Shown here: positions 1 through 64,000 of the stretch, one piece after another
Position numbering within the stretch: the first letter of the stretch is position 1
How the letters are laid out: each line of letters starts with the position of its first letter
NCBI RefSeq assembly: GCF_018128905.1
Contig: NZ_CP063808.1
Coordinates: 1,612,001 to 1,676,000, forward strand
Reading direction: 5' to 3'
DNA: 64,000 nucleotides
Source: Streptomyces sp. A2-16
Lineage (GTDB): Bacteria; Actinomycetota; Actinomycetes; Streptomycetales; Streptomycetaceae
The notes under the pieces: generated by a model
What the model was told of the DNA's origin: nothing
The model's database searches: none
What the model saw: only the letters and a program-made list of their open reading frames with translations
Translations under genes and position numbers: made by a program

Positions 1-621
1 CTGCTCAAGGACGTCCGTGACGAGCACGGCGTCGAGCTTCCCGAGATCGACCTCGGCGGCGGGCTGGGGATCGCGTACACCTCGGACGACGACCCGCGCG
101 AACCCCACGAGATCGCCAAGGCGCTCACCGAGATCGTCACCCGTGAGTGCGAGGCCGCCAAGCTGCGCACCCCCCGCATCTCCGTCGAGCCCGGGCGCGC
201 CATCGTCGGGCCCACCGCGTTCACGCTGTACGAGGTCGGCACCGTCAAGCCCCTCGACGGGCTGCGCACCTACGTCTCCGTCGACGGCGGGATGTCGGAC
301 AACATCCGCACCGCGCTGTACGACGCCGAGTACACCGTCGCCCTGGTGTCCAGGACCAGCGACGCCGCGCCCATGCTCGCCCGGGTCGTCGGCAAGCACT
401 GCGAGAGCGGGGACATCGTGGTCAAGGACGCGTTCCTGCCGGCCGACCTGGCACCGGGTGACCTCATCGCCGTACCGGCGACGGGCGCCTACTGCCGGTC
501 CATGGCGAGCAACTACAACCACGTGCTGCGCCCGCCGGTCGTCGCCGTGCACGACGGCGAGTCCAGGGTCATCGTCCGCCGGGAGACGGAGGAGGACCTT
601 CTGCGGCTCGACGTCGGATAA
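1..621 (+). CDS. lysA: Diaminopimelate decarboxylase, C-terminal part (5' cut by window)
   Basis: Last step of lysine synthesis: PLP-dependent decarboxylation of meso-diaminopimelate to lysine in the cytoplasm. The reading frame is open from base 1 to a TAA at 619-621, giving 206 residues of the C-terminal half. Family marks seen are the [12 protein letters not shown] phosphate-binding segment, the HCESGD motif that carries the active-site cysteine, and [12 protein letters not shown] near the end. The N-terminal half, including the PLP lysine, lies outside the window. It is followed at 147 bp by hom on the same strand, so lysine and threonine/methionine genes of the aspartate pathway are adjacent. 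The identification is secure; only the missing 5' part is unknown. Confidence 0.96.
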
Positions 622-692
622 ACCCCCGCAGACCAGGAACGGAAGATCTACGGTCTTCCACCCCCGTACAAATGAAATAGATGTCTCATAAT

Positions 693-721
693 CCGGACGA
701 GGGGCAGAAACTCCCGTCCGG
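693..721 (+). terminator. Hairpin in the lysA-hom gap
   Basis: CCGGACG at 693-699 pairs with CGTCCGG at 715-721, and the inner bases (AGGG/CTCC) can extend the stem with a slip. There is no U-tract. It covers a GTG at 721 that is in frame with hom, which argues against that GTG as the hom start. It could be a lysA terminator or a leader structure for hom; the sequence does not decide. Confidence 0.35.
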
Positions 722-768
722 TGAGTGAGACTGGTCCCACCGTAGACGGTATGAGGAAACGAGGTCGG

Positions 769-2061
769 ATGATGCGTACGCGTCCGCTGAAGGTGGCGCT
801 GCTGGGCTGTGGAGTGGTCGGCTCAGAGGTGGCGCGCATCATGACGACGCACGCTGACGACCTCGCCGCCCGGATCGGCGCCCCCGTGGAGCTCGCGGGG
901 GTCGCGGTGCGGCGGCCCTCCAAGGTGCGCGAAGGCATTCCGCAGGAACTCGTCACCACCGACGCCACCGCCCTCGTCAAACGCGGGGACATCGACGTGG
1001 TCGTGGAGGTGATCGGGGGGATCGAGCCCGCGCGTTCCCTCATCACCACCGCCTTCGAGCACGGCGCGTCGGTCGTCTCCGCCAACAAGGCCCTCCTCGC
1101 CCAGGACGGTGCCGCTCTCCACGCCGCCGCCGGTCGGCACGGCAAGGACCTCTATTACGAGGCCGCCGTCGCCGGTGCCATCCCGCTGATCCGTCCGCTG
1201 CGCGAGTCCCTCGCCGGCGACAAGGTCAACCGGGTGCTCGGGATCGTCAACGGCACGACCAACTTCATCCTCGACAAGATGGACAGCACCGGCGCCGGTT
1301 ACCAGGAGGCCCTCGACGAGGCCACCGCCCTCGGGTACGCCGAGGCCGACCCGACCGCCGACGTCGAGGGCTTCGACGCCGCCGCCAAGGCCGCCATCCT
1401 CGCCGGGATCGCCTTCCACACGCGCGTGCGCCTCGACGACGTCTACCGCGAGGGCATGACCGAGGTGACCGCGGCCGACTTCGCCTCCGCGAGGAACATG
1501 GGCTGCACCATCAAGCTGCTCGCCATCTGCGAGCGCGCCGAGGACGGCCGGTCCGTCACCGCGCGCGTGCACCCCGCGATGATCCCGCTCAGCCACCCGC
1601 TCGCCTCCGTGCGCGGCGCGTACAACGCCGTGTTCGTCGAGTCCGACGCCTCCGGCCAGCTGATGTTCTACGGCCCGGGCGCGGGCGGCGCCCCCACCGC
1701 CTCCGCCGTCCTCGGCGATCTCGTCGCCGTCTGCCGCAACCGGCTCAGCGGCACGACCGGGCCCGGTGAGTCCGCGTACGCCGCCCTGCCCGTCTCGGGC
1801 ATGGGCGAGGTCGTCACGCGCTACCACATCAGCCTGGACGTGGCCGACAAACCGGGTGTTCTCGCCCAGGTGGCCACCGTGTTCGCCGAGCACGGGGTGT
1901 CCATCGATACCGTTCGGCAGCAGGGGAAGGACGGCGAGGCGTCCCTCGTCGTCGTCACGCACCGCGCGTCCGACGCCGCCCTGGGCGGCACCGTCGAGGC
2001 GCTGCGCAAGCTCGACACCGTGCGGGGTGTCGCCAGCATCATGCGGGTTGAAGGAGAGTAA
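769..2061 (+). CDS. hom: Homoserine dehydrogenase
   Basis: NAD(P)H-dependent reduction of aspartate semialdehyde to homoserine, the branch point to threonine and methionine. The product is 430 residues. A Rossmann motif (LLGCGVVGSEVARI) lies at the N-terminus, the catalytic segment YYEAAVAGAIPLIRPL in the first half, and a C-terminal ACT domain begins at YHISLDVADKPGVLAQV, the usual site of threonine feedback. The start is one of two adjacent ATGs (769 or 772) behind GAGG at 761-764; in-frame GTG 721 and ATG 751 are possible but less likely. thrC follows after 6 bp, so the two are co-transcribed. It is the normal actinobacterial length and nothing looks damaged. Confidence 0.96.
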   Translation: MMRTRPLKVALLGCGVVGSEVARIMTTHADDLAARIGAPVELAGVAVRRPSKVREGIPQELVTTDATALVKRGDIDVVVEVIGGIEPARSLITTAFEHGASVVSANKALLAQDGAALHAAAGRHGKDLYYEAAVAGAIPLIRPLRESLAGDKVNRVLGIVNGTTNFILDKMDSTGAGYQEALDEATALGYAEADPTADVEGFDAAAKAAILAGIAFHTRVRLDDVYREGMTEVTAADFASARNMGCTIKLLAICERAEDGRSVTARVHPAMIPLSHPLASVRGAYNAVFVESDASGQLMFYGPGAGGAPTASAVLGDLVAVCRNRLSGTTGPGESAYAALPVSGMGEVVTRYHISLDVADKPGVLAQVATVFAEHGVSIDTVRQQGKDGEASLVVVTHRASDAALGGTVEALRKLDTVRGVASIMRVEGE

Positions 2062-2067
2062 CCAGCA

Positions 2068-3126
2068 ATGACCCACCAGTGGCGCGGAATCATCGAGGAG
2101 TACCGGGACCGGCTGCCCGTCTCCGACAGCACGCCGGTCGTGACGCTCCGCGAGGGCGGCACGCCCCTCGTGCCCGCGCAGGTGCTCTCCGAGCGCACCG
2201 GGTGCGAGGTCCACCTCAAGGTGGAGGGCGCCAACCCCACCGGGTCCTTCAAGGACCGCGGCATGACCATGGCGATCACGCGGGCCAAGGAGGAGGGCGC
2301 GAGGGCGGTCATCTGCGCCTCCACCGGCAACACCTCGGCGAGCGCCGCCGCCTACGCCGTGCGCGCGGGCATGGTCTGCGCCGTGCTGGTGCCGCGCGGC
2401 AAGATCGCGCTCGGCAAGATGGGCCAGGCCCTCGTGCACGGCGCGAAGATCCTCCAGGTCGACGGCAACTTCGACGACTGCCTCACCCTGGCCCGCTCGC
2501 TGAGCGACAACTACCCGGTGGCGCTGGTCAATTCGGTCAACCCGGTGCGCATCGAGGGCCAGAAGACGGGCGCCTTCGAGATCGTCGACATGCTCGGCGA
2601 CGCGCCCGACATCCACGTCCTTCCGGTCGGCAACGCCGGCAACATCACGGCGTACTGGAAGGGCTACAAGGAGTACGCCGCCGACGGCATCGCCGCCAGG
2701 ACGCCCCGGATGTGGGGCTTCCAGGCCTCCGGCAGCGCCCCGATCGTGCGCGGCGAGGTCGTCAAGGACCCCTCGACCATCGCCACCGCGATCCGCATCG
2801 GCAACCCCGCCTCCTGGCAGTACGCCCTCGCGGCGAAGGAGGAGTCCGGCGGCTTCATCGACGAGGTGACGGACCGTGAGATCCTGCGCGCCTACCGGCT
2901 GTTGGCCGCTCAGGAGGGTGTCTTCGTGGAGCCCGCCTCCGCCGCCTCCGTCGCCGGTCTGCTGAAGGCCGCCGAGCAGGGCAAGGTCGACGCTGGCCAG
3001 AAGATCGTGTGCACGGTCACCGGCAACGGCCTCAAGGACCCCGACTGGGCCGTCGCGGGCGCCCCGCAGCCCGTCACCGTCCCGGTCGACGCGGCGACGG
3101 CGGCCGAGCGCCTCGGGCTCGCGTAA
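2068..3126 (+). CDS. thrC: Threonine synthase
   Basis: PLP-dependent conversion of O-phosphohomoserine to threonine. The product is 352 residues, the short actinobacterial type. The PLP lysine is K62 in [11 protein letters not shown], and the phosphate-binding loop is seen further on as [16 protein letters not shown]. The start ATG at 2068 is 6 bp after hom, with the Shine-Dalgarno AAGGAGAG inside the last hom codons. The gene lies between hom and thrB, whose product makes its substrate. Identification is secure. Confidence 0.96.
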
Positions 3127-3338
3127 CAGCGCGCGACAGCGGTAACCGGCGTACACCCGGGCCTTCCCTACCGGGGGTGCACAGGGGGCTTACGACACGC
3201 ATCGTGCGCCTCCTGTGCGCCCTATGTCGCCACAGAAGCTTCCTTCGATAGGCTGTACCGAACCCGCCCGCTGCATATGCCCTCGCGTACAGCGGGGTGC
3301 CGCGTCGTCTCCGCGGTCGGCAGGGTCCTCGTACGTCA

Positions 3339-3353
3339 TCGAATGTCATTCGA
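3339..3353. promoter_or_regulatory. Perfect 15-bp palindrome upstream of thrB
   Basis: TCGAATGTCATTCGA consists of 7-bp perfect arms around a single T, 33 bp before the thrB ATG. It sits in a 259-bp thrC-thrB gap that is otherwise free of genes. This spacing suits a dimeric repressor operator or a short hairpin. No known regulator is recognised. Confidence 0.3.
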
Positions 3354-3385
3354 CAATCACGCAGCTCAAGGAGAGTCATCGAGAG

Positions 3386-4315
3386 ATGGCCGGTCCCGCC
3401 TTCCGTGCCGCCGCCGTCCGGGTGCGCGTCCCCGCCACCAGCGCCAACCTCGGCCCGGGCTTCGACGCCCTGGGTCTTTCGCTGGGGCTGTACGACGACG
3501 TCGTCGTCCGGGTGGCCGACTCCGGGCTGCACATCGACATCGCGGGAGAGGGGAGCGAGACGCTCCCGCGTGACGAAAACCACCTTCTCGTACGTTCCCT
3601 GCGCACCGCCTTCGATCTGCTGGGCGGCCAGCCGCGCGGCCTGGAGATCGTCTGCGCCAACCGCATCCCGCACGGCCGGGGCCTCGGCTCCTCCTCGGCC
3701 GCCATCTGCGCCGGAATCGTCGCCGCGCGTGCCGTGACCATAGGCGGCGAGGCCCGGCTCGACGACACCGCGCTGCTGGAGCTCGCCACCGAGATCGAGG
3801 GCCACCCCGACAACGTGGCCCCGTGTCTGCTCGGCGGCTTCACGATCGCCTGGATGGAGGCCGGTGCCGCCCGGGCGATCAGGCTGGAACCCCACGATTC
3901 CATCGTTCCGGTGGTTTTCGTGCCCGGAAAGCCCGTCCTGACCGAGACCGCGCGCGGACTGCTCCCGCGCACCGTGCCGCACGTCGACGCCGCCGCCAAC
4001 GCGGGTCGTGCCGCGCTGCTCGTCGAGGCCCTCACCAGGCGCCCCGAGCTGCTGCTGCCGGCCACCGAGGACCGTCTCCACCAGGAGTACCGCGCTCCCG
4101 CCATGCCGGAGAGCGCCGCACTGGTGGAGCGGCTGCGGGCCGACGGAGTCCCGGCAGTCATCTCGGGGGCCGGGCCCACCGTGCTCGCGCTGGTCGACGC
4201 GGACAGCGCCGACAAGGTGGCGCATCTGGCGGGCGAGGGCTGGGCCGCCAACCGGCTGGAACTCGACGCCCAGGGGGCCTGTGTGCTCCCGCTCGCGGCC
4301 GCCAGTGACATCTGA
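3386..4315 (+). CDS. thrB: Homoserine kinase
   Basis: ATP-dependent phosphorylation of homoserine, feeding threonine synthase. The product is 309 residues of the GHMP kinase family: N-terminal VRVPATSANLGPGFDALG, the ATP-binding glycine/serine loop PHGRGLGSSSAAICAG, and the third GHMP motif SGAGPTVLALV near the C-terminus. The start is ATG 3386 behind AAGGAGAG (3368-3375); the frame stays open to 3215, but the family N-terminus begins here. A 259-bp gap separates it from thrC, so it may have its own promoter as well as read-through. Confidence 0.95.
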   Translation: MAGPAFRAAAVRVRVPATSANLGPGFDALGLSLGLYDDVVVRVADSGLHIDIAGEGSETLPRDENHLLVRSLRTAFDLLGGQPRGLEIVCANRIPHGRGLGSSSAAICAGIVAARAVTIGGEARLDDTALLELATEIEGHPDNVAPCLLGGFTIAWMEAGAARAIRLEPHDSIVPVVFVPGKPVLTETARGLLPRTVPHVDAAANAGRAALLVEALTRRPELLLPATEDRLHQEYRAPAMPESAALVERLRADGVPAVISGAGPTVLALVDADSADKVAHLAGEGWAANRLELDAQGACVLPLAAASDI

Positions 4316-4724
4316 GATCCGGCGTGTGCCGGATTTCGAGAGGGGGAATGTTTGTTGGATCCGGTAGTGTTAATCTCAAGTCTGCACCCGACCCCACCAT
4401 GGCGAGGTGCTTCACGTCCCCGTCCGGGACAGACATTCTTCCGGGAGCCTCCCAAGCCGCACTGCGTTCCGTACGACGTACATGGGCAGTACATCGTACG
4501 CGAGCACTGAGCGACTTGCCGGGCACGCTCCGGAACCGGTGCGACCAAGCCAACGTGACACGGACACTCAGTGCCACGGCTCTCGGGAGCGCCGTCACCA
4601 CATTCCTCCGCCGTTCAGGCGGACCACCGCCCCGGCACGGTCCACAAGGATGGGACCGCCGTCGGACAGCACAAACGGTCGCCGAGCCAGACAGGCCGAC
4701 GTCCGCTCCAGGGAAGGACCCTTC
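4316..4724 (+). promoter_or_regulatory. Long rho leader region (409 bp, no gene)
   Basis: No convincing gene lies between thrB and rho. The stretch near 4350-4380 is much less GC-rich than its surroundings (TTTGTTGGATCCGGTAGTG and following bases), which suits a promoter, but I could not fit good -35/-10 boxes. The rho frame is open back to 4407, yet that part has no Rho-like sequence. rho genes are commonly autoregulated through a long untranslated leader, so this is inferred to be the rho promoter and 5' UTR. Confidence 0.45.
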
Positions 4725-6758
4725 GTGAGCGACACCACCGATCTGATGGGCGCACGTGTCGAGGAGACCGCTGCCGCGCCCTCCACGGACGCCTCCGCGC
4801 CTGCCACCGGTGCCGGCTCCCGGCGGCGCCGCGGTACCGGCCTCGACGGCATGGTGCTGGCCGAGCTGCAGCAGGTCGCATCCGGCCTCGGTATCAAGGG
4901 CACCGCGCGCATGCGCAAGAGCCAGCTGATCGAGGTCATCAAGGAGGCGCAGGCCGGGGGAGGCGCCGCGGCTCCCAAGGCTGCCGCCGCCGCGGGTGAC
5001 ACCGAGGCCAAGCCGAAGCGCCGCGCCACCTCCAAGGCCCGTACGGGCGACGCCGCCGAGAAGAAGGCGGAGGCGAAGGCCGAGGCCCCCGCCGAGAAGG
5101 CCGTGGCCCAGCAGCAGATCGAGATCCCCGGCCAGCCGGCCGCCGAGCGCGGGGGCGACGACGCTCCCGCCGAGCGCCGTCGTCGCCGTGCGACCGCCGA
5201 GGCCGGCGCCCCCGCGGGCGGCACCGAGACGATCGTGGCCGAGGCGAAGAGCGAGCCCAAGGCCGAGACGCCCGTGCAGCAGCAGCCGCAGGGCGACGCC
5301 GGTGACGGCGAGGGCCGTGGCCGTCGCGACCGCCGTGACCGCGGCCGTGACCGCGGAGAGCGTGGCGACCGCGCGGAGCGCGGGGAGCGCGGCGACCGCC
5401 GCAAGAGCGACGACCAGCAGGGCCAGGGCGGTCAGCGCCAGCAGGGCCAGCAGCAGGGCGGCGGCCGCCAGGACCGTCAGCAGCGCGACAACGGCCCGCA
5501 GGACGACGACGACTTCGAGGGCGGCCGCCGCGGCCGTCGGGGCCGTTACCGGGACCGTCGTGGCCGTCGCGGCCGTGACGAGATCGGTGGCGCGGGCGAG
5601 CCGCAGATCAACGAGGACGACGTCCTGATCCCGGTCGCGGGCATCCTGGACATCCTCGACAACTACGCGTTCATCCGGACCTCGGGCTACCTGCCCGGGC
5701 CGAACGACGTGTACGTCTCCCTCGCCCAGGTCCGCAAGAACGGCCTGCGCAAGGGCGACCACATCACCGGCGCGGTTCGTCAGCCCAAGGAAGGCGAGCG
5801 CCGCGAGAAGTTCAACGCGCTGGTCCGCCTGGACTCCGTCAACGGCATGGCGCCCGAACACGGCCGCGGCCGCCCGGAGTTCAACAAGCTGACGCCGCTG
5901 TACCCGCAGGACCGCCTCCGCCTGGAGACGGACCCCGGTGTCCTCACCACCCGCATCATCGACCTCGTCGCGCCGATCGGTAAGGGCCAGCGCGGTCTGA
6001 TCGTGGCCCCGCCGAAGACCGGCAAGACCATGATCATGCAGGCGATCGCCAACGCGATCACGCACAACAACCCCGAGTGCCACCTGATGGTCGTCCTGGT
6101 CGACGAGCGTCCGGAAGAGGTCACCGACATGCAGCGGTCGGTCAAGGGCGAGGTCATCTCCTCGACCTTCGACCGCCCCGCCGAGGACCACACCACGGTC
6201 GCCGAGCTCGCCATCGAGCGCGCCAAGCGTCTGGTGGAGCTGGGCCACGACGTCGTCGTGCTGCTCGACTCGATCACGCGACTGGGCCGTGCCTACAACC
6301 TCGCCGCGCCCGCCTCCGGCCGCATCCTGTCCGGTGGTGTCGACTCGACCGCCCTGTACCCCCCGAAGCGCTTCTTCGGTGCGGCCCGCAACATCGAGGA
6401 CGGCGGCTCGCTGACCATCCTCGCCACCGCGCTGGTGGACACCGGGTCCCGCATGGACGAGGTGATCTTCGAGGAGTTCAAGGGCACCGGCAACGCCGAG
6501 CTCAAGCTCGACCGCAAGCTCGCCGACAAGAGGATCTTCCCGGCGGTGGACGTGGACGCGTCCGGTACCCGTAAGGAAGAGATCCTGCTCGCCCCCGACG
6601 AGCTCGGCATCGTCTGGAAGCTGCGCCGGGTGCTGCACGCCCTCGACCAGCAGCAGGCGGTGGAGCTGCTTCTCGACAAGATGAAGCAGACGAAGTCGAA
6701 CGCCGAGTTCCTGATGCAGATCCAGAAGACGACGCCCACGCCGGGCAACGGCGACTGA
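4725..6758 (+). CDS. rho: Transcription termination factor Rho
   Basis: Hexameric RNA helicase that terminates transcription. The product is 677 residues, far longer than E. coli Rho (419) because of an inserted domain typical of high-GC actinobacteria. Order: Rho N-terminal SAP-like helices (about 40-77, LDGMVLAELQQVASGLGIKG); a roughly 210-residue charged insert rich in Ala/Glu/Lys and then Arg/Gly/Asp/Gln repeats (RDRGRDRGERGDR); the RNA-binding cold-shock-like domain from about 294; and the RecA-like ATPase with Walker A APPKTGKT at 428-435. GTG 4725 is chosen because GGAAGG precedes it and the protein sequence begins there. The insert is inferred to add RNA contacts. It is followed by a strong terminator. 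Confidence 0.96.
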   Translation: MSDTTDLMGARVEETAAAPSTDASAPATGAGSRRRRGTGLDGMVLAELQQVASGLGIKGTARMRKSQLIEVIKEAQAGGGAAAPKAAAAAGDTEAKPKRRATSKARTGDAAEKKAEAKAEAPAEKAVAQQQIEIPGQPAAERGGDDAPAERRRRRATAEAGAPAGGTETIVAEAKSEPKAETPVQQQPQGDAGDGEGRGRRDRRDRGRDRGERGDRAERGERGDRRKSDDQQGQGGQRQQGQQQGGGRQDRQQRDNGPQDDDDFEGGRRGRRGRYRDRRGRRGRDEIGGAGEPQINEDDVLIPVAGILDILDNYAFIRTSGYLPGPNDVYVSLAQVRKNGLRKGDHITGAVRQPKEGERREKFNALVRLDSVNGMAPEHGRGRPEFNKLTPLYPQDRLRLETDPGVLTTRIIDLVAPIGKGQRGLIVAPPKTGKTMIMQAIANAITHNNPECHLMVVLVDERPEEVTDMQRSVKGEVISSTFDRPAEDHTTVAELAIERAKRLVELGHDVVVLLDSITRLGRAYNLAAPASGRILSGGVDSTALYPPKRFFGAARNIEDGGSLTILATALVDTGSRMDEVIFEEFKGTGNAELKLDRKLADKRIFPAVDVDASGTRKEEILLAPDELGIVWKLRRVLHALDQQQAVELLLDKMKQTKSNAEFLMQIQKTTPTPGNGD

Positions 6759-6773
6759 GGCCGAGCCTTCGAG

Positions 6774-6810
6774 AAAGGGCCGCTCCCTGTTCCAGGGGGC
6801 GGCCCTTTTT
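6774..6810 (+). terminator. Rho-independent terminator after rho
   Basis: AAAGGGCCGCTCCCT pairs with AGGGGGCGGCCCTTT (one G-T wobble) around a 5-base loop, and the run of Ts continues after the stem. This is a textbook intrinsic terminator 15 bp after the rho stop. Confidence 0.9.
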
Positions 6811-6890
6811 GGTGTGTCCTGGCGGGTTACGATCACGCTCTTCGGTCGAGTTTTCGATCTCTGAGCTTCTGATCCCTAGGGGGGACTCGC

Positions 6891-8702
6891 ATGGGCATAC
6901 CCATGTCCGGAGGCGCCGGGCGTCACAGACGCCGCGTCCGGATCGCTCTGCCCGTCGCCGTGGCCGCCGCGCTGCTGGCCACGTCGGCGAACGCAGCCAC
7001 CGCCGGACCCCGGCCGCACGCGCCGGTCGAGGCCGCCGCCGCGTCCGCGCCGTCGCAGGCCGAGCTGGAGCAGCGGATCGCCGGTGCGATCGCGGCGGAG
7101 GACACCTCCGGCACGGTGACCCGGTCGCCGATGAGCGGTGGCAAGGTCGACTCCACCGTGTCCCCGATGGTCATCGGCGGGACGACCACCACCATCAGCT
7201 CCGCCCCGTGGATGGCCCAGCTCTGGTACACCGACGACCACGGCACCTCGGACACCGGCGACGACACCGGCTTCTTCTGCGGCGGGGCGGTCGTCGCGCC
7301 GACGAAGATCCTCACCGCCGCGCACTGCGTCAAGGACGCCAACTGGGCCAAGGGCGGCGCGGTGGTCACCGGGGCCACCCAGCTGCCCTCCGAGGACGGC
7401 GACCTGCACGGCGGCACCGCCACGGCCGTACTGCGGCAGTGGTACCACCCGTTGTACAACCCGGACACCATCGACAACGACATCGCGGTGCTCACCCTGG
7501 CGACGCCCGTCAAGGCCACCCCGATCCGGATGACGACGTCCACGGACACCGCCTCCTACGACCCCGCCACCACCGGCGCCAAGACCGCCAAGGTGTACGG
7601 CTGGGGCCGCACCAGCTCCACCAGCGACGACATCTCCGAGACGCTGAAGACGGCCACGCTGCCCATCAAGTCGGACACGACCTGCGCCGGGGCCTACGGC
7701 TCCTGGTTCATCAAGGGGCACATGGTCTGCGCAGGGCCGCCCGCCAGCGGCCGTGACTCCGGTACGACGGCCATCTGCAGCGGTGACTCCGGCGGCCCCC
7801 TCGTCGTGAACGGGCGGATCGTCGGCGTCGTCTCCTGGAACGTCACGGACTGCGTCGCCAAGGGCGCCTACAGCGTCTTCACCAAGGTCAGCAAGTACGT
7901 CGGCGCCGCCTACCCGCGCGTCGACGACACCAACCTGAGCCTGGACCACAAGGCCGACCTGTGGGTGCGCAAGTCGTCCACCAAGGTCGGCTACGAGCTG
8001 GACTCCAAGGGCACCACCCTCGGCACCCCGCAGTCCTGGGGCGACTGGAACGGCGTGAACCTGGTCCGGCAGACCGACCTGAACCGGGACGGCTACCAGG
8101 ACCTCATGTACCGCGTCTCCGCCACCGGTGACGTCTACTGGCTGCGGTTCGTCCCGTCGTCGACCGGCGGTGCCTGGGCCGCCCCCAAGAAGGTCTTCAC
8201 CGACTGGCGCACCCGCGCCCGGATCGTCACCCCCGGCGACGTCACCGGCGACTACAAGCCCGACCTGCTCTCCGTGGACTCCGCGGGCGTCCTGTGGATC
8301 TACCCGGGCAAGGGCGACGGCAGCTTCGCGGCCCGCGTCCGGGTCGGCGGCGGCTGGAGCCAGTACAACCAGCTCCTCGGTCACGGCGACTTCACCGGCG
8401 ACGGCAGGGCGGACGTGCTCGCCCGCAACAAGAGCACCGGAGACCTCTACCTGTACAAGGGCACCGGCAAGTCCGGCACGGGCGTCTTCGCGGCCCGGGT
8501 CAAGGTGCGCACGAACTGGAGCGGCTACAACGCCTTCGACGCCGTCGGCGACATCACCGGCGACGGCAGGGCCGACCTCGTGGCCCGCACCGCCGGCGGC
8601 ACGCTCTACCTGTACAAGGGCACCGGCAAGGCGACCAGCGAGATCTTTGCCACAAGGGTCACTGTTGGTACCGGTTTCCAGCAGTACGACATCTTTGGCT
8701 GA
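6891..8702 (+). CDS. Secreted S1-family serine protease with C-terminal FG-GAP repeats
   Basis: Exported endopeptidase, 603 residues. An Arg-rich start plus hydrophobic segment ending near SANAATA is the signal peptide; a propeptide follows. The S1 domain starts at VIGG and has the full triad: H145 (TAAHC), D197 (DNDIAVL) and S300 (GDSGGP). The residue at the chymotrypsin-189 position is Ala (AICSGDS), so Arg/Lys specificity is unlikely. The C-terminal 230 residues carry four calcium-binding FG-GAP/VCBS-like motifs (DLNRDGYQDLM, DVTGDYKPDLL, DFTGDGRADVL, DITGDGRADLV), which suggest a beta-propeller or substrate-binding module. ATG 6891 follows a GGGGGGA box. It stands alone between two terminator-like hairpins and looks like an accessory gene set into a housekeeping block. 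Confidence 0.9.
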   Translation: MGIPMSGGAGRHRRRVRIALPVAVAAALLATSANAATAGPRPHAPVEAAAASAPSQAELEQRIAGAIAAEDTSGTVTRSPMSGGKVDSTVSPMVIGGTTTTISSAPWMAQLWYTDDHGTSDTGDDTGFFCGGAVVAPTKILTAAHCVKDANWAKGGAVVTGATQLPSEDGDLHGGTATAVLRQWYHPLYNPDTIDNDIAVLTLATPVKATPIRMTTSTDTASYDPATTGAKTAKVYGWGRTSSTSDDISETLKTATLPIKSDTTCAGAYGSWFIKGHMVCAGPPASGRDSGTTAICSGDSGGPLVVNGRIVGVVSWNVTDCVAKGAYSVFTKVSKYVGAAYPRVDDTNLSLDHKADLWVRKSSTKVGYELDSKGTTLGTPQSWGDWNGVNLVRQTDLNRDGYQDLMYRVSATGDVYWLRFVPSSTGGAWAAPKKVFTDWRTRARIVTPGDVTGDYKPDLLSVDSAGVLWIYPGKGDGSFAARVRVGGGWSQYNQLLGHGDFTGDGRADVLARNKSTGDLYLYKGTGKSGTGVFAARVKVRTNWSGYNAFDAVGDITGDGRADLVARTAGGTLYLYKGTGKATSEIFATRVTVGTGFQQYDIFG

Positions 8703-8740
8703 AACCGCTGGTGAGCAGGGCTTGTCCTGCTTCTCCCGTG

Positions 8741-8781
8741 ACGTGCTGTGACCACTGCTTCACGTGGTGGTCACAGCACGT
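8741..8781. terminator. 15-bp perfect inverted repeat after the protease gene
   Basis: ACGTGCTGTGACCAC (8741-8755) is the exact reverse complement of 8767-8781, with an 11-base loop. There is no T-tract. Placed 38 bp after the protease stop, it is the likely transcription end, as many Streptomyces terminators lack the U-run. A repressor site for the next gene is a less likely reading. Confidence 0.65.
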
Positions 8782-8908
8782 TGTGCAACCCTTTCTCGAG
8801 TTTCGCCGTCTGACCAGGCGGAGCGACGATGGTGCGGTACGGGTCTTCCACGACCACGTCTGACCCTGACAGCAGGGGGTAACCGACCGGACGAGATTCG
8901 AGGAGCAC

Positions 8909-10015
8909 ATGTCAGCCGAGAGCACGCCGAATCCCCGAATACCGGGGGGCAAGGGACGCCGCCGCAAACCCCGCGGCAAGGGCCGCAAGGGCCTGCTGAT
9001 CACGGCCTGGGTCGCAGCGGGGATCGTCGTGCTGGGCGGCACCGGGGCCGGCTACGTGTACTTCAAGCTCAACGGCAACATCAAGAGCGTCGACATCGAC
9101 CAGGCCCTCGGCAGCGAGCGGCCCACCAAGGTCGACAACGGCTCCGAGAACATCCTCGTCCTGGGCTCGGACACCCGCTCCGGCTCCAACAAGAAGCTCG
9201 GCGGCGGCACCGACGACGGCAGCGCCCGCTCCGACACCGCGATGGTCATCCACGTGTACGAGGGCCACAAGAAGGCCACCGTGGTCTCCATCCCGCGCGA
9301 CACCCTGATCGACCGCCCGGAGTGCACCGACACCGACGGCAAGGAGCACGACGCCGCGTCCGACGTCATGTTCAACTCCGCCTACACCACAGGCGGCGCG
9401 GCCTGTGCCGTCAAGACCGTCGAGTCCATGAGCGGCATCCGCATGGACCACTATCTGGAGGTCGACTTCAGCGGCTTCGAGAAGCTGGTCGACGAGCTCG
9501 GCGGGGTCACGGTGACCACGACCAGGGCCATCAAGGACGACGACAGCCACCTGGACCTCAAGGCCGGCACGCACGAGCTCACCGGCGCCCAGGCCCTCGG
9601 TCTCGTCCGCACCCGGCACGGCGTCGGCGACGGCTCCGACCTCGGCCGGATCCAGCTCCAGCAGGCCTTCATCAAGGCGCTGGTCAAGCAGGTCAAGAGC
9701 GTCGGCGTGCTGACCAGCCCCAAGAAGCTGTACGACCTCGCCGACACCGCCACCAAGGCCGTCACCACCGACTCCGACCTCGGCTCGGTCAACTCCCTGG
9801 TCTCCTTCGCCGGCGGCCTCAAGGGCATCAGCCCGGCGGACATGACCATGGTCACCCTGCCCGTGCAGTACGACCCGGCCAACCCCAACCGCGTCATCGT
9901 CCAAAAGACCAAGGCCCAGCAGATCTGGACGGCCCTGGAGAACGACCGGGCGATCCCGAGGTCGGCCACCGAGGGCAACGCGACGGGCCAGGCCAAGGGC
10001 GTCGTCACGTCGTAG
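8909..10015 (+). CDS. LytR-CpsA-Psr (LCP) family cell-wall glycopolymer ligase
   Basis: LCP enzymes move undecaprenyl-linked teichoic acids or other glycopolymers onto peptidoglycan outside the membrane. The product is 368 residues: a short basic cytoplasmic tail (RRRKPRGKGRKG), one transmembrane helix at about 30-53, then the LCP domain with the conserved segments ENILVLGSDTR, RSDTAMVIHV, VSIPRDT, GAQALGLVRTRHG and DLGRIQLQQAFIKAL. Start ATG 8909 has AGGAG just upstream. A WecA/TagO-like transferase at 15307 could start the same kind of polymer. The exact polymer is unknown. Confidence 0.9.
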   Translation: MSAESTPNPRIPGGKGRRRKPRGKGRKGLLITAWVAAGIVVLGGTGAGYVYFKLNGNIKSVDIDQALGSERPTKVDNGSENILVLGSDTRSGSNKKLGGGTDDGSARSDTAMVIHVYEGHKKATVVSIPRDTLIDRPECTDTDGKEHDAASDVMFNSAYTTGGAACAVKTVESMSGIRMDHYLEVDFSGFEKLVDELGGVTVTTTRAIKDDDSHLDLKAGTHELTGAQALGLVRTRHGVGDGSDLGRIQLQQAFIKALVKQVKSVGVLTSPKKLYDLADTATKAVTTDSDLGSVNSLVSFAGGLKGISPADMTMVTLPVQYDPANPNRVIVQKTKAQQIWTALENDRAIPRSATEGNATGQAKGVVTS

Positions 10016-10165
10016 GGGACCGCTCGCCGGGGGCTGGGAATAGATCGCTGCGACCCCTCGTTTTGGGGGATGCGGCCAGTCCTGGCAGACTGGTACGTCG
10101 GCCCCGGTTCACGCTCCCGCAGCCCGCGGCGGCGACCCGGCGCCCTCCCGAAACTAGGAGACACC

Positions 10166-10384
10166 TTGAAGCGCGACATCCACCCCGAGTACGTCGAGAC
10201 GCAGGTCAGCTGCACCTGCGGCGCGTCGTTCACCACCCGCAGCACGATCTCCAGCGGCACCATCCGCGCCGAGGTCTGCTCCGAGTGCCACCCGTTCTAC
10301 ACGGGCAAGCAGAAGATCCTCGACACCGGTGGCCGCGTGGCCCGCTTCGAGGCCCGCTTCGGCAAGGCTGCTGCCAAGAAGTAG
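10166..10384 (+). CDS. rpmE: 50S ribosomal protein L31
   Basis: Structural protein of the large ribosomal subunit, 72 residues. It is the zinc-binding type: C16, C18, C38 and C41 (CTC ... CSEC) can bind zinc, in contrast to the zinc-free paralogue made under zinc starvation in many actinobacteria. The start is TTG at 10166 behind TAGGAG (10155-10160), with the family start [15 protein letters not shown] directly after it. prfA follows, and a terminator lies between them. Identification is secure. Confidence 0.96.
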
Positions 10385-10394
10385 CGAGCCACCA

Positions 10395-10443
10395 GCGCCG
10401 GTCCACGCCGCACTCCTCGGAGTGCGCCGGGACCGGCGTTTTT
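10395..10443 (+). terminator. Terminator between rpmE and prfA
   Basis: CGCCGGTCC (10396-10404) pairs with GGACCGGCG (10430-10438), an inner GCACTCC/GGAGTGC stem adds further pairing, and TTTTT follows. It is 11 bp after the rpmE stop, so prfA probably has its own promoter or depends on read-through. Confidence 0.85.
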
Positions 10444-10487
10444 GGTCGCCCGCCTTCCCCCTTCATCCGCAGTACAGGAGCCCTGAG

Positions 10488-11564
<1,077 letters not shown>

Positions 11565-11616
11565 AGGCCGCGAAAGAGGTACCTACGCACGACCGAGTAC
11601 GACACGGAGGACTTGC

Positions 11617-12498
11617 GTGCAGCCATCATTTGGGGGACGACCCCCAAACCCCCGCGGCCTGCTGCTCGCAGAGGTGGCCCAGGCCACCCAGCGGCTGGCC
11701 GACGCCGGCGTGCCCTCGCCGCGCAACGACGCGGAGGAGCTCGCCGCGTTCGTGCACGGCGTGAAGCGGGGCGAGCTGCACTCCGTGAAGGACGCGGACT
11801 TCGACGCCCGCTACTGGGAGACCATCGCGCGCCGTGAGCAGCGCGAGCCGCTCCAGCACATCACCGGCCTCGCCTACTTCCGCTACCTCGAACTCCAGGT
11901 GGGCCCCGGGGTGTTCGTGCCCCGGCCCGAGACCGAGTCCGTGGTCGGCTGGGCCATAGACGCCGTGCGCGCGATGGACGTCGTCGAGCCCCGCATCGTC
12001 GACCTGTGCACCGGCTCCGGCGCCATCGCGCTCGCCCTCGCCCAGGAGGTCCCGCGCTCCCGCGTGCACGCCGTGGAGCTGTCCGAGGAAGCCCTCCGGT
12101 GGACCCGCAAGAACGTCGAGGGCTCCCGGGTCGACCTGCGCCAGGGCAACGCCCTGGACGCCTTCCCCGAGCTCGACGGCCATGTCGACCTGGTCATCTC
12201 CAACCCGCCCTACATCCCGCTCACCGAGTGGGAGTACGTCGCTCCCGAAGCGCGGGACTACGATCCCGAACTCGCCCTGTTCTCCGGCGAGGACGGCCTC
12301 GACCTCATCCGCGGTCTGGAACGCACCGCACACCGGCTCCTGCGCCCCGGCGGCGTCGTCGTGATCGAGCACGCCGACACCCAGGGCGGCCAGGTGCCGT
12401 GGATCTTCACCGAGGAGCGGGGCTGGGCCGACGCGGCCGACCACCCCGACCTCAACAACCGCCCCAGGTTCGCGACGGCCCGCAGGGCGATGCCGTGA
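11617..12498 (+). CDS. prmC: Release factor glutamine N5-methyltransferase
   Basis: SAM-dependent methylation of the GGQ glutamine of release factors. The product is 293 residues: an N-terminal helical domain, the SAM-binding motif VDLCTGSGAIALALAQ, and the catalytic NPPY at 196-199. GTG 11617 has GGAGG at 11606-11610. The first 13 or so residues after the start (QPSFGGRPPNPRG) are encoded by a palindromic GC-rich element; the family sequence appears to begin at LLLAEVAQATQRLADAG, so the element probably lengthened the protein at its N-terminus. Its stop precedes the Sua5 gene by 52 bp. Confidence 0.94.
   Translation: MQPSFGGRPPNPRGLLLAEVAQATQRLADAGVPSPRNDAEELAAFVHGVKRGELHSVKDADFDARYWETIARREQREPLQHITGLAYFRYLELQVGPGVFVPRPETESVVGWAIDAVRAMDVVEPRIVDLCTGSGAIALALAQEVPRSRVHAVELSEEALRWTRKNVEGSRVDLRQGNALDAFPELDGHVDLVISNPPYIPLTEWEYVAPEARDYDPELALFSGEDGLDLIRGLERTAHRLLRPGGVVVIEHADTQGGQVPWIFTEERGWADAADHPDLNNRPRFATARRAMP
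11629..11655 (+). repeat. Small palindromic repeat element inside the 5' end of prmC
   Basis: TTTGGGGG and CCCCCAAA (11629-11636 and 11641-11648) form an 8-bp perfect hairpin with a 4-base loop, followed by CCCCCG. It begins 12 bases after the start codon. A close relative with the same layout (hairpin, A, then a C5 run) lies at 20174-20200 ahead of atpA. Short elements of this type are, as I recall, dispersed in Streptomyces genomes. It should make a hairpin in the translation initiation region of prmC mRNA. Confidence 0.6.
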
Positions 12499-12550
12499 GC
12501 CGCACCCTCAAGACTTCAGAGCAGTACGTGTACGAGGAGGCCCGCTAGAT

Positions 12551-13198
12551 ATGGCACGGCGATACGACACCAACGACGCGACCGACCGCACGACCGGTCT
12601 GCGCGAAGCCGCGTCCGCCGTCCGCCGTGGCGAGCTCGTGGTCCTCCCGACCGACACGGTGTACGGCATCGGCGCCGACGCGTTCTCCTCCGAGGCCGTC
12701 TCCGACCTCCTGGAGGCCAAGGGCCGCGGCCGCAACATGCCGACCCCCGTGCTGATCGGCTCCCCGAACACCCTCCACGGTCTCGTCACCGACTTCTCCG
12801 AGCTGGCCTGGGAGCTCGTCGACGCCTTCTGGCCGGGAGCGCTCACGCTCGTCGCCAAGCACCAGCCGTCCCTGCAGTGGGACCTGGGGGACACGAGGGG
12901 CACGGTGGCCGTCCGGATGCCGCTGCACCCCGTCGCCATCGAGCTGCTGACCGAGGTCGGTCCCATGGCGGTGTCCTCCGCCAACCTGACCGGTCACCCG
13001 TCGCCGGAGGACTGCGACGCCGCGCAGGAGATGCTCGGCGACTCGGTCTCCGTCTACCTCGACGGCGGGCCCACCCCGGGCAACGTCCCCTCCTCGATCG
13101 TCGACGTCACCCGCGAGGTGCCCCTGCTGCTGCGCGCGGGCGCGATCTCCGCGGAAGAGCTCAGGAAGGTCGTACCCGACCTCGAGGTGGCGAATTGA
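12551..13198 (+). CDS. L-threonylcarbamoyladenylate synthase (Sua5/YrdC family)
   Basis: Makes threonylcarbamoyl-AMP from threonine, bicarbonate and ATP for the t6A modification of ANN-decoding tRNAs. The product is 215 residues, the single-domain TsaC-like size. Family marks are the N-terminal LREAASAVRRGELVVLPTDTVYGIGADAFS, FWPGALTLV, and the SSANLTGHPSP segment. ATG 12551 follows GAGGAGG (12535-12541). Its stop codon overlaps the TTG start of the next gene by two bases, so the pair is translationally coupled. Confidence 0.92.
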   Translation: MARRYDTNDATDRTTGLREAASAVRRGELVVLPTDTVYGIGADAFSSEAVSDLLEAKGRGRNMPTPVLIGSPNTLHGLVTDFSELAWELVDAFWPGALTLVAKHQPSLQWDLGDTRGTVAVRMPLHPVAIELLTEVGPMAVSSANLTGHPSPEDCDAAQEMLGDSVSVYLDGGPTPGNVPSSIVDVTREVPLLLRAGAISAEELRKVVPDLEVAN

Positions 13199-13866
13199 CG
13201 GCCCCTGACGCGGGGCGTGGCATATGGGACGGGGAAGAGACGCGGACCTTCACAGGGCTCCCGCGCGACAGCTTCCGCATCCTCCACGTCAGCACCGGCA
13301 ACGTGTGCCGCTCGCCGATCACCGAGCGGCTGACCCGGCATGCCCTGGCGGACCGGCTCGGCGACCCGCTGTGGGGCGGGCTCGTCGTGGAGAGCGCGGG
13401 GACCTGGGGCCATGAGGGCGCGCCCATGGAGGCCAACGCGGAGACCGTCCTTGCCGAGTTCGGCGCGGACCCCACCGGCTTCATGGGACGGGAGCTGCTG
13501 GACGAACACGTGATCATGGCGGACCTGGTCCTGACCGCCACCCGCGACCACCGCCAGCAGGTGATCTCCATGGGCCACTCGGCGGGCCTGCGCACCTTCA
13601 CCCTGAAGGAGTTCACCCGCCTGGTGAAGGCGATAGACCCGGCGACCCTGCCGCCCCTGGAGGAGGGCCTGGTCATCCGCGCCAGGGCCCTGGTCCGCGC
13701 GGCAGCGGCTCTACGCGGGTGGCTCCTGGCCCCCACCGCCGAGGCCGACGAGGTCTTCGACCCCTACGGCGCCCCCCTGACCTTCTTCCGCTCGATCGGG
13801 GACGAGATAAACGAGGCGCTGGATCCGGTGGTCACCGCTCTCACGGGTGTACCTGCAAGGGCGTAA
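13195..13866 (+). CDS. Low-molecular-weight protein-tyrosine-phosphatase-like protein, catalytic Cys replaced by Ser
   Basis: The product is 223 residues with the fold signature of LMW phosphatases or arsenate reductases: HVSTGNVCRSPITERL at 31-46. In active enzymes the loop reads V-C-x-G-N-x-C-R-S, with the first Cys as nucleophile. Here that position is S33, while C38 and R39 remain. The general-acid DPY motif is present near the C-terminus (FDPYGAPL). The protein may be a pseudo-phosphatase that binds phospho-ligands, or it may use other chemistry. The start is TTG 13195, overlapping the Sua5 stop, with GAGGTGG at 13183-13189; there is no other in-frame start before the motif. The target is unknown. 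Confidence 0.85.
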   Translation: MTAPDAGRGIWDGEETRTFTGLPRDSFRILHVSTGNVCRSPITERLTRHALADRLGDPLWGGLVVESAGTWGHEGAPMEANAETVLAEFGADPTGFMGRELLDEHVIMADLVLTATRDHRQQVISMGHSAGLRTFTLKEFTRLVKAIDPATLPPLEEGLVIRARALVRAAAALRGWLLAPTAEADEVFDPYGAPLTFFRSIGDEINEALDPVVTALTGVPARA

Positions 13867-13935
13867 CGACCGAGCACCCCACCGGCCCCGGGCCTACATT
13901 GGGGGTACGTCATCGTCGACGCCCCGGAGCCCACC

Positions 13936-15177
13936 ATGTCGGTCATCCATGCGCCCCAGACCGCCGATGTCCTCGCGCGGCAGGACCCCGAGCTGGCCGA
14001 GATCCTGCTCGCGGAGCTCGACCGCCAGTCGACCTCGCTCCAGTTGGTCGCCGCCGAGAACTTCACCTCGCCCGCCGTACTGGCCGCGCTCGGCTCGCCG
14101 CTGGCCAACAAGTACGCCGAGGGCTATCCCGGCGCCCGGCACCACGGCGGCTGCGAGATCGTCGACGTCGCCGAGCGGCTCGCGGTGGACCGGGCGAAGT
14201 CCCTGTTCGGCGCCGAACACGCCAACGTGCAGTCCCACTCCGGCTCCTCGGCGGTCCTCGCCGCCTACGCCGCCCTGCTGCGCCCCGGCGACACCGTCCT
14301 CGCCCTCGGCCTGCCCTACGGCGGCCACCTCACCCACGGCTCGCCCGCCAACTTCTCCGGCCGCTGGTTCGACTTCGTCGGCTACGGCGTCGACGCCGAG
14401 ACCGGGCTCATCGACCACGACCAGGTGCGCACACTGGCCCTGAACCACCGGCCGAAGGCCATCGTGTGCGGTTCCATCGCCTATCCCCGGCACATCGACT
14501 ACGCCTTCTTCCGCGAGGTCGCCGACGAGGTGGGCGCGTACTTGATCGCCGACGCCGCCCACCCGATCGGGCTCGTCGCCGGGGGAGCGGCGCCCAGTCC
14601 GGTGCCGTACGCCGATGTCGTCTGCGCCACCACGCACAAGGTGCTGCGCGGTCCCCGCGGCGGAATGCTCCTCTGCGGGAGCGAACTGGCCGAGCGGGTC
14701 GACCGGGCCGTCTTCCCGTTCACCCAGGGCGGCGCCCAGATGCACACCATCGCCGCGAAGGCGGTCGCGTTCGGCGAGGCGGCAACACCGGCCTTCGCCG
14801 TGTACGCCCATCAGGTGGTCGCCAACGCGCGGGTTCTCGCGGCCGGGCTGGCCGGCCAGGGGCTCGTCGTCACCACAGGCGGGACCGACACCCACCTCGT
14901 GACGGCCGATCCGGCGCCGCTCGGCGTCGACGGACGGACGGCCCGGGGACGGCTCGCGGCCGCCGGGATCGTGCTCGACTGCTGTGCGCTGCCTCACGCC
15001 GACAGCCGCGGACTGCGCCTCGGGACGGCCGCCGTCACCACCCAGGGCATGGGCGAGCCGGAGATGGTGAGGATCGCCGCCCTGCTCGCGGGGGTCGTGC
15101 GCGGCGAGGTCGAGAGCGCCCGGGCACGTGAAGAAGTGCGGGATCTGCTCGGCGGATTTCCGCCGTATCCGGCCTGA
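13936..15177 (+). CDS. glyA: Serine hydroxymethyltransferase, divergent copy
   Basis: PLP enzyme interconverting serine and glycine with tetrahydrofolate. The product is 413 residues. K235 in TTHKVLRGPRGG is the PLP lysine; H131 (GGHLTHGSPANFSG), D206 and H209 (IADAAHPIG) and the substrate-carboxylate Arg in RGLRLGTAAVTT are kept. The canonical RYYGG loop reads RHHGG (H69, H70), so the conserved active-site tyrosine at E. coli position 65 is histidine here. It may therefore be a paralogue with altered activity rather than the main GlyA. ATG 13936 follows GGAG. It is 69 bp after the phosphatase-like gene. Confidence 0.85.
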   Translation: MSVIHAPQTADVLARQDPELAEILLAELDRQSTSLQLVAAENFTSPAVLAALGSPLANKYAEGYPGARHHGGCEIVDVAERLAVDRAKSLFGAEHANVQSHSGSSAVLAAYAALLRPGDTVLALGLPYGGHLTHGSPANFSGRWFDFVGYGVDAETGLIDHDQVRTLALNHRPKAIVCGSIAYPRHIDYAFFREVADEVGAYLIADAAHPIGLVAGGAAPSPVPYADVVCATTHKVLRGPRGGMLLCGSELAERVDRAVFPFTQGGAQMHTIAAKAVAFGEAATPAFAVYAHQVVANARVLAAGLAGQGLVVTTGGTDTHLVTADPAPLGVDGRTARGRLAAAGIVLDCCALPHADSRGLRLGTAAVTTQGMGEPEMVRIAALLAGVVRGEVESARAREEVRDLLGGFPPYPA

Positions 15178-15306
15178 GCGGGGGTATCCGCACCTGCGTG
15201 CACAGCCGCACGTGCAACCATCGGCTCTACCCGGAAGTCCCCAACCATATGCGTCCGTCGCTAGGGTGTGGGGCTGAGATGGCCAGCGAGACCTGTGGGG
15301 AAGCCT

Positions 15307-16611
15307 GTGCGTGAATACCTGCTGACGCTCTGCATCACGGCCGCGGTGACGTATCTGCTGACAGGGCCGGTACGGAAGTTCGCGATCGTGGCCGGAGCGA
15401 TGCCGGAGATCAGGGCCCGTGACGTGCACCGGGAACCGACTCCGCGGCTCGGCGGTATCGCCATGTTCTTCGGACTGTGCGCGGGCCTGCTGGTCGCCGA
15501 CCACCTGACCAACCTCAGCGAGGTCTTCGAGAAGTCGAACGAACCGCGCGCCCTGCTCTCCGGAGCGGCGCTGATCTGGCTGATCGGCGTCCTGGACGAC
15601 AAGTTCGAGATCGACGCCCTGATCAAGCTGGGCGGCCAGATGATCGCCGCGGGCGTGATGGTCATGCAGGGTCTGACGATCCTGTGGCTGCCCATCCCCA
15701 GCGTCGGCTCGGTCGCGCTGACCCAGTGGCAGGGCACCCTGCTGACGGTCGCGCTCGTCGTCATCACCATCAACGCGGTGAACTTCGTCGACGGCCTCGA
15801 CGGCCTCGCGGCCGGCATGGTCTGCATCGCGGCGGCGGCGTTCTTCCTGTACGCCTACCGGATCTGGTACTCGTACGGCATCGAGGCGGCCGCCCCGGCC
15901 ACGCTGTTCTCGGCGATCCTGATGGGCATGTGCCTGGGCTTCCTGCCGCACAACATGCACCCCGCGCGGATCTTCATGGGCGACTCGGGATCGATGCTCA
16001 TCGGCCTGGTGCTGGCCGCGGGCGCGATCTCCATCACCGGGCAGATCGACCCGGACGCGCTGAAGCTGTTCGCCGGGTCGGAGAAGGCGGCCGTGCACCA
16101 GACGGTCCCCGTCTACATCCCGCTGCTGCTGCCGCTGACCATCATCGCGGTGCCGGCCGCCGACCTGATCTCGGCGATCGTGCGCCGCACCTGGCGCGGT
16201 CAGTCGCCGTTCGCCGCCGACCGCGGGCATCTGCACCACCGGCTCCTGGAGATCGGGCACTCGCACAGCCGGGCCGTGTGGATCATGTACTTCTGGTCGG
16301 CGCTGATCGCGTTCGGCTCGCTCGCCTACTCGGTGAACTCCGCGTCCATGTGGATCGTGCTCGGTGTGGTGTTCCTCAGCGCGATCGGGCTCGTCCTGCT
16401 GCTCCTGCCGCGCTTCACCCCGCGTGCCCCCATGTGGGCCCAGCACATCGTGCCGCCGCGCTACCGCCGTCGCCGTCCCGTGGCCGCGGAGCCCGTGGAG
16501 GTGGAACAGCGCACCCCGGTCGGCGTGGGGGTGGCGGGTGTCAACGGCGCGACCGCGCTGAGCGCCCGTTCGCACGTCCCGGAGAGGCGTAAGGCGGAGA
16601 CCTCGCGCTGA
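15307..16611 (+). CDS. Undecaprenyl-phosphate sugar-1-phosphate transferase (WecA/TagO/MraY family)
   Basis: Integral membrane enzyme that loads a sugar-1-phosphate, probably GlcNAc-1-P, on undecaprenyl phosphate to start a cell-wall glycopolymer. The product is 434 residues with about 10-11 transmembrane segments. Family motifs are VHREPTPRLGGIAMF, DDKFEIDALIKLGGQ, NFVDGLDGLAAG, MGDSGSML and the cytoplasmic histidine motif HLHHRLLEIGHSHS. The C-terminal 60 residues are a basic soluble tail. GTG 15307 follows GGGGAAG and gives the family N-terminus MREYLLTL; an in-frame GTG at 15268 is less likely. It lies directly upstream of the atp operon, as in other Streptomyces. Confidence 0.9.
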   Translation: MREYLLTLCITAAVTYLLTGPVRKFAIVAGAMPEIRARDVHREPTPRLGGIAMFFGLCAGLLVADHLTNLSEVFEKSNEPRALLSGAALIWLIGVLDDKFEIDALIKLGGQMIAAGVMVMQGLTILWLPIPSVGSVALTQWQGTLLTVALVVITINAVNFVDGLDGLAAGMVCIAAAAFFLYAYRIWYSYGIEAAAPATLFSAILMGMCLGFLPHNMHPARIFMGDSGSMLIGLVLAAGAISITGQIDPDALKLFAGSEKAAVHQTVPVYIPLLLPLTIIAVPAADLISAIVRRTWRGQSPFAADRGHLHHRLLEIGHSHSRAVWIMYFWSALIAFGSLAYSVNSASMWIVLGVVFLSAIGLVLLLLPRFTPRAPMWAQHIVPPRYRRRRPVAAEPVEVEQRTPVGVGVAGVNGATALSARSHVPERRKAETSR

Positions 16612-16735
16612 CGCCCAAGGTAAGAATCTGACTAAAGCATTGCCAACGCGTGGGAGTTCACCGGGGCGACAAACCGCCCTTATACCAGACAACTCGACCG
16701 TGTTTCCGCACAGACGCGCACCTTCACTCTCATGT

Positions 16736-16749
16736 GTGACAGCTGGCAC
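16736..16749. promoter_or_regulatory. CRP-type binding site upstream of the atp operon
   Basis: GTGACAGCTGGCAC fits the Streptomyces CRP motif GTG-N6-GNCAC exactly. It sits within the near-palindrome GTGTGACAGCTGGCACAC, about 170 bp before atpI in an AT-richer 307-bp gene-free stretch (16612-16918) that must hold the atp promoter. I could not place -35/-10 boxes with confidence; TATCTA at 16752-16757 and TTGTGATACGG at 16781-16791 are weak candidates. The function is inferred from the motif only. Confidence 0.4.
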
Positions 16750-16918
16750 ACTATCTAGGTAAAGACCGCATCAAATAGTTTGTGATACGGTTCACGAGAA
16801 CCCGGGACAGAGCCGAAGGACCGTAGTGCGACGGTCCCTTGGCGTGAGGGTCACTCTCAGCCCGGGACTACGCTCGTCCATGACGACACACCCCCCCTTT
16901 GAAAGCGGAGTTGCCGCC

Positions 16919-17350
16919 ATGCCGTCCAACGACGTCCGGATCCTGGCTCAGGCCGCCGTGCCCACGGCCGCCGTCGGCGCTGTCGCAGCCGTCGTCAGTG
17001 GTGTGGTCGCCGGTGGCAAGGGTGCGGTCGGCGCGGGGGTGGCGACGCTGGTCGTGATCCTGTTCATGGGAATCGGCCTCTACGTCCTGCAGCGCACTGC
17101 CAAATCGCTTCCGCACCTCTTCCAGGCGATGGGCCTGATGCTCTACACGGCTCAGATCCTGCTGCTGTTCGTCTTCGTCGCGGTGTTCAAGAACACCACG
17201 CTGTTCCACCCCAAGGCTTTCGCTCTCACGCTCGTCGTCGGCACCCTCACCTGGATCGCCGCACAGACACGCGCCCACATGAAGTCCAAGATCCTCTACG
17301 TCGAACCCGATTCGGGCACCAAGCCCGAAAAAACGGGGCACTCGTCGTGA
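16919..17350 (+). CDS. atpI: ATP synthase protein I
   Basis: Small membrane protein at the head of the atp operon, thought to help assemble the c-ring. The product is 143 residues with four hydrophobic segments (for example AVPTAAVGAVAAVVSGVVAG and VATLVVILFMGIGLYVL) and a polar C-terminal tail. ATG 16919 follows GCGGAG. An in-frame ATG at 16880 would add 13 residues, but its upstream region has no clear ribosome binding site. The position directly before atpB supports the assignment more than the sequence, since AtpI is poorly conserved. Confidence 0.85.
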   Translation: MPSNDVRILAQAAVPTAAVGAVAAVVSGVVAGGKGAVGAGVATLVVILFMGIGLYVLQRTAKSLPHLFQAMGLMLYTAQILLLFVFVAVFKNTTLFHPKAFALTLVVGTLTWIAAQTRAHMKSKILYVEPDSGTKPEKTGHSS

Positions 17351-17575
17351 GAGGTAGGGCCGGGATAAATGCGACTGAGAGACCCTGCTATCGTCCGGTG
17401 CCAACTGCGGCATCGCGGGCGCGGGCATCCGAGCTGACGCCTGCTCGAACGCGAGGCTCGATGCCCCCCGGCCGCCCCCACATCCGTTACACCAGTCCCG
17501 TGCCGAACTGCGGCCTACCGCCGCGCCGACACAACGAGGTTGCCGTACCTATGCGCCACGACGAAGGAGCCCGCG

Positions 17576-18707
<1,132 letters not shown>

Positions 18708-18749
18708 GACGAACCACGACGACAGCCCCATTCGACGAAAGGCACTGAT

Positions 18750-19301
18750 GTGAACCACGCACTGGTTCAGCTGGCGGCCGAGGCGGAGAAGGAGAATCCC
18801 CTCATTCCGCCGTGGCCGGAGCTCGTCATCGGCCTGATCGCCTTCGTCATCGTCTTCGGCTTCCTCGCCAAGAAGCTCCTCCCGACCATCAACAAGGTTC
18901 TGGAAGAGCGTCGCGAGGCCATCGAGGGCGGTATCGAGAAGGCCGAGGCCGCGCAGACCGAGGCCCAGAGCGTCCTTGAGCAGTACAAGGCACAGCTCGC
19001 CGAGGCCCGCCACGAGGCCGCGCGTCTGCGCCAGGAGGCGCAGGAGCAGGGCGCCACGCTCATCGCCGAGATGCGCGCGGAAGGCCAGCGGCAGCGCGAG
19101 GAGATCGTCGCCGCCGGTCACGCGCAGATCGAGGCCGACCGCAAGGCCGCCGCGTCCGCGCTGCGCCAGGACGTCGGCAAGCTCGCCACCGACCTGGCAG
19201 GCAAGCTCGTCGGCGAGTCCCTCGAGGACCACGCCCGGCAGAGCCGCGTGATCGACCGCTTCCTCGAGGACCTCGAGGAGAAGGCCGAGGCGGCTCGATG
19301 A
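18750..19301 (+). CDS. atpF: ATP synthase F0 subunit b
   Basis: Peripheral stalk subunit: a single N-terminal membrane helix (about 25-45, ELVIGLIAFVIVFGFLAKKL) followed by a long charged coiled-coil that reaches F1. The product is 183 residues. GTG 18750 overlaps an out-of-frame ATG and follows GAAAGG. The stop overlaps the atpH start (ATGA), showing translational coupling. Confidence 0.95.
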   Translation: MNHALVQLAAEAEKENPLIPPWPELVIGLIAFVIVFGFLAKKLLPTINKVLEERREAIEGGIEKAEAAQTEAQSVLEQYKAQLAEARHEAARLRQEAQEQGATLIAEMRAEGQRQREEIVAAGHAQIEADRKAAASALRQDVGKLATDLAGKLVGESLEDHARQSRVIDRFLEDLEEKAEAAR

Positions 19302-20113
19302 ACGGAGCGAGCCGCGAGGCCCTGGCAGCCGCACGTGAGCGTCTCGACGCGCTGACGGACAACACGTCCGTGGACGCCGGCTCGCTCGCCGACGAGCTGG
19401 CCGCCGTCACCGCGCTGCTCGACCGCGAGGTGTCGCTGCGTCGGGTCCTCACCGACCCGGCGCAGCCCGGCGAGGCAAAGGCCGAACTGGCCCAGCGCCT
19501 GATCGGCACGCAGGTCGGCGGCGCCGCCGCGGACCTGGTGTCCGGCATGGTGCGCTCCCGCTGGTCGCAGTCGCGCGACCTGGTGGACGCCCTGGAGCAG
19601 CTGGCCGACCTCGCCGACCTCACCGCCGCGCAGCGGCGGGGCAAGCTCGACAACGTCGAGGACGAGCTGTTCCGGTTCGGCCGGATCGTCGCCTCGAGCA
19701 CCGAGCTGCGCGCCGCGCTGACCAACCGGGCCGCGTCGGCCTCGGCCAAGGGCGAGCTGCTTCGCAGCCTGCTCGGCGGCCGCGCCGACGCCGTGACCGA
19801 GCGTCTGGTGACGCGCCTTGTGGCCGCGCCCCGGGGACGTAGCCTGGAGTCGGGACTGGAGTCCCTGTCCAAGCTCGCCGCCGAGCGCCGTGACCGCATG
19901 GTGGCCGTCGTCACCTCGGCGGTTCCGCTGAGCGACCGGCAGAAGCAGCGTCTGGGCGATGCCCTGGCGAAGCTCTACGGCCGTCAGATGCACCTCAACC
20001 TCGACGTGGACCCCGAGGTCCTCGGCGGGATCCGGGTGCAGGTCGGCGACGAGGTCATCAACGGCTCGATCGCGGACCGCATCGAGGACGCCGGCCGCCG
20101 CGTGGCGGGCTAG
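19298..20113 (+). CDS. atpH: ATP synthase F1 subunit delta
   Basis: Connects the peripheral stalk to the top of F1. The product is 271 residues, longer than the roughly 177 of E. coli, as in other actinobacteria, where the N-terminal part is extended. The C-terminal segment RQKQRLGDALAKLYGRQMHLNLDVDPEVLGGIRVQVGDEVINGSI is the conserved delta signature. ATG 19298 overlaps the atpF stop. Confidence 0.94.
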   Translation: MNGASREALAAARERLDALTDNTSVDAGSLADELAAVTALLDREVSLRRVLTDPAQPGEAKAELAQRLIGTQVGGAAADLVSGMVRSRWSQSRDLVDALEQLADLADLTAAQRRGKLDNVEDELFRFGRIVASSTELRAALTNRAASASAKGELLRSLLGGRADAVTERLVTRLVAAPRGRSLESGLESLSKLAAERRDRMVAVVTSAVPLSDRQKQRLGDALAKLYGRQMHLNLDVDPEVLGGIRVQVGDEVINGSIADRIEDAGRRVAG

Positions 20114-20173
20114 CAGCAACTTCATAGCAGTACGTACTTACGACGGCCCTGGTTGGGCCGTACATGAAGAATC

Positions 20174-20200
20174 CTGGGGGTCGCCCCCAGACCCCCAAAG
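20174..20200 (+). repeat. Small palindromic repeat element in the atpH-atpA gap
   Basis: CTGGGGG (20175-20181) pairs with CCCCCAG (20185-20191) around a 3-base loop, followed by ACCCCC. The layout matches the element in prmC (11629-11655), with G for A and a shorter loop. It lies about 40 bp before the atpA start in a 125-bp gap and could affect mRNA processing between atpH and atpA. Confidence 0.55.
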
Positions 20201-20238
20201 TGAAACTTCGGGCCCAACAAGGAGAGCAGGGAACCCAG

Positions 20239-21828
20239 ATGGCGGAGCTCACGATCCGGCCGGAGGAGATCCGGGACGCGCTGGAGAACTTCGTCCAGTC
20301 GTACAAGCCGGACGCGGCCTCGCGCGAGGAGGTCGGTACGGTCACCCTTGCCGGCGACGGCATCGCGAAGGTCGAGGGTCTGCCCTCGGCCATGGCCAAC
20401 GAACTGCTGAAGTTCGAGGACGGCACCCTCGGCCTCGCGCTCAACCTGGAAGAGCGCGAGATCGGCGCCATCGTCCTCGGTGAGTTCAGCGGCATCGAGG
20501 AGGGTCAGCCGGTCTCCCGTACCGGTGAGGTCCTCTCCGTGGCCGTCGGCGAGGGCTACCTCGGCCGCGTCGTCGACCCGCTCGGCAACCCGATCGACGG
20601 CCTCGGCGAGATCGAGACCAGCGGCCGTCGTGCCCTCGAGCTGCAGGCTCCGGGCGTCATGGCCCGTAAGTCGGTGCACGAGCCGATGGAGACCGGCTAC
20701 AAGGCCGTCGACGCGATGACCCCGATCGGCCGTGGCCAGCGTCAGCTGATCATCGGTGACCGTCAGACCGGCAAGACCGCCCTGGCCGTCGACACGATCA
20801 TCAACCAGCGTGACAACTGGCGTTCCGGCGACCCGAAGAAGCAGGTCCGCTGCGTCTACGTCGCCATCGGCCAGAAGGGCTCGACCATCGCCTCCGTGCG
20901 TGGCGCCCTCGAAGAGGCCGGCGCGCTGGAGTACACGACCATCGTCGCCGCCCCGGCGTCCGACCCGGCCGGCTTCAAGTACCTGGCGCCGTACACCGGT
21001 TCGGCCATCGGCCAGCAGTGGATGTACGAGGGCAAGCACGTCCTCATCATCTTCGACGACCTCTCGAAGCAGGCCGACGCCTACCGCGCCGTGTCCCTGC
21101 TGCTGCGCCGCCCGCCGGGGCGCGAGGCCTACCCGGGTGACGTCTTCTACCTGCACTCCCGTCTGCTGGAGCGCTGCGCCAAGCTCTCCGACGACATGGG
21201 CGCCGGCTCGATGACCGGTCTGCCGATCGTCGAGACCAAGGCCAACGACGTCTCGGCGTTCATCCCGACCAACGTCATCTCCATCACCGACGGCCAGTGC
21301 TTCCTGGAGTCGGACCTGTTCAACGCCGGTCAGCGCCCCGCGCTGAACGTCGGTATCTCCGTCTCCCGAGTCGGTGGTTCCGCGCAGCACAAGGCGATGA
21401 AGCAGGTCTCGGGTCGTCTGCGCGTGGACCTCGCCCAGTTCCGTGAGCTGGAGGCGTTCGCCGCCTTCGGTTCCGACCTGGACGCCGCGTCGAAGGCGCA
21501 GCTGGAGCGCGGCCAGCGCATGGTCGAGCTGCTGAAGCAGGCCCAGTACCAGCCGATGGCGACCGAGGACCAGGTCGTCTCCGTCTGGGCCGGCACCACC
21601 GGCAAGATGGACGACGTCCCGGTCAACGACATCCGCCGCTTCGAGAAGGAGCTGCTCGAGTACCTGCACCGCAAGGAGCAGGGCCTCATGACCTCCATCA
21701 AGGAGGGCGGCAAGATGTCGGACGACACCCTCACCGCTGTTGCCGACGCGATCGCCGACTTCAAGAAGCAGTTCGAGACCTCGGACGGCAAGCTTCTCGG
21801 CGAGGACGCCCCGGCCGCGGCCAAGTGA
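20239..21828 (+). CDS. atpA: ATP synthase F1 subunit alpha
   Basis: Regulatory nucleotide-binding subunit of the F1 hexamer. The product is 529 residues. Walker A GDRQTGKT is at 173-180, Walker B is in [11 protein letters not shown], and the Arg finger region is [17 protein letters not shown] 20239 is chosen because [18 protein letters not shown] is the family N-terminus and GGAGAGCAGGGA lies upstream; the in-frame ATG at 20164 would include the palindromic element. The F1 part of the operon is intact. Confidence 0.97.
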
Positions 21829-21849
21829 CGTAAGGAAGGGACCTGACTC

Positions 21850-24203
<2,354 letters not shown>

Positions 24204-24218
24204 GCATCGTGCTCGTCT

Positions 24219-24250
24219 GAGGGGGCGGGGCACGTCCCGCCCCCTCTTTT
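24219..24250 (+). terminator. Intrinsic-terminator-like hairpin between atpD and atpC
   Basis: GAGGGGGCGGG (24219-24229) pairs perfectly with CCCGCCCCCTC (24236-24246), the loop is 6 bases, and TTTT follows. It is placed 15 bp after the atpD stop and 63 bp before the atpC start, inside the operon. It could reduce transcription of atpC or protect the 3' end of the upstream mRNA. Confidence 0.75.
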
Positions 24251-24313
24251 GTGCCTACTAGACTTGTAACCAACACCCGGCAGAACCGCCGGGTGGTGAC
24301 CCGAGGAGCCACC

Positions 24314-24688
24314 TTGGCTGCTGAGCTGCACGTCGCGCTGGTCGCGGCCGACCGAGAGGTCTGGTCCGGCGAGGCCACCCTGGTCGTCGCGCGCACCACG
24401 TCCGGCGACATCGGCGTCATGCCCGGTCACCAGCCGCTGCTCGGTGTGCTGGAGTCGGGCCCGGTGACCATCCGTACGAGTGACGGTGGAACGGTCGTCG
24501 CCGCGGTGCACGGCGGTTTCATCTCGTTCGCGGACAACAAGCTGTCCCTGCTGGCCGAGATCGCCGAGCTGTCGGACGAGATCGACGTCCAGCGCGCGGA
24601 GCGGGAGCTGGAGCGCGCGAAGGCGGAGGGCGATGCCGCCGCCGAGCGTCGCGCGGACGTACGACTGCGCGCGGCGACGTCGCGCTGA
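24314..24688 (+). CDS. atpC: ATP synthase F1 subunit epsilon
   Basis: Rotor subunit that also inhibits ATP hydrolysis. The product is 124 residues: an N-terminal beta-sandwich (ELHVALVAADREVWSGEATLVVARTTSGDIGVMPGHQPLL) and a short C-terminal helical pair. The start is TTG 24314 behind CCGAGGAG; the frame is open to 24251 with no family sequence there. It lies 110 bp after atpD, across a terminator-like hairpin. Confidence 0.95.
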   Translation: MAAELHVALVAADREVWSGEATLVVARTTSGDIGVMPGHQPLLGVLESGPVTIRTSDGGTVVAAVHGGFISFADNKLSLLAEIAELSDEIDVQRAERELERAKAEGDAAAERRADVRLRAATSR

Positions 24689-24713
24689 ACCAGCGCGGAG
24701 CCGTATGACGTCA

Positions 24714-24761
24714 CTCAGCCGCGGCCGGCACCGGAGCGATCCGGAGCCGGTCGCGGCTGAG
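24714..24761 (+). terminator. Large hairpin at the end of the atp operon
   Basis: CTCAGCCGCG at 24714-24723 pairs with CGCGGCTGAG at 24752-24761. Two further 5-bp helices (CCGGC/GCCGG and CCGGA/TCCGG) are separated by single mismatches, and the loop is 4 bases. There is no T-run directly after it. It lies 25 bp after the atpC stop and is the probable operon end. Confidence 0.75.
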
Positions 24762-24830
24762 GCAGATCTGGATGTTTTTTCCGTTCCGTTACCTATTGAC
24801 GGTACCTAGGAGACGAGGAGGTCGGTGTCG

Positions 24831-25277
24831 ATGGTCCTCGCTCTGACTGTGTGCGGAATCGTCGTGGCCCTGGTGGTACTGGGGCTTTTCGTCTTCGGTC
24901 TGCGCCGCAGACTCATCCAGCGCTCCGGCGGCACCTTCGACTGTTCGCTGCGCTGGGACGTCCCGGAGAAGACGGACACCAGCGGCAAGGGCTGGAGCTA
25001 CGGCGTCGCCCGCTACAACGGCGACCGCGTCGAGTGGTACCGCGTCTTCTCCTACGCCTACCGCCCGCGCCGGGTGCTGGAGCGGGCCGCGATCGAGGTG
25101 GCCGGCCGCCGTCACCCCGAGGGGGAGGAGGAGCTGGCGCTTCTCTCCGACGCCGTGATCCTGACCTGCCTGCACCGCGGTACGCGTCTCGAACTAGCCA
25201 TGAGCGAGGACGCCCTGACCGGTTTCCTGGCGTGGCTGGAGGCAGCTCCCCCCGGTCAGCGTGTCAACGTGGCCTGA
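24831..25277 (+). CDS. DUF2550 family membrane-anchored protein
   Basis: The product is 148 residues. An N-terminal hydrophobic helix (about 3-25, ALTVCGIVVALVVLGLFVFGL) is followed by a soluble basic domain with conserved-looking segments GGTFDCSLRW, GWSYGVARYNGDRVEWYRVFSYAYRPRRVL and AVILTC. I recognise it as DUF2550, an actinobacterial family found after atpC; its function is unknown. ATG 24831 is preferred over GTG 24825 because GAGGAGG ends 9 bases before it. It is separated from atpC by the operon-end hairpin. Confidence 0.85.
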   Translation: MVLALTVCGIVVALVVLGLFVFGLRRRLIQRSGGTFDCSLRWDVPEKTDTSGKGWSYGVARYNGDRVEWYRVFSYAYRPRRVLERAAIEVAGRRHPEGEEELALLSDAVILTCLHRGTRLELAMSEDALTGFLAWLEAAPPGQRVNVA

Positions 25278-25585
25278 GTCGAGGGTCACGGTGACGGTGA
25301 CGGGGAGGACGGCCAGGAGAGCCGCCATCGTCGTCCCCGTGAACATCCCCCACAGTCCCCTCCCGAGCCGGGCCGACGGGGTGCCGGTGTTTCGCCTGTT
25401 GCTGGGCCTGCGCTTCATTCTTCCCCCCGAATGAACCATTCCGCTTGTGGTCGAGATATCGATTGTTCCCGCTCGGCGGCAGGCTGTCGGCCGCTGATGG
25501 TCCTTCGGTGGGGGCCGAACGGCCCTGGGGGGAGCACGCCGAGGGCGCGCGGCACAGGCCACGCGCCCTCAGTCCGGATCAGATG
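25278..25585. other. Gene-poor gap between DUF2550 gene and chitinase gene
   Basis: This 308-bp stretch lies between two convergent genes. It has a short GGTGAC tandem motif near 25287-25302 and a bidirectional hairpin at 25541-25570. A minus-strand frame 25194-25418 begins after a purine run but overlaps the DUF2550 gene and is judged doubtful. Nothing else is supported. Confidence 0.5.
25541..25570. terminator. Bidirectional terminator hairpin at the chitinase 3' end
   Basis: GAGGGCGCG (25541-25549) pairs with CGCGCCCTC (25562-25570), with two more G-C pairs inside. It lies 15 bp beyond the chitinase stop on the minus strand and can serve both converging genes. There is no T-run. Confidence 0.65.
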
Positions 25586-27409
<1,824 letters not shown>

Positions 27410-27468
27410 CGTGCGCCTCCTAGGGGAGGAGTTGGGGCGTGACTGAGCCTCACGCCCACGGTGCCGCG

Positions 27469-27497
27469 AGAATAGAAAGGTCTGGACCACGGGTCAA
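27469..27497 (-). promoter_or_regulatory. Predicted chitinase promoter
   Basis: On the minus strand, -35 TTGACC (27492-27497) and -10 TATTCT (27469-27474) are separated by exactly 17 bases, 60 bp upstream of the chitinase ATG. One chitinase direct repeat lies in the spacer and the other just upstream of the -35 box, a layout suited to control of RNA polymerase binding. Confidence 0.7.
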
Positions 27498-27510
27498 TAG
27501 GTCTGGACCA
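27478..27510 (-). promoter_or_regulatory. Chitinase direct-repeat operator
   Basis: TGGTCCAGACCT occurs twice on the minus strand, at 27499-27510 and 27478-27489, 21 bp apart (two helical turns). This 12-bp sequence is the direct repeat described for several Streptomyces chitinase promoters, where it mediates chitin induction and glucose repression and is linked to the ChiS/ChiR-type two-component system. Confidence 0.85.
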
Positions 27511-27526
27511 CTCTCGTATACGGCTC

Positions 27527-28177
27527 CTAGACCCCCAACTCCTGCGCCAGCACCGCCGCTTGCACCCGGCTGCGCAGCTCCAGCTTCCCCAGCAGACGGC
27601 TGACGTGCGTCTTCACCGTGGCCTCCGCCATGTCGAGGCGGCCGGCGATGTCGGCGTTGGACAGGCCCTCCCCGAGACAGGAGAACACCTCGCGTTCCCG
27701 TCGGGTGAGGGTGTCGAGCACGGCCGGATCGACGCTCGTCCCGCGCACCGGCCTGGCGGCGAACTCGGCGATCAGGCGCCGGGTGACGGCCGGGGCGACG
27801 ATCCCCTCACCCCGCGCCACCGTGCGCACGGCCGTGATGAGGTCCTTGGCCTCCGTGTTCTTCAGCAGGAAACCGGCGGCACCGGCCCGCAGCGCCCCGA
27901 AGACGTACTCGTCCAGGTCGAAGGTGGTCAGCACGAGGACGTCCGCGAGCCCTTCCCCGACGACCTCCCGGGTCGCCGACACCCCGTCCAGACGCGGCAT
28001 CTGAATGTCCATCAGCACCAGGTCCGGCCGAAGCTCGCGGGCCAGCGCCACCGCCTGCTCACCGTCCGCCGCCTCACCGACCACCTCGATGCCGGGGGCG
28101 CTGCGCAGGATGAGGACCAGCCCGGCGCGGACGGCGGACTGGTCCTCGGCGACGAGAACCCTGACTGCGCGGCTCAT
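27527..28177 (-). CDS. NarL/FixJ-type response regulator
   Basis: DNA-binding regulator of the neighbouring kinase. The product is 216 residues: receiver domain with acidic pocket E11-D12, phospho-acceptor D57 (VLMDIQMP) and a late conserved Lys (FLLKNTEAKD), then a LuxR-type HTH (LTRREREVFSCLGEGLSNADIAGRLDMAEATVKTHVSRLLGKLEL). The start ATG at 28177 overlaps the kinase stop, so the two are coupled. It lies next to the chitinase gene, but upstream of it and on the same strand, so a link to chitin control is possible but not shown. Confidence 0.92.
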   Translation of the reverse strand: MSRAVRVLVAEDQSAVRAGLVLILRSAPGIEVVGEAADGEQAVALARELRPDLVLMDIQMPRLDGVSATREVVGEGLADVLVLTTFDLDEYVFGALRAGAAGFLLKNTEAKDLITAVRTVARGEGIVAPAVTRRLIAEFAARPVRGTSVDPAVLDTLTRREREVFSCLGEGLSNADIAGRLDMAEATVKTHVSRLLGKLELRSRVQAAVLAQELGV

Positions 28178-29346
28178 TCGGGGGCTCCTTCATCCAGGGG
28201 CAGGGTGGCGCGCACGGTCCAGAACCGGCCGTCGGGACCGGCGTCGAACGTCCCGCCGAGCAGCGCGGCCCGCTCGCCCATCCCGACCAGTCCGGCGCCG
28301 GATCCCGGGGCGCGCGGCCCGTCCCGGTCGCCGTACGGACTGCGCACGGCGACGGTCAGCGCACCGTCCCGTCGGCCGAGCGTCACCGTGACCGGGCCGG
28401 GGCACGCGTGCTTGAGGGCGTTGGTCAGCGACTCCTGGACGATGCGGTAGGCGGCGAGTTCGACCGGCGCGGGCACCGTGCCGTGGTGGCAGGCGTCCAG
28501 GGTGACGTCCAGGCCGTTGGCGCGGGCTCCGTCGACGAGGGCGGTGAGGCCGTCGAGGGTGGGGACGGCAGCGGGTTCGTGGTCGCCGTCGCGCAGGATG
28601 CCGATCAGACGGCGCATCTCGGCGAGCCCGTCGACGCTGTTCTCCCGGATCACCGAGAGGGCCTCCCGGGAGGTCGCCGGGTCGTCGATGGACAGCGCGG
28701 CCGTGGAGTGGATGGCGATCGCGGAGAGGTGGTTGGCCACCATGTCGTGCAACTCCCGTGCCATCCGGGCGCGTTCGGCGGTGACGGCCTGGGTGCGGTC
28801 CATCTCCGCGAGCAGCGCGGTCTGTTCGGCGCGCAGCCTCGCCGCCTCGGCGGCGTCACGGTGGTTGCGCACGATCCAGCCGGTCGAGGCGGGCGCGTAC
28901 GCCACGACTCCGACGACCACGCCGATCAGCAGCGCCTCCGGCACCCGCCAGACCGCGAACGGCACCAGCGTCGCGGCCACGGTCAGCAGCCCGGTGATCC
29001 ACTGGATGCGACGGGCCGAGGCGAGCGGGCCGTAGAGGACGGCCGCGTAGACGACGTCGGTGAACATCAGGACCGTGGCGAGGTTGCCCTGGGTCACCAG
29101 GTCGGCGCAGATCGCGGCGGTGCCGGTGAGCAGGGCCGCCCGGGGGGCCGTGCGGCGCAGCAGCTCGCAGCCGGCCAGCACGGTGAGCGGCACGAGGACC
29201 GGCCAGGGGCCGTCGAAGAGCGTCATCGGGTCGCTGGACGGACGCGTCCCGAGGCCGATGCCCACCAGCAGCAGACCGCCGAGCAGGCCGCCGGCCGCGA
29301 TGTACACGTCGAAGCGGTGCGGGCGGGGGAGGGCCATGACCCCCAT
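28174..29346 (-). CDS. Sensor histidine kinase (HisKA_3 type)
   Basis: Membrane sensor that phosphorylates the adjacent NarL-type regulator. The product is 390 residues: about five N-terminal transmembrane helices with almost no extracytoplasmic domain, a coiled-coil, the DHp motif ARMARELHDMVANHLSAIAIHS (phospho-His in ELHD), and a C-terminal HATPase with AYRIVQESLTNALKHA and GAGLVGMGERAALLGG. The small sensor part suggests an intramembrane or membrane-state signal. The start is ATG 29346 or the in-frame ATG 29337; neither has a strong ribosome binding site. Confidence 0.9.
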   Translation of the reverse strand: MGVMALPRPHRFDVYIAAGGLLGGLLLVGIGLGTRPSSDPMTLFDGPWPVLVPLTVLAGCELLRRTAPRAALLTGTAAICADLVTQGNLATVLMFTDVVYAAVLYGPLASARRIQWITGLLTVAATLVPFAVWRVPEALLIGVVVGVVAYAPASTGWIVRNHRDAAEAARLRAEQTALLAEMDRTQAVTAERARMARELHDMVANHLSAIAIHSTAALSIDDPATSREALSVIRENSVDGLAEMRRLIGILRDGDHEPAAVPTLDGLTALVDGARANGLDVTLDACHHGTVPAPVELAAYRIVQESLTNALKHACPGPVTVTLGRRDGALTVAVRSPYGDRDGPRAPGSGAGLVGMGERAALLGGTFDAGPDGRFWTVRATLPLDEGAPE

Positions 29347-29490
29347 CCAACACGGTGTCCGCACCCCGCGCCTGATCCCCGGGAACGGTCCTGGACTGCA
29401 TCTTTCGATGTACGGCGGTCTCGTCACCGCCGACGACGAAACGGGCCGGGGCCACCGGGAGCCTGGAAGGGTGAGCGAAGGGAGCGTGTC

Positions 29491-30021
29491 GTGGTCGTCG
29501 GACTGATCATCGCCTGTGAGGTGGCCTTCTGGGTGCTGCTCGCGGCCGGACTGGCCTTCCGCTACGGGCTGCGCATGCCGCGCGTGGGGCTGGCCCTGCT
29601 GCTGTGCGAGCCGCTCCTCGAGCTCGTGCTGTTCACGGTCACCGCGATCGACCTCAAGAACGGGGCCGAGCCCGACTGGAAGCACGGCCTGGCGGCCGTC
29701 TACATCGGCTTCACCGTGGGTCTCGGCCACTCGACGATCAAGTGGGCGGACGCCCGGGTCGCGCACCGGTTCGCGGGCGGGCCGGCGCCGGTGAAGCCAC
29801 CGAAGTACGGCACGGCCCGCGCCGTCCACGAGTGGAAGGTCGCGGGCCGCTGGATCCTCGCCGCGGTCGTCGCGGTGGCCCTGCTGCAGGCCGCGGTCTG
29901 GTACGTCGGCGACGGACAGACCGAGTCGCTGCGGGCCTGGCAGCAGCGGATGCTGTGGGTGATCGGCATCAACCTGGTCATCGCCGGCAGCTACACGCTG
30001 TTCCCGAAACAGCAGCGCTAG
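29491..30021 (+). CDS. Integral membrane protein of unknown function
   Basis: The product is 176 residues. Hydrophobic stretches are seen at about 3-22, 30-50, 65-80, 115-135 and 150-170, so four or five membrane segments are likely, with a short charged loop (RFAGGPAPVKPPKYGTARAVHEWK) between. I do not recognise a family. GTG 29491 is chosen because AAGGGAG precedes it at a good distance. It is divergent from the kinase gene (144 bp) and its stop overlaps by 4 bp the end of the convergent adenosyltransferase gene. Confidence 0.75.
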   Translation: MVVGLIIACEVAFWVLLAAGLAFRYGLRMPRVGLALLLCEPLLELVLFTVTAIDLKNGAEPDWKHGLAAVYIGFTVGLGHSTIKWADARVAHRFAGGPAPVKPPKYGTARAVHEWKVAGRWILAAVVAVALLQAAVWYVGDGQTESLRAWQQRMLWVIGINLVIAGSYTLFPKQQR

Positions 30022-30590
30022 CGCTCCCCGCCCGGCACCCACAGCACGTCCCCGACGTCCTTGTTGGCCGTCCGCGCCAGGATGAACAGCAGGTCGGACA
30101 GGCGGTTGAGGTAGGTCGCCGTGAGCGGGTTCATGTGGTCGCCGTGGACCTCCAGGGCCGCCCACGTGGAACGCTCGGCACGCCGTACGACCGTGCAGGC
30201 CTGGTGGAGCAGGGCCGCGCCCGGGGTGCCGCCCGGCAGGATGAAGGACCGCAGCTTCTCCAGCCGCTCGTTGAAGCGGTCGCAGTCCGCCTCCAGCTTG
30301 TCGACGTAGAACTGCTCGACACGCAGGGGCGGGAACTCGGGGTTCTCGACCACGGGCGTGGACAGGTCGGCGCCGACGTCGAACAGGTCGTTCTGCACCC
30401 GGGTGAGGACCTCGACGACCTCCTCCTCCAGGTGGCCGAGGGCGATCGCCGTACCGATCACCGCGTTCGCCTCGTTGGCGTCCGCGTACGCGGAGATCCG
30501 CAGATCGGTCTTGGCGACCCGGCTCATGTCACCGAGGGCGGTGCTGCCCTGGTCGCCGGTCCTGGTGTAGATACGCGTCAGATTGACCAT
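30018..30590 (-). CDS. Cob(I)alamin adenosyltransferase, PduO type
   Basis: Transfers the adenosyl group from ATP to cob(I)alamin to make coenzyme B12, needed for example by methylmalonyl-CoA mutase. The product is 190 residues. The N-terminal ATP-binding signature TRTGDQGSTALGDMSRV and the C-terminal RRAERSTWAAL ... YLNRLSDLLFILAR are typical of PduO enzymes. The start ATG at 30590 gives the family N-terminus. meaB and epimerase genes at 47.8-50.6 kb belong to the same B12-dependent pathway. Confidence 0.93.
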   Translation of the reverse strand: MVNLTRIYTRTGDQGSTALGDMSRVAKTDLRISAYADANEANAVIGTAIALGHLEEEVVEVLTRVQNDLFDVGADLSTPVVENPEFPPLRVEQFYVDKLEADCDRFNERLEKLRSFILPGGTPGAALLHQACTVVRRAERSTWAALEVHGDHMNPLTATYLNRLSDLLFILARTANKDVGDVLWVPGGER

Positions 30591-30603
30591 GCGTCCAGCG
30601 TAG

Positions 30604-30869
30604 TTACGCCCCGGCTGTCCGGAACACTCGTGTGCCGACCGTCACGGCGCGCACCGTGAGAGCGACGGCGACCAAGGCGCCGCCGTACGGCATGTGCGGG
30701 CGTCCACCGGACAGCGCGGCGGCATGAGGTGCGACAGCACGTCCAGCCAGGCCGGCACCAGCGGCATCGGACGCGAGACGGGCGCGGGGCGCGAACCGGA
30801 CGAAGTATCACGAGAGACACCGACGCTTCTCGACGACATGGAGGAGTTGTTGAGCGATAAGGTGCTCAA
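30604..30869 (-). pseudogene. Probable remnant of a membrane transporter (permease C-terminus)
   Basis: Two minus-strand frames show protein-like pieces that join across a frame change near 30695. The upstream piece contains PMPLVPAWLDVLSHLMPPR and the downstream piece reads MPYGGALVAVALTVRAV and ends in VFRTAGA before a stop. Together they resemble the last loop and final helix of an ABC-2-type permease. No start, ATPase partner or full-length gene is present. I infer a decayed gene inside an otherwise gene-free 441-bp gap (30591-31031). The family assignment is tentative. Confidence 0.35.
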
Positions 30870-31031
30870 CTACGCCGTACGAGACCACTCGTGACAGCTA
30901 CCGGTGTGATGTCCGTCAGATGAGACGTGACGCGCATTACTAACCGGTCACACAGCCCCTCACGAGCGCTAGTGTCCGCCGCAGAGGCAACGTAAACAGG
31001 GCGTAAGGCGTTTCAAAGGGGAGTCGCAACA

Positions 31032-31880
31032 GTGGCACGGAAGCTTGCCGTCATCGGCGCCGGCTTGATGGGTTCCGGCATCGCCCAGGTCTCCGCCCAG
31101 GCGGGCTGGGACGTGGTCCTGCGGGACGTCACCGACGAGGCGCTGAAGCGCGGCACCGATGGCATCAAGGCTTCGTACGACAAGTTCGTGAGCAAGGGCA
31201 AACTGGAGGCGCACGACGCCGACGCCGCCCTCGCCCGGATCACCGCGACCACCGACCTGGACGCGGCCGCCGACGCCGACATCGTCGTCGAGGCCGTCTT
31301 CGAGAAGCTGGAAGTCAAGCACGAGATCTTCCGCACGCTTGACGGGATCGTGCGCCCGGACACCGTGCTCGCCTCCAACACCTCCGCGATCCCGATCACC
31401 AAGATCGCGGCGGCCACCGAGCGCCCCGAGCGGGTCGTCGGCGTCCACTTCTTCTCGCCGGTGCCGATGATGCAACTCGTCGAGCTGGTCCGCGGCTACA
31501 AGACGAGCGACGAAACCCTCGCCACCGCGCGGGAGTTCGCCGAGTCCGTCGGCAAGACGTGCATCGTCGTCAACCGGGACGTGGCCGGGTTCGTGACGAC
31601 CCGTCTCATCTCCGCCCTCGTCGTCGAGGCGACCAAGCTCTACGAGTCGGGCGTCGCGACCGCCGAGGACATCGACCTCGCCTGCAAGCTGGGCTTCGGC
31701 CACGCCATGGGCCCGCTGGCGACGGCGGACCTGACCGGCGTCGACATCCTGCTGCACGCCACGAGCAACATCTACACCGAGTCCCAGGACGAGAAGTTCG
31801 CGCCGCCGGAGCTGATGCGCCGGATGGTGGACGCCGGTGACATCGGACGCAAGAGCGGGCAGGGCTTCTACAAGCACTGA
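31032..31880 (+). CDS. 3-hydroxybutyryl-CoA dehydrogenase
   Basis: NAD(P)-dependent oxidation/reduction of 3-hydroxyacyl-CoA, probably acetoacetyl-CoA/3-hydroxybutyryl-CoA, in fatty-acid or butyrate metabolism. The product is 282 residues. The Rossmann motif GAGLMGSGIAQVSAQAG opens the protein; VGVHFFSPVPMMQLVELVRG holds the catalytic histidine and NRDVAGFVTTRL the conserved asparagine; the C-terminal domain includes GFGHAMGPLATADLTGVD. GTG 31032 follows GGGGAG. A dedicated acetyl-CoA acetyltransferase at 48358 could supply acetoacetyl-CoA. Confidence 0.93.
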   Translation: MARKLAVIGAGLMGSGIAQVSAQAGWDVVLRDVTDEALKRGTDGIKASYDKFVSKGKLEAHDADAALARITATTDLDAAADADIVVEAVFEKLEVKHEIFRTLDGIVRPDTVLASNTSAIPITKIAAATERPERVVGVHFFSPVPMMQLVELVRGYKTSDETLATAREFAESVGKTCIVVNRDVAGFVTTRLISALVVEATKLYESGVATAEDIDLACKLGFGHAMGPLATADLTGVDILLHATSNIYTESQDEKFAPPELMRRMVDAGDIGRKSGQGFYKH

Positions 31881-32031
31881 ATCCGCACAAGCCCCTCAGG
31901 TTTCACACCCGAGGGTGAATTCGGTATCGGTTCGCTTACAGACGGCAACCTCCGACCGCTCAACGCAGTCAGAGGTGTCATCACTGGACATCAGATTCGT
32001 GGAGTACTACACGCACTCACGGGGAGCGCAT

Positions 32032-32355
32032 ATGTACATCAGGGGCGACCACGCCGAGCTGGTCGTCGGGGGCCGCCTCGACGTCCGCAGCGCGGCGGAC
32101 GCCCGTACGGTCCTGCACTCGGCCGTCGACGACGGAGCCGGCGACCTGGTGCTCGACCTGTCCGAGCTGGACTCCTGGGACGCCACCGGACTCGGGGTGA
32201 TCATGGGAGCCCACCGCAGGGCCGGCCGTTGCGGCCGCCGGCTGGTGCTGCGTGACGTGCCGCCGCAGATGCAGCGCCTCCTGGTTGCCACCCGGCTGCA
32301 CCGGATCCTGGCGATCGAGGGCGGCATCGGGGTGGAGTCCCTGCCCCGCGTCTGA
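32032..32355 (+). CDS. STAS-domain anti-sigma factor antagonist-like protein
   Basis: The product is 107 residues, a single STAS domain. Anti-sigma antagonists of this family are switched by phosphorylation at a Ser or Thr in the D-x-[ST]-G loop; here the loop is DSWDATGLGVIMGAHRRAG with Thr. No kinase or phosphatase partner gene is adjacent. ATG 32032 has GGGGAG upstream; GTG 31999, 11 codons earlier, is also possible. It lies 151 bp after the dehydrogenase gene and 230 bp before the ATPase gene; a functional link to either is not evident. Confidence 0.85.
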   Translation: MYIRGDHAELVVGGRLDVRSAADARTVLHSAVDDGAGDLVLDLSELDSWDATGLGVIMGAHRRAGRCGRRLVLRDVPPQMQRLLVATRLHRILAIEGGIGVESLPRV

Positions 32356-32585
32356 CCCGGACCGCGGCGACGAGACGCGTGTCACGCGCAATCCTCACGA
32401 GACTGTGACGTCTCGGACGGCGCGGTACCCCGGGCTGTCGTAGATACTGTGCGAAGGTTTAGGGTTCGGTCGCCCGCTGCCACAATCCCTTCGAGCGGGC
32501 CCGGACCAGAAGCGACAGCGCTGTGTGCAGCAGGCCGGGAGGGGCCGCAAACGGCACACAAGACGCTTTTGGGGGGCTTGAACCT

Positions 32586-35120
32586 ATGGACCCGAACAAC
32601 CGGGGACCCGAGGAGTACGGCCATGACGACGACGGCGCAGCGCCGCGTCAGAGGCCTCCCAGGGACTCCCTCACATCCGACTTCGGCCAGCACACGCCCG
32701 CGCTCGCCCGCACCGTGCAGCTCGTCACCGGCGACTTCCTGCTCACCGTCAACCCCGTCGACGGCAGCGAGATAGAGGCCTGCCCGCCCGGCGAACGGCC
32801 CGGACGACCCGAGAAGTACAGCGCCGCCGAACGCGCCGAGGTGGACCGCGCGGCCCGCCCGCCCGTCCCGCCCGGACCGACCCGCACCGCGCTCCACCTC
32901 CTGGCCCGCCAGGACGAACGCGAACGGCTCGTACGGCTGCTCGCCCGCGGCCGCTCGGTACGCCTGACCGGTCCCGCCGGCTCGGGCCGCACCAGCCTCC
33001 TCGACATCGTCGCCGAGGACTGCTCGGACCTCGCCCCCGACGGCGTGGTCCGCCTCAGCGGCTTCAACCGCACGGCGAGCGAGCTGCTCCACGACCTCTT
33101 CTACGCCGTCTTCAACGCGCCCCTGCACCGCCCCGACCGGGACGAGCTGCTCTCCTGCGTCCGGGAGATCGGCGCGGTCGTCGTCCTCGACGACATCGAG
33201 TTCGGCGGCGCGGCCCTCGACGAACTGCTGGACGCCACCCCCGAGTGCGCGTTCGTGATCGGCGCGACACCCGACGTGCCCGCGCCCTCGGCCGACTCCG
33301 CAGTCGAGGAGGTCTTCCTCAGCGGCCTGGAGCGCGCCGACGGCCTGGAGCTCCTGGAGCGTTCCGTCGGCCGGGTGCTGACGGAGGACGAGTCGAACTG
33401 GGCGGGCGACCTCTGGTTCGAGTCCGAGGGCCTTCCCCTGCGCTTCGTCCAGGCCGGCGCCCTGCTCAGGCAGCGCGACCGGATGCGGGCCGGGGCGAAC
33501 GCCGTCGACGAGTTCGGTGTGTTCGCGGACGCGCCCCCGGTCGACGCCCCCCTCACCCCCGACGAGGGCGAGGAGATACCCCTGCCCGCGCTCGGTGAGG
33601 CCGCGGCACCGGCCCCGCTGCTCGCGTCCCGGCTGAGCGAGTCCGCGCGCGCCACCCTGCGCTTCGCCGTCGCCCTCGGCGGCGAGGTGCCCCACCAGGC
33701 GCATCTGCCCGCCCTGGTCGGGGACACCCACGCGGACGCCGCCCTCGGCGAGCTCGCGGACTCGGGCCTGGTCTCCCCGGTCGGCTCCCGCTACCGGCTC
33801 GCCGCCGGGGTCCTCACCCAGCTGGAGGCCGCCGGATACGGCGACGACACCGAGACCCGCGCCCGCACCGCCGCCCAGCACTACGGCTGGTGGGCCGGAC
33901 ACCCCTCGGTCACCCCCGAGCGGGTGTGCGCCGAGGCGGACGCCCTGCTCGCCGCCCTCACCGTCCTGGTCCCGGGGACCACCGCGCCCCTGGACGGCGA
34001 GGAGACCACCACCGTGCAGCTGGCCCGGACAGCGGCGCCCGCATTCGCCGCCGGCGGCCACTGGGGTGCCTGGGAGCGTGCGTTGCGGGCCGGTTCCGAG
34101 GCCTCCCGGCTGGCCGGTGAGGTGTCCGAACAGGCCTACTTCCACCACGAACTCGGCATCCTCGCGCTCTGCGGCGGACAGCTCGACCGGGCCCGCGCCG
34201 AGCTGGAAGCCTCCATCGGCCTGCGCGGCGCCCTCGCCGACAAGCGGGGCACGGTCGCGGGCCGCCGCGCGCTCGCGCTGGTCTCCGACCGGGACGGCAC
34301 CACACCCGCGCCCGGGTTGGTGGGCCTCGGCGCGATGGCGGGCGAGGAGGTGCCCGACGCCCGCTACGACGAGTCGGCCTCACCGCCCGGGGGAGTCCCC
34401 GCGGCCTTCCCGCCGCTCCAGCCGCCGGCCGACTCGCAGACGATCGTCGTCCACCGCTCGCCCTCCACACCCGCGCCCTCGCGCAAGGCCAGGGGCGGAC
34501 TCAAGGGCCTCGCCAAGCGCAACCTCGTCGCGGCCGGCGCGGGTGCGCTCCTGGTCGCGGTGCTCGGCACGGTCGTGACGCTGGGCGCCACCTCCGACAA
34601 CGACCCGAACGCACCGTCCGACCAGGTCGGCGTCAACCCGTCGGCCAGCGTCGGCATCGACGACGGCAACCTCGGCGCGGACGTCCCGAAGAACGACGAC
34701 GGCAAGGGCGACACGGGCACGGCCACGTCCCGGCCGACCGATCCGGGGCCCGACGGGACGTACGGGACTTCGGACGATCCGACGCCGACGGGTACGGCGC
34801 GGCCGTCCGACGATCCGAGTGGGACGCGCGGTGGCAGTTCGCCGAGTTCGACGAGGCCCACGTCACCGAGGCCGTCCAGCCCGTCCAACCCGCCGACCTC
34901 GCCCACCGGCAGGCCCAGCAACTCCGGTACGCCGTCGTCGACGCCGACCGGGCCGTCGAGCACGCCGACGGAGACGCCCACGTCCTCCCCGACCGACACG
35001 ACCCCCACCAACTCCAACTCGGCGAGCGGGCCGGCCTCCACCGCCCCGGTGGAGACCAGCAGTTCGGCCGCCGCCCCGGAGAGCAGCACCGTGAGCTCAC
35101 CGAGCGGGTCGGTCATCTAG
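32586..35120 (+). CDS. Membrane-anchored STAND-like ATP-binding protein with Ser/Thr/Pro-rich tail
   Basis: The product is 844 residues. The N-terminal part has a P-loop, GPAGSGRT at 129-136, in which Arg replaces the Walker A lysine, a Walker B-like VVVLDDIEF, and a winged-helix/helical region resembling AfsR/STAND ATPases. TPR-like helices may follow around 480-570. One membrane helix (about 646-668, NLVAAGAGALLVAVLGTVVTLG) is followed by a roughly 175-residue low-complexity tail of Ser, Thr, Pro and Gly that should lie outside the cell and could be O-glycosylated. ATG 32586 is chosen as the first good start. The function is unknown; signalling from cytoplasm to wall or the reverse is inferred. 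Confidence 0.8.
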   Translation: MDPNNRGPEEYGHDDDGAAPRQRPPRDSLTSDFGQHTPALARTVQLVTGDFLLTVNPVDGSEIEACPPGERPGRPEKYSAAERAEVDRAARPPVPPGPTRTALHLLARQDERERLVRLLARGRSVRLTGPAGSGRTSLLDIVAEDCSDLAPDGVVRLSGFNRTASELLHDLFYAVFNAPLHRPDRDELLSCVREIGAVVVLDDIEFGGAALDELLDATPECAFVIGATPDVPAPSADSAVEEVFLSGLERADGLELLERSVGRVLTEDESNWAGDLWFESEGLPLRFVQAGALLRQRDRMRAGANAVDEFGVFADAPPVDAPLTPDEGEEIPLPALGEAAAPAPLLASRLSESARATLRFAVALGGEVPHQAHLPALVGDTHADAALGELADSGLVSPVGSRYRLAAGVLTQLEAAGYGDDTETRARTAAQHYGWWAGHPSVTPERVCAEADALLAALTVLVPGTTAPLDGEETTTVQLARTAAPAFAAGGHWGAWERALRAGSEASRLAGEVSEQAYFHHELGILALCGGQLDRARAELEASIGLRGALADKRGTVAGRRALALVSDRDGTTPAPGLVGLGAMAGEEVPDARYDESASPPGGVPAAFPPLQPPADSQTIVVHRSPSTPAPSRKARGGLKGLAKRNLVAAGAGALLVAVLGTVVTLGATSDNDPNAPSDQVGVNPSASVGIDDGNLGADVPKNDDGKGDTGTATSRPTDPGPDGTYGTSDDPTPTGTARPSDDPSGTRGGSSPSSTRPTSPRPSSPSNPPTSPTGRPSNSGTPSSTPTGPSSTPTETPTSSPTDTTPTNSNSASGPASTAPVETSSSAAAPESSTVSSPSGSVI

Positions 35121-35138
35121 AGACAGCGCGCGACACAA

Positions 35139-35171
35139 GAGGGCCGGGTCCGTCACACGGACCCGGCCCTC
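35139..35171. terminator. Bidirectional terminator between ATPase gene and nucS
   Basis: A perfect 15-bp stem (35139-35153 with 35157-35171; GAGGGCCGGGTCCGT and its complement) has a 3-base loop. It lies 18 bp after one stop and 24 bp beyond the other of two convergent genes. Confidence 0.85.
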
Positions 35172-35195
35172 GTCGGCGTGGAAGAAGTCGCGCTG

Positions 35196-35867
35196 TCAGA
35201 ACAGCCGCAGCTTGTCGTCCTCGATGCCCCGCAGCGCGTCGTAGTCCAGGACCGCGCAGCCGATGCCGCGGTCGGTGGCCAGGACGCGGGCCTGGGGCTT
35301 GATCTCCTGGGCGGCGAAGATGCCGCGCACCGGGGCGAGATGGGGGTCCCGGTTCAACAGGTCGAGGTAGCGGGTGAGTTGCTCGACGCCGTCGATCTCG
35401 CCGCGCCGCTTGATCTCCACCGCGACGGTCTGTCCTTCGGCGTCCCGGCACAGGATGTCGACCGGGCCGATGGCCGTCATGTACTCGCGGCGGATCAGGG
35501 TGTAACCGTCTCCGAGCGTTTCGATGCGGTCGGCGAGCAGTTCCTGAAGGTGTGCTTCCACGCCGTCCTTGATCAGGCCCGGATCGACGCCCAGTTCGTG
35601 CGAGGAGTCGTGGAGGACTTCCTCCATCGTGATGATGAGCTTCTCGCCCGCCTTGTTGATGACGGTCCAGACGCCTTCGTCGTCGCCGGAACCCTCCTTC
35701 AACGTGCAGGGCGGCGACATCCAGTTCAGGGGCTTGTAGGCCCGGTCGTCGGCGTGGATGGAGACGCTGCCGTCGGCCTTCACCAGGATCAGACGGGGGG
35801 CCGAGGGCAGGTGGGCGGTGAGCCGGCCCGCGTAGTCGACGGAACACCGGGCAATGACGAGACGCAT
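35196..35867 (-). CDS. nucS: Endonuclease NucS (non-canonical mismatch repair)
   Basis: Cuts DNA at mismatches; it is the mismatch repair enzyme of actinobacteria that lack MutS/MutL. The product is 223 residues. The N-terminal DNA-binding part begins [26 protein letters not shown] and includes [15 protein letters not shown]; the C-terminal RecB-like nuclease has [21 protein letters not shown] with the Asp and Glu-x-Lys of the active site. An in-frame ATG three codons upstream is rejected because the family begins at MRLVIA. The C-terminal LRLF tail resembles a sliding-clamp-binding end. Confidence 0.95.
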
Positions 35868-36122
35868 GGTCGGCAACGCTACTCGACTGGCGCATGTCCA
35901 CGCGATTCGGCCCGTAAGGCTGTGGAGAAACCCTGTTCACTTGTGGCCGATTGTGGGCCTGTTGGGAGTGGCCTTTGTTCGCATTCTCCTGGTGCCGTCA
36001 CGGTCCGTTGCCTACCGTAGTAAACGGGAGGTCGCGAGGCGTGTACTGAGCGTGTTCGACTGCGCGAACTCCCTTTTCTGTCCGGCAACCCCTGAGGAAT
36101 CGGGGGTGCGAGAGGAGAACCC

Positions 36123-36515
36123 ATGTCGCTCGACGTCTCACCGGCCCTACTCGAGAAGGCCGAGCGAGGCGAGGTCGACGAAGCCGAATTCGTCGACTGC
36201 GTCCGGACCTCCCTGCCCTACGCATGGGAGATGATCAGCTCCCTGGTGGCCCAGCTGAAGGTCGACGGCGGCAACTTCGCCGACAACCAGACGCCCCCGC
36301 CGGACGAGCAGGCACGCGGTCAGCTGCTGCGTGCGCTTGCGAGTGACGCGATACGCGGCGCGCTGCAGCGGCACTTCGGAGTGCGGCTGGCCTTCCAGAA
36401 CTGCCACCGGGTGGCGGTGTTCCCGCTGGACGTCTCGGTCGACGAGACGCTGGCCCGCTTCACCTCGGTGCGCAGTCAACTGCTCAACCAGTCCCCCGAG
36501 TTCAGGGACTGCTGA
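36123..36515 (+). CDS. SCO5389-family protein of unknown function
   Basis: The product is 130 residues, soluble and acidic at the N-terminus, with no membrane segment and no motif I can assign. It matches a conserved Streptomyces family named after the S. coelicolor gene at this position (recognition from memory). Segments such as CVRTSLPYAWEMISSLVAQL and GVRLAFQNCHRVAVFPLDVSVDETLARF look structured. ATG 36123 has GAGGAGAA upstream. It is divergent from nucS across a 255-bp gap. Confidence 0.8.
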   Translation: MSLDVSPALLEKAERGEVDEAEFVDCVRTSLPYAWEMISSLVAQLKVDGGNFADNQTPPPDEQARGQLLRALASDAIRGALQRHFGVRLAFQNCHRVAVFPLDVSVDETLARFTSVRSQLLNQSPEFRDC

Positions 36516-36630
36516 GCGGTAGCCGCTTGCTTGCCGCTCCGTACGCGGGAGGTGCATCAGTACCGGGGCGGCAAGCTCCAGCCGGACAAGGGTTCCTGCT
36601 CCACTTCAGGTCAGATGTGCCGGCACCTCT

Positions 36631-37659
36631 TCAGGTGAGGTGCGGCAGCACTTCCGAGCCCAGCCGCCGTACGTTCTCCTCGGTGGCCGCCAGATCTCCC
36701 GAGCCCTCGACGAGCAGGGCGAAGCGGGAGACACCCGTCCGCTCGCTGGTCGCCGCGAGGCGGTCGGCGCACAGCCGCGGGGTGCCCACCGGGTGCAGTC
36801 CGCAGAGCAGTTCGGTGTAGGCCACCGGGTCGCGCATCTGCCGTGGCCGGCCGTCGACCGTGACATGGGCGCCGAGTCCCTGCCTGAGCCAGCCCGGCAT
36901 CGCCTTCACCAGAGCCTCCACCGCGTCCGTGCGCCGGTCCGCGATCTGGCAGACGCCGGCCGAGACATGGGGCGCCCCCAGGACCTTCTCCGGCGCGTGC
37001 CCGGCCGCGCGCGCCTGCCTGCGCCACAGGGCGACCATCTCCGCCTTCTCCTCGTCCCCGACGTGCATCCCGAGCAGCATCGGCAGCCCGCGCTCGGCGG
37101 CCAGCCGGACGCTCGCGGGGGAGGTGCAGGCGACGATCACCTCGGGACCGTCCGCTTCCGTGAACGACTCCGACGGCCGCGGCACGACGGGCACCTCGCG
37201 GAACCGGAAGCGCTCGCCGTCCGCCCCGACGGCAGGTTCGCGCAGCCAGCGCACCAGCAGATCGAGTGATTCCGGGAACCCCTTCTCGTAGGCCTCGAGA
37301 CCGGACCCGAACACCTCCAGGTCGACCCACGGGCCGCCGCGCCCCACGCCCAGCGAGAAGCGCCCGCCGCTCGTCATGTGCAGCAGCGCGGCCTGCTCGC
37401 CGAGGGCCACGGGGTGCACCGTGGGCAGCACGCTCACGGCGGTGCCGACCCGGAGGCGGCGGGTGCGGCCCAGCAGCAGGGCCGCGAGGGTGATCGCCGA
37501 CGGACAGGTGCCGTACGGCACGAAATGGTGCTCTGCCAGCCAGACCGCGTCGAGACCGGCCTCCTCGGCGACCTCGGCCGAGCGGACCGCGCGGTGCAGC
37601 GCCTCCCCCTGACCCTGTCCCGGGAACTGGGCCGCCAGGACGAATGTTCCTACGTGCAT
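36631..37659 (-). CDS. LLM-class flavin-dependent oxidoreductase
   Basis: Luciferase-like monooxygenase or coenzyme F420/FMN-dependent oxidoreductase, 342 residues. Family marks are the N-terminal TFVLAAQFPGQ, EEAGLDAVWLAEHHFVPYG, GRTRRLRVGTAVSVLPTVHPVALGEQAALL and GGRFSLGVGRGGPWVDLEVFG. The substrate cannot be read from the sequence. The start ATG at 37659 gives MHVGTFVLAAQF; upstream sequence in the same frame is not family-like. It is divergent from the next gene. Confidence 0.9.
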   Translation of the reverse strand: MHVGTFVLAAQFPGQGQGEALHRAVRSAEVAEEAGLDAVWLAEHHFVPYGTCPSAITLAALLLGRTRRLRVGTAVSVLPTVHPVALGEQAALLHMTSGGRFSLGVGRGGPWVDLEVFGSGLEAYEKGFPESLDLLVRWLREPAVGADGERFRFREVPVVPRPSESFTEADGPEVIVACTSPASVRLAAERGLPMLLGMHVGDEEKAEMVALWRRQARAAGHAPEKVLGAPHVSAGVCQIADRRTDAVEALVKAMPGWLRQGLGAHVTVDGRPRQMRDPVAYTELLCGLHPVGTPRLCADRLAATSERTGVSRFALLVEGSGDLAATEENVRRLGSEVLPHLT

Positions 37660-37881
37660 GTGCTTTTCCTGCTTCCTTGGCTCCGACGCGGAGCTCCCCC
37701 ACCCGGCATAACCGTCTGACACGTGCCGAGGACACGGCCTGGCGGAGAGATTTGCCGATTGTCTGCAGAATCGGCGTCCCTGAGGGGGACTTGTGGGGGT
37801 TGGTGCCCTACGCGTACCCCGCCGCGTGCCGCGTAGGCTGGACGCGGTCCCTGCTTCCTGTATAGCCCCGTGAGGTGTCCT

Positions 37882-38223
37882 GTGTCCCCGCGTCGCAACC
37901 GACCCAAGGGTTCCGGTTCGTCGGAATCGGCCGGCCGGAGTGCCGAGGACGACCGTTCCGGCCGCTACGGCGGCTTCCAGTCCTCGACGCACTGGCAGGG
38001 CGAGGACTGGAACATCCGGCATGTGGCAGGGGCCAGCGCCCAGGGCAAGACGTACCGCTGCCCGGGCTGCGACCAGATGATCCCCGACGGCGTCCCGCAC
38101 ATCGTGGCATGGCCGGACCACTCGGGTGTCGACGAGCGCAGACACTGGCACAAGGCGTGCTGGAACGCACGGGACCGCCGCACCACGCGGGTGCAGCGGT
38201 CCCGTAACGCGCCGAGGTTCTGA
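37882..38223 (+). CDS. Small zinc-finger-like protein
   Basis: The product is 113 residues with a basic, Ser-rich N-terminus. A probable zinc site is made of C60-x2-C63 (YRCPGCDQMIPDG), H73, and H90-x2-C93 (HWHKACW). It resembles a conserved Streptomyces family that databases often call ATP/GTP-binding, but no nucleotide-binding motif is visible. The C-terminal RDRRTTRVQRSRN is basic and could bind nucleic acid. GTG 37882 follows TGAGGTG. Its role is unknown. Confidence 0.75.
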   Translation: MSPRRNRPKGSGSSESAGRSAEDDRSGRYGGFQSSTHWQGEDWNIRHVAGASAQGKTYRCPGCDQMIPDGVPHIVAWPDHSGVDERRHWHKACWNARDRRTTRVQRSRNAPRF

Positions 38224-38240
38224 GTCCTTGCGGGGGCCTT

Positions 38241-39113
38241 CTACACGTCCCGCTGCTCCAGCAGCGCGAAGGCGCCGGCGAACGCGACGGCCGTCACGCC
38301 CATGATGATCCACAGCGGGTCCCAGCCCGAAGGGCCGCTCTCGGTGAGGGAGTTGGAGTAGAAAACGCTGAGCTGGTTCGGGATGGAGTACTCGAACAGC
38401 GCCTGGCGCACGCCCTCCAGGGACTCCGAGACCATGAACAGCGCGATGACCAGCGGGGCCAGCACGACACCGATCATGATGGTGATCGCGCCCGCCGAGT
38501 GCCGGATGACCGAGCCGATGATCAGCGAGATCAGGCCGAGCAGCGCGATGTAGAGCGAGATGCCGAGCGTGCCCTTGAGCCACTCCTGGCCGGTCGGGGT
38601 GCGGGCGCCGTCCAGCAGGGCCACGTCCGCGAGGGCGACGACGAGGACCGAGACGAAGGTGACCGTGAAGGCCACGGTCAAGAACACGATCGACTTCGCC
38701 AGGAGGACCCGGCCGCGGGAGGGGCAGGCGACCATCGTGGTGCGGATCATGCCGGTGCCGTACTCCGAGGCCGTGGTCAGCACGCCGAGCGTGATGACGC
38801 ACATGCTGCCGAGCAGCAGCCCGAAGAAGCCGAGCGAGAGCGGGTTCTCGTTGTTCATGTCCTCGGGGGAGGAGTTGGCCGCGATCAGCGCGCCGACCGC
38901 GAGGCCGATCCCGACGACGAGCATCACGAACACGCCGAGCGTCCACATCGTCGACCGCACGGACCGGATCTTCGTCCACTCCGACGCGATGGCGTGCCCG
39001 AGATGCGTGCGCACGACGGGGATCGGAGAGGTGTAACCGGGGTGCGACGGTGCACCGGCCGCCTGCCAGTTCGGCGCGGCGGCCTGCGGCATCGAAGGCT
39101 GCGGGGTACTCAT
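38241..39113 (-). CDS. ABC-2-type transporter permease (system A)
   Basis: Membrane part of an exporter, 290 residues. A Pro/Ala/Gln-rich cytoplasmic N-terminus of about 35 residues precedes HLGHAIASEWTKIRSVRSTMWTLGVF, then six transmembrane helices. The segment EYGTGMIRTTMVACPSRGRVLLAKSIV is typical of ABC-2 permeases. Its ATG overlaps the stop of its ATPase gene (ATGA). The substrate is unknown; similar systems export lipids, peptides or drugs. It shares EWTKIRSV and layout with the permease at 40593, so the two are paralogues. Confidence 0.9.
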   Translation of the reverse strand: MSTPQPSMPQAAAPNWQAAGAPSHPGYTSPIPVVRTHLGHAIASEWTKIRSVRSTMWTLGVFVMLVVGIGLAVGALIAANSSPEDMNNENPLSLGFFGLLLGSMCVITLGVLTTASEYGTGMIRTTMVACPSRGRVLLAKSIVFLTVAFTVTFVSVLVVALADVALLDGARTPTGQEWLKGTLGISLYIALLGLISLIIGSVIRHSAGAITIMIGVVLAPLVIALFMVSESLEGVRQALFEYSIPNQLSVFYSNSLTESGPSGWDPLWIIMGVTAVAFAGAFALLEQRDV

Positions 39114-40480
39114 CGGGCGTCCTCGGGCTCGGTCGTCGGGGCGGATCCCTGCGGGGCGGCAGGTGCGGGAGCGGCTGCGGGTGCGGGCGGTGCCTGCTGC
39201 GGCGCGGGCGCGGGCGCGGGGGCCTGCGGCGCGGGTGCGGCGGCCGGGGGCTGAGCGGCGGGAGCGGGCGCCGGGGGCTGAGCGGCGGGTGCCTGGCCCG
39301 GCGGCTGGGCCACGGGGGCGTGCGCCGGGGGCTGAGGGCCGCTCTGGGGGGCCGCGGGGCCCGACTGGGCGTACGGATTGGGCGAGGCCGCGCCGGGGCC
39401 GCCGTACGGGCCCGGCTGCGGTTGGCCCTGCGGGACCGCGAAGGGCTGCCCGCCCTGCTGGGGCGGCGGCGGGGCGTACCAGCCCGGCTGGCCCTGGCCG
39501 GGGACCGGCATGGGGGGCTGCGCGCCCGGCGGGAGGGGCTGCATCAGGCCCGCCTTCTGGTCGATGGTCGAGCGGTAGTCCACCGCGCCCTGCGTCATCC
39601 GCATGTACGCCTCCTCCAGCGAGGCCTGGTGCGGCGACAGCTCCCACAGGCGTACGTCCGAGTCGTGCGCGATGTCGCTGATGCGGGGGAGCGCCAGCCC
39701 CGTCACCCGCAGCGCGCCGTCCTGCTCCGGCAGGACGTGGCCGCCCGCCTCGGTGATCGCGGCCGACAGCTTCTCGCGCAGCTGCGGCTCGGTGTCCGGC
39801 GTGCGCACGCGCGCGAAGCCCGCGGAGTTCGCGGCGATGAAGTCCTGGATGCTCATGTCGGCGAGCAGCTGCCCGCGCCCGATGACGATGAGGTGGTCCG
39901 CGGTCAGCGCCATCTCGCTCATGAGGTGCGAGGAGACGAAGACCGTACGGCCCTCCGCGGCCAGGGCCTTCATCAGGTTGCGCACCCACAGGATGCCCTC
40001 GGGGTCGAGCCCGTTGACCGGCTCGTCGAAGAGCAGCACCTGCGGGTCGCCGAGCAGCGCGGCCGCGATCCCGAGACGCTGGCCCATGCCGAGGGAGAAG
40101 CCCTTGGACCGCTTCCTGGCCACGTCCTGGAGGCCCACCACGCCCAGCACCTCGTCCACCCGGCGGGCCGGGATCCCGGACAGCTGGGCCAGGCACAGCA
40201 GGTGGTTACGGGCCGCCCGGCCGCCGTGCACGGCCTTGGCGTCGAGCAGCGCACCGACCTGCCGGGCCGCGTTGGGCAGCCTGCGGTACGGGAAGCCGCC
40301 GATCGTCACCTGGCCGGACGTGGGGTTGTCCAGCCCCAGGATCATCCGCATGGTCGTCGACTTGCCCGAGCCGTTGGGGCCCAGGAAGCCGGTGACGGTG
40401 CCGGGACGCACCTGGAAGGAAAGGTTGTACACAGCGGTCTTGTCGCCGTAGCGCTTCGTCAGGCCGACTGCCTCGATCAT
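39110..40480 (-). CDS. ABC transporter ATP-binding protein with long Pro/Ala/Gln tail (system A)
   Basis: The product is 456 residues. The ATPase domain (1 to about 230) has Walker A GPNGSGKST (34-42), signature FSLGMGQRLGIA and Walker B VLLFDEPVNGLDPEG. An accessory domain follows to about 315, and then a roughly 140-residue tail of Pro, Ala, Gln and Gly (PGQGQPGWYAPPPPQQGG, repeated AQPPAPAPA units) that is unusual on an ABC ATPase. ATG at 40480 gives the family start MIEAVGLTKRYG. It is translationally coupled to its permease. The tail may reflect slipped replication of a repetitive tract. Confidence 0.9.
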   Translation of the reverse strand: MIEAVGLTKRYGDKTAVYNLSFQVRPGTVTGFLGPNGSGKSTTMRMILGLDNPTSGQVTIGGFPYRRLPNAARQVGALLDAKAVHGGRAARNHLLCLAQLSGIPARRVDEVLGVVGLQDVARKRSKGFSLGMGQRLGIAAALLGDPQVLLFDEPVNGLDPEGILWVRNLMKALAAEGRTVFVSSHLMSEMALTADHLIVIGRGQLLADMSIQDFIAANSAGFARVRTPDTEPQLREKLSAAITEAGGHVLPEQDGALRVTGLALPRISDIAHDSDVRLWELSPHQASLEEAYMRMTQGAVDYRSTIDQKAGLMQPLPPGAQPPMPVPGQGQPGWYAPPPPQQGGQPFAVPQGQPQPGPYGGPGAASPNPYAQSGPAAPQSGPQPPAHAPVAQPPGQAPAAQPPAPAPAAQPPAAAPAPQAPAPAPAPQQAPPAPAAAPAPAAPQGSAPTTEPEDAR

Positions 40481-40592
40481 GCTCCGCACCCATCGCAAGG
40501 TTCAGGACAGCGGGGCACACGCCCCCCGTAAGGGTTAGGAGCTTATCGGGGCGCTGACGGTTCCGCTCAAATGAAAGCAAAGGCCTTTCGCG

Positions 40593-41363
40593 TCACGCGT
40601 CCCTCTTCTTCAACAGGACATAAGCGCCGATCAGCGCCGCCGCGACCCACAGCGCCATGATCCCGAGTCCGCCCCAGGGGCCGTAGGGAGTGTCGTCGTC
40701 GATCGGGGTGACCACCTGCATGATCTTGCTGCCGGCCTGGTCGGGCAGGAACTGGCCGATCTTCTTGGTGGCCGAGACGTTGCCGAGGATGTTGGAGATC
40801 AGGAAGAAGAACGGCATCAGGATGCCCAGCGACAGCATGGGGGAGCGCAGCATCGCGGCGACGCCCATCGAGAACATCGCGATCAGGGTCATGTAGACGC
40901 CGCCGCCGATCACCGCGCGCAGCACGCCCGGGTCACCGATCTCCGCCTTGTGCGAGCCGAGCATCGCCTGCCCGAGGAAGAAGGTGACGAAGCTGGTGAC
41001 GAGGCCGACGGCGAGGCAGAGCCCGGTCGCCACCGCGATCTTGCCGGCCAGGAAGGTGCCGCGCTGCGGTACTGCGGCCAGCGAGGTGCGGATCATGCCG
41101 GTGCTGTACTCGTTCGACACGACGAGCACCCCGAACACGATCATCGCGAGCTGGCCGAGGCTCATCCCGGCGAAGCTGATGAAGGTCGGGTCGAAGGAGA
41201 GCTTGTCCTCGCGGCTCATGTTGTCGAACTCGTTCTTCGACAGGGCCGAGATCAGGATGCCGAGCCCGATGGTGACGACCACGGCGAGGGAGAGCGTCCA
41301 CACCGTGGAGGCCACCGAGCGGATCTTGGTCCACTCGGAGCGGATGACCTGGGTCGCCGCCAT
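40593..41363 (-). CDS. ABC-2-type transporter permease (system B)
   Basis: The product is 256 residues with six transmembrane helices; it begins MAATQVIRSEWTKIRSVASTVWTLSL. EYSTGMIRTSLAAVPQRGTFLAGKIAVATG is the same segment as in system A. It lacks the Pro-rich N-terminal extension. It starts 2 bp after the stop of its ATPase gene, so the two form a tight operon, and the system A genes follow 112 bp downstream. The substrate is unknown. Confidence 0.9.
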   Translation of the reverse strand: MAATQVIRSEWTKIRSVASTVWTLSLAVVVTIGLGILISALSKNEFDNMSREDKLSFDPTFISFAGMSLGQLAMIVFGVLVVSNEYSTGMIRTSLAAVPQRGTFLAGKIAVATGLCLAVGLVTSFVTFFLGQAMLGSHKAEIGDPGVLRAVIGGGVYMTLIAMFSMGVAAMLRSPMLSLGILMPFFFLISNILGNVSATKKIGQFLPDQAGSKIMQVVTPIDDDTPYGPWGGLGIMALWVAAALIGAYVLLKKRDA

Positions 41364-41365
41364 GG

Positions 41366-42334
41366 TCAGTTCCCCTTCCAGCCGTTGCCCCACGGCTGCT
41401 GCTGCGGCGGCGGTGCGTCGGCGGGTGTGTCGCTGTGGGCGTGGTACTCGACCGACTCCGCGGTCAGCTGCATGAACGCCTCCTCCAGGGAAGCCTGTTG
41501 GGGGCTCAGCTCGTGCAGCACGATCTGGTGCTGCGCGGCCAGCTCGCCGATGTACTCGGACTTGCTGCCGTCCACCTCCAGCGTGCCGTTGCCGGTCTCC
41601 ACGACGGTGACCCCGGCCGTGTGCAGCACGTCGAGCAGCCGCTCGCGCTGCGGGGTGCGGATACGGACGTAGGTCCGCGAGTTCTGTGCGATGAAGTCGG
41701 CCATGGAGGTGTCGGCGAGCAGCCGCCCCTGGCCGATGACGACGAGGTGGTCGGCGGTCAGCGCCATCTCGCTCATCAGGTGCGAGGAGACGAAGACCGT
41801 ACGGCCCTGCGCGGCAAGGGACTTCATCAGGTTGCGGATCCAGTGGATGCCCTCGGGGTCGAGCCCGTTGACCGGCTCGTCGAACATCAGGATCCGCGGG
41901 TCGCCGAGCAGCGCGCCCGCGATGCCGAGCCGCTGGCCCATCCCCAGCGAGAACCCCTTGGCCTTCTTCTTCGCGACCGCCGTCAGACCGACCGTGTCGA
42001 GCACCTCGTGCACCCGCTTCGTCGGGATGCCGTTGCTCTGCGCGAGACACAGCAGGTGGTTGTAGGCGCTGCGTCCGCCGTGCATGGCCTTGGCGTCCAG
42101 CAGCGCGCCGATGTACGTCAGCGGATCCTTGAGCTGGTCGTAGTGCTTGCCGTCGATACGGACGTCCCCCGCGGTGGGCCGGTCCAGACCCAGCATCATG
42201 CGCATGGTGGTCGACTTGCCCGCGCCGTTGGGACCGAGGAAGCCCGTGACGATGCCCGGTCTGACAGTGAAGGTCAGGTTGTTGACCGCCACCTTCTCGC
42301 CGTACCGCTTGGTCAGCCCCGCTAGCTCGATCAT
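41366..42334 (-). CDS. ABC transporter ATP-binding protein (system B)
   Basis: The product is 322 residues. Walker A is GPNGAGKST, signature FSLGMGQRLGIAGALLGDP, Walker B ILMFDEPVNGLDPEG. It is very close to the system A ATPase over the catalytic domain, but its C-terminal tail is only about 25 residues (TPADAPPPQQQPWGNGWKGN). The start is ATG 42334; a GTG 9 bases upstream is also in frame. It is the first gene of a probable four-gene minus-strand operon. Confidence 0.9.
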   Translation of the reverse strand: MIELAGLTKRYGEKVAVNNLTFTVRPGIVTGFLGPNGAGKSTTMRMMLGLDRPTAGDVRIDGKHYDQLKDPLTYIGALLDAKAMHGGRSAYNHLLCLAQSNGIPTKRVHEVLDTVGLTAVAKKKAKGFSLGMGQRLGIAGALLGDPRILMFDEPVNGLDPEGIHWIRNLMKSLAAQGRTVFVSSHLMSEMALTADHLVVIGQGRLLADTSMADFIAQNSRTYVRIRTPQRERLLDVLHTAGVTVVETGNGTLEVDGSKSEYIGELAAQHQIVLHELSPQQASLEEAFMQLTAESVEYHAHSDTPADAPPPQQQPWGNGWKGN

Positions 42335-42438
42335 GCCGACCACGCTAGGGGCGCGCCCCGGCGGATGCCACTCCTATGGGCAAACGGAGACCGACGAGCA
42401 CGGCAAGAAACGTGAAAACCGTCGAACCGGCTCGCGGT

Positions 42439-42496
42439 ACGGCATGACGAAGGCCCGTACCTCCGGGGGAGACGGTACGGGCCTTCGTCATGCCGT
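42439..42496. terminator. 23-bp stem terminator after filP
   Basis: Positions 42439-42461 are the exact reverse complement of 42474-42496, with a 12-base loop. It is the longest perfect stem seen in the window outside the repeat elements. It lies 10 bp past the filP stop on the minus strand and upstream of the ABC operon, isolating the two units. Confidence 0.85.
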
Positions 42497-42505
42497 CAGG
42501 CGGTG

Positions 42506-43441
42506 TTACCGGGACTGCTGGGCCGGAACCCCGCGGGAGATCGGCTCGTCCTCGACCGGGGAGCCGGCGGCGGCCACCGCGGCGCCCGTGAGCGTGGCGA
42601 GCATCTCGCGGACGTTCGTCAGCTGGGCGTTGATCGAGTCGCGACGGTTCGTCAGGGCCGCGAGCTCACGCTCGGATTCCGAACGGATCCGGTCGGCCTT
42701 GGCGTTGGCGTCGGCCACGATGTCCTCGGCCTGGCGCTGCGCGGTCTCCACCGTCTGGCGGGCGCGGCGCTCGGCGTCGGTGCGCAGCTTCTCGGCCTCG
42801 AGGCGCAGCTGCTCCGCGCGGTGCTCGATCTCCGCGAGACGCTTCTCCGCCTTCTGCTGACGGGACGCCAGGTCGCGCTCGGACTGCTCCCGGCGCTTGG
42901 CGAGGTTCGTCTCGAAGTCGGCGGCGGCCTGCGCGGCCTTGGCGCGGGTCTCCTCGAAGAGGGCGTCGGCCTCCTCGCGCTTCGACTGCGCGTCCTTCTG
43001 AGCCTCGGAACGCAGCTGAGAAGCGTCGCTCTTGGCCTTCTCGACGATCCGGACGCCCTCGTCCTCAGCCTTGGCCTTGCGCTCCGCAGCGAACGATTCT
43101 GCGTCGTTGCGGACCTGCTGGGCCGCGGACTCGGCGAGCTCGCGGTGCTGCTCGGCCGCGCGACGGGCCTCCTCGCGCAGGTCCTTGGCCTCCTCCTCGG
43201 CGAGGCGGAGGATCTTCTCGACACGCGCGCCGAGGCCGGCGTACGACGGCTCGGCGTCGCTTACCTGAGCCTGGGCGTTCTGCGTCTCGAGGTGGAGCTC
43301 CTCGATGCGCTTTTCCAGGGCGGTGATGCGGGAGAGAGCGCTGTCACGGTCGGAGACGAGCTTGGAGATCCGTTCGTCCACCTGAGCGCGGTCGTACCCA
43401 CGCCGCACAAGCTCGAAGCCGTAGGGGGAAGTGTCGCTCAT
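42506..43441 (-). CDS. filP: FilP, intermediate-filament-like coiled-coil protein
   Basis: Cytoskeletal protein of polar growth in Streptomyces; it forms a network behind the hyphal tip and interacts with DivIVA and Scy. The product is 311 residues. The N-terminus MSDTSPYGFELVRRGYDRAQVDERISKL resembles the DivIVA-type start, and most of the rest is coiled-coil rich in Glu, Ala, Arg and Lys, with the long helical repeat typical of this family. The C-terminus is short and non-helical (TGAAVAAAGSPVEDEPISRG). The assignment rests on coiled-coil pattern, length and position next to scy, and agrees with the S. coelicolor order. Confidence 0.93.
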   Translation of the reverse strand: MSDTSPYGFELVRRGYDRAQVDERISKLVSDRDSALSRITALEKRIEELHLETQNAQAQVSDAEPSYAGLGARVEKILRLAEEEAKDLREEARRAAEQHRELAESAAQQVRNDAESFAAERKAKAEDEGVRIVEKAKSDASQLRSEAQKDAQSKREEADALFEETRAKAAQAAADFETNLAKRREQSERDLASRQQKAEKRLAEIEHRAEQLRLEAEKLRTDAERRARQTVETAQRQAEDIVADANAKADRIRSESERELAALTNRRDSINAQLTNVREMLATLTGAAVAAAGSPVEDEPISRGVPAQQSR

Positions 43442-43624
43442 GGGGTTCCTGTCAAATGAGACCGGTGAGGTGATAGGGGGAATCCTAGGGGCCGAAGCGG
43501 TGTGTCATCGAGCGGATACGTGTTTGATCTGGAGAATGACACCCCTTTTGAGTGGCTAACCCTGGGACGGCTTGCCAAAAACTTGGTCAAAGGCCCCAGA
43601 CGACGCCGGATTCCGACCAGTCGG

Positions 43625-46600
43625 TCAGCTGTCCGACGGCTTACCCGAACGAGGGGCACCGACCGCTGCGCCCGCCTTGACGCCGCCGTCCTTGCCCCCT
43701 GCCGGGGCCTCGAAGGATTCCAACGCCTCCAGGACGTCCTGGACACGGGAGATCTCGGTGTTGATGTCCTCACGGCGACGGACGAGCACCTCCAGCTCGC
43801 GCTTGCCCTCCTCGACCGTGCGCTTCGCCTCGCGGATCGCCTCGGCCTTGAGCTCCTCGGCCTCCCGGACCAGCGTGGCCTTCTTCTGCTCGGCCTCCTT
43901 GAGGAGCCCCTCGGCCTTCTTGACCGCGGCGATGCGCACCTTGCCGGCCTCCGAATTGGCCTCCGAGACCAGCTCCTTGGCCTTCGCCTGGGCCTTCGCC
44001 AGCTGCTCCTCGGACGCCTTGATGAGCGCGTCGCAGCGGTCGCCGGTCGACTTCATCGTCTCCGCGGCCTCACGGCGGGCCCGCTCGTGCAGCGCCTCGA
44101 TCTCGCTCGTGATCCGCTCGCGCAGCTCCTCCGCACGCTCCCTTATGGCGGTCGCGTCCCGCCGGGCACCGACGAGCAGCTCGTCCGCGTCCGTACGGGC
44201 CTTCTCCACCCGCGTGTTGCCCTCGACCGTGGCCTCCGCCACCAGCCGGTCGGCCTCCTTGCGGGCCGCACCGACCATGCTGTCGGCCTGCGCCTCCGCG
44301 TCGGCGGTGGTCTTGAGCGCCTGCTGCTGCGCCTCGGTGAGCAGCTTGTCCGCCTCGGCGGTGGTCTCCGTGATGAGCGTGTCCACCTGCTCGGCCGCCT
44401 CGGAACGCCGCTTGTTGGCGTCCTTGCGGGCCTCGTCGAGGGTGCGGTCGGCCTCCTCGCGCGCGGAGTTGACCAGCTCCTCGGCCGCGGCCGCCGCCTC
44501 CGCCCTGACCCGCTCGGCCTCGCTGCGGATCCGCTCCGCGTGCCGCTGGGCCTGCCCGACCGTCTCGGCGGCCTCGGCACGCAGCCGCTCCGCGTCCCCG
44601 CTCGCCTCCCCGATCAGCTGCTCGGCCTGGGCGACCGACTCCGCGCGTACCCGCTCGGCCTCGGCGACGGTCTCCGAACGCAGCCGCTCGGCCTCCGCGA
44701 CCGTCTCCGTGCGCAGCCGGTCGGTGTCGGTGATGGTCTCCTCGGTGAGCCGCTCCGCCTCGTTGCGCGCCTCGGTGATGAGGGTGTCGGCCTGCGTCGC
44801 CGCGTCCGAGCGGATGCGGTTGGCGTCCTCGCGGGCCTCCGCCCGGGCGCGGGCGGCGTCCTGGTCGGCCTGGGCGATGGTGTCGGAGGCCTCGGTGCGC
44901 GCCCGCTGGGCGTGCTCGGACGCGTCCGAACGCAGCCGCTCGGCCTCCGCGATCGCCTCCGAGACGGTGCGCTCGGCAAGGGACTTGGCCGCGTCCGTCT
45001 CCTCGGCGGCCTCGCGCCGGATGCGGGCGGCGTCCTCGCTGGCCCGCTCCCGCTCCGAGTAGGCGTCCGAGCGGACCCGGTCGGCCTCCTCCTGCGCCTC
45101 GCGCCGGGTGCGGTCGGCCACGTGCTCGGCGGCGGAGCGCAGCCCGGTGATCTCCTCCTGGGCCTGCTCGTGCAGCCCGGCGACCGAGTCGCGCACCTGC
45201 TGGGCGTGCTGCTCGGCCGCCGACACCATCTCGCCGGCCCGCCGGTCCGCCTCCTCGACCAGCCGTACGGCCTCGGCCTGGGCCTCCTCCACGCGGTTGC
45301 GCGCGGAAGCCAGCAGCTCCTCGCTCTGCTCGCGGGCCCGCTCACGCTCCTGGTCGGCCTCCTGGCGGGCCGAGCCGAGGTACTCCTCGGCCTCGCGGCG
45401 GCGCCGGTTGGCCTCCTCCTGGGCGGCGGCCAGCGTCTCGGACGCCTCCGTGGCGATCCGCTCGGCGGCGGCCTGCGCCTCCGCCCGGACCCGGTCCGCG
45501 GTGTCCTGGGCCTCGGACTTGAGCCGCTCCGCCTCGGCCGCGGCCTCGGAGCGCAGCCGTACGGCGACGGCCTCGCCCTCGGCGCGGGAGGCGGACGCGT
45601 CGGACGCGGCCTCGGTGCGCAGCCGGTCGGCCTCCGCCTCGGCCTGCTGCTGGAGGGTGCGGATCCGCTCGGCGGCCTCGCCGCGCAGCCGCTCGCTCTC
45701 CTCGGCGGCCTCGCGACGGATCCGCGCGGCCTCCTCGCGGGCCTCGGTCAGGGCCTGCTCGGCGGTGGCGAGACGCTCCTCGGCCTCGGTGTGCAGCCGG
45801 GTCAGCTCGTCGGCGGCCTCGACGCGGCGCGCCTCTATGGCCCGCTCGGTCTCCTCGCGCAGCTCACGGGCGGCCCGCTCGGCCTCGGCCCTGAGCTCCT
45901 CGACCTGCTCGGCGGCCTCCTCGCGGTGCCGCTCGGCCTCCTGACGGGTGCGCTGGAGGGTCTCCTCGGCCTGCCGGCGCAGCGTGGTGGCGCGCTCGAT
46001 GGCCTCGGTGCGGACCTTCTCGCTGTCCGTGGTCGCGCTCTGGCGCAGCTCGTCGGCGTCCGCCTTGGCCTTGGAGAGCAGCTCCTCGGCGGTCTTGGCG
46101 GCCTCCTCGATCTGCTGGACGGCCTCCTTGCGGGCCTCCGCGCGGATCTTCTCGCCCTCGGCGACCGCGTCGGCGCGCAGCTGCTCGGCCTCGCCGCGCA
46201 GCCGGCGGGCCTCCTCCTGCAGCTCGACCGTCTTGGCGCGGTACTCCTTGGTGTCGTCCTTCGCCGTGCCCTTGAGCTGTTCGGCGATGTCGTGCGCCTC
46301 GGCGCGCAGCCGGTCCGCCTCGGTCTCCGCCTCACGACGGATCCGCTCGGCCTCCTCGGTGGCGGCCCTGGTGGTCCGCTGCGCGTCCTCCTGCGCCTTG
46401 TTGAGGACGTCCTCGGCGGTCTTGGCGGCCTTGGACAGCTGGGTCGCGCTCTCCTCGGCGGTGAGCGTGCGGGCCTTCTCCGCGGCCTCGGTGACGATCT
46501 TCTCGGCCTCGGCGCGGGCGTCCGCGACGATCTGCTCGGCGGCCTCCTTGGTCGCCTCGGCCTCCTGGCTGGCCTCGCTGACCAGCCGGGCGACCTGCTC

Positions 46601-47536
46601 CTTGGCCGTACGGGTGCGCTGTTCGTTGGCCGACTCCGCGCTCGCGAGCGTCTTCTCGGCGGCCGACTTCGCCTCGCTGAGCACCTTCTCGGCCTCGGCC
46701 TGCGCCTTGCGCAGCGCCTCCTCGGCCTCCGTCATCCGCTGCTCGGCGGCCCGGCTGAGCTCGGTGGCCTGGCGGCGGGCGCTGTCCGACTCGGTCGCCG
46801 TGGACGTGCGCAGCTGCTCGGCGTGGTCGGTGGCCTCCTGGGCCTGCGTGGAGGCGCTCTCCAGAAGCCGCTCGGCGTCCGCGCGGGCGCGCCGCAGCAG
46901 CTGCTCGGCCTCCGCGCGGGCCGCCTCGGCCTCGCTCTGCAGACGCTGGCGGGCCTCGCTGGTGACCCGCTCGGCCTCGGCGCGGGCGGCCGCCATGGCC
47001 TGCTCGGCCTCCGCGCGGGACTCCTCCAGGAGCCGGCGGGCCTGGGACTCGCTGCGGGCGCGCAGCTGCTCGGCCCACGCCACGTTCTCGTTGACGTGCG
47101 ACTCGACGGTCTGCCGGCGCTCGGCCAGCTCCTGGTCGAGCTGCTGCCGGCGGGTGACCGCCTCCTGGTGCAGCTCCGCCTGCAGCCGTGCGGCCTGCTC
47201 GGCGTGCTCCTGGAGGATGCGCTGGGTCTGGGCGCGGACCTGGCTCAGCTCGCGCTCGGCGTCCTGGCGCAACTGGTCGGCCTGGATCTGCGCGTTGCGC
47301 AGCAACTGCTCGGCCTGGTAGCCGATGTCACCGCCGCCGAATTCGGGCCGGGACATGAGGGTGCGCCGCGCCTCGTGCAACTTGGCGCGCAGCACCTCGA
47401 CCTGGTAGCCGAGGTCCTCGGCGTGCTGGATCGCCTTTTCCCGCTCGGTCTTCAGCCGATCCATCTCGGCCTCGAACCGAGAGAGGTGGTCGACGTCAGC
47501 CGCCGGCTCTCGCTCCTGGCGTTCGTAGCCCCGCAC
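43625..47536 (-). CDS. scy: Scy, polarisome coiled-coil scaffold protein
   Basis: Very long coiled-coil protein, 1303 residues, that organises the tip complex with DivIVA and FilP and affects branching and septation. After a short N-terminal region (DVDHLSRFEAEMDRLKTEREKAI) nearly the whole chain is heptad/hendecad coiled-coil made of repeating AEAERLRSEA-like units; published work describes a 51-residue repeat in this family. The C-terminus (EAPAGGKDGGVKAGAAVGAPRSGKPSDS) is disordered. GTG 47536 gives the known start MRGYE; TTG 47566 in the same frame is less likely. The DNA is internally repetitive, which makes length change by recombination likely. Confidence 0.93.
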   Translation of the reverse strand: MRGYERQEREPAADVDHLSRFEAEMDRLKTEREKAIQHAEDLGYQVEVLRAKLHEARRTLMSRPEFGGGDIGYQAEQLLRNAQIQADQLRQDAERELSQVRAQTQRILQEHAEQAARLQAELHQEAVTRRQQLDQELAERRQTVESHVNENVAWAEQLRARSESQARRLLEESRAEAEQAMAAARAEAERVTSEARQRLQSEAEAARAEAEQLLRRARADAERLLESASTQAQEATDHAEQLRTSTATESDSARRQATELSRAAEQRMTEAEEALRKAQAEAEKVLSEAKSAAEKTLASAESANEQRTRTAKEQVARLVSEASQEAEATKEAAEQIVADARAEAEKIVTEAAEKARTLTAEESATQLSKAAKTAEDVLNKAQEDAQRTTRAATEEAERIRREAETEADRLRAEAHDIAEQLKGTAKDDTKEYRAKTVELQEEARRLRGEAEQLRADAVAEGEKIRAEARKEAVQQIEEAAKTAEELLSKAKADADELRQSATTDSEKVRTEAIERATTLRRQAEETLQRTRQEAERHREEAAEQVEELRAEAERAARELREETERAIEARRVEAADELTRLHTEAEERLATAEQALTEAREEAARIRREAAEESERLRGEAAERIRTLQQQAEAEADRLRTEAASDASASRAEGEAVAVRLRSEAAAEAERLKSEAQDTADRVRAEAQAAAERIATEASETLAAAQEEANRRRREAEEYLGSARQEADQERERAREQSEELLASARNRVEEAQAEAVRLVEEADRRAGEMVSAAEQHAQQVRDSVAGLHEQAQEEITGLRSAAEHVADRTRREAQEEADRVRSDAYSERERASEDAARIRREAAEETDAAKSLAERTVSEAIAEAERLRSDASEHAQRARTEASDTIAQADQDAARARAEAREDANRIRSDAATQADTLITEARNEAERLTEETITDTDRLRTETVAEAERLRSETVAEAERVRAESVAQAEQLIGEASGDAERLRAEAAETVGQAQRHAERIRSEAERVRAEAAAAAEELVNSAREEADRTLDEARKDANKRRSEAAEQVDTLITETTAEADKLLTEAQQQALKTTADAEAQADSMVGAARKEADRLVAEATVEGNTRVEKARTDADELLVGARRDATAIRERAEELRERITSEIEALHERARREAAETMKSTGDRCDALIKASEEQLAKAQAKAKELVSEANSEAGKVRIAAVKKAEGLLKEAEQKKATLVREAEELKAEAIREAKRTVEEGKRELEVLVRRREDINTEISRVQDVLEALESFEAPAGGKDGGVKAGAAVGAPRSGKPSDS

Positions 47537-47768
47537 TGCGCGGTCCCATCCGTCCCCTGGTCGCAAGTCTCTCCGTACGAGCCCTGTCCATCCGCCGAAC
47601 GGGGCCCCCGGGGAATGGTGTCAGATCAACGGCGGAGCACGGACTGCTGCCCACTGCTCGTCCCCCGAAACCCGGACCCCGGCTCGGTTCTGCCGCCATG
47701 GGCAGGACCCGGTCGCCCTGGGAAGAGCGGCGACCGCCCCCAACCCTACCGGCCCATATGTACGAGGG

Positions 47769-48209
47769 TCAGTGCTCAGGTGACTCAACAGGCGCCGAAG
47801 TGACCAGTTCTGTCAGTACGCCATGACAATCCTTCGGGTGCAGGAAGGTGATCCGTGACCCCATGGAGCCGCGTCGCGGCTCCTCGTACAGGACGCGTAC
47901 GCCCTTTTCCTTGATGTCCGCGGCGTCGGCGTCGACGTCCGCCGTACCGAAAGCGATGTGGTGGACACCCTCGCCGTTCTTGTCCAGCCACTTGGCGACG
48001 GTGGAGTCGGGGCGGGTCGGCTCCAGAAGCTGCAGGTAGGAGGCTCCGCCGTCGGACGTCTCGTTGATCTTGAGCATGGCCTCGCGCACGCCCTGCTCCT
48101 CGTTGACCTCGGAGTGGAACACCTCGAAGCCGTACGTGGCCCGGTAGAACTCGACGGTCTTGTCGAGGTCGAAACAGGCGATCCCGATGTGGTCGATTCG
48201 CGTCAGCAT
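47769..48209 (-). CDS. mce: Methylmalonyl-CoA epimerase
   Basis: Interconverts (R)- and (S)-methylmalonyl-CoA in the propionyl-CoA/succinyl-CoA route, which also supplies polyketide extender units. The product is 146 residues of the VOC metalloenzyme fold: metal ligands are expected in IDHIGIAC (His), VHHIAFG (His) and HGVLTEL (Glu). ATG 48209 starts MLTRIDHIGIACFDLD. It is divergent from the thiolase gene; meaB, which serves methylmalonyl-CoA mutase, is 1.4 kb away. Confidence 0.94.
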   Translation of the reverse strand: MLTRIDHIGIACFDLDKTVEFYRATYGFEVFHSEVNEEQGVREAMLKINETSDGGASYLQLLEPTRPDSTVAKWLDKNGEGVHHIAFGTADVDADAADIKEKGVRVLYEEPRRGSMGSRITFLHPKDCHGVLTELVTSAPVESPEH

Positions 48210-48357
48210 GTAGTCAGTGCAGCGCTCGCGAAACGGTTACGCAACGTGCGCGCGATCACACCGACGGCCGGGTGACGGCACGGAGTGCCACTCAGTACAT
48301 TCGAAGTAAACCCTCGTTCACTCCTCGGCAGTGCAGCCGGTAAGGGGATCGCAGCTC

Positions 48358-49560
48358 ATGTCTGGATCGAACAGCACGACCTCGGTGATCGTCGCGGGCG
48401 CCCGTACGCCCATGGGGCGGTTGCTGGGCTCGCTGAAGTCCTTCTCGGGAGCCGACCTCGGCGGCTTCGCGATCAAGGCCGCCCTCGACCGTGCGGGGAT
48501 CGGTGGCGACCAGGTGCAGTACGTCATCATGGGCCAGGTCCTCCAGGCCGGCGCGGGCCAGATCCCGGCCCGCCAGGCCGCGGTCAAGGCCGGCATCCCG
48601 ATGAACGTCCCGGCGCTCACCATCAACAAGGTGTGCCTCTCGGGCCTCGACGCGATCGCGCTGGCCGACCAGCTCATCCGCGCCGGCGAGTTCGACGTGA
48701 TCGTCGCGGGCGGCCAGGAGTCCATGACCAACGCCCCCCACCTGCTCCCGAAGTCCCGCGAGGGCTTCAAGTACGGCGCCATCGAGATGCTCGACGCCAT
48801 GGCGTACGACGGCCTGACCGACGCCTTCGAGAACATCGCCATGGGCGAGTCCACGGAGAAGCACAACACCCGCCTCGGCATCCAGCGCCCCGAGCAGGAC
48901 GAGTTCTCCGCCCTGTCCCACCAGCGGGCCGCCGCCGCACAGAAGAACGGCGTCTTCGAGGCCGAGATCACCCCGGTCGAGATTCCGCAGCGCAAGGGCG
49001 ACCCGGTCCTCTTCAGCAAGGACGAGGGCATCCGCGGCGACACCACCGCCGAGTCCCTGGGCAAGCTGCGCCCGGCCTTCACCAAGGACGGCACCATCAC
49101 CGCCGGCTCCGCCTCGCAGATCTCGGACGGCGCCGCGGCCGTGGTCGTGATGAGCAAGACCAAGGCCCAGGAGCTCGGCCTCGCGTGGATCGCCGAGATC
49201 GGCGCCCACGGAAACGTGGCGGGCCCGGACAACTCCCTGCAGTCCCAGCCGTCCAACGCGATCCTGCACGCCCTCAAGAAGGAGGGCCTGGAGGTCTCCG
49301 ACCTCGACCTGATCGAGATCAACGAGGCGTTCGCGGCGGTCGCCGTGCAGTCGATGAAGGACCTCGGCGTGTCCACCGAAAAGGTGAACGTGAACGGCGG
49401 CGCCATCGCCCTCGGCCACCCCATCGGCATGTCGGGCGCCCGGCTCGTCCTGCACCTGGCCCTGGAGCTCAAGCGGCGCGGCGGCGGGGTCGGCGCGGCC
49501 GCGCTGTGCGGCGGCGGCGGCCAGGGTGACGCGCTCGTGGTGCGGGTACCCAAGGCCTGA
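48358..49560 (+). CDS. Acetyl-CoA C-acetyltransferase (thiolase)
   Basis: Condenses two acetyl-CoA to acetoacetyl-CoA or the reverse. The product is 400 residues. Catalytic residues are C93 ([11 protein letters not shown]), the histidine in [16 protein letters not shown], and the second cysteine in [15 protein letters not shown] 48358 follows AAGGGGA. With the 3-hydroxybutyryl-CoA dehydrogenase it could start the ethylmalonyl-CoA pathway, and its place beside mce and meaB fits acyl-CoA metabolism. Confidence 0.94.
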
Positions 49561-49603
49561 GCCCCTCGCAGGCCTCGTACGTCGTTTCGTGAACGGAGCT
49601 GTG

Positions 49604-50560
49604 ATGCAGGACGTCTCCTCGCTGGTCGCCCAGGCCAGGGAAGGCCGGCCACGGGCCGTGGCCCGGCTGATCTCCCTCGTGGAGGGGGCGTCCCCGCAGC
49701 TCAGGGAGGTCATGCGGACACTGGCCCCGCTCACCGGAAACGCCTACGTGGTCGGCCTGACCGGATCACCCGGCGTCGGCAAGTCGACGTCCACCTCGGC
49801 GCTGGTCACCGCGTACCGCAAGCAGGACAAGCGGGTCGGCGTCCTGGCCGTCGACCCGTCCTCGCCGTTCTCCGGCGGGGCCCTGCTCGGCGACCGGGTG
49901 CGCATGTCGGACCACGCCTCCGACCCCGGCGTCTACATCCGCTCCATGGCCACCCGCGGCCACCTCGGCGGCCTCGCCTGGGCCGCCCCGCAGGCCATCC
50001 GCGTCCTGGACGCGGCCGGCTGCGACGTGATCCTGGTCGAGACGGTCGGCGTGGGCCAGTCGGAGGTGGAGATCGCCTCCCAGGCGGACACCTCCGTGGT
50101 GCTGCTCGCGCCCGGCATGGGCGACGGCATCCAGGCCGCCAAGGCCGGAATCCTGGAGATCGGCGACGTCTACGTCGTCAACAAGGCCGACCGCGACGGC
50201 GCCGACGCCACCGCCCGCGAGCTCAACCACATGCTGGGCCTCGGCGAGTCCCGGAAGCCCGGCGACTGGCGCCCGCCGATCGTCAAGACGGTCGCCAGTC
50301 GCGCGGAAGGCGTCGACGAGGTCGTCGAGGCCCTGGAGAAGCACCGCGCGTGGATGGAGGAGCACGGCGTCCTCGCCGAGCGCCGCCGCGCCCGCGCCGC
50401 CCACGAGGTCGAGACGATCGCCGTCACCGCCCTGCGCGAACGCATCGGCGACCTGCGCGGCGACCGCCGCCTCGGCGCCCTCGCCGAACGGATCGTCGCC
50501 GGCCTGCTGGACCCCTACCGGGCGGCGGACGAACTGGTGGAGGGCCTGACCCAGGGCTGA
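49604..50560 (+). CDS. meaB: MeaB, methylmalonyl-CoA mutase-associated GTPase
   Basis: G-protein chaperone that guards methylmalonyl-CoA mutase and gates B12 loading. The product is 318 residues. Motifs: P-loop GSPGVGKST, VDPSSPFSGGALLGDRVRM, the Walker B/switch segment VILVETVGVGQSEVE, and the guanine-specificity motif NKAD. ATG 49604 has GGAG 5 bases upstream; GTG 49601 is too close to it. It is 43 bp after the thiolase gene. The mutase subunits are not in the window. Confidence 0.94.
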   Translation: MQDVSSLVAQAREGRPRAVARLISLVEGASPQLREVMRTLAPLTGNAYVVGLTGSPGVGKSTSTSALVTAYRKQDKRVGVLAVDPSSPFSGGALLGDRVRMSDHASDPGVYIRSMATRGHLGGLAWAAPQAIRVLDAAGCDVILVETVGVGQSEVEIASQADTSVVLLAPGMGDGIQAAKAGILEIGDVYVVNKADRDGADATARELNHMLGLGESRKPGDWRPPIVKTVASRAEGVDEVVEALEKHRAWMEEHGVLAERRRARAAHEVETIAVTALRERIGDLRGDRRLGALAERIVAGLLDPYRAADELVEGLTQG

Positions 50561-50574
50561 GCCCCTGATACGTT
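50546..50574 (+). promoter_or_regulatory. Predicted promoter of the MFS leader region
   Basis: CTGACC (50546-50551), a 17-base spacer and TACGTT (50569-50574), with an extended TGA before the -10 box. The -35 box lies in the last codons of meaB. The expected transcription start falls on the ATG at 50582, so the first transcript would be leaderless. Confidence 0.5.
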
Positions 50575-50581
50575 GACCGCC

Positions 50582-50602
50582 ATGTTCCTCTCCTTGGCGT
50601 AG
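50582..50602 (+). CDS. Six-residue leader peptide ORF upstream of the MFS gene
   Basis: ATG to TAG encodes MFLSLA. There is no ribosome binding site; the ATG is 7 bases after a -10 box, the spacing of leaderless mRNAs. A hairpin follows at 50615-50643. It is proposed as a regulatory leader peptide for the exporter at 50686; no known leader peptide is recognised. Confidence 0.4.
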   Translation: MFLSLA

Positions 50603-50614
50603 GGCAGACACCGG

Positions 50615-50643
50615 GCCACGGTTCGAGCATCCGCTCCCGTGGC
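50615..50643 (+). promoter_or_regulatory. Hairpin in the MFS leader
   Basis: GCCACGG (50615-50621) pairs with CCGTGGC (50637-50643), with a 15-base loop; two more G-C pairs can form below a mismatch. It lies between the mini-ORF stop and the MFS start and could work as an attenuator. Confidence 0.45.
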
Positions 50644-50685
50644 TCCTCGGCGTCCCCCTTCCCGCCTCTCTGCGAGGAACCCACC

Positions 50686-51915
50686 ATGTCCGCGTCCTAC
50701 GCGCGCGTGCTGCGCATTCCCCATGCCCGCCGCACCTTCGCCACCGCCCTGCTCGGCAGACTGTCGTACGGCGTCGTCCCCCTGTCCGTGATGCTCGCCG
50801 TGAACCGCGCCTCGGGCTCCTACGCGGTGGCCGGTGCCGTGATGGCGCTCTTCGGCGCCACCGTCGTGTTCCTGGCCCCCGCGAGGGCCGCCCTGATCGA
50901 CCGGTACGGGCCGCGGCGGGCGCTCGTGCCCCTGATGACCGCGTACACCGCTCTCCTGGGGGCGTTGACGGTGGCCGTCTGGCGCCCCGGAGCCCCGCCC
51001 GTCCTCCTCGGTGCCCTCACCGCCCTGGCCGGAGCCTGCGTCCCGCCCCTCGGCCCGACCATGCGGGCCGTGTGGACCCGCCTCGCCCAGGACGACCAGG
51101 CGCTGCTCCAACGGGCGTACAGCCTCGACGGGGTGGCCGAGGAACTGCTCTTCGTCTCGGGGCCGCTCCTGGTGGGCGTCCTGGTCGGGGCCGCCGAGCC
51201 GACCGCGGGGATCGTCGTCGGAGCGGCCCTGATGGTGGCGGGCACGACCGGGTTCGTGCGGTCGCCGGCAGTCCGTGCGGTGCCCGGTGCCGCTTCCGCC
51301 TCCGCCTCCGTACGGCGCGACGGGGGCGGTCGGCGCGTACTGCGCCGGATCGCCGGTCCCGTGGGCGCCGCCGCGGCCGTCGGCCTCGCGCTCGGCGTGC
51401 TCGACCTGCTCGTCGTGGTGTTCGCGGAGCGGCACCACCACGGCGGCGAGAGCGTGGCCTGGGTGCTCGCCGCGCTGTCCGCCGGGAGCGCGGTCGGCGG
51501 GATGCTCAACGGGGCGGTGAACTGGACCGTCCCCGCACGGATCCGGCTGGCCCTGCTGACGGCCTGCCTGGGCCTGGCCCTCACCGGCGCCGGACTCGCC
51601 CCCGGGCTCGGCGCGCTCGCCCTGGTCATGGCGGTGGTCGGGTTCTTCGTGTCGCCGGCCGTCACCACGGCCTATCTCATCGCCGACGGGGCGGTCGCTC
51701 CCGAGGCCCGTACCCGGGCCGGCGCCTGGGTCAACACGGCCGTCAACGCGGGCAGTACGGGCGGAACGGCGCTGGCCGGAGCCCTGGCAGGGCAGTTGCC
51801 CGTGGCCGTGTGCTTCGCGGTGACCGGTGGCACGGTCGCCATGACGGCGGTGCTGGTCATGACGAAGGGCGCCCGGGGGAGGGGCGCCCTTCGTGGGGAG
51901 GTGGCTGTCGGGTGA
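50686..51915 (+). CDS. MFS-family exporter
   Basis: Major facilitator transporter, 409 residues, 12 predicted membrane helices in two sixes. The N-terminal half has RTFATALLGRLSYGVVPLSVM and AARAALIDRYGPRRALVPL, like the loop 2-3 region of sugar or drug efflux proteins. No substrate can be assigned. The start ATG 50686 is preceded by GAGGAACCC. The upstream leader (promoter, mini-ORF, hairpin) suggests induction by translational stress. The nearby meaB gene is not functionally related as far as can be seen. Confidence 0.88.
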   Translation: MSASYARVLRIPHARRTFATALLGRLSYGVVPLSVMLAVNRASGSYAVAGAVMALFGATVVFLAPARAALIDRYGPRRALVPLMTAYTALLGALTVAVWRPGAPPVLLGALTALAGACVPPLGPTMRAVWTRLAQDDQALLQRAYSLDGVAEELLFVSGPLLVGVLVGAAEPTAGIVVGAALMVAGTTGFVRSPAVRAVPGAASASASVRRDGGGRRVLRRIAGPVGAAAAVGLALGVLDLLVVVFAERHHHGGESVAWVLAALSAGSAVGGMLNGAVNWTVPARIRLALLTACLGLALTGAGLAPGLGALALVMAVVGFFVSPAVTTAYLIADGAVAPEARTRAGAWVNTAVNAGSTGGTALAGALAGQLPVAVCFAVTGGTVAMTAVLVMTKGARGRGALRGEVAVG

Positions 51916-51921
51916 GGCCGG

Positions 51922-52581
51922 TCAGTCCTCGTCGCGGTCCTGGGTGACCTTGCCCGAGTCCAGGGCGACCTTCCAGTCGGACTGCTTGCCGTCCTTCACG
52001 GTGTCCACGCCCCAGGCCACGGCGCCGTTGTCGTCGTCGAGGCCGACCTCGGTCACCGTGCCCTTCGCGGCGGCGGCCAGCGCGGCCTCGCCGGCGTCGG
52101 TCGTCGCGCCCTTCACCGCGGCGAGCTCGGCCCGGTCGTCGGCGTCGTTGTCGTCGTCGGTGTCGCGCTGGGCGCCGAGCACCTTGCCGGAGTCCGGGGC
52201 GATCCGCACGTCGTACTCGCTGCCGTCGCCCTTGACGACGGTCACCTCCCACGCGTCGGCGCCGTCGTCGTCGAGGTCGGCGGAGAGGGCGGTGCCCGGG
52301 GTGTGCCTCAGGGCCGCCGCGATCGCCTCGGCCGCGGTGACACCGCCGCCGCGGACCGCCGTACGGTCGTCGTCCGAGGTGTTGTCGTCCCGGTCGTCCG
52401 AGCCGCTGTCGTCGCGGTCGTCCGCGGAGTCGTCGTCGCGGTCCGCGACCGTCCGGGCGTTCGTGTCCGTCTGGCGCTGCGTCGCCGTCGCGCCGTCGTC
52501 CCCCGCCGCGAACGCCGCGACGGTGCCGCCGGTCGCGAGGGCCGCGGCGGTGAGGGTGGCGATGACGATGTTGCGCTTCAT
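51922..52581 (-). CDS. Secreted PepSY-domain protein, Asp-rich
   Basis: The product is 219 residues. A signal peptide (1-25, ending AAFA) is followed by an Asp/Arg/Ser-rich linker with many DD and DDRDD units (about 45-75), then two PepSY-type repeats, GGVTAAEAIAAALRHTPGTALSADLDDDGADAWEVTVVKGDGSEYDVRIAPDSGKV and a second at the C-terminus. The acidic stretches suggest metal binding. It is divergent from an OmpR-type two-component system, a common genomic pairing in which the PepSY protein is a target or co-sensor. ATG 52581 follows GGAGG. Confidence 0.88.
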   Translation of the reverse strand: MKRNIVIATLTAAALATGGTVAAFAAGDDGATATQRQTDTNARTVADRDDDSADDRDDSGSDDRDDNTSDDDRTAVRGGGVTAAEAIAAALRHTPGTALSADLDDDGADAWEVTVVKGDGSEYDVRIAPDSGKVLGAQRDTDDDNDADDRAELAAVKGATTDAGEAALAAAAKGTVTEVGLDDDNGAVAWGVDTVKDGKQSDWKVALDSGKVTQDRDED

Positions 52582-52645
52582 GAGGATTCCTCCAGAGCCG
52601 TTCTGCTTCGTTCGCTTTCGACGACCACCACGCTGCCGGAGAGGA

Positions 52646-52672
52646 GCTGAAGCAGACCTGAACCCTCCTGAA
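52646..52672. promoter_or_regulatory. Three direct CTGAA repeats between the PepSY and two-component genes
   Basis: GCTGAA (52646), CCTGAA (52657) and CCTGAA (52667) lie in the same orientation at 11- and 10-bp steps, followed by an inverted CTTCAGG at 52678-52684. Spacing of one helical turn is typical of OmpR/PhoB-type regulator sites, so this is a probable operator for the adjacent response regulator controlling both divergent genes. Confidence 0.55.
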
Positions 52673-52706
52673 GGCGTCTTCAGGTTCGCTTTGGGAGGCT
52701 GTACGC

Positions 52707-53375
52707 ATGCGCCTGCTGATCGTCGAGGACGAGAAACGACTCGCCGTGTCCCTCGCCAAGGGCCTCACCGCCGAGGGCTACGCCGTCGACGTCGTCCACG
52801 ACGGCCGCGAGGGACTGCACCGGGCCACCGAGGGGTCGTACGACCTGGTGATCCTCGACATCATGCTGCCCGGCCTCAACGGCTACCGGGTCTGCGCCGC
52901 CCTGCGCGCCGCGGGCCACGAGGTGCCGATCCTGATGCTCACCGCCAAGGACGGCGAGTACGACGAGGCCGAGGGCCTGGACACCGGCGCCGACGACTAC
53001 CTGACCAAGCCCTTCTCCTACGTCGTCCTCGTGGCCCGGATCAAGGCCCTGCTGCGGCGACGCGGAAACGGGGCCGGGGCGTCCCCGGTGCTCGAACTCG
53101 GCGGCCTGCGGATCGACACCGCAGCCCGCCGGGTCTTCCTCGACGGCGCCGAGGTCACCCTCACCGCCAAGGAGTTCTCCGTCCTGGAGCAGCTCGCGGT
53201 GCGGGCCGGCGAGGTGGTGTCCAAGGCCCAGATCCTCGAGCACGTCTGGGACTTCGCCTACGACGGCGATCCCAACATCGTCGAGGTGTACGTCAGCACC
53301 CTGCGCCGGAAGCTGGACGCGGGGCTCATCCGGACCGTCCGCGGCGCCGGGTACCGGCTGGAGACCGGGAGATGA
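52707..53375 (+). CDS. OmpR/PhoB-type response regulator
   Basis: The product is 222 residues. Receiver domain with acidic pair E7-D8, phospho-acceptor D51 (LVILDIMLPG) and conserved K (LTKPFSY), then a winged-helix DNA-binding domain with KEFSVLEQLAVRAGEVVSKAQILEHVWDFAYDGDPNIVEVYVSTLRRKL. ATG 52707 is family-like. The stop overlaps the kinase start. The likely targets are the divergent PepSY gene and its own operon. Confidence 0.94.
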   Translation: MRLLIVEDEKRLAVSLAKGLTAEGYAVDVVHDGREGLHRATEGSYDLVILDIMLPGLNGYRVCAALRAAGHEVPILMLTAKDGEYDEAEGLDTGADDYLTKPFSYVVLVARIKALLRRRGNGAGASPVLELGGLRIDTAARRVFLDGAEVTLTAKEFSVLEQLAVRAGEVVSKAQILEHVWDFAYDGDPNIVEVYVSTLRRKLDAGLIRTVRGAGYRLETGR

Positions 53376-54769
53376 GGCGGCTGTTCGGATCGGTCCGGGC
53401 CCGGGCGACCCTCGGGGCGACCCTGGTGGTGGCCGTGGCACTGGTCGCCGCGGGCGCCTCGGTGCTGCTGTCGCTGCGGTCCGACCTGATCGACCAGGCG
53501 GGCACCCAGGCCGAACGCACCGCACGGAACGTGGCCGCCGACCTCGCCGCCGGGACGCCGTACGCCGAGCTGAAGCTCGACGACGACGAGGAGCCGGTGC
53601 AGGTGGTCGACGACCACGGCACCCTGGTCGCGGCCAGCGAGGACCTCCAGCGCATCAGCGGCACCGGTGCGGTCAAGCCGCAGGCACCCCAGGGCAGCAC
53701 CGGCTCCGACGACGATGACGAGGACGACGGCTCCGCGCTCGAACCCGGTGAGATCGCCGACGAGGTCACCCTGACCAACGGCTCGGCCACCCTCGACGGC
53801 GAGAGCGCCGACTACCGCTTCGCCGCCCTGGAGGTCGAGGTCCAGGGCAAGGGCACGCTCACGGTGTACGCCGGTGCCTCCCTGGACGCCGAGCAGGGCG
53901 CCGTCGGCACCGCGCAGACCGTCATGCTGATCGGCTTCCCGCTGCTGCTCGCGGTCGTCGCCGCGGTGACCTGGCTGGTCACCCGGCGTGCGCTGCGGCC
54001 GGTCGAGGGCATCCGCGCCGAGATGGCCGCGATCACCGCCTCCGAGGACCTCGCGCGCCGCGTGCCCGTGCCGGACACCCACGACGAGGTGGCCCGCCTC
54101 GCCCGCACCACCAACGAGACCCTGTCCGCGCTGGAGACCTCGGTGGAGCGGCAGCGCCGGTTCGTCGCCGACGCCTCGCACGAGCTGCGCAGCCCCATTG
54201 CCTCGCTGCGGACGCAGTTGGAGGTCGCCGCCGCGCATCCGGAACTGCTCGATCTGGAGGGGGCGGTCGAGGACACGGTGCGTCTGCAGCGGCTCGCGGC
54301 GGATCTGTTGCTGCTGGCCCGGCTGGATGCGGGGGAGCGGCCGCAGGGCACCCGGTTCGACCTCGGTGAGCTGGCTGTTCGGGAGAGCCGGGGGCGGGAC
54401 GGCGTCACGGTCGAGGCGGCGACGGTGGAGGTGACCGGATCCCAGGGGCAGTTGGAACGGGTGCTGGGCAACCTGCTCGACAACGCCGGGCGCCATGCGC
54501 GGTCGGCGGTCTCCGTGACCGTGCGTCAGGACGGAGCGTGGGCCGTCGTCGAGGTGGCCGACGACGGCGACGGGGTGCCGATGGCGGATCGCGAGCGGGT
54601 GTTCGAGCGGTTCGTGCGGCTCGACGAGGCGCGGGCGCGGGACGACGGGGGTGCGGGGCTGGGGCTCGCCATCGCTCGGGATGTGGCGGTGCGTCATGGG
54701 GGGACGCTGACGGTGCGCGATGCGCCGGCAGGCGGGGCTCTGTTCGAGCTCCGCCTGCCGGTCGTCTGA
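53372..54769 (+). CDS. Sensor histidine kinase with acidic extracytoplasmic domain
   Basis: The product is 465 residues. First membrane helix about 13-33, an extracytoplasmic domain of about 150 residues containing the Asp/Glu cluster GSDDDDEDDGSALEPGE, second helix about 190-210, HAMP linker, DHp motif DASHELRSPIASL with H270, and HATPase motifs NLLDNAGRHA, DDGDGVP and GGAGLGLAIARDV. The acidic cluster, matched by the Asp-rich PepSY partner, suggests sensing of a cation, but this is inference. ATG 53372 overlaps the regulator stop. Confidence 0.93.
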   Translation: MRRLFGSVRARATLGATLVVAVALVAAGASVLLSLRSDLIDQAGTQAERTARNVAADLAAGTPYAELKLDDDEEPVQVVDDHGTLVAASEDLQRISGTGAVKPQAPQGSTGSDDDDEDDGSALEPGEIADEVTLTNGSATLDGESADYRFAALEVEVQGKGTLTVYAGASLDAEQGAVGTAQTVMLIGFPLLLAVVAAVTWLVTRRALRPVEGIRAEMAAITASEDLARRVPVPDTHDEVARLARTTNETLSALETSVERQRRFVADASHELRSPIASLRTQLEVAAAHPELLDLEGAVEDTVRLQRLAADLLLLARLDAGERPQGTRFDLGELAVRESRGRDGVTVEAATVEVTGSQGQLERVLGNLLDNAGRHARSAVSVTVRQDGAWAVVEVADDGDGVPMADRERVFERFVRLDEARARDDGGAGLGLAIARDVAVRHGGTLTVRDAPAGGALFELRLPVV

Positions 54770-54782
54770 TGTCTGCTGCGCC

Positions 54783-54815
54783 GTCGTGGCTGGTCGCGCA
54801 GTTCCCCGCGCCCCT
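54783..54815 (+). repeat. 33-bp core of the large repeat element, solitary copy
   Basis: These 33 bases (starting GTCGTGGCTGGTCGCGCAG) are identical to 61908-61940 and to the reverse complement of 57849-57881. Here the core stands without the rest of the element, in the 57-bp gap between the kinase stop and the convergent absC gene. It includes a small GCGCG...CGCGC hairpin that may act as a terminator. Confidence 0.75.
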
Positions 54816-54826
54816 GCGGCGCTGCC

Positions 54827-55303
54827 TTACGGGCGGCCCCTGTGGCCTCGCAGATGCTCTGCCACCGGCTTCAGCGCCTTGCTCAGTTCCGTCAGCGACG
54901 CCTCGGTCTGCAGATCGATGAAGTGCCTCCGCACAGACGCCACGTGATGGGGCGCGACCTTCTTCATCGTCTCCATGCCGTGCTCGGTCAGGACCGCGTA
55001 CAGGCCGCGGCGGTCGGACTCGCAGTTCTCACGCCGGACCAGGTCCGCGTTCTCCATGCGGGTGATCTGGTGCGAGAGCCGGCTCTTGGACTGGAGGGTG
55101 GCGGACGCCAGGTCGCTCATCCGCATCCGTACGCCCTCCGACTCCGAGAGATTGACCAGGATCTCGTAGTCGTTCATCGTCAGCCCGAACGGCTGCAGGT
55201 CCCTTTCGAGCTGATACGTCAACAGCCTGTTGACCTCCAGGTGGGTGCGCCAGGCGCACTGCTCCGCATCGGTCAGCCAGCGCGTGGCCGTCTCGGTCTC
55301 CAT
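54827..55303 (-). CDS. absC: AbsC-type MarR-family regulator
   Basis: The product is 158 residues, a MarR winged-helix protein: LEVNRLLTYQLERDLQPFGLTMNDYEILVNLSES, recognition helix region MSDLASATLQSKSRLSHQITRMENADLVRRE and wing CESDRRGLYAVLT. Length, sequence as I remember it, and position fit AbsC of S. coelicolor, a pleiotropic regulator of antibiotic production and zinc homeostasis. No ribosome binding site is visible before ATG 55303, but TAGAAT lies 6 bases upstream (55310-55315), which suits a leaderless mRNA. The neighbouring AIM24 genes are upstream on the same strand. Confidence 0.85.
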   Translation of the reverse strand: METETATRWLTDAEQCAWRTHLEVNRLLTYQLERDLQPFGLTMNDYEILVNLSESEGVRMRMSDLASATLQSKSRLSHQITRMENADLVRRENCESDRRGLYAVLTEHGMETMKKVAPHHVASVRRHFIDLQTEASLTELSKALKPVAEHLRGHRGRP

Positions 55304-55395
55304 GAATGAATTCTACCTAAAAGGTTGAAAGGCGAACTAGTGAGGGTGGTGTGACTGTGCGCACGCGTTCGATGTCACACTCCGCAGACTACCGC

Positions 55396-56193
55396 TCACA
55401 GCCCGAAGCGACGCTGGAGGTCCCCCAGCTGTCCGGGAAGGCGCGGTGCCCCCGGCTGCTGCGGATACCCCCCGGGTGCCCCGTGACCACCGGGTACCCC
55501 GGGCTCGTGCGGAACCGCTCCGGTGGCCTGCTCGGCCATCAGGACCTCCGTCGACTGGAGCAGTACGGTGCCGGCCCCCACGAACTCGAACTGGTGCTCC
55601 TCCCCGGAGGCCCCGCCGAGGCCCGTCATCGCACGTAGACCGCCCATCAGACCGGTCATGTACCCGTGGTCGTAGTGGTGGCACGGCGAGGGGCAGTCGG
55701 CCCAGCCCACAAGCGCTTGCGGGTCCACCCGGATCGGGGGCTCCATGAACACCACCGGGCCGTTGGAGGCCGCCACGAACTTTCCGGTTCCGATGAGTGT
55801 CAGAAAGCCCGGCACGATCGACTGCTTGAGCGCGAGACTTGGCTGAAAAGCGAGCAAGTTGCCGGAGCGAATGGTCAGGTTGCCGTCTTCCAGGTCGTAC
55901 GAATTGACGTCGAAGGCCCGGTCGGCGAGGAGCATCTTGCCCGAGCCCTGCGCCACGACCCAGTCGCTCGCGTGCAGAGGCGAATGGAACGACGAACGGA
56001 CGAGACCGTCGAGACGGCCGTGTCCGATGCCGTTGAAATCCATCTGGCCGTAGTAGGCGATCATCTTCCCCTTCTGCAGGAACCACTGGCTCCCCTTGAG
56101 CTCCACGCAGAAGGTGTAGTTGTTGACGTTGTCGTCGGACGGCAGCGTCATCGGGTCGTGGACGGTGGGGCCCGTGCCCGGGTAGTGGCTCAC
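55396..56193 (-). CDS. AIM24-family protein 1
   Basis: The product is 265 residues. The beta-rich AIM24 domain (formerly DUF124) contains NYTFCVELKGSQWFLQKGKMIAYYGQMDF, GTGKFVAASNGPVVFMEPPIRVDPQALVGWADCPSPCHHYDHG and EEHQFEFVGAGTVLLQSTE. A Gly/Pro-rich tail (VPGGHGAPGGYPQQPGAPRLPGQ) is added at the C-terminus, absent from its two neighbours. AIM24 proteins are widespread and of unknown function. It overlaps the upstream paralogue by 4 bp, so the genes are one operon. Confidence 0.88.
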   Translation of the reverse strand: MSHYPGTGPTVHDPMTLPSDDNVNNYTFCVELKGSQWFLQKGKMIAYYGQMDFNGIGHGRLDGLVRSSFHSPLHASDWVVAQGSGKMLLADRAFDVNSYDLEDGNLTIRSGNLLAFQPSLALKQSIVPGFLTLIGTGKFVAASNGPVVFMEPPIRVDPQALVGWADCPSPCHHYDHGYMTGLMGGLRAMTGLGGASGEEHQFEFVGAGTVLLQSTEVLMAEQATGAVPHEPGVPGGHGAPGGYPQQPGAPRLPGQLGDLQRRFGL

Positions 56194-56840
56194 AGCTTCT
56201 CCTCCGAGGCCTGGACGTACACCGCGCCGTGCCCGCTGAGCTCCAGCTGGAAGGCCTCGCCGGAGCCGCGGCCCACCATGTCGCGCCAGCCGAGCGCCGT
56301 CGACAGCTTGTTGCGGACGTCGCCGTGGTGGGCGACGTAGGCCTGCGGGTCGACGTGGACAGGCCGCTGCGGGGTGATCGGGACCTCGAAGACCCCGCCA
56401 TGGGCCATCACGGCCACCGAGCCATGGCCCTTCAGCGTGGTCGTGAACAGCCCTTGGCCGCTGATCTGGCCGCGCACCATGCCCATGACGCCGCCCTGCG
56501 AGCCCATGAACATGGTGCCCTGCTGGAGGGTGCCCTCGAAGGCGAGCAGCCGGTCCGCCTCGACGTACAGGGTGTCGCCGGTGAGGTTGATGACCGTGAC
56601 GTGGTGGCCGCCGTGCCCGAAGAGGACGGTGCCGCTGCCTTCCACGGTCATCAGGGGCGTGTCCTCGTTGGCCACCCGGCGGCCGATCATCGACATGACG
56701 CCGCCCTGGCCGCCCTGGATGTTGGGCGTGAAGGACACCTCGCCCTTGTACGCCAGCATCGCGCCGCGCTGGCTGAACAGGCGCTGGCCGGGGAGGACCG
56801 TCGCCTCGACCATCTTGGAGTTGATCTCGCGGAAGGGCAT
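56190..56840 (-). CDS. AIM24-family protein 2
   Basis: The product is 216 residues. The AIM24 domain shows glycine-rich beta strands: QRLFSQRGAMLAYKGEVSF, MSMIGRRVANEDTPLMTVEGSGTVLFG, LKGHGSVAVMAHGGVFEVPITPQRPVHVDPQAYVAHHG and EAFQLELSGHGAVYVQASE. It is a clear paralogue of the third gene (pattern SGxGTxxF, VDPxAYIAH). It is the middle gene, with 4-bp overlap downstream and a 1-bp gap upstream. Function unknown. Confidence 0.88.
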   Translation of the reverse strand: MPFREINSKMVEATVLPGQRLFSQRGAMLAYKGEVSFTPNIQGGQGGVMSMIGRRVANEDTPLMTVEGSGTVLFGHGGHHVTVINLTGDTLYVEADRLLAFEGTLQQGTMFMGSQGGVMGMVRGQISGQGLFTTTLKGHGSVAVMAHGGVFEVPITPQRPVHVDPQAYVAHHGDVRNKLSTALGWRDMVGRGSGEAFQLELSGHGAVYVQASEEKL

Positions 56841-56841
56841 G

Positions 56842-57474
56842 TCACACGTCTCCCGCGATCGTGTTGCGCTCGCTGGGCTGGACGTACACCAGGCCGTCGC
56901 CCTCGAAGCGGATCTGGAAGGCCTCGCCGCCGCCCTCGCCCATGAACGTGCGGAACGTCACACCGGACTGGAAGGACTGGTTGAGGTTGCCCTGGTGGGC
57001 GATGTAGGCGCCGGGGTCGACCGTCAGGGGGTACTGGCGGCTGACGCGCAGCACGACCGCCGGGCCGTCCGACATGATCGCGGCCTGGCCGTGCCCTTCG
57101 ACGGTCGTCGTGAACAGCCCGTTGCCCTGTGAGGCGCCGCGCATGCCGGTGAAACTGGTGCCGGTCCTGAGGCCGGCGTCGGTCGCGAGCAGGTTGCTCG
57201 ACTCCACGTACAGCTTGTCCCCCTGGAGATTCACGAGGTTGATCTCCGAGGCGCGGTCCGCGAACCAGCACGTGCCGTGCCCCGACACCTCCATCACGGT
57301 CATCTGCTCGCCGGTGATGCGCCGGGTGACCATGCCCCGGATGCCCTCACCACCGCCGCTCATCTTCTTGAACGCCATCTGTCCGTCGTACGCGACCATC
57401 GAGCCGTTCTTCGCCTTCACGGCGTCTCCGGTCATGTCGACGGCCAGCACCTTGCTGCCTTGGAGTCGAAACAT
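56842..57474 (-). CDS. AIM24-family protein 3
   Basis: The product is 210 residues and the first gene of the three. It begins MFRLQGSKVLAVDMTGDAVKAKNGSMVAYDGQMAFKKMSGG and has EVSGHGTCWFADRASEINLVNLQGDKLYVES and VDPGAYIAHQGNLNQSF. ATG 57474 is chosen; an in-frame GTG at 57480 is possible, and neither has a strong ribosome binding site. The 5' end lies 66 bp from a large repeat element, so the operon promoter must be in or near that element. Confidence 0.88.
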   Translation of the reverse strand: MFRLQGSKVLAVDMTGDAVKAKNGSMVAYDGQMAFKKMSGGGEGIRGMVTRRITGEQMTVMEVSGHGTCWFADRASEINLVNLQGDKLYVESSNLLATDAGLRTGTSFTGMRGASQGNGLFTTTVEGHGQAAIMSDGPAVVLRVSRQYPLTVDPGAYIAHQGNLNQSFQSGVTFRTFMGEGGGEAFQIRFEGDGLVYVQPSERNTIAGDV

Positions 57475-57539
57475 CGCCACGAGGTGAAGGTAGCTGGAGG
57501 GGGGCCGTTGCGGACAGATGTGGGTGGGTTGGGGGTTGG

Positions 57540-57930
57540 GTGCGGGTTCGGTGGGGGCGGGGGTTTTGCGCCGTTCCCCGCGCCCCTGATGCCTGCGGCG
57601 CAGCTGCGGGTTCGGTGGGGGCGCGCGTAGCGCATGGGCCCCGGTGGGTGGGTCGGGGCCGGGGTGGGGGGTGTCCGTCCTCGGTCCGGCGGTTGCTGTG
57701 CCTTGAGATGTGCTCGGCAACGGACGCCGGCCGCTGCGGGCGGACACCCCCCCACCCCGTCCCCTTCCCGCCGTACGCGGCTCGCGCCCCGTCGTGCCGC
57801 GCGATCCGGCGAACGACCCGTCGTGGCGCCGGGTCACTGCAACCCCCTAGGGGCGCGGGGAACTGCGCGACCAGCCACGACGCACCCGCACCCGCCCGAC
57901 AACCGGACCCGGCACCCCCCGTAGGCGCCC
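57540..57930 (+). repeat. Large repeat element, copy 1 (inverted partner of 61860-62277)
   Basis: This 391-bp element matches the reverse complement of 61860-62277 over almost its whole length. Inside it TGCGGGTTCGGTGGGGGCG occurs twice (57541 and 57604), and two arms, GGGGTGGGGGGTGTCCG near 57671 and CGGACACCCCCC near 57741, are inverted, so the middle can fold into a long hairpin. About 25 bases at its centre differ from copy 2, and copy 1 lacks a roughly 22-bp piece present in copy 2. It fills most of the 573-bp gap between the AIM24 operon and the DUF3817 gene; no gene is supported in it. Confidence 0.85.
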
Positions 57931-58047
57931 ATACGCTCGTGACCCCCGAGCCAGGGCACGTGGGTGTGTTTGTCAGAATGGGGGAACGCTTGTGCGTTCG
58001 TTCACGAACTGCCAGACCGCCGACGTACCTCCCACCGAAGGTGACCC

Positions 58048-58392
58048 GTGGACCTCAAGACAGCCTCCGCCATCCGACGCCTCCGCCTGGTCTCCGCCCC
58101 TGAGGCGGTCTCGTTCCTGCTCCTGCTCGTCTGCTCGGTGCTGAAGCGGACCACGGACTTCAATGCCGTGCCGGTGATGGGGCGGGTTCACGCCGTCCTG
58201 TTCATCCTGTACGCGATCTTCTGGGTGGACGCCTGGGTCCGGACCAAGTGGTCCGCGAAGACCGGTATCTGGTACTTCGTGCTCTCCGTGCTGCCCACCG
58301 GTGGCTTCTTCGCCGAGCGCAAGCTCAGGCGTGAGGCCGAGGACGCGGTGATCGCCTCCCGGGCCCGCAAGGAAGGAGTGGTGAACGCATGA
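58048..58392 (+). CDS. DUF3817 family membrane protein
   Basis: The product is 114 residues with three hydrophobic segments ([30 protein letters not shown] and [19 protein letters not shown]). I recognise the actinobacterial DUF3817 family, known as the C-terminal part of some transporters and as a small free membrane protein; its role is unknown. GTG 58048 follows GAAGGTGACC. Its stop overlaps the next gene (ATGA). Confidence 0.85.
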
Positions 58393-58685
58393 TCGTCGCC
58401 TTCTCCGTGACCCCGCTCGGGGTCGGCGAGGACGTGGGGGAGTACGTCGCCGACGCGGTGCGGGTGGTTCGTGAGTCGGGGCTGCCCAACCGCACCGACG
58501 CCATGTTCACCTCGATCGAGGGTGACAGCTGGGACGAGGTGATGGATGTGGTCAAGCGTGCCGTGGCCGCCGTGGAGGCGCGGGCTCCGCGTGTCTCGCT
58601 GGTACTCAAGGCGGACATCCGTCCAGGCGTCACGGACGGTCTGACCTCCAAGGTGGAGACGGTGGAGCGGCATCTCGCCGGTTGA
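58389..58685 (+). CDS. MTH1187-family (UPF0045) thiamine-binding-like protein
   Basis: The product is 98 residues: [71 protein letters not shown]. Members of this family bind thiamine or a related small ligand in a ferredoxin-like fold and often tetramerise. No thiamine genes are near. Coupled to DUF3817 by a 4-bp overlap, and followed by a terminator. Confidence 0.88.
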
Positions 58686-58701
58686 CAGTGTTCTCCGTGT
58701 G

Positions 58702-58730
58702 AACCCCGGCCCGCGCGGGCCGGGGTTTTC
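58702..58730 (+). terminator. Terminator after the UPF0045 gene
   Basis: AACCCCGGCCCGC (58702-58714) is the complement of the following 13 bases, a perfect 26-bp palindrome, then TTTTC. It separates the two-gene unit from the TetR-controlled operon. Confidence 0.85.
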
Positions 58731-58743
58731 TTGTGTCTCACGA

Positions 58744-58772
58744 TTGAGCGATCGCTCAAAAAGGTGTACTTT
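58744..58772 (+). promoter_or_regulatory. Predicted promoter of the SRPBCC-DUF4166-TetR operon
   Basis: TTGAGC (58744-58749), 17 bases, TACTTT (58767-58772). The -35 box is the left half of operator 1 and the expected transcription start (about 58779) is just before operator 2. Confidence 0.6.
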
Positions 58773-58803
58773 CCTGTCCCGAGTGTTTGAGCAGTCGCTC
58801 AAA
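58744..58803. promoter_or_regulatory. Pair of TetR-type operators
   Basis: Operator 1, TTGAGCGATCGCTCAA (58744-58759), is a perfect 16-bp palindrome. Operator 2, TTTGAGCAGTCGCTCAAA (58786-58803), has the same half-sites around a 4-base centre. They flank the predicted promoter. The pattern TTGAGCG-CGCTCAA is typical of TetR-family regulators, and a TetR gene is third in the operon, so autorepression is likely. Confidence 0.75.
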
Positions 58804-58827
58804 TGACGAGCTCACCTGGGGGAATCA

Positions 58828-59580
58828 ATGGGGCTCTACATCGAGACACGCATCCGTGCCGATCTCGACGAGCTGTGGACGCATACGCAGGATCCGTGCC
58901 GGCACCAGCGCTGGGACCTCCGCTTCACCCGGATCACCTACCTTCCGCGCGCGGAGGGCGAGCCGCAGCGCTTCCGGTACGCCACGCGCGTGCTGCCCGG
59001 ACTCACCGTCGCCGGCACCGGGGTCTCCGCGGGGGAGCGGGAGCGCCCCGACGGCACCCGCACCTCCGCGCTGCGCTTCTCCTCCCCGCACCCCCTCTCG
59101 CTCCTCGCGGAGGGCAGCGGGTACTGGCGCTACGTCCCCGACGCCGACGGCGTCACCTTCCTCACCGGCTACGACTACCGCCCCCGCTGGGGCCGCGCCG
59201 GTGCCCTGGCCGACCGGCTGCTGTTCCGCCCGCTCATGGGCTGGGCGACGGCCTGGTCCTTCGACCGGCTGCGGCTGTGGCTGGAGCGCGGGATCACCCC
59301 GGAGCGGGCCCTGCGCAACTGGCTGGCCGAGCTGCTGGCGCGGGCCCTGATCGTCACCGGCGGCTGCGCCGGGCTCGGCCAGGAGGGGTTCCTGCGCCTG
59401 TTCGGGCCGCTGGCCGCCTCGATGGCGTACGTGTGGCCGCTGCTGCTCGCCGTCGTCATCTCGCTGGCCCTGTTCACGTCGCCCCTGCCCTGCACCCCCG
59501 CCGCCCGCCGCTGTCTGCGTCAGCCGCCCACGCGGGTGCGTGCCCCGCGTGTCCTTCGGACCCTGGAGAGCCCCCGATGA
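58828..59580 (+). CDS. SRPBCC-family protein with C-terminal membrane segment
   Basis: The product is 250 residues. The first 150 residues look like the START/Bet v1 (SRPBCC) ligand-binding fold: MGLYIETRIRADLDELWTHTQDPCRHQRWDLRFTRITYLPR, then GSGYWRYVPDADGVTFLTGYDYRPRWG. The C-terminal part has a strongly hydrophobic stretch (MAYVWPLLLAVVISLALFTSPL) and a basic end. It is probably a lipid- or polyketide-like ligand binder at the membrane; this is inference. ATG 58828 follows CTGGGGGAATCA. It overlaps the next gene by 4 bp. Confidence 0.8.
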   Translation: MGLYIETRIRADLDELWTHTQDPCRHQRWDLRFTRITYLPRAEGEPQRFRYATRVLPGLTVAGTGVSAGERERPDGTRTSALRFSSPHPLSLLAEGSGYWRYVPDADGVTFLTGYDYRPRWGRAGALADRLLFRPLMGWATAWSFDRLRLWLERGITPERALRNWLAELLARALIVTGGCAGLGQEGFLRLFGPLAASMAYVWPLLLAVVISLALFTSPLPCTPAARRCLRQPPTRVRAPRVLRTLESPR

Positions 59581-60266
59581 CGTCGCCCGCCTCGATGTTC
59601 CGCACCGTCATGGGCGTCGACTTCGACCGTCTGCACCCGCAGCTCCAGCGCCGCTTCTCGGTCGGCCTGGCGGCGGGCGAGGCCTGTACCGGCCGGGGCG
59701 TGATGGACCGCATCTGGCACGGCGGAGCCTTCGTGAAGCCCTTCCTGGCCCTCGGCGCGACCCGCAACATCCTGGTGCCGAGACCGGGGCGGAACGTGCC
59801 GTTCGTGATCGAGAACGTGCCCTACGTGGACACCCACGGCCGTGAGACGGTGACCTTCGTGCGCACCTTCCGCCTGCCCGGCCGTCCACGCCGTTTCGAC
59901 GCCCAGATGGTGCTGAGCCCCAAGGGCGACCGCATCCTCGACTACCTCGGCACCCACCAGCACCTGGCCAGCGAGCTCCACTTCCGCGCGGAGCCCGACG
60001 GCTCGCTGCTGATCCGCTCCGGGGAGCACCGGTTCCGGGAGGGTGTGGTGGATGTCCGGGTGCCCGAGCTGATCGGCGCGACGGCCGAGGTGCGGGAGTC
60101 GTACGACGAGCGGGCCGGGCGTTTCCGCATCCGGGTCCGGGTCGTCAACCGCCGCTTCGGCCCGCTCTTCGGCTACGAGGGCTCCTTCGAGGCGACGTAC
60201 ACCGACATCGCGACCTGCGGAGTCCGCCCCGGCCTGCGCCCCGTCCGTGAGGAGGCGCGCGCATGA
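59577..60266 (+). CDS. DUF4166 family protein
   Basis: The product is 229 residues: MFRTVMGVDFDRLHPQLQRRFSVGL, then GVMDRIWHGGAFVKPFLALGATRNILVPRPG and VPFVIENVPYVDTHGRETVTFVRTF. I recognise DUF4166, often found with SRPBCC or saccharopine-dehydrogenase-like proteins; function unknown. There is no signal peptide. It overlaps its neighbours on both sides (ATGA starts), the mark of a tightly coupled operon. Confidence 0.82.
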   Translation: MTSPASMFRTVMGVDFDRLHPQLQRRFSVGLAAGEACTGRGVMDRIWHGGAFVKPFLALGATRNILVPRPGRNVPFVIENVPYVDTHGRETVTFVRTFRLPGRPRRFDAQMVLSPKGDRILDYLGTHQHLASELHFRAEPDGSLLIRSGEHRFREGVVDVRVPELIGATAEVRESYDERAGRFRIRVRVVNRRFGPLFGYEGSFEATYTDIATCGVRPGLRPVREEARA

Positions 60267-60913
60267 GCCCCGAGTCCGCCAAGGCGTTGGAGACGCGGTC
60301 CAGACTCCTGGAGGGCGCCCTGCGCACCCTCACCGAACAGGGCATCGCCAAGACCTCGGCGCGCACGGTCGCCGCGGCCGCCGGGGTCAACCAGGCGCTG
60401 GTCTTCTACCACTTCGGCACCGTCGACGAACTCCTGGCCGCCGCCTGCCGCTACGGCGCGGAGCGCGCGGTGGCCCGCTACCGTGACCGCCTCGCCGCCG
60501 TGACCTCCCTCTCCGAACTCCTCGCGGTGGGGCGGCGGGTCCACGAGGAGGAGCGGGCCGGAGGACATGTCGCCCTCCTCGGCCAGCTGCTGGCGGGCGC
60601 CCAGACCCACGCCACCCTCGGCCCGGCCACCGCGGCGGGCCTGGAGCTGTGGATCGCCGAGATCGAGAAGGTCCTCACCAGAGTCCTCGCGGCCACGCCC
60701 TTCGGCGAGTTCGCCGACCCCGCGGGCCTGGCCCGGGCGGTGGCCGCGTCGTTCGTGGGCATCGAGCTGTACGAAGGGGTCGACGAGGCCGGGGCCACCG
60801 CGGCCCTCGACGCCCTGGAGCAGCTCGGCGCGCTCGTCGCCGCGCTGGAGGACCTGGGCCCGGTCGCCCAGCGGGCGGTGCGCCACCATCTCCGCAGGAC
60901 GGGCCGCCGCTGA
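60263..60913 (+). CDS. TetR-family transcriptional repressor
   Basis: The product is 216 residues. The N-terminal HTH is RLLEGALRTLTEQGIAKTSARTVAAAAGVNQALVFYHFGTVDELLAAAC, followed by a helical ligand-binding domain. It is inferred to bind the two palindromes at 58744-58803 and repress its own operon. The inducer is unknown; the SRPBCC and DUF4166 products suggest a hydrophobic compound. The start overlaps the DUF4166 stop. Confidence 0.92.
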   Translation: MSPESAKALETRSRLLEGALRTLTEQGIAKTSARTVAAAAGVNQALVFYHFGTVDELLAAACRYGAERAVARYRDRLAAVTSLSELLAVGRRVHEEERAGGHVALLGQLLAGAQTHATLGPATAAGLELWIAEIEKVLTRVLAATPFGEFADPAGLARAVAASFVGIELYEGVDEAGATAALDALEQLGALVAALEDLGPVAQRAVRHHLRRTGRR

Positions 60914-60943
60914 CCCGGCCCACCCCCGACCCGAGAGGACCCC

Positions 60944-61843
60944 ATGCCCGACAGCCTTTACGAGATCCTGGACGACCGCTTCCGGCCCTGCACCAACGGC
61001 GACAGCAGGCTCGAGGTCCTCCACGACGACTGCCGTTGGGCCGAGGGGCCCCTGTACCTGCCCGCGTGGCGCCAGCTGATCTGGAGCGACATCCCGAACG
61101 ACCGCCTCCTGCGCTGGGACGAGGCCACCGGCGCGGTCGGCGTCTTCCGCACCCCGGCGGGCAACACCAACGGCAACACCGTCGATCCCCGGGGCCGTCT
61201 CGTCAGCTGCGAACAGGGCAACCGCCGCGTCACCCGCACCGAGCCCAACGGCACGGTGACCGTCCTGGCCGAGCACTTCCAGGGCAAGCGCCTCAACAGC
61301 CCGAACGACGCCGTCGTACGCTCCGACGGCACGATCTGGTTCTCCGACCCGGACTTCGGCATCCTCAGCGACTACGAGGGGCATCGGGCCGAGTCCGAGA
61401 TCGGCGCGTGCCATGTGTACCGGATCGATCCGGCCACGGGCGAGGTGTCCCTTGCCGCGGAGGGGCTGGACGGCCCCAACGGAGTGCTCCTGTCCCCCGA
61501 CGAGCGACGCCTGTACGTCTCCGACTCGAGGGCTGCCCGGATCCACCGGTACGACATCGACGCCGACGGCACGCTCTCGGGCGGCACGGTCTTCGCCCAG
61601 GCCCCCCAAGGCGTCCACTTCGACAACATCCGCTTCGACGACGAGGGCCGACTCTGGGCTGCCGCCCTCGCCGACGGCATCCACTGCTACGCCCCCGACG
61701 GCACCCTGATCGGCCGCGTCCGGGTCCCCGAGCCGGTGGCCAACGTGACATTCGGCGGCCCCAAGGGAAACCGCCTGTTCATCGCAGCCACGACCTCCCT
61801 CTACTCCGCGGTGATGTCGGTGACGGGAGCGGCAAGGGTGTGA
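60944..61843 (+). CDS. SMP-30/gluconolactonase-family hydrolase
   Basis: Calcium- or zinc-dependent lactonase of the six-bladed propeller fold, 299 residues. Marks: CRWAEGPLYLPAWRQLIWSDIPNDRLLRWDE (metal-binding Glu in AEGP), NTNGNTVDPRGRLVSCEQ, LNSPNDAVVRSDGTIWFSDPDFG (metal-binding Asn) and GPNGVLLSPDERRLYVSDS (metal-binding Asp). It may open sugar or other lactones. ATG 60944 is 30 bp after the TetR gene and probably belongs to the same operon. The large repeat element copy 2 begins 16 bp after its stop. Confidence 0.9.
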   Translation: MPDSLYEILDDRFRPCTNGDSRLEVLHDDCRWAEGPLYLPAWRQLIWSDIPNDRLLRWDEATGAVGVFRTPAGNTNGNTVDPRGRLVSCEQGNRRVTRTEPNGTVTVLAEHFQGKRLNSPNDAVVRSDGTIWFSDPDFGILSDYEGHRAESEIGACHVYRIDPATGEVSLAAEGLDGPNGVLLSPDERRLYVSDSRAARIHRYDIDADGTLSGGTVFAQAPQGVHFDNIRFDDEGRLWAAALADGIHCYAPDGTLIGRVRVPEPVANVTFGGPKGNRLFIAATTSLYSAVMSVTGAARV

Positions 61844-61859
61844 CTGCGCTGGGTCGGAG

Positions 61860-62277
61860 GGGCGCCTATGGGGGTGCCGGGTCCGGTTGTCGGGCGGGTG
61901 CGGGTGCGTCGTGGCTGGTCGCGCAGTTCCCCGCGCCCCTAGGGGGTTGCAGTGACCCGGCGCCACGACGGGCCGTTCGCCGGATCGCGCGGGACCACGG
62001 GCCGCAAGCCGCGTACGGCGGCAAGGGGACGGGGTGGGGGGTGTCCGCCCGCAGCGGCCGGCGTCCGGCATCCCGTACTGCTGGATCGACAGCTACCGCC
62101 GGACCGAGGACGGATACCCCCCACCCCGGCCCCGACCCCACCACCGGGGCCCATGCGCTACGCACGCCCCCACCGAACCCGCAGCTGCGCCGCAGGCATC
62201 CAGGGGCGCGGGACTGTGTCCATATGCGGCTCCGCCGCGTGGGCGCAAAAACCCCCGCCCCCACCGAACCCGCACCC
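61860..62277 (-). repeat. Large repeat element, copy 2 (inverted partner of 57540-57930)
   Basis: This 418-bp element is the reverse complement of copy 1 with few differences outside two spots: a central segment near 62066-62092 that is unrelated, and an extra piece of about 22 bp near 62215-62243. It contains the same 33-bp core (61908-61940) and the long inverted GGGGTGGGGGGT arms. It fills most of the 537-bp gap between the SMP-30 gene and the glycosyltransferase gene. No gene is supported in it. Confidence 0.85.
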
Positions 62278-62380
62278 GCATGGCCGCCCCCAACTCGCCC
62301 CACCCCAGAATCTCCACTTTCGTGTGGATATCGAACCCCTAGCAAAGGCTCGAGAACTCCTCACTCAACCGGAGGGCGCC

Positions 62381-64000
62381 GTGCGGCCGGAGGGCTACGA
62401 CTACGACACCTACAGCCACCTCGCCGGGCCGCTCACGGAACCGGACGGTTCGGCGTACCAGGTGCGGTACACCTCACTCCTCTCCCGCGAACCCCGCCGA
62501 ATACGCGCCGTCCTGCTGATGAGCCTCGCCCCCCTGCTCACGGCCGTACTCCTCGTCTACCTCGTCTGGCCCACCCACTGGGTGGAGCGCGAGGGCGGCC
62601 CGCGGTGGATGGTCCACCTGGACATCGTGATGCTCATAGCCATCGGCCTCATCGAACTGTTCATGGTGGTCAACGTCGTCTCCGTCGCCCACGCCACCCT
62701 CGTGGCCCGCGACCCGATCCCCGTCGTCCCCGAGACCGGCACCCGCGTCGCCTTCCTCACCACGTACGTCCCCGGCAAGGAACCCCTCTCGATGGTCCGC
62801 GCCACACTGGAAGGCGCCACGAGGGTCACCCACACCGGCCCCCTGGACGTCTGGCTCCTCGACGAGGGCGACGACGAGCAGGCCAAGGCCCTGTGCGCGG
62901 AGCTCGGCGTCCGCCACTTCACCCGGCACGGCGTCCCGGAGTGGAACAGGGCCAAGGGCGTCCACAAGGGCCACACCAAGCACGGCAACTACAACGCGTG
63001 GATCGCGATGCACGGCGGGGAGTACGACTTCTTCGCCTGCGTCGACACCGACCACGTCCCGCTCCCCGCCTTCCTGGAGCGGATGATGGGCTACTTCCGC
63101 GACCCGGACGTCGCGTTCGTCGTGGGACCGCAGGTCTACGGCAACTACCACCACCCCGTCACCAAGGCCGCCGAGTCGCAGCAGTTCCTCTTCCACGCCC
63201 TGATCCAGCGGGCCGGCAACCGCTACCGCTCACCCATGTTCGTCGGCACCAACAACGTCGTACGCATCGCCGCCATCCAGCAGATCGGCGGCCTCCAGGA
63301 CTCCGTCACCGAGGACATGGCCACCGGCTTCGAGCTGCACCGCCACCGCAACCCGGTCACCGGGCGCCACTGGCGTTCCGTCTACACCCCCGACGTCCTC
63401 GCCGTCGGCGAGGGCCCCGCCTCCTGGACCGACTTCTTCACCCAGCAGCTGCGCTGGTCGCGGGGGACGTACGAGACGCTCTTCAAGCAGTACTGGAAGG
63501 CGCCTTTCAGCATGCCGCCCGGGCGCCTGTTCTCGTACACGCTCATGCTCGTCTACTACCCGATGACGGCCGTCAACTGGCTTCTCGGCATCCTCAGTTG
63601 TGTGCTCTTCCTGTGGTTCGGCGCCTCCGGCACCCAGGTCGCCGCCTCCGTCTGGCTGATGCTCTACAGCGACGCGGCCGCCCTGCAGATCGCCCTCTAC
63701 CTCTGGAACCGCCGCCACAACGTCTCCCCGCACGAGCCGGAGGGCTCCGGGGGCCTGGCCGGCATGGCGATGTCGGCGCTGTCCGCCCCGATCTACCTCA
63801 AGTCCTTCGGCGAGGCGCTCGTCAGGAGGCCCAGCCGTTTCGTGGTCACCCCCAAGGGCGGCGACGCCAGCACCGACCGGCTGCTGACCTTCCGTATCCA
63901 CCTGTTCTGGGCGTTCGTCCTCGCGACCTCCCTGGGCGCCTCGGTCGTTCTCGGCCACACCCACGCGGCCATGCGCACCTGGGCGGTCCTCGCGACGGCG
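62381..64000 (+). CDS. Processive GT2 glycosyltransferase (cellulose synthase/hyaluronan synthase-like), 3' cut by window
   Basis: Membrane glycosyltransferase, 540 residues seen with no stop before the window end. Two N-terminal membrane helices (about 45-70 and 82-112), then a cytoplasmic GT2 domain with the catalytic set: DEGDD (161-165), DTDH (D222, D224), TED (310-312, catalytic base D312) and QQLRW (355-359). More membrane helices follow from about 385. This set marks polymer-making synthases such as cellulose, chitin or hyaluronan synthases; the product is unknown. GTG 62381 has GGAGG at 62371-62375. The remaining C-terminus is outside the window. Confidence 0.88.
   Translation, partial: MRPEGYDYDTYSHLAGPLTEPDGSAYQVRYTSLLSREPRRIRAVLLMSLAPLLTAVLLVYLVWPTHWVEREGGPRWMVHLDIVMLIAIGLIELFMVVNVVSVAHATLVARDPIPVVPETGTRVAFLTTYVPGKEPLSMVRATLEGATRVTHTGPLDVWLLDEGDDEQAKALCAELGVRHFTRHGVPEWNRAKGVHKGHTKHGNYNAWIAMHGGEYDFFACVDTDHVPLPAFLERMMGYFRDPDVAFVVGPQVYGNYHHPVTKAAESQQFLFHALIQRAGNRYRSPMFVGTNNVVRIAAIQQIGGLQDSVTEDMATGFELHRHRNPVTGRHWRSVYTPDVLAVGEGPASWTDFFTQQLRWSRGTYETLFKQYWKAPFSMPPGRLFSYTLMLVYYPMTAVNWLLGILSCVLFLWFGASGTQVAASVWLMLYSDAAALQIALYLWNRRHNVSPHEPEGSGGLAGMAMSALSAPIYLKSFGEALVRRPSRFVVTPKGGDASTDRLLTFRIHLFWAFVLATSLGASVVLGHTHAAMRTWAVLATA

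Follow-up and report, generated by a model that had tools for sequence, protein, structure and literature searches.

The window analysed here, a 64,000-nt stretch of the Streptomyces sp. A2-16 chromosome, contains two inverted copies of a composite element of about 0.4 kb, the heart of which is a hairpin unit. Both copies lie between predicted genes, in agreement with the non-coding position given in the preliminary description, and their features and those of the associated small repeats are as follows (window coordinates).

57590..57642, plus strand: left module of copy 1, starting at TGCCTGCGGC
57643..57784, plus strand: hairpin unit of copy 1 (covariance model R1 match, G000:C1:1669643-1669784)
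57692..57724, plus strand: core (apical region) of copy 1, which looks unconstrained
62005..62145, minus strand: hairpin unit of copy 2 (covariance model match, G000:C1:1674005-1674145)
62064..62096, minus strand: core of copy 2, which looks unconstrained
57850..57869, plus strand: small repeat GGGGCGCGGGGAACTGCGCG beside copy 1
61920..61939, minus strand: small repeat GGGGCGCGGGGAACTGCGCG beside copy 2
57567..57586, minus strand: small repeat GGGGCGCGGGGAACTGCGCG, inverted and with 2 mismatches, on the opposite flank of copy 1
54795-54814, minus strand: small palindromic repeat GGGGCGCGGGGAACTGCGCG

The inverted near-identity of positions 57540-57930 and 61860-62277 reported in the preliminary description was confirmed, the arms being 94-100% complementary: 97% over 172 nt (57748-57919 / 61870-62041), 94% over 117 nt (57583-57699 / 62089-62205), and 100% between 57538-57567 and 62248-62277. 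As it had also stated, the outer parts match, including the hairpin-forming arms, with the inner arms of the two copies identical, and the centres are unrelated, the core being TTGCTGTGCCTTGAGATGTGCTCGGCAAC in copy 1 (within 57692-57724) and TAGCTGTCGATCCAGCAGTACGGGATGCC in copy 2 (within 62064-62096, minus strand). The extra piece noticed in one copy corresponds to 27 additional nt in the outer left part of copy 2 (82 vs 55 nt).

The sequence TGCCTGCGGC, with which the left module begins, is the start point of many copies in the same genome, and the module is less conserved across the genus than the hairpin unit. The small palindromic repeat GGGGCGCGGGGAACTGCGCG is a separate family in this genome: it occurs within 400 nt downstream of the hairpin in 24 of the 25 copies of this genome and in none of 169 control windows, is also present away from hairpins, and is absent from both sides in 125 of 160 copies of other genomes. 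To the right of the hairpin, a variable number of GC-rich repeats of about 30 nt, similar to GTGCCGCGCGGTCCGGCGAACGGCCCGTC, was seen by eye; they sit between the hairpin and GGGGCGCGGGGAACTGCGCG (own copies L009-L020).

An exact-arm pattern identified 25 hairpin copies in the A2-16 chromosome (13 forward and 12 reverse), and the reversed control pattern gave 0 matches in the same genome. A covariance model built from 55 copies, which does not require the arm identity on which the pattern depends, also revealed 25 units, and the 22 model places among the matches listed were all within the 25 of the pattern. The 40 specified arm positions are identical in all 25 copies, and the cores differ. The window pair, for which the preliminary description had suggested a search for relatives, is thus not alone in its genome.

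Beyond this genome, blastn gave a match of any kind, many partial, in 23 of 61 Streptomyces genomes, and the element is absent from most. A pattern that counted a single arm type and missed the window's own matched in 40 of 295 genomes. With the covariance model, run with stricter filters under which weak matches may be lost, the family sample yielded matches in 33 of 150 genomes and 4 of 17 genera (up to 18 matches outside Streptomyces), and the class sample yielded 4 of 148 genomes, all of them Streptomyces (1 of 81 genera). A scan of named genomes returned at least 119 stretches, those among the matches listed comprising 118 from Streptomyces and 1 from Kitasatospora. Inverted hairpin pairs less than 2 kb apart also occur in another genus (G633:C1:5396252(-)/5398015(+)), the same other-genus layout being found at G641:C1:6331696(-)/6333541(+). 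An origin from plasmids or phages was rejected, as neither the plasmid nor the phage collection had a hairpin match at E 1e-5. The hairpins are apparently an undescribed, intergenic family in Streptomyces and close relatives; no description of them was found among the matches listed for the open-access literature, outside which most subscription journals lie, or in the available portions of a report on novel RNAs (PMC11109978) and of a transcriptome study of S. coelicolor (PMC4681348).

Each unit is a hairpin of about 140 nt with compensatory stem changes, and the predicted RNA fold of copy 1 had z = -6.4 (plus strand) and z = -4.2 (minus strand). RNAalifold analysis of the 55-copy alignment (4 chance rows removed, and the genuine row L259 also left out) revealed 19 pairs, 5 of which show changes on both sides that preserve the pair, as in column 29/124 (GC in 48, UA in 5, and AU in 2 copies). 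Moreover, 20 copies of two other genera retain TCCTCG (20/20), CTGCGGG (19/20), and recognisable outer feet, and their distal stem differs in sequence yet remains mostly self-complementary (e.g., ACTGCGCAC/GTGCGCAGT and ACGACGAAC/GTTCGTCGT). These compensatory changes and re-paired distal stems show that the folded form has been kept by evolution.

The core behaves otherwise. Between species, the DUF3817 and SMP-30 loci (15 and 10 pairs) showed identities of 0.92-0.95 for the arms, 0.61-0.70 for the cores, and 0.58-0.71 for the spacers. Since the core differs about as much as the neighbouring spacer while the arms are 92-95% alike, the loop looks unconstrained on these comparisons, rather than being a swapped cassette. 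As such, the preliminary description was right about a structured, multi-copy family in which a conserved frame encloses a variable core, with a centre more variable than the frame on wider alignment, whereas its proposal of an exchangeable loop was not upheld. Core lengths of 34, 35, 37, 38, and 39 do not keep a reading frame, and a coding role was therefore rejected; short words are over-represented in the cores. In addition, Rfam covariance models had no match at the hairpins within window positions 57000-63000, and the sole match at E<=1, a riboswitch model at 60630-60724, was taken as chance (E 0.038, 23.3 bits against a cut-off of 59).

On the chromosome, 69 of the 71 copies first scored sit between predicted genes. 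The dnaA gene lies at 1.8 kb of this assembly, so that the own copies are ori-centred, and a location in the chromosome arms was rejected on this ground. The ori-distal 40% or so of this chromosome (G000:C1 about 2.7-6.7 Mb) carries no copies, and among the copies listed for 21 genomes, 5 of 242 are located beyond 0.7 of the half-chromosome relative to dnaA. For the 166 of 185 copies with both neighbours scored, the gene context was convergent in 62, << in 52, >> in 27, and divergent in 25. The prevalence of convergent and the rarity of divergent contexts would fit a role as transcription terminators or as mRNA 3'-end hairpins serving both genes of a convergent pair, but the contexts are even in the own genome (7, 7, 6, and 5), conservation of the sequence and of the asymmetric internal loop goes further than stem strength would require, and by eye no U-tract follows the stem, the consensus there being CGTCCCCTTCCC, which leaves this function quite improbable. 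Also, no bias relative to the neighbouring genes was detected in the own genome, with the hairpin on the strand of the left neighbour in 13 and of the right neighbour in 11 of 25 copies.

The two strands are not equivalent. Two near-invariant U-G stem pairs are present on the plus strand (55/55 and 54/55), which folded better in 129 of 185 copies (193 fuzzy matches minus 8) with RNA parameters, in conflict with the DNA parameters, under which it did so in 47 of 185. Furthermore, the plus strand is co-directional with replication in 173 of the 242 copies listed, a count in which shared-site copies are not independent and to which G609 contributes no listed place; the proportion is 21 of 25 in the own genome and exceeds one half in 19 of 21 genomes, with G136 (4/9) and G534 (2/4) as exceptions. 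Expressed genes are often co-directional with replication, and the U-G pairs, the better RNA fold, and the co-direction would all be consistent with small structured RNA genes on the plus strand, the copies of which would coevolve together with a genome-specific partner. Such a role is nonetheless improbable: no promoter or terminator was apparent by eye, no Rfam match was obtained, and the homogenised, unconstrained core (see below) would not be explained by coevolution with a trans factor.

The history of the window pair could be followed at its two loci. The hairpin of the DUF3817 locus has a counterpart in G234, G140, G221, G291, and G313, in each case with unchanged orientation, and a short hairpin-free intergenic region is found there in G192, G009, G314, and G124. 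The SMP-30 locus carries the hairpin in G221, G234, G291, and G313 and a degenerate copy in G141 (36 bits, E 3.6e-5), and no hairpin was found in the SMP-30 locus stretches from G140, G068, and G192, the last being not syntenic with the DUF3817 locus of G192. As the pair is common to G221, G234, G291, and G313, it is older than these species. In the preliminary description, the inverted layout was thought to allow inversion of the 3.9-kb segment between the copies, a proposal consistent with inverted arms that are 97% and 94% alike and about 4 kb apart. However, the pair is syntenic and uninverted, with the same gene orientation, in all four relatives that have both copies, and it represents only two of the 25 copies, so that an invertible segment is not supported and is considered highly improbable. 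In G007, a copy lies just past the UPF0045 gene (L134, 1308-1448), at a site neighbouring but different from the DUF3817 one, and the AIM24-DUF3817 gap there is about 100 nt.

Sites were regarded as shared when, in an inter-genome pair of copies, the two nearest genes to the left and the two nearest to the right each included one or more with a match (>=60% identity) on the same side and strand. Among 16,600 inter-genome copy pairs, 100 were at shared sites in the same arrangement and 5 in the reverse one, compared with a rough chance expectation of about 5 (assuming 1 in 3500). The 100 pairs represent 33 sites and 92 copies, and 13 of the 25 own-genome sites have a counterpart in another genome. 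Distances to the flanking genes agreed only moderately between orthologs (rho 0.53 left and 0.32 right). The own copies L018 and L233 are reversed relative to L091 and L250 against conserved genes on both sides, indicating that single elements can change orientation or reinsert.

Despite these fixed sites, copies resemble their genome-mates. Paralogs within a genome were more alike than orthologs in 129 of 134 comparisons (means 0.906 vs 0.796), which are not independent, as they derive from 33 sites and 92 copies; 65 of the 99 genome labels have a single copy in the set and no paralogs to compare, and some genomes may carry two labels. The internal-loop type differs in 44 of the 100 shared-site pairs. 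In the middle of the core, identity was 0.548 for orthologs, 0.761 for same-genome paralogs, and 0.490 for random inter-genome pairs, and the paralog excess was nearly gone at +90..+180 downstream (0.567 vs 0.547), fading within about 100 nt. In a tree of 106 copies, the genome label required 38 changes (minimum 30; shuffles 74-81, with 0 of 200 reaching 38), and on the shared-site copies 33 changes (minimum 29; shuffles 46-49), whereas the site label, for which 62 of the 92 shared-site copies were used, required 53 (shuffles 50-56, with 112 of 200 at or below). Within the limits of this tree, which was restricted to genomes represented by more than one copy in the set and does not include the close relatives G234, G140, G291, and G313, hairpin sequences cluster by genome and a site signal is not detectable. 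At the locus of the close relatives, the likeness of orthologs (0.83-0.88) comes close to that of paralogs (0.90).

Of the processes that could produce this pattern, concerted evolution at fixed sites, through short gene conversion together with selection on the fold, fits the sequence comparisons best, with a probability of roughly 0.55. In this model, a copy would keep its chromosomal position, but its sequence would be replaced, time and again, by that of other copies in its genome. The conversion tracts would be short and centre on the hairpin, with breaks or gaps arising at the palindrome as the probable trigger. The folded form would in addition be under selection, as a cell component would putatively recognise it, either as RNA or as single-stranded DNA. 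A trans factor with which the copies coevolve could explain some of the within-genome likeness, but, since the core is homogenised too, a trans-acting partner alone would be insufficient. Similarly, repeated reinsertion could account for part of it but fits less well, because each event would need to hit an intergenic region already used and restore the earlier orientation.

Reinsertion is central to the possibility, raised in the preliminary description, that the hairpins are a non-autonomous mobile element (REPIN- or MITE-like) that depends on a putative trans-acting transposase and is lost and reinserted at preferred intergenic sites. Consistent with mobility, one locus is empty in some species and occupied in others, 5 pairs are reversed against conserved flanks, presence across genomes is patchy, and placement is intergenic, with divergent gene pairs the rarest context (25 of 166 scored). 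However, shared-site orientation is the same in 100 pairs and opposite in 5, so that sites are mainly fixed, and no mobile partner was found. Y1_Tnp (PF01797; RAYT/IS200 type) had 0 matches in this genome and none in 13 of the 18 element-bearing genomes searched; of 14 genomes selected for absence of the element, 3 had a match. A RAYT/IS200 mover was rejected, as no Y1 transposase was found in this genome. Clustering of 592 neighbour proteins of the 185 copies likewise revealed no recurrent adjacent transposase or partner gene, the 25 largest clusters (by eye) being orthologous host genes or a broad transporter family, and no match was obtained in the phage and plasmid collections. Mobility is supported only in part, and a mobile element of this kind appears rather improbable. 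Another tentative reading, of similarly low probability, is a selfish or semi-selfish hairpin replicator. It would need no transposase to persist, because hairpin-triggered gene conversion would let it overwrite related hairpins at fixed sites, and a host factor would recognise the folded strand.

Enterobacterial BIMEs, like the Streptomyces hairpins, form a composite mosaic of palindromic units near gene 3' ends, although the two differ in sequence and size. By analogy, the hairpin family appears to work like REP/BIME/REPIN repeats. REPINs are REP doublets that form hairpins (Bertels and Rainey 2011, PMC3116915) and, in the accessible portion of that report, likewise comprise dispersed extragenic hairpins with two highly conserved halves, a less conserved spacer, and compensatory changes. 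The Streptomyces hairpins differ from REPINs, as far as that portion extends, in having arms that are longer in the conserved part and sites common to species without a site signal in the sequence; as no RAYT/Y1 transposase was found in this genome, REPIN membership fails despite the REPIN-like anatomy.

By eye, copy 1 has GTAG about 45 nt upstream of the arm and CGTC at the right foot. Like the GTAG- and CGTC-tagged REP superfamilies in the available part of PMC3733652, the hairpins are palindromic repeats of uneven taxonomic range, and the CGTC REP class is described there as also having no dedicated transposase. Unlike in the Streptomyces hairpins, stems in the tagged REPs measure 5-13 bp and loops 2-20 bp (table in PMC3733652), and neither streptomyces nor actinobacteri appears as a word in the main text of that paper as available. 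For IS200/IS605-type single-strand elements, the accessible portion of PMC6006769 ties hairpins to the lagging-strand template, comparable to the replication-strand bias observed here; the present hairpins differ in that no transposase was found in this genome and folding with DNA parameters does not favour the plus strand. The same source surveys Y1 transposases and, in that portion, reports a single subclass from Actinobacteridae.

The new point is the mode of evolution, in which shared sites are fixed, yet copies are alike within a genome. Concerted evolution is well known from rRNA and from tandem arrays; here it concerns about 25 short repeats across much of a chromosome, many of them at cross-species sites and without a detectable site signal. 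A REPIN-like population without a RAYT raises the question of how such repeats persist, and the hairpin family offers a naturally occurring system for measuring ectopic gene conversion in a genus of antibiotic producers.
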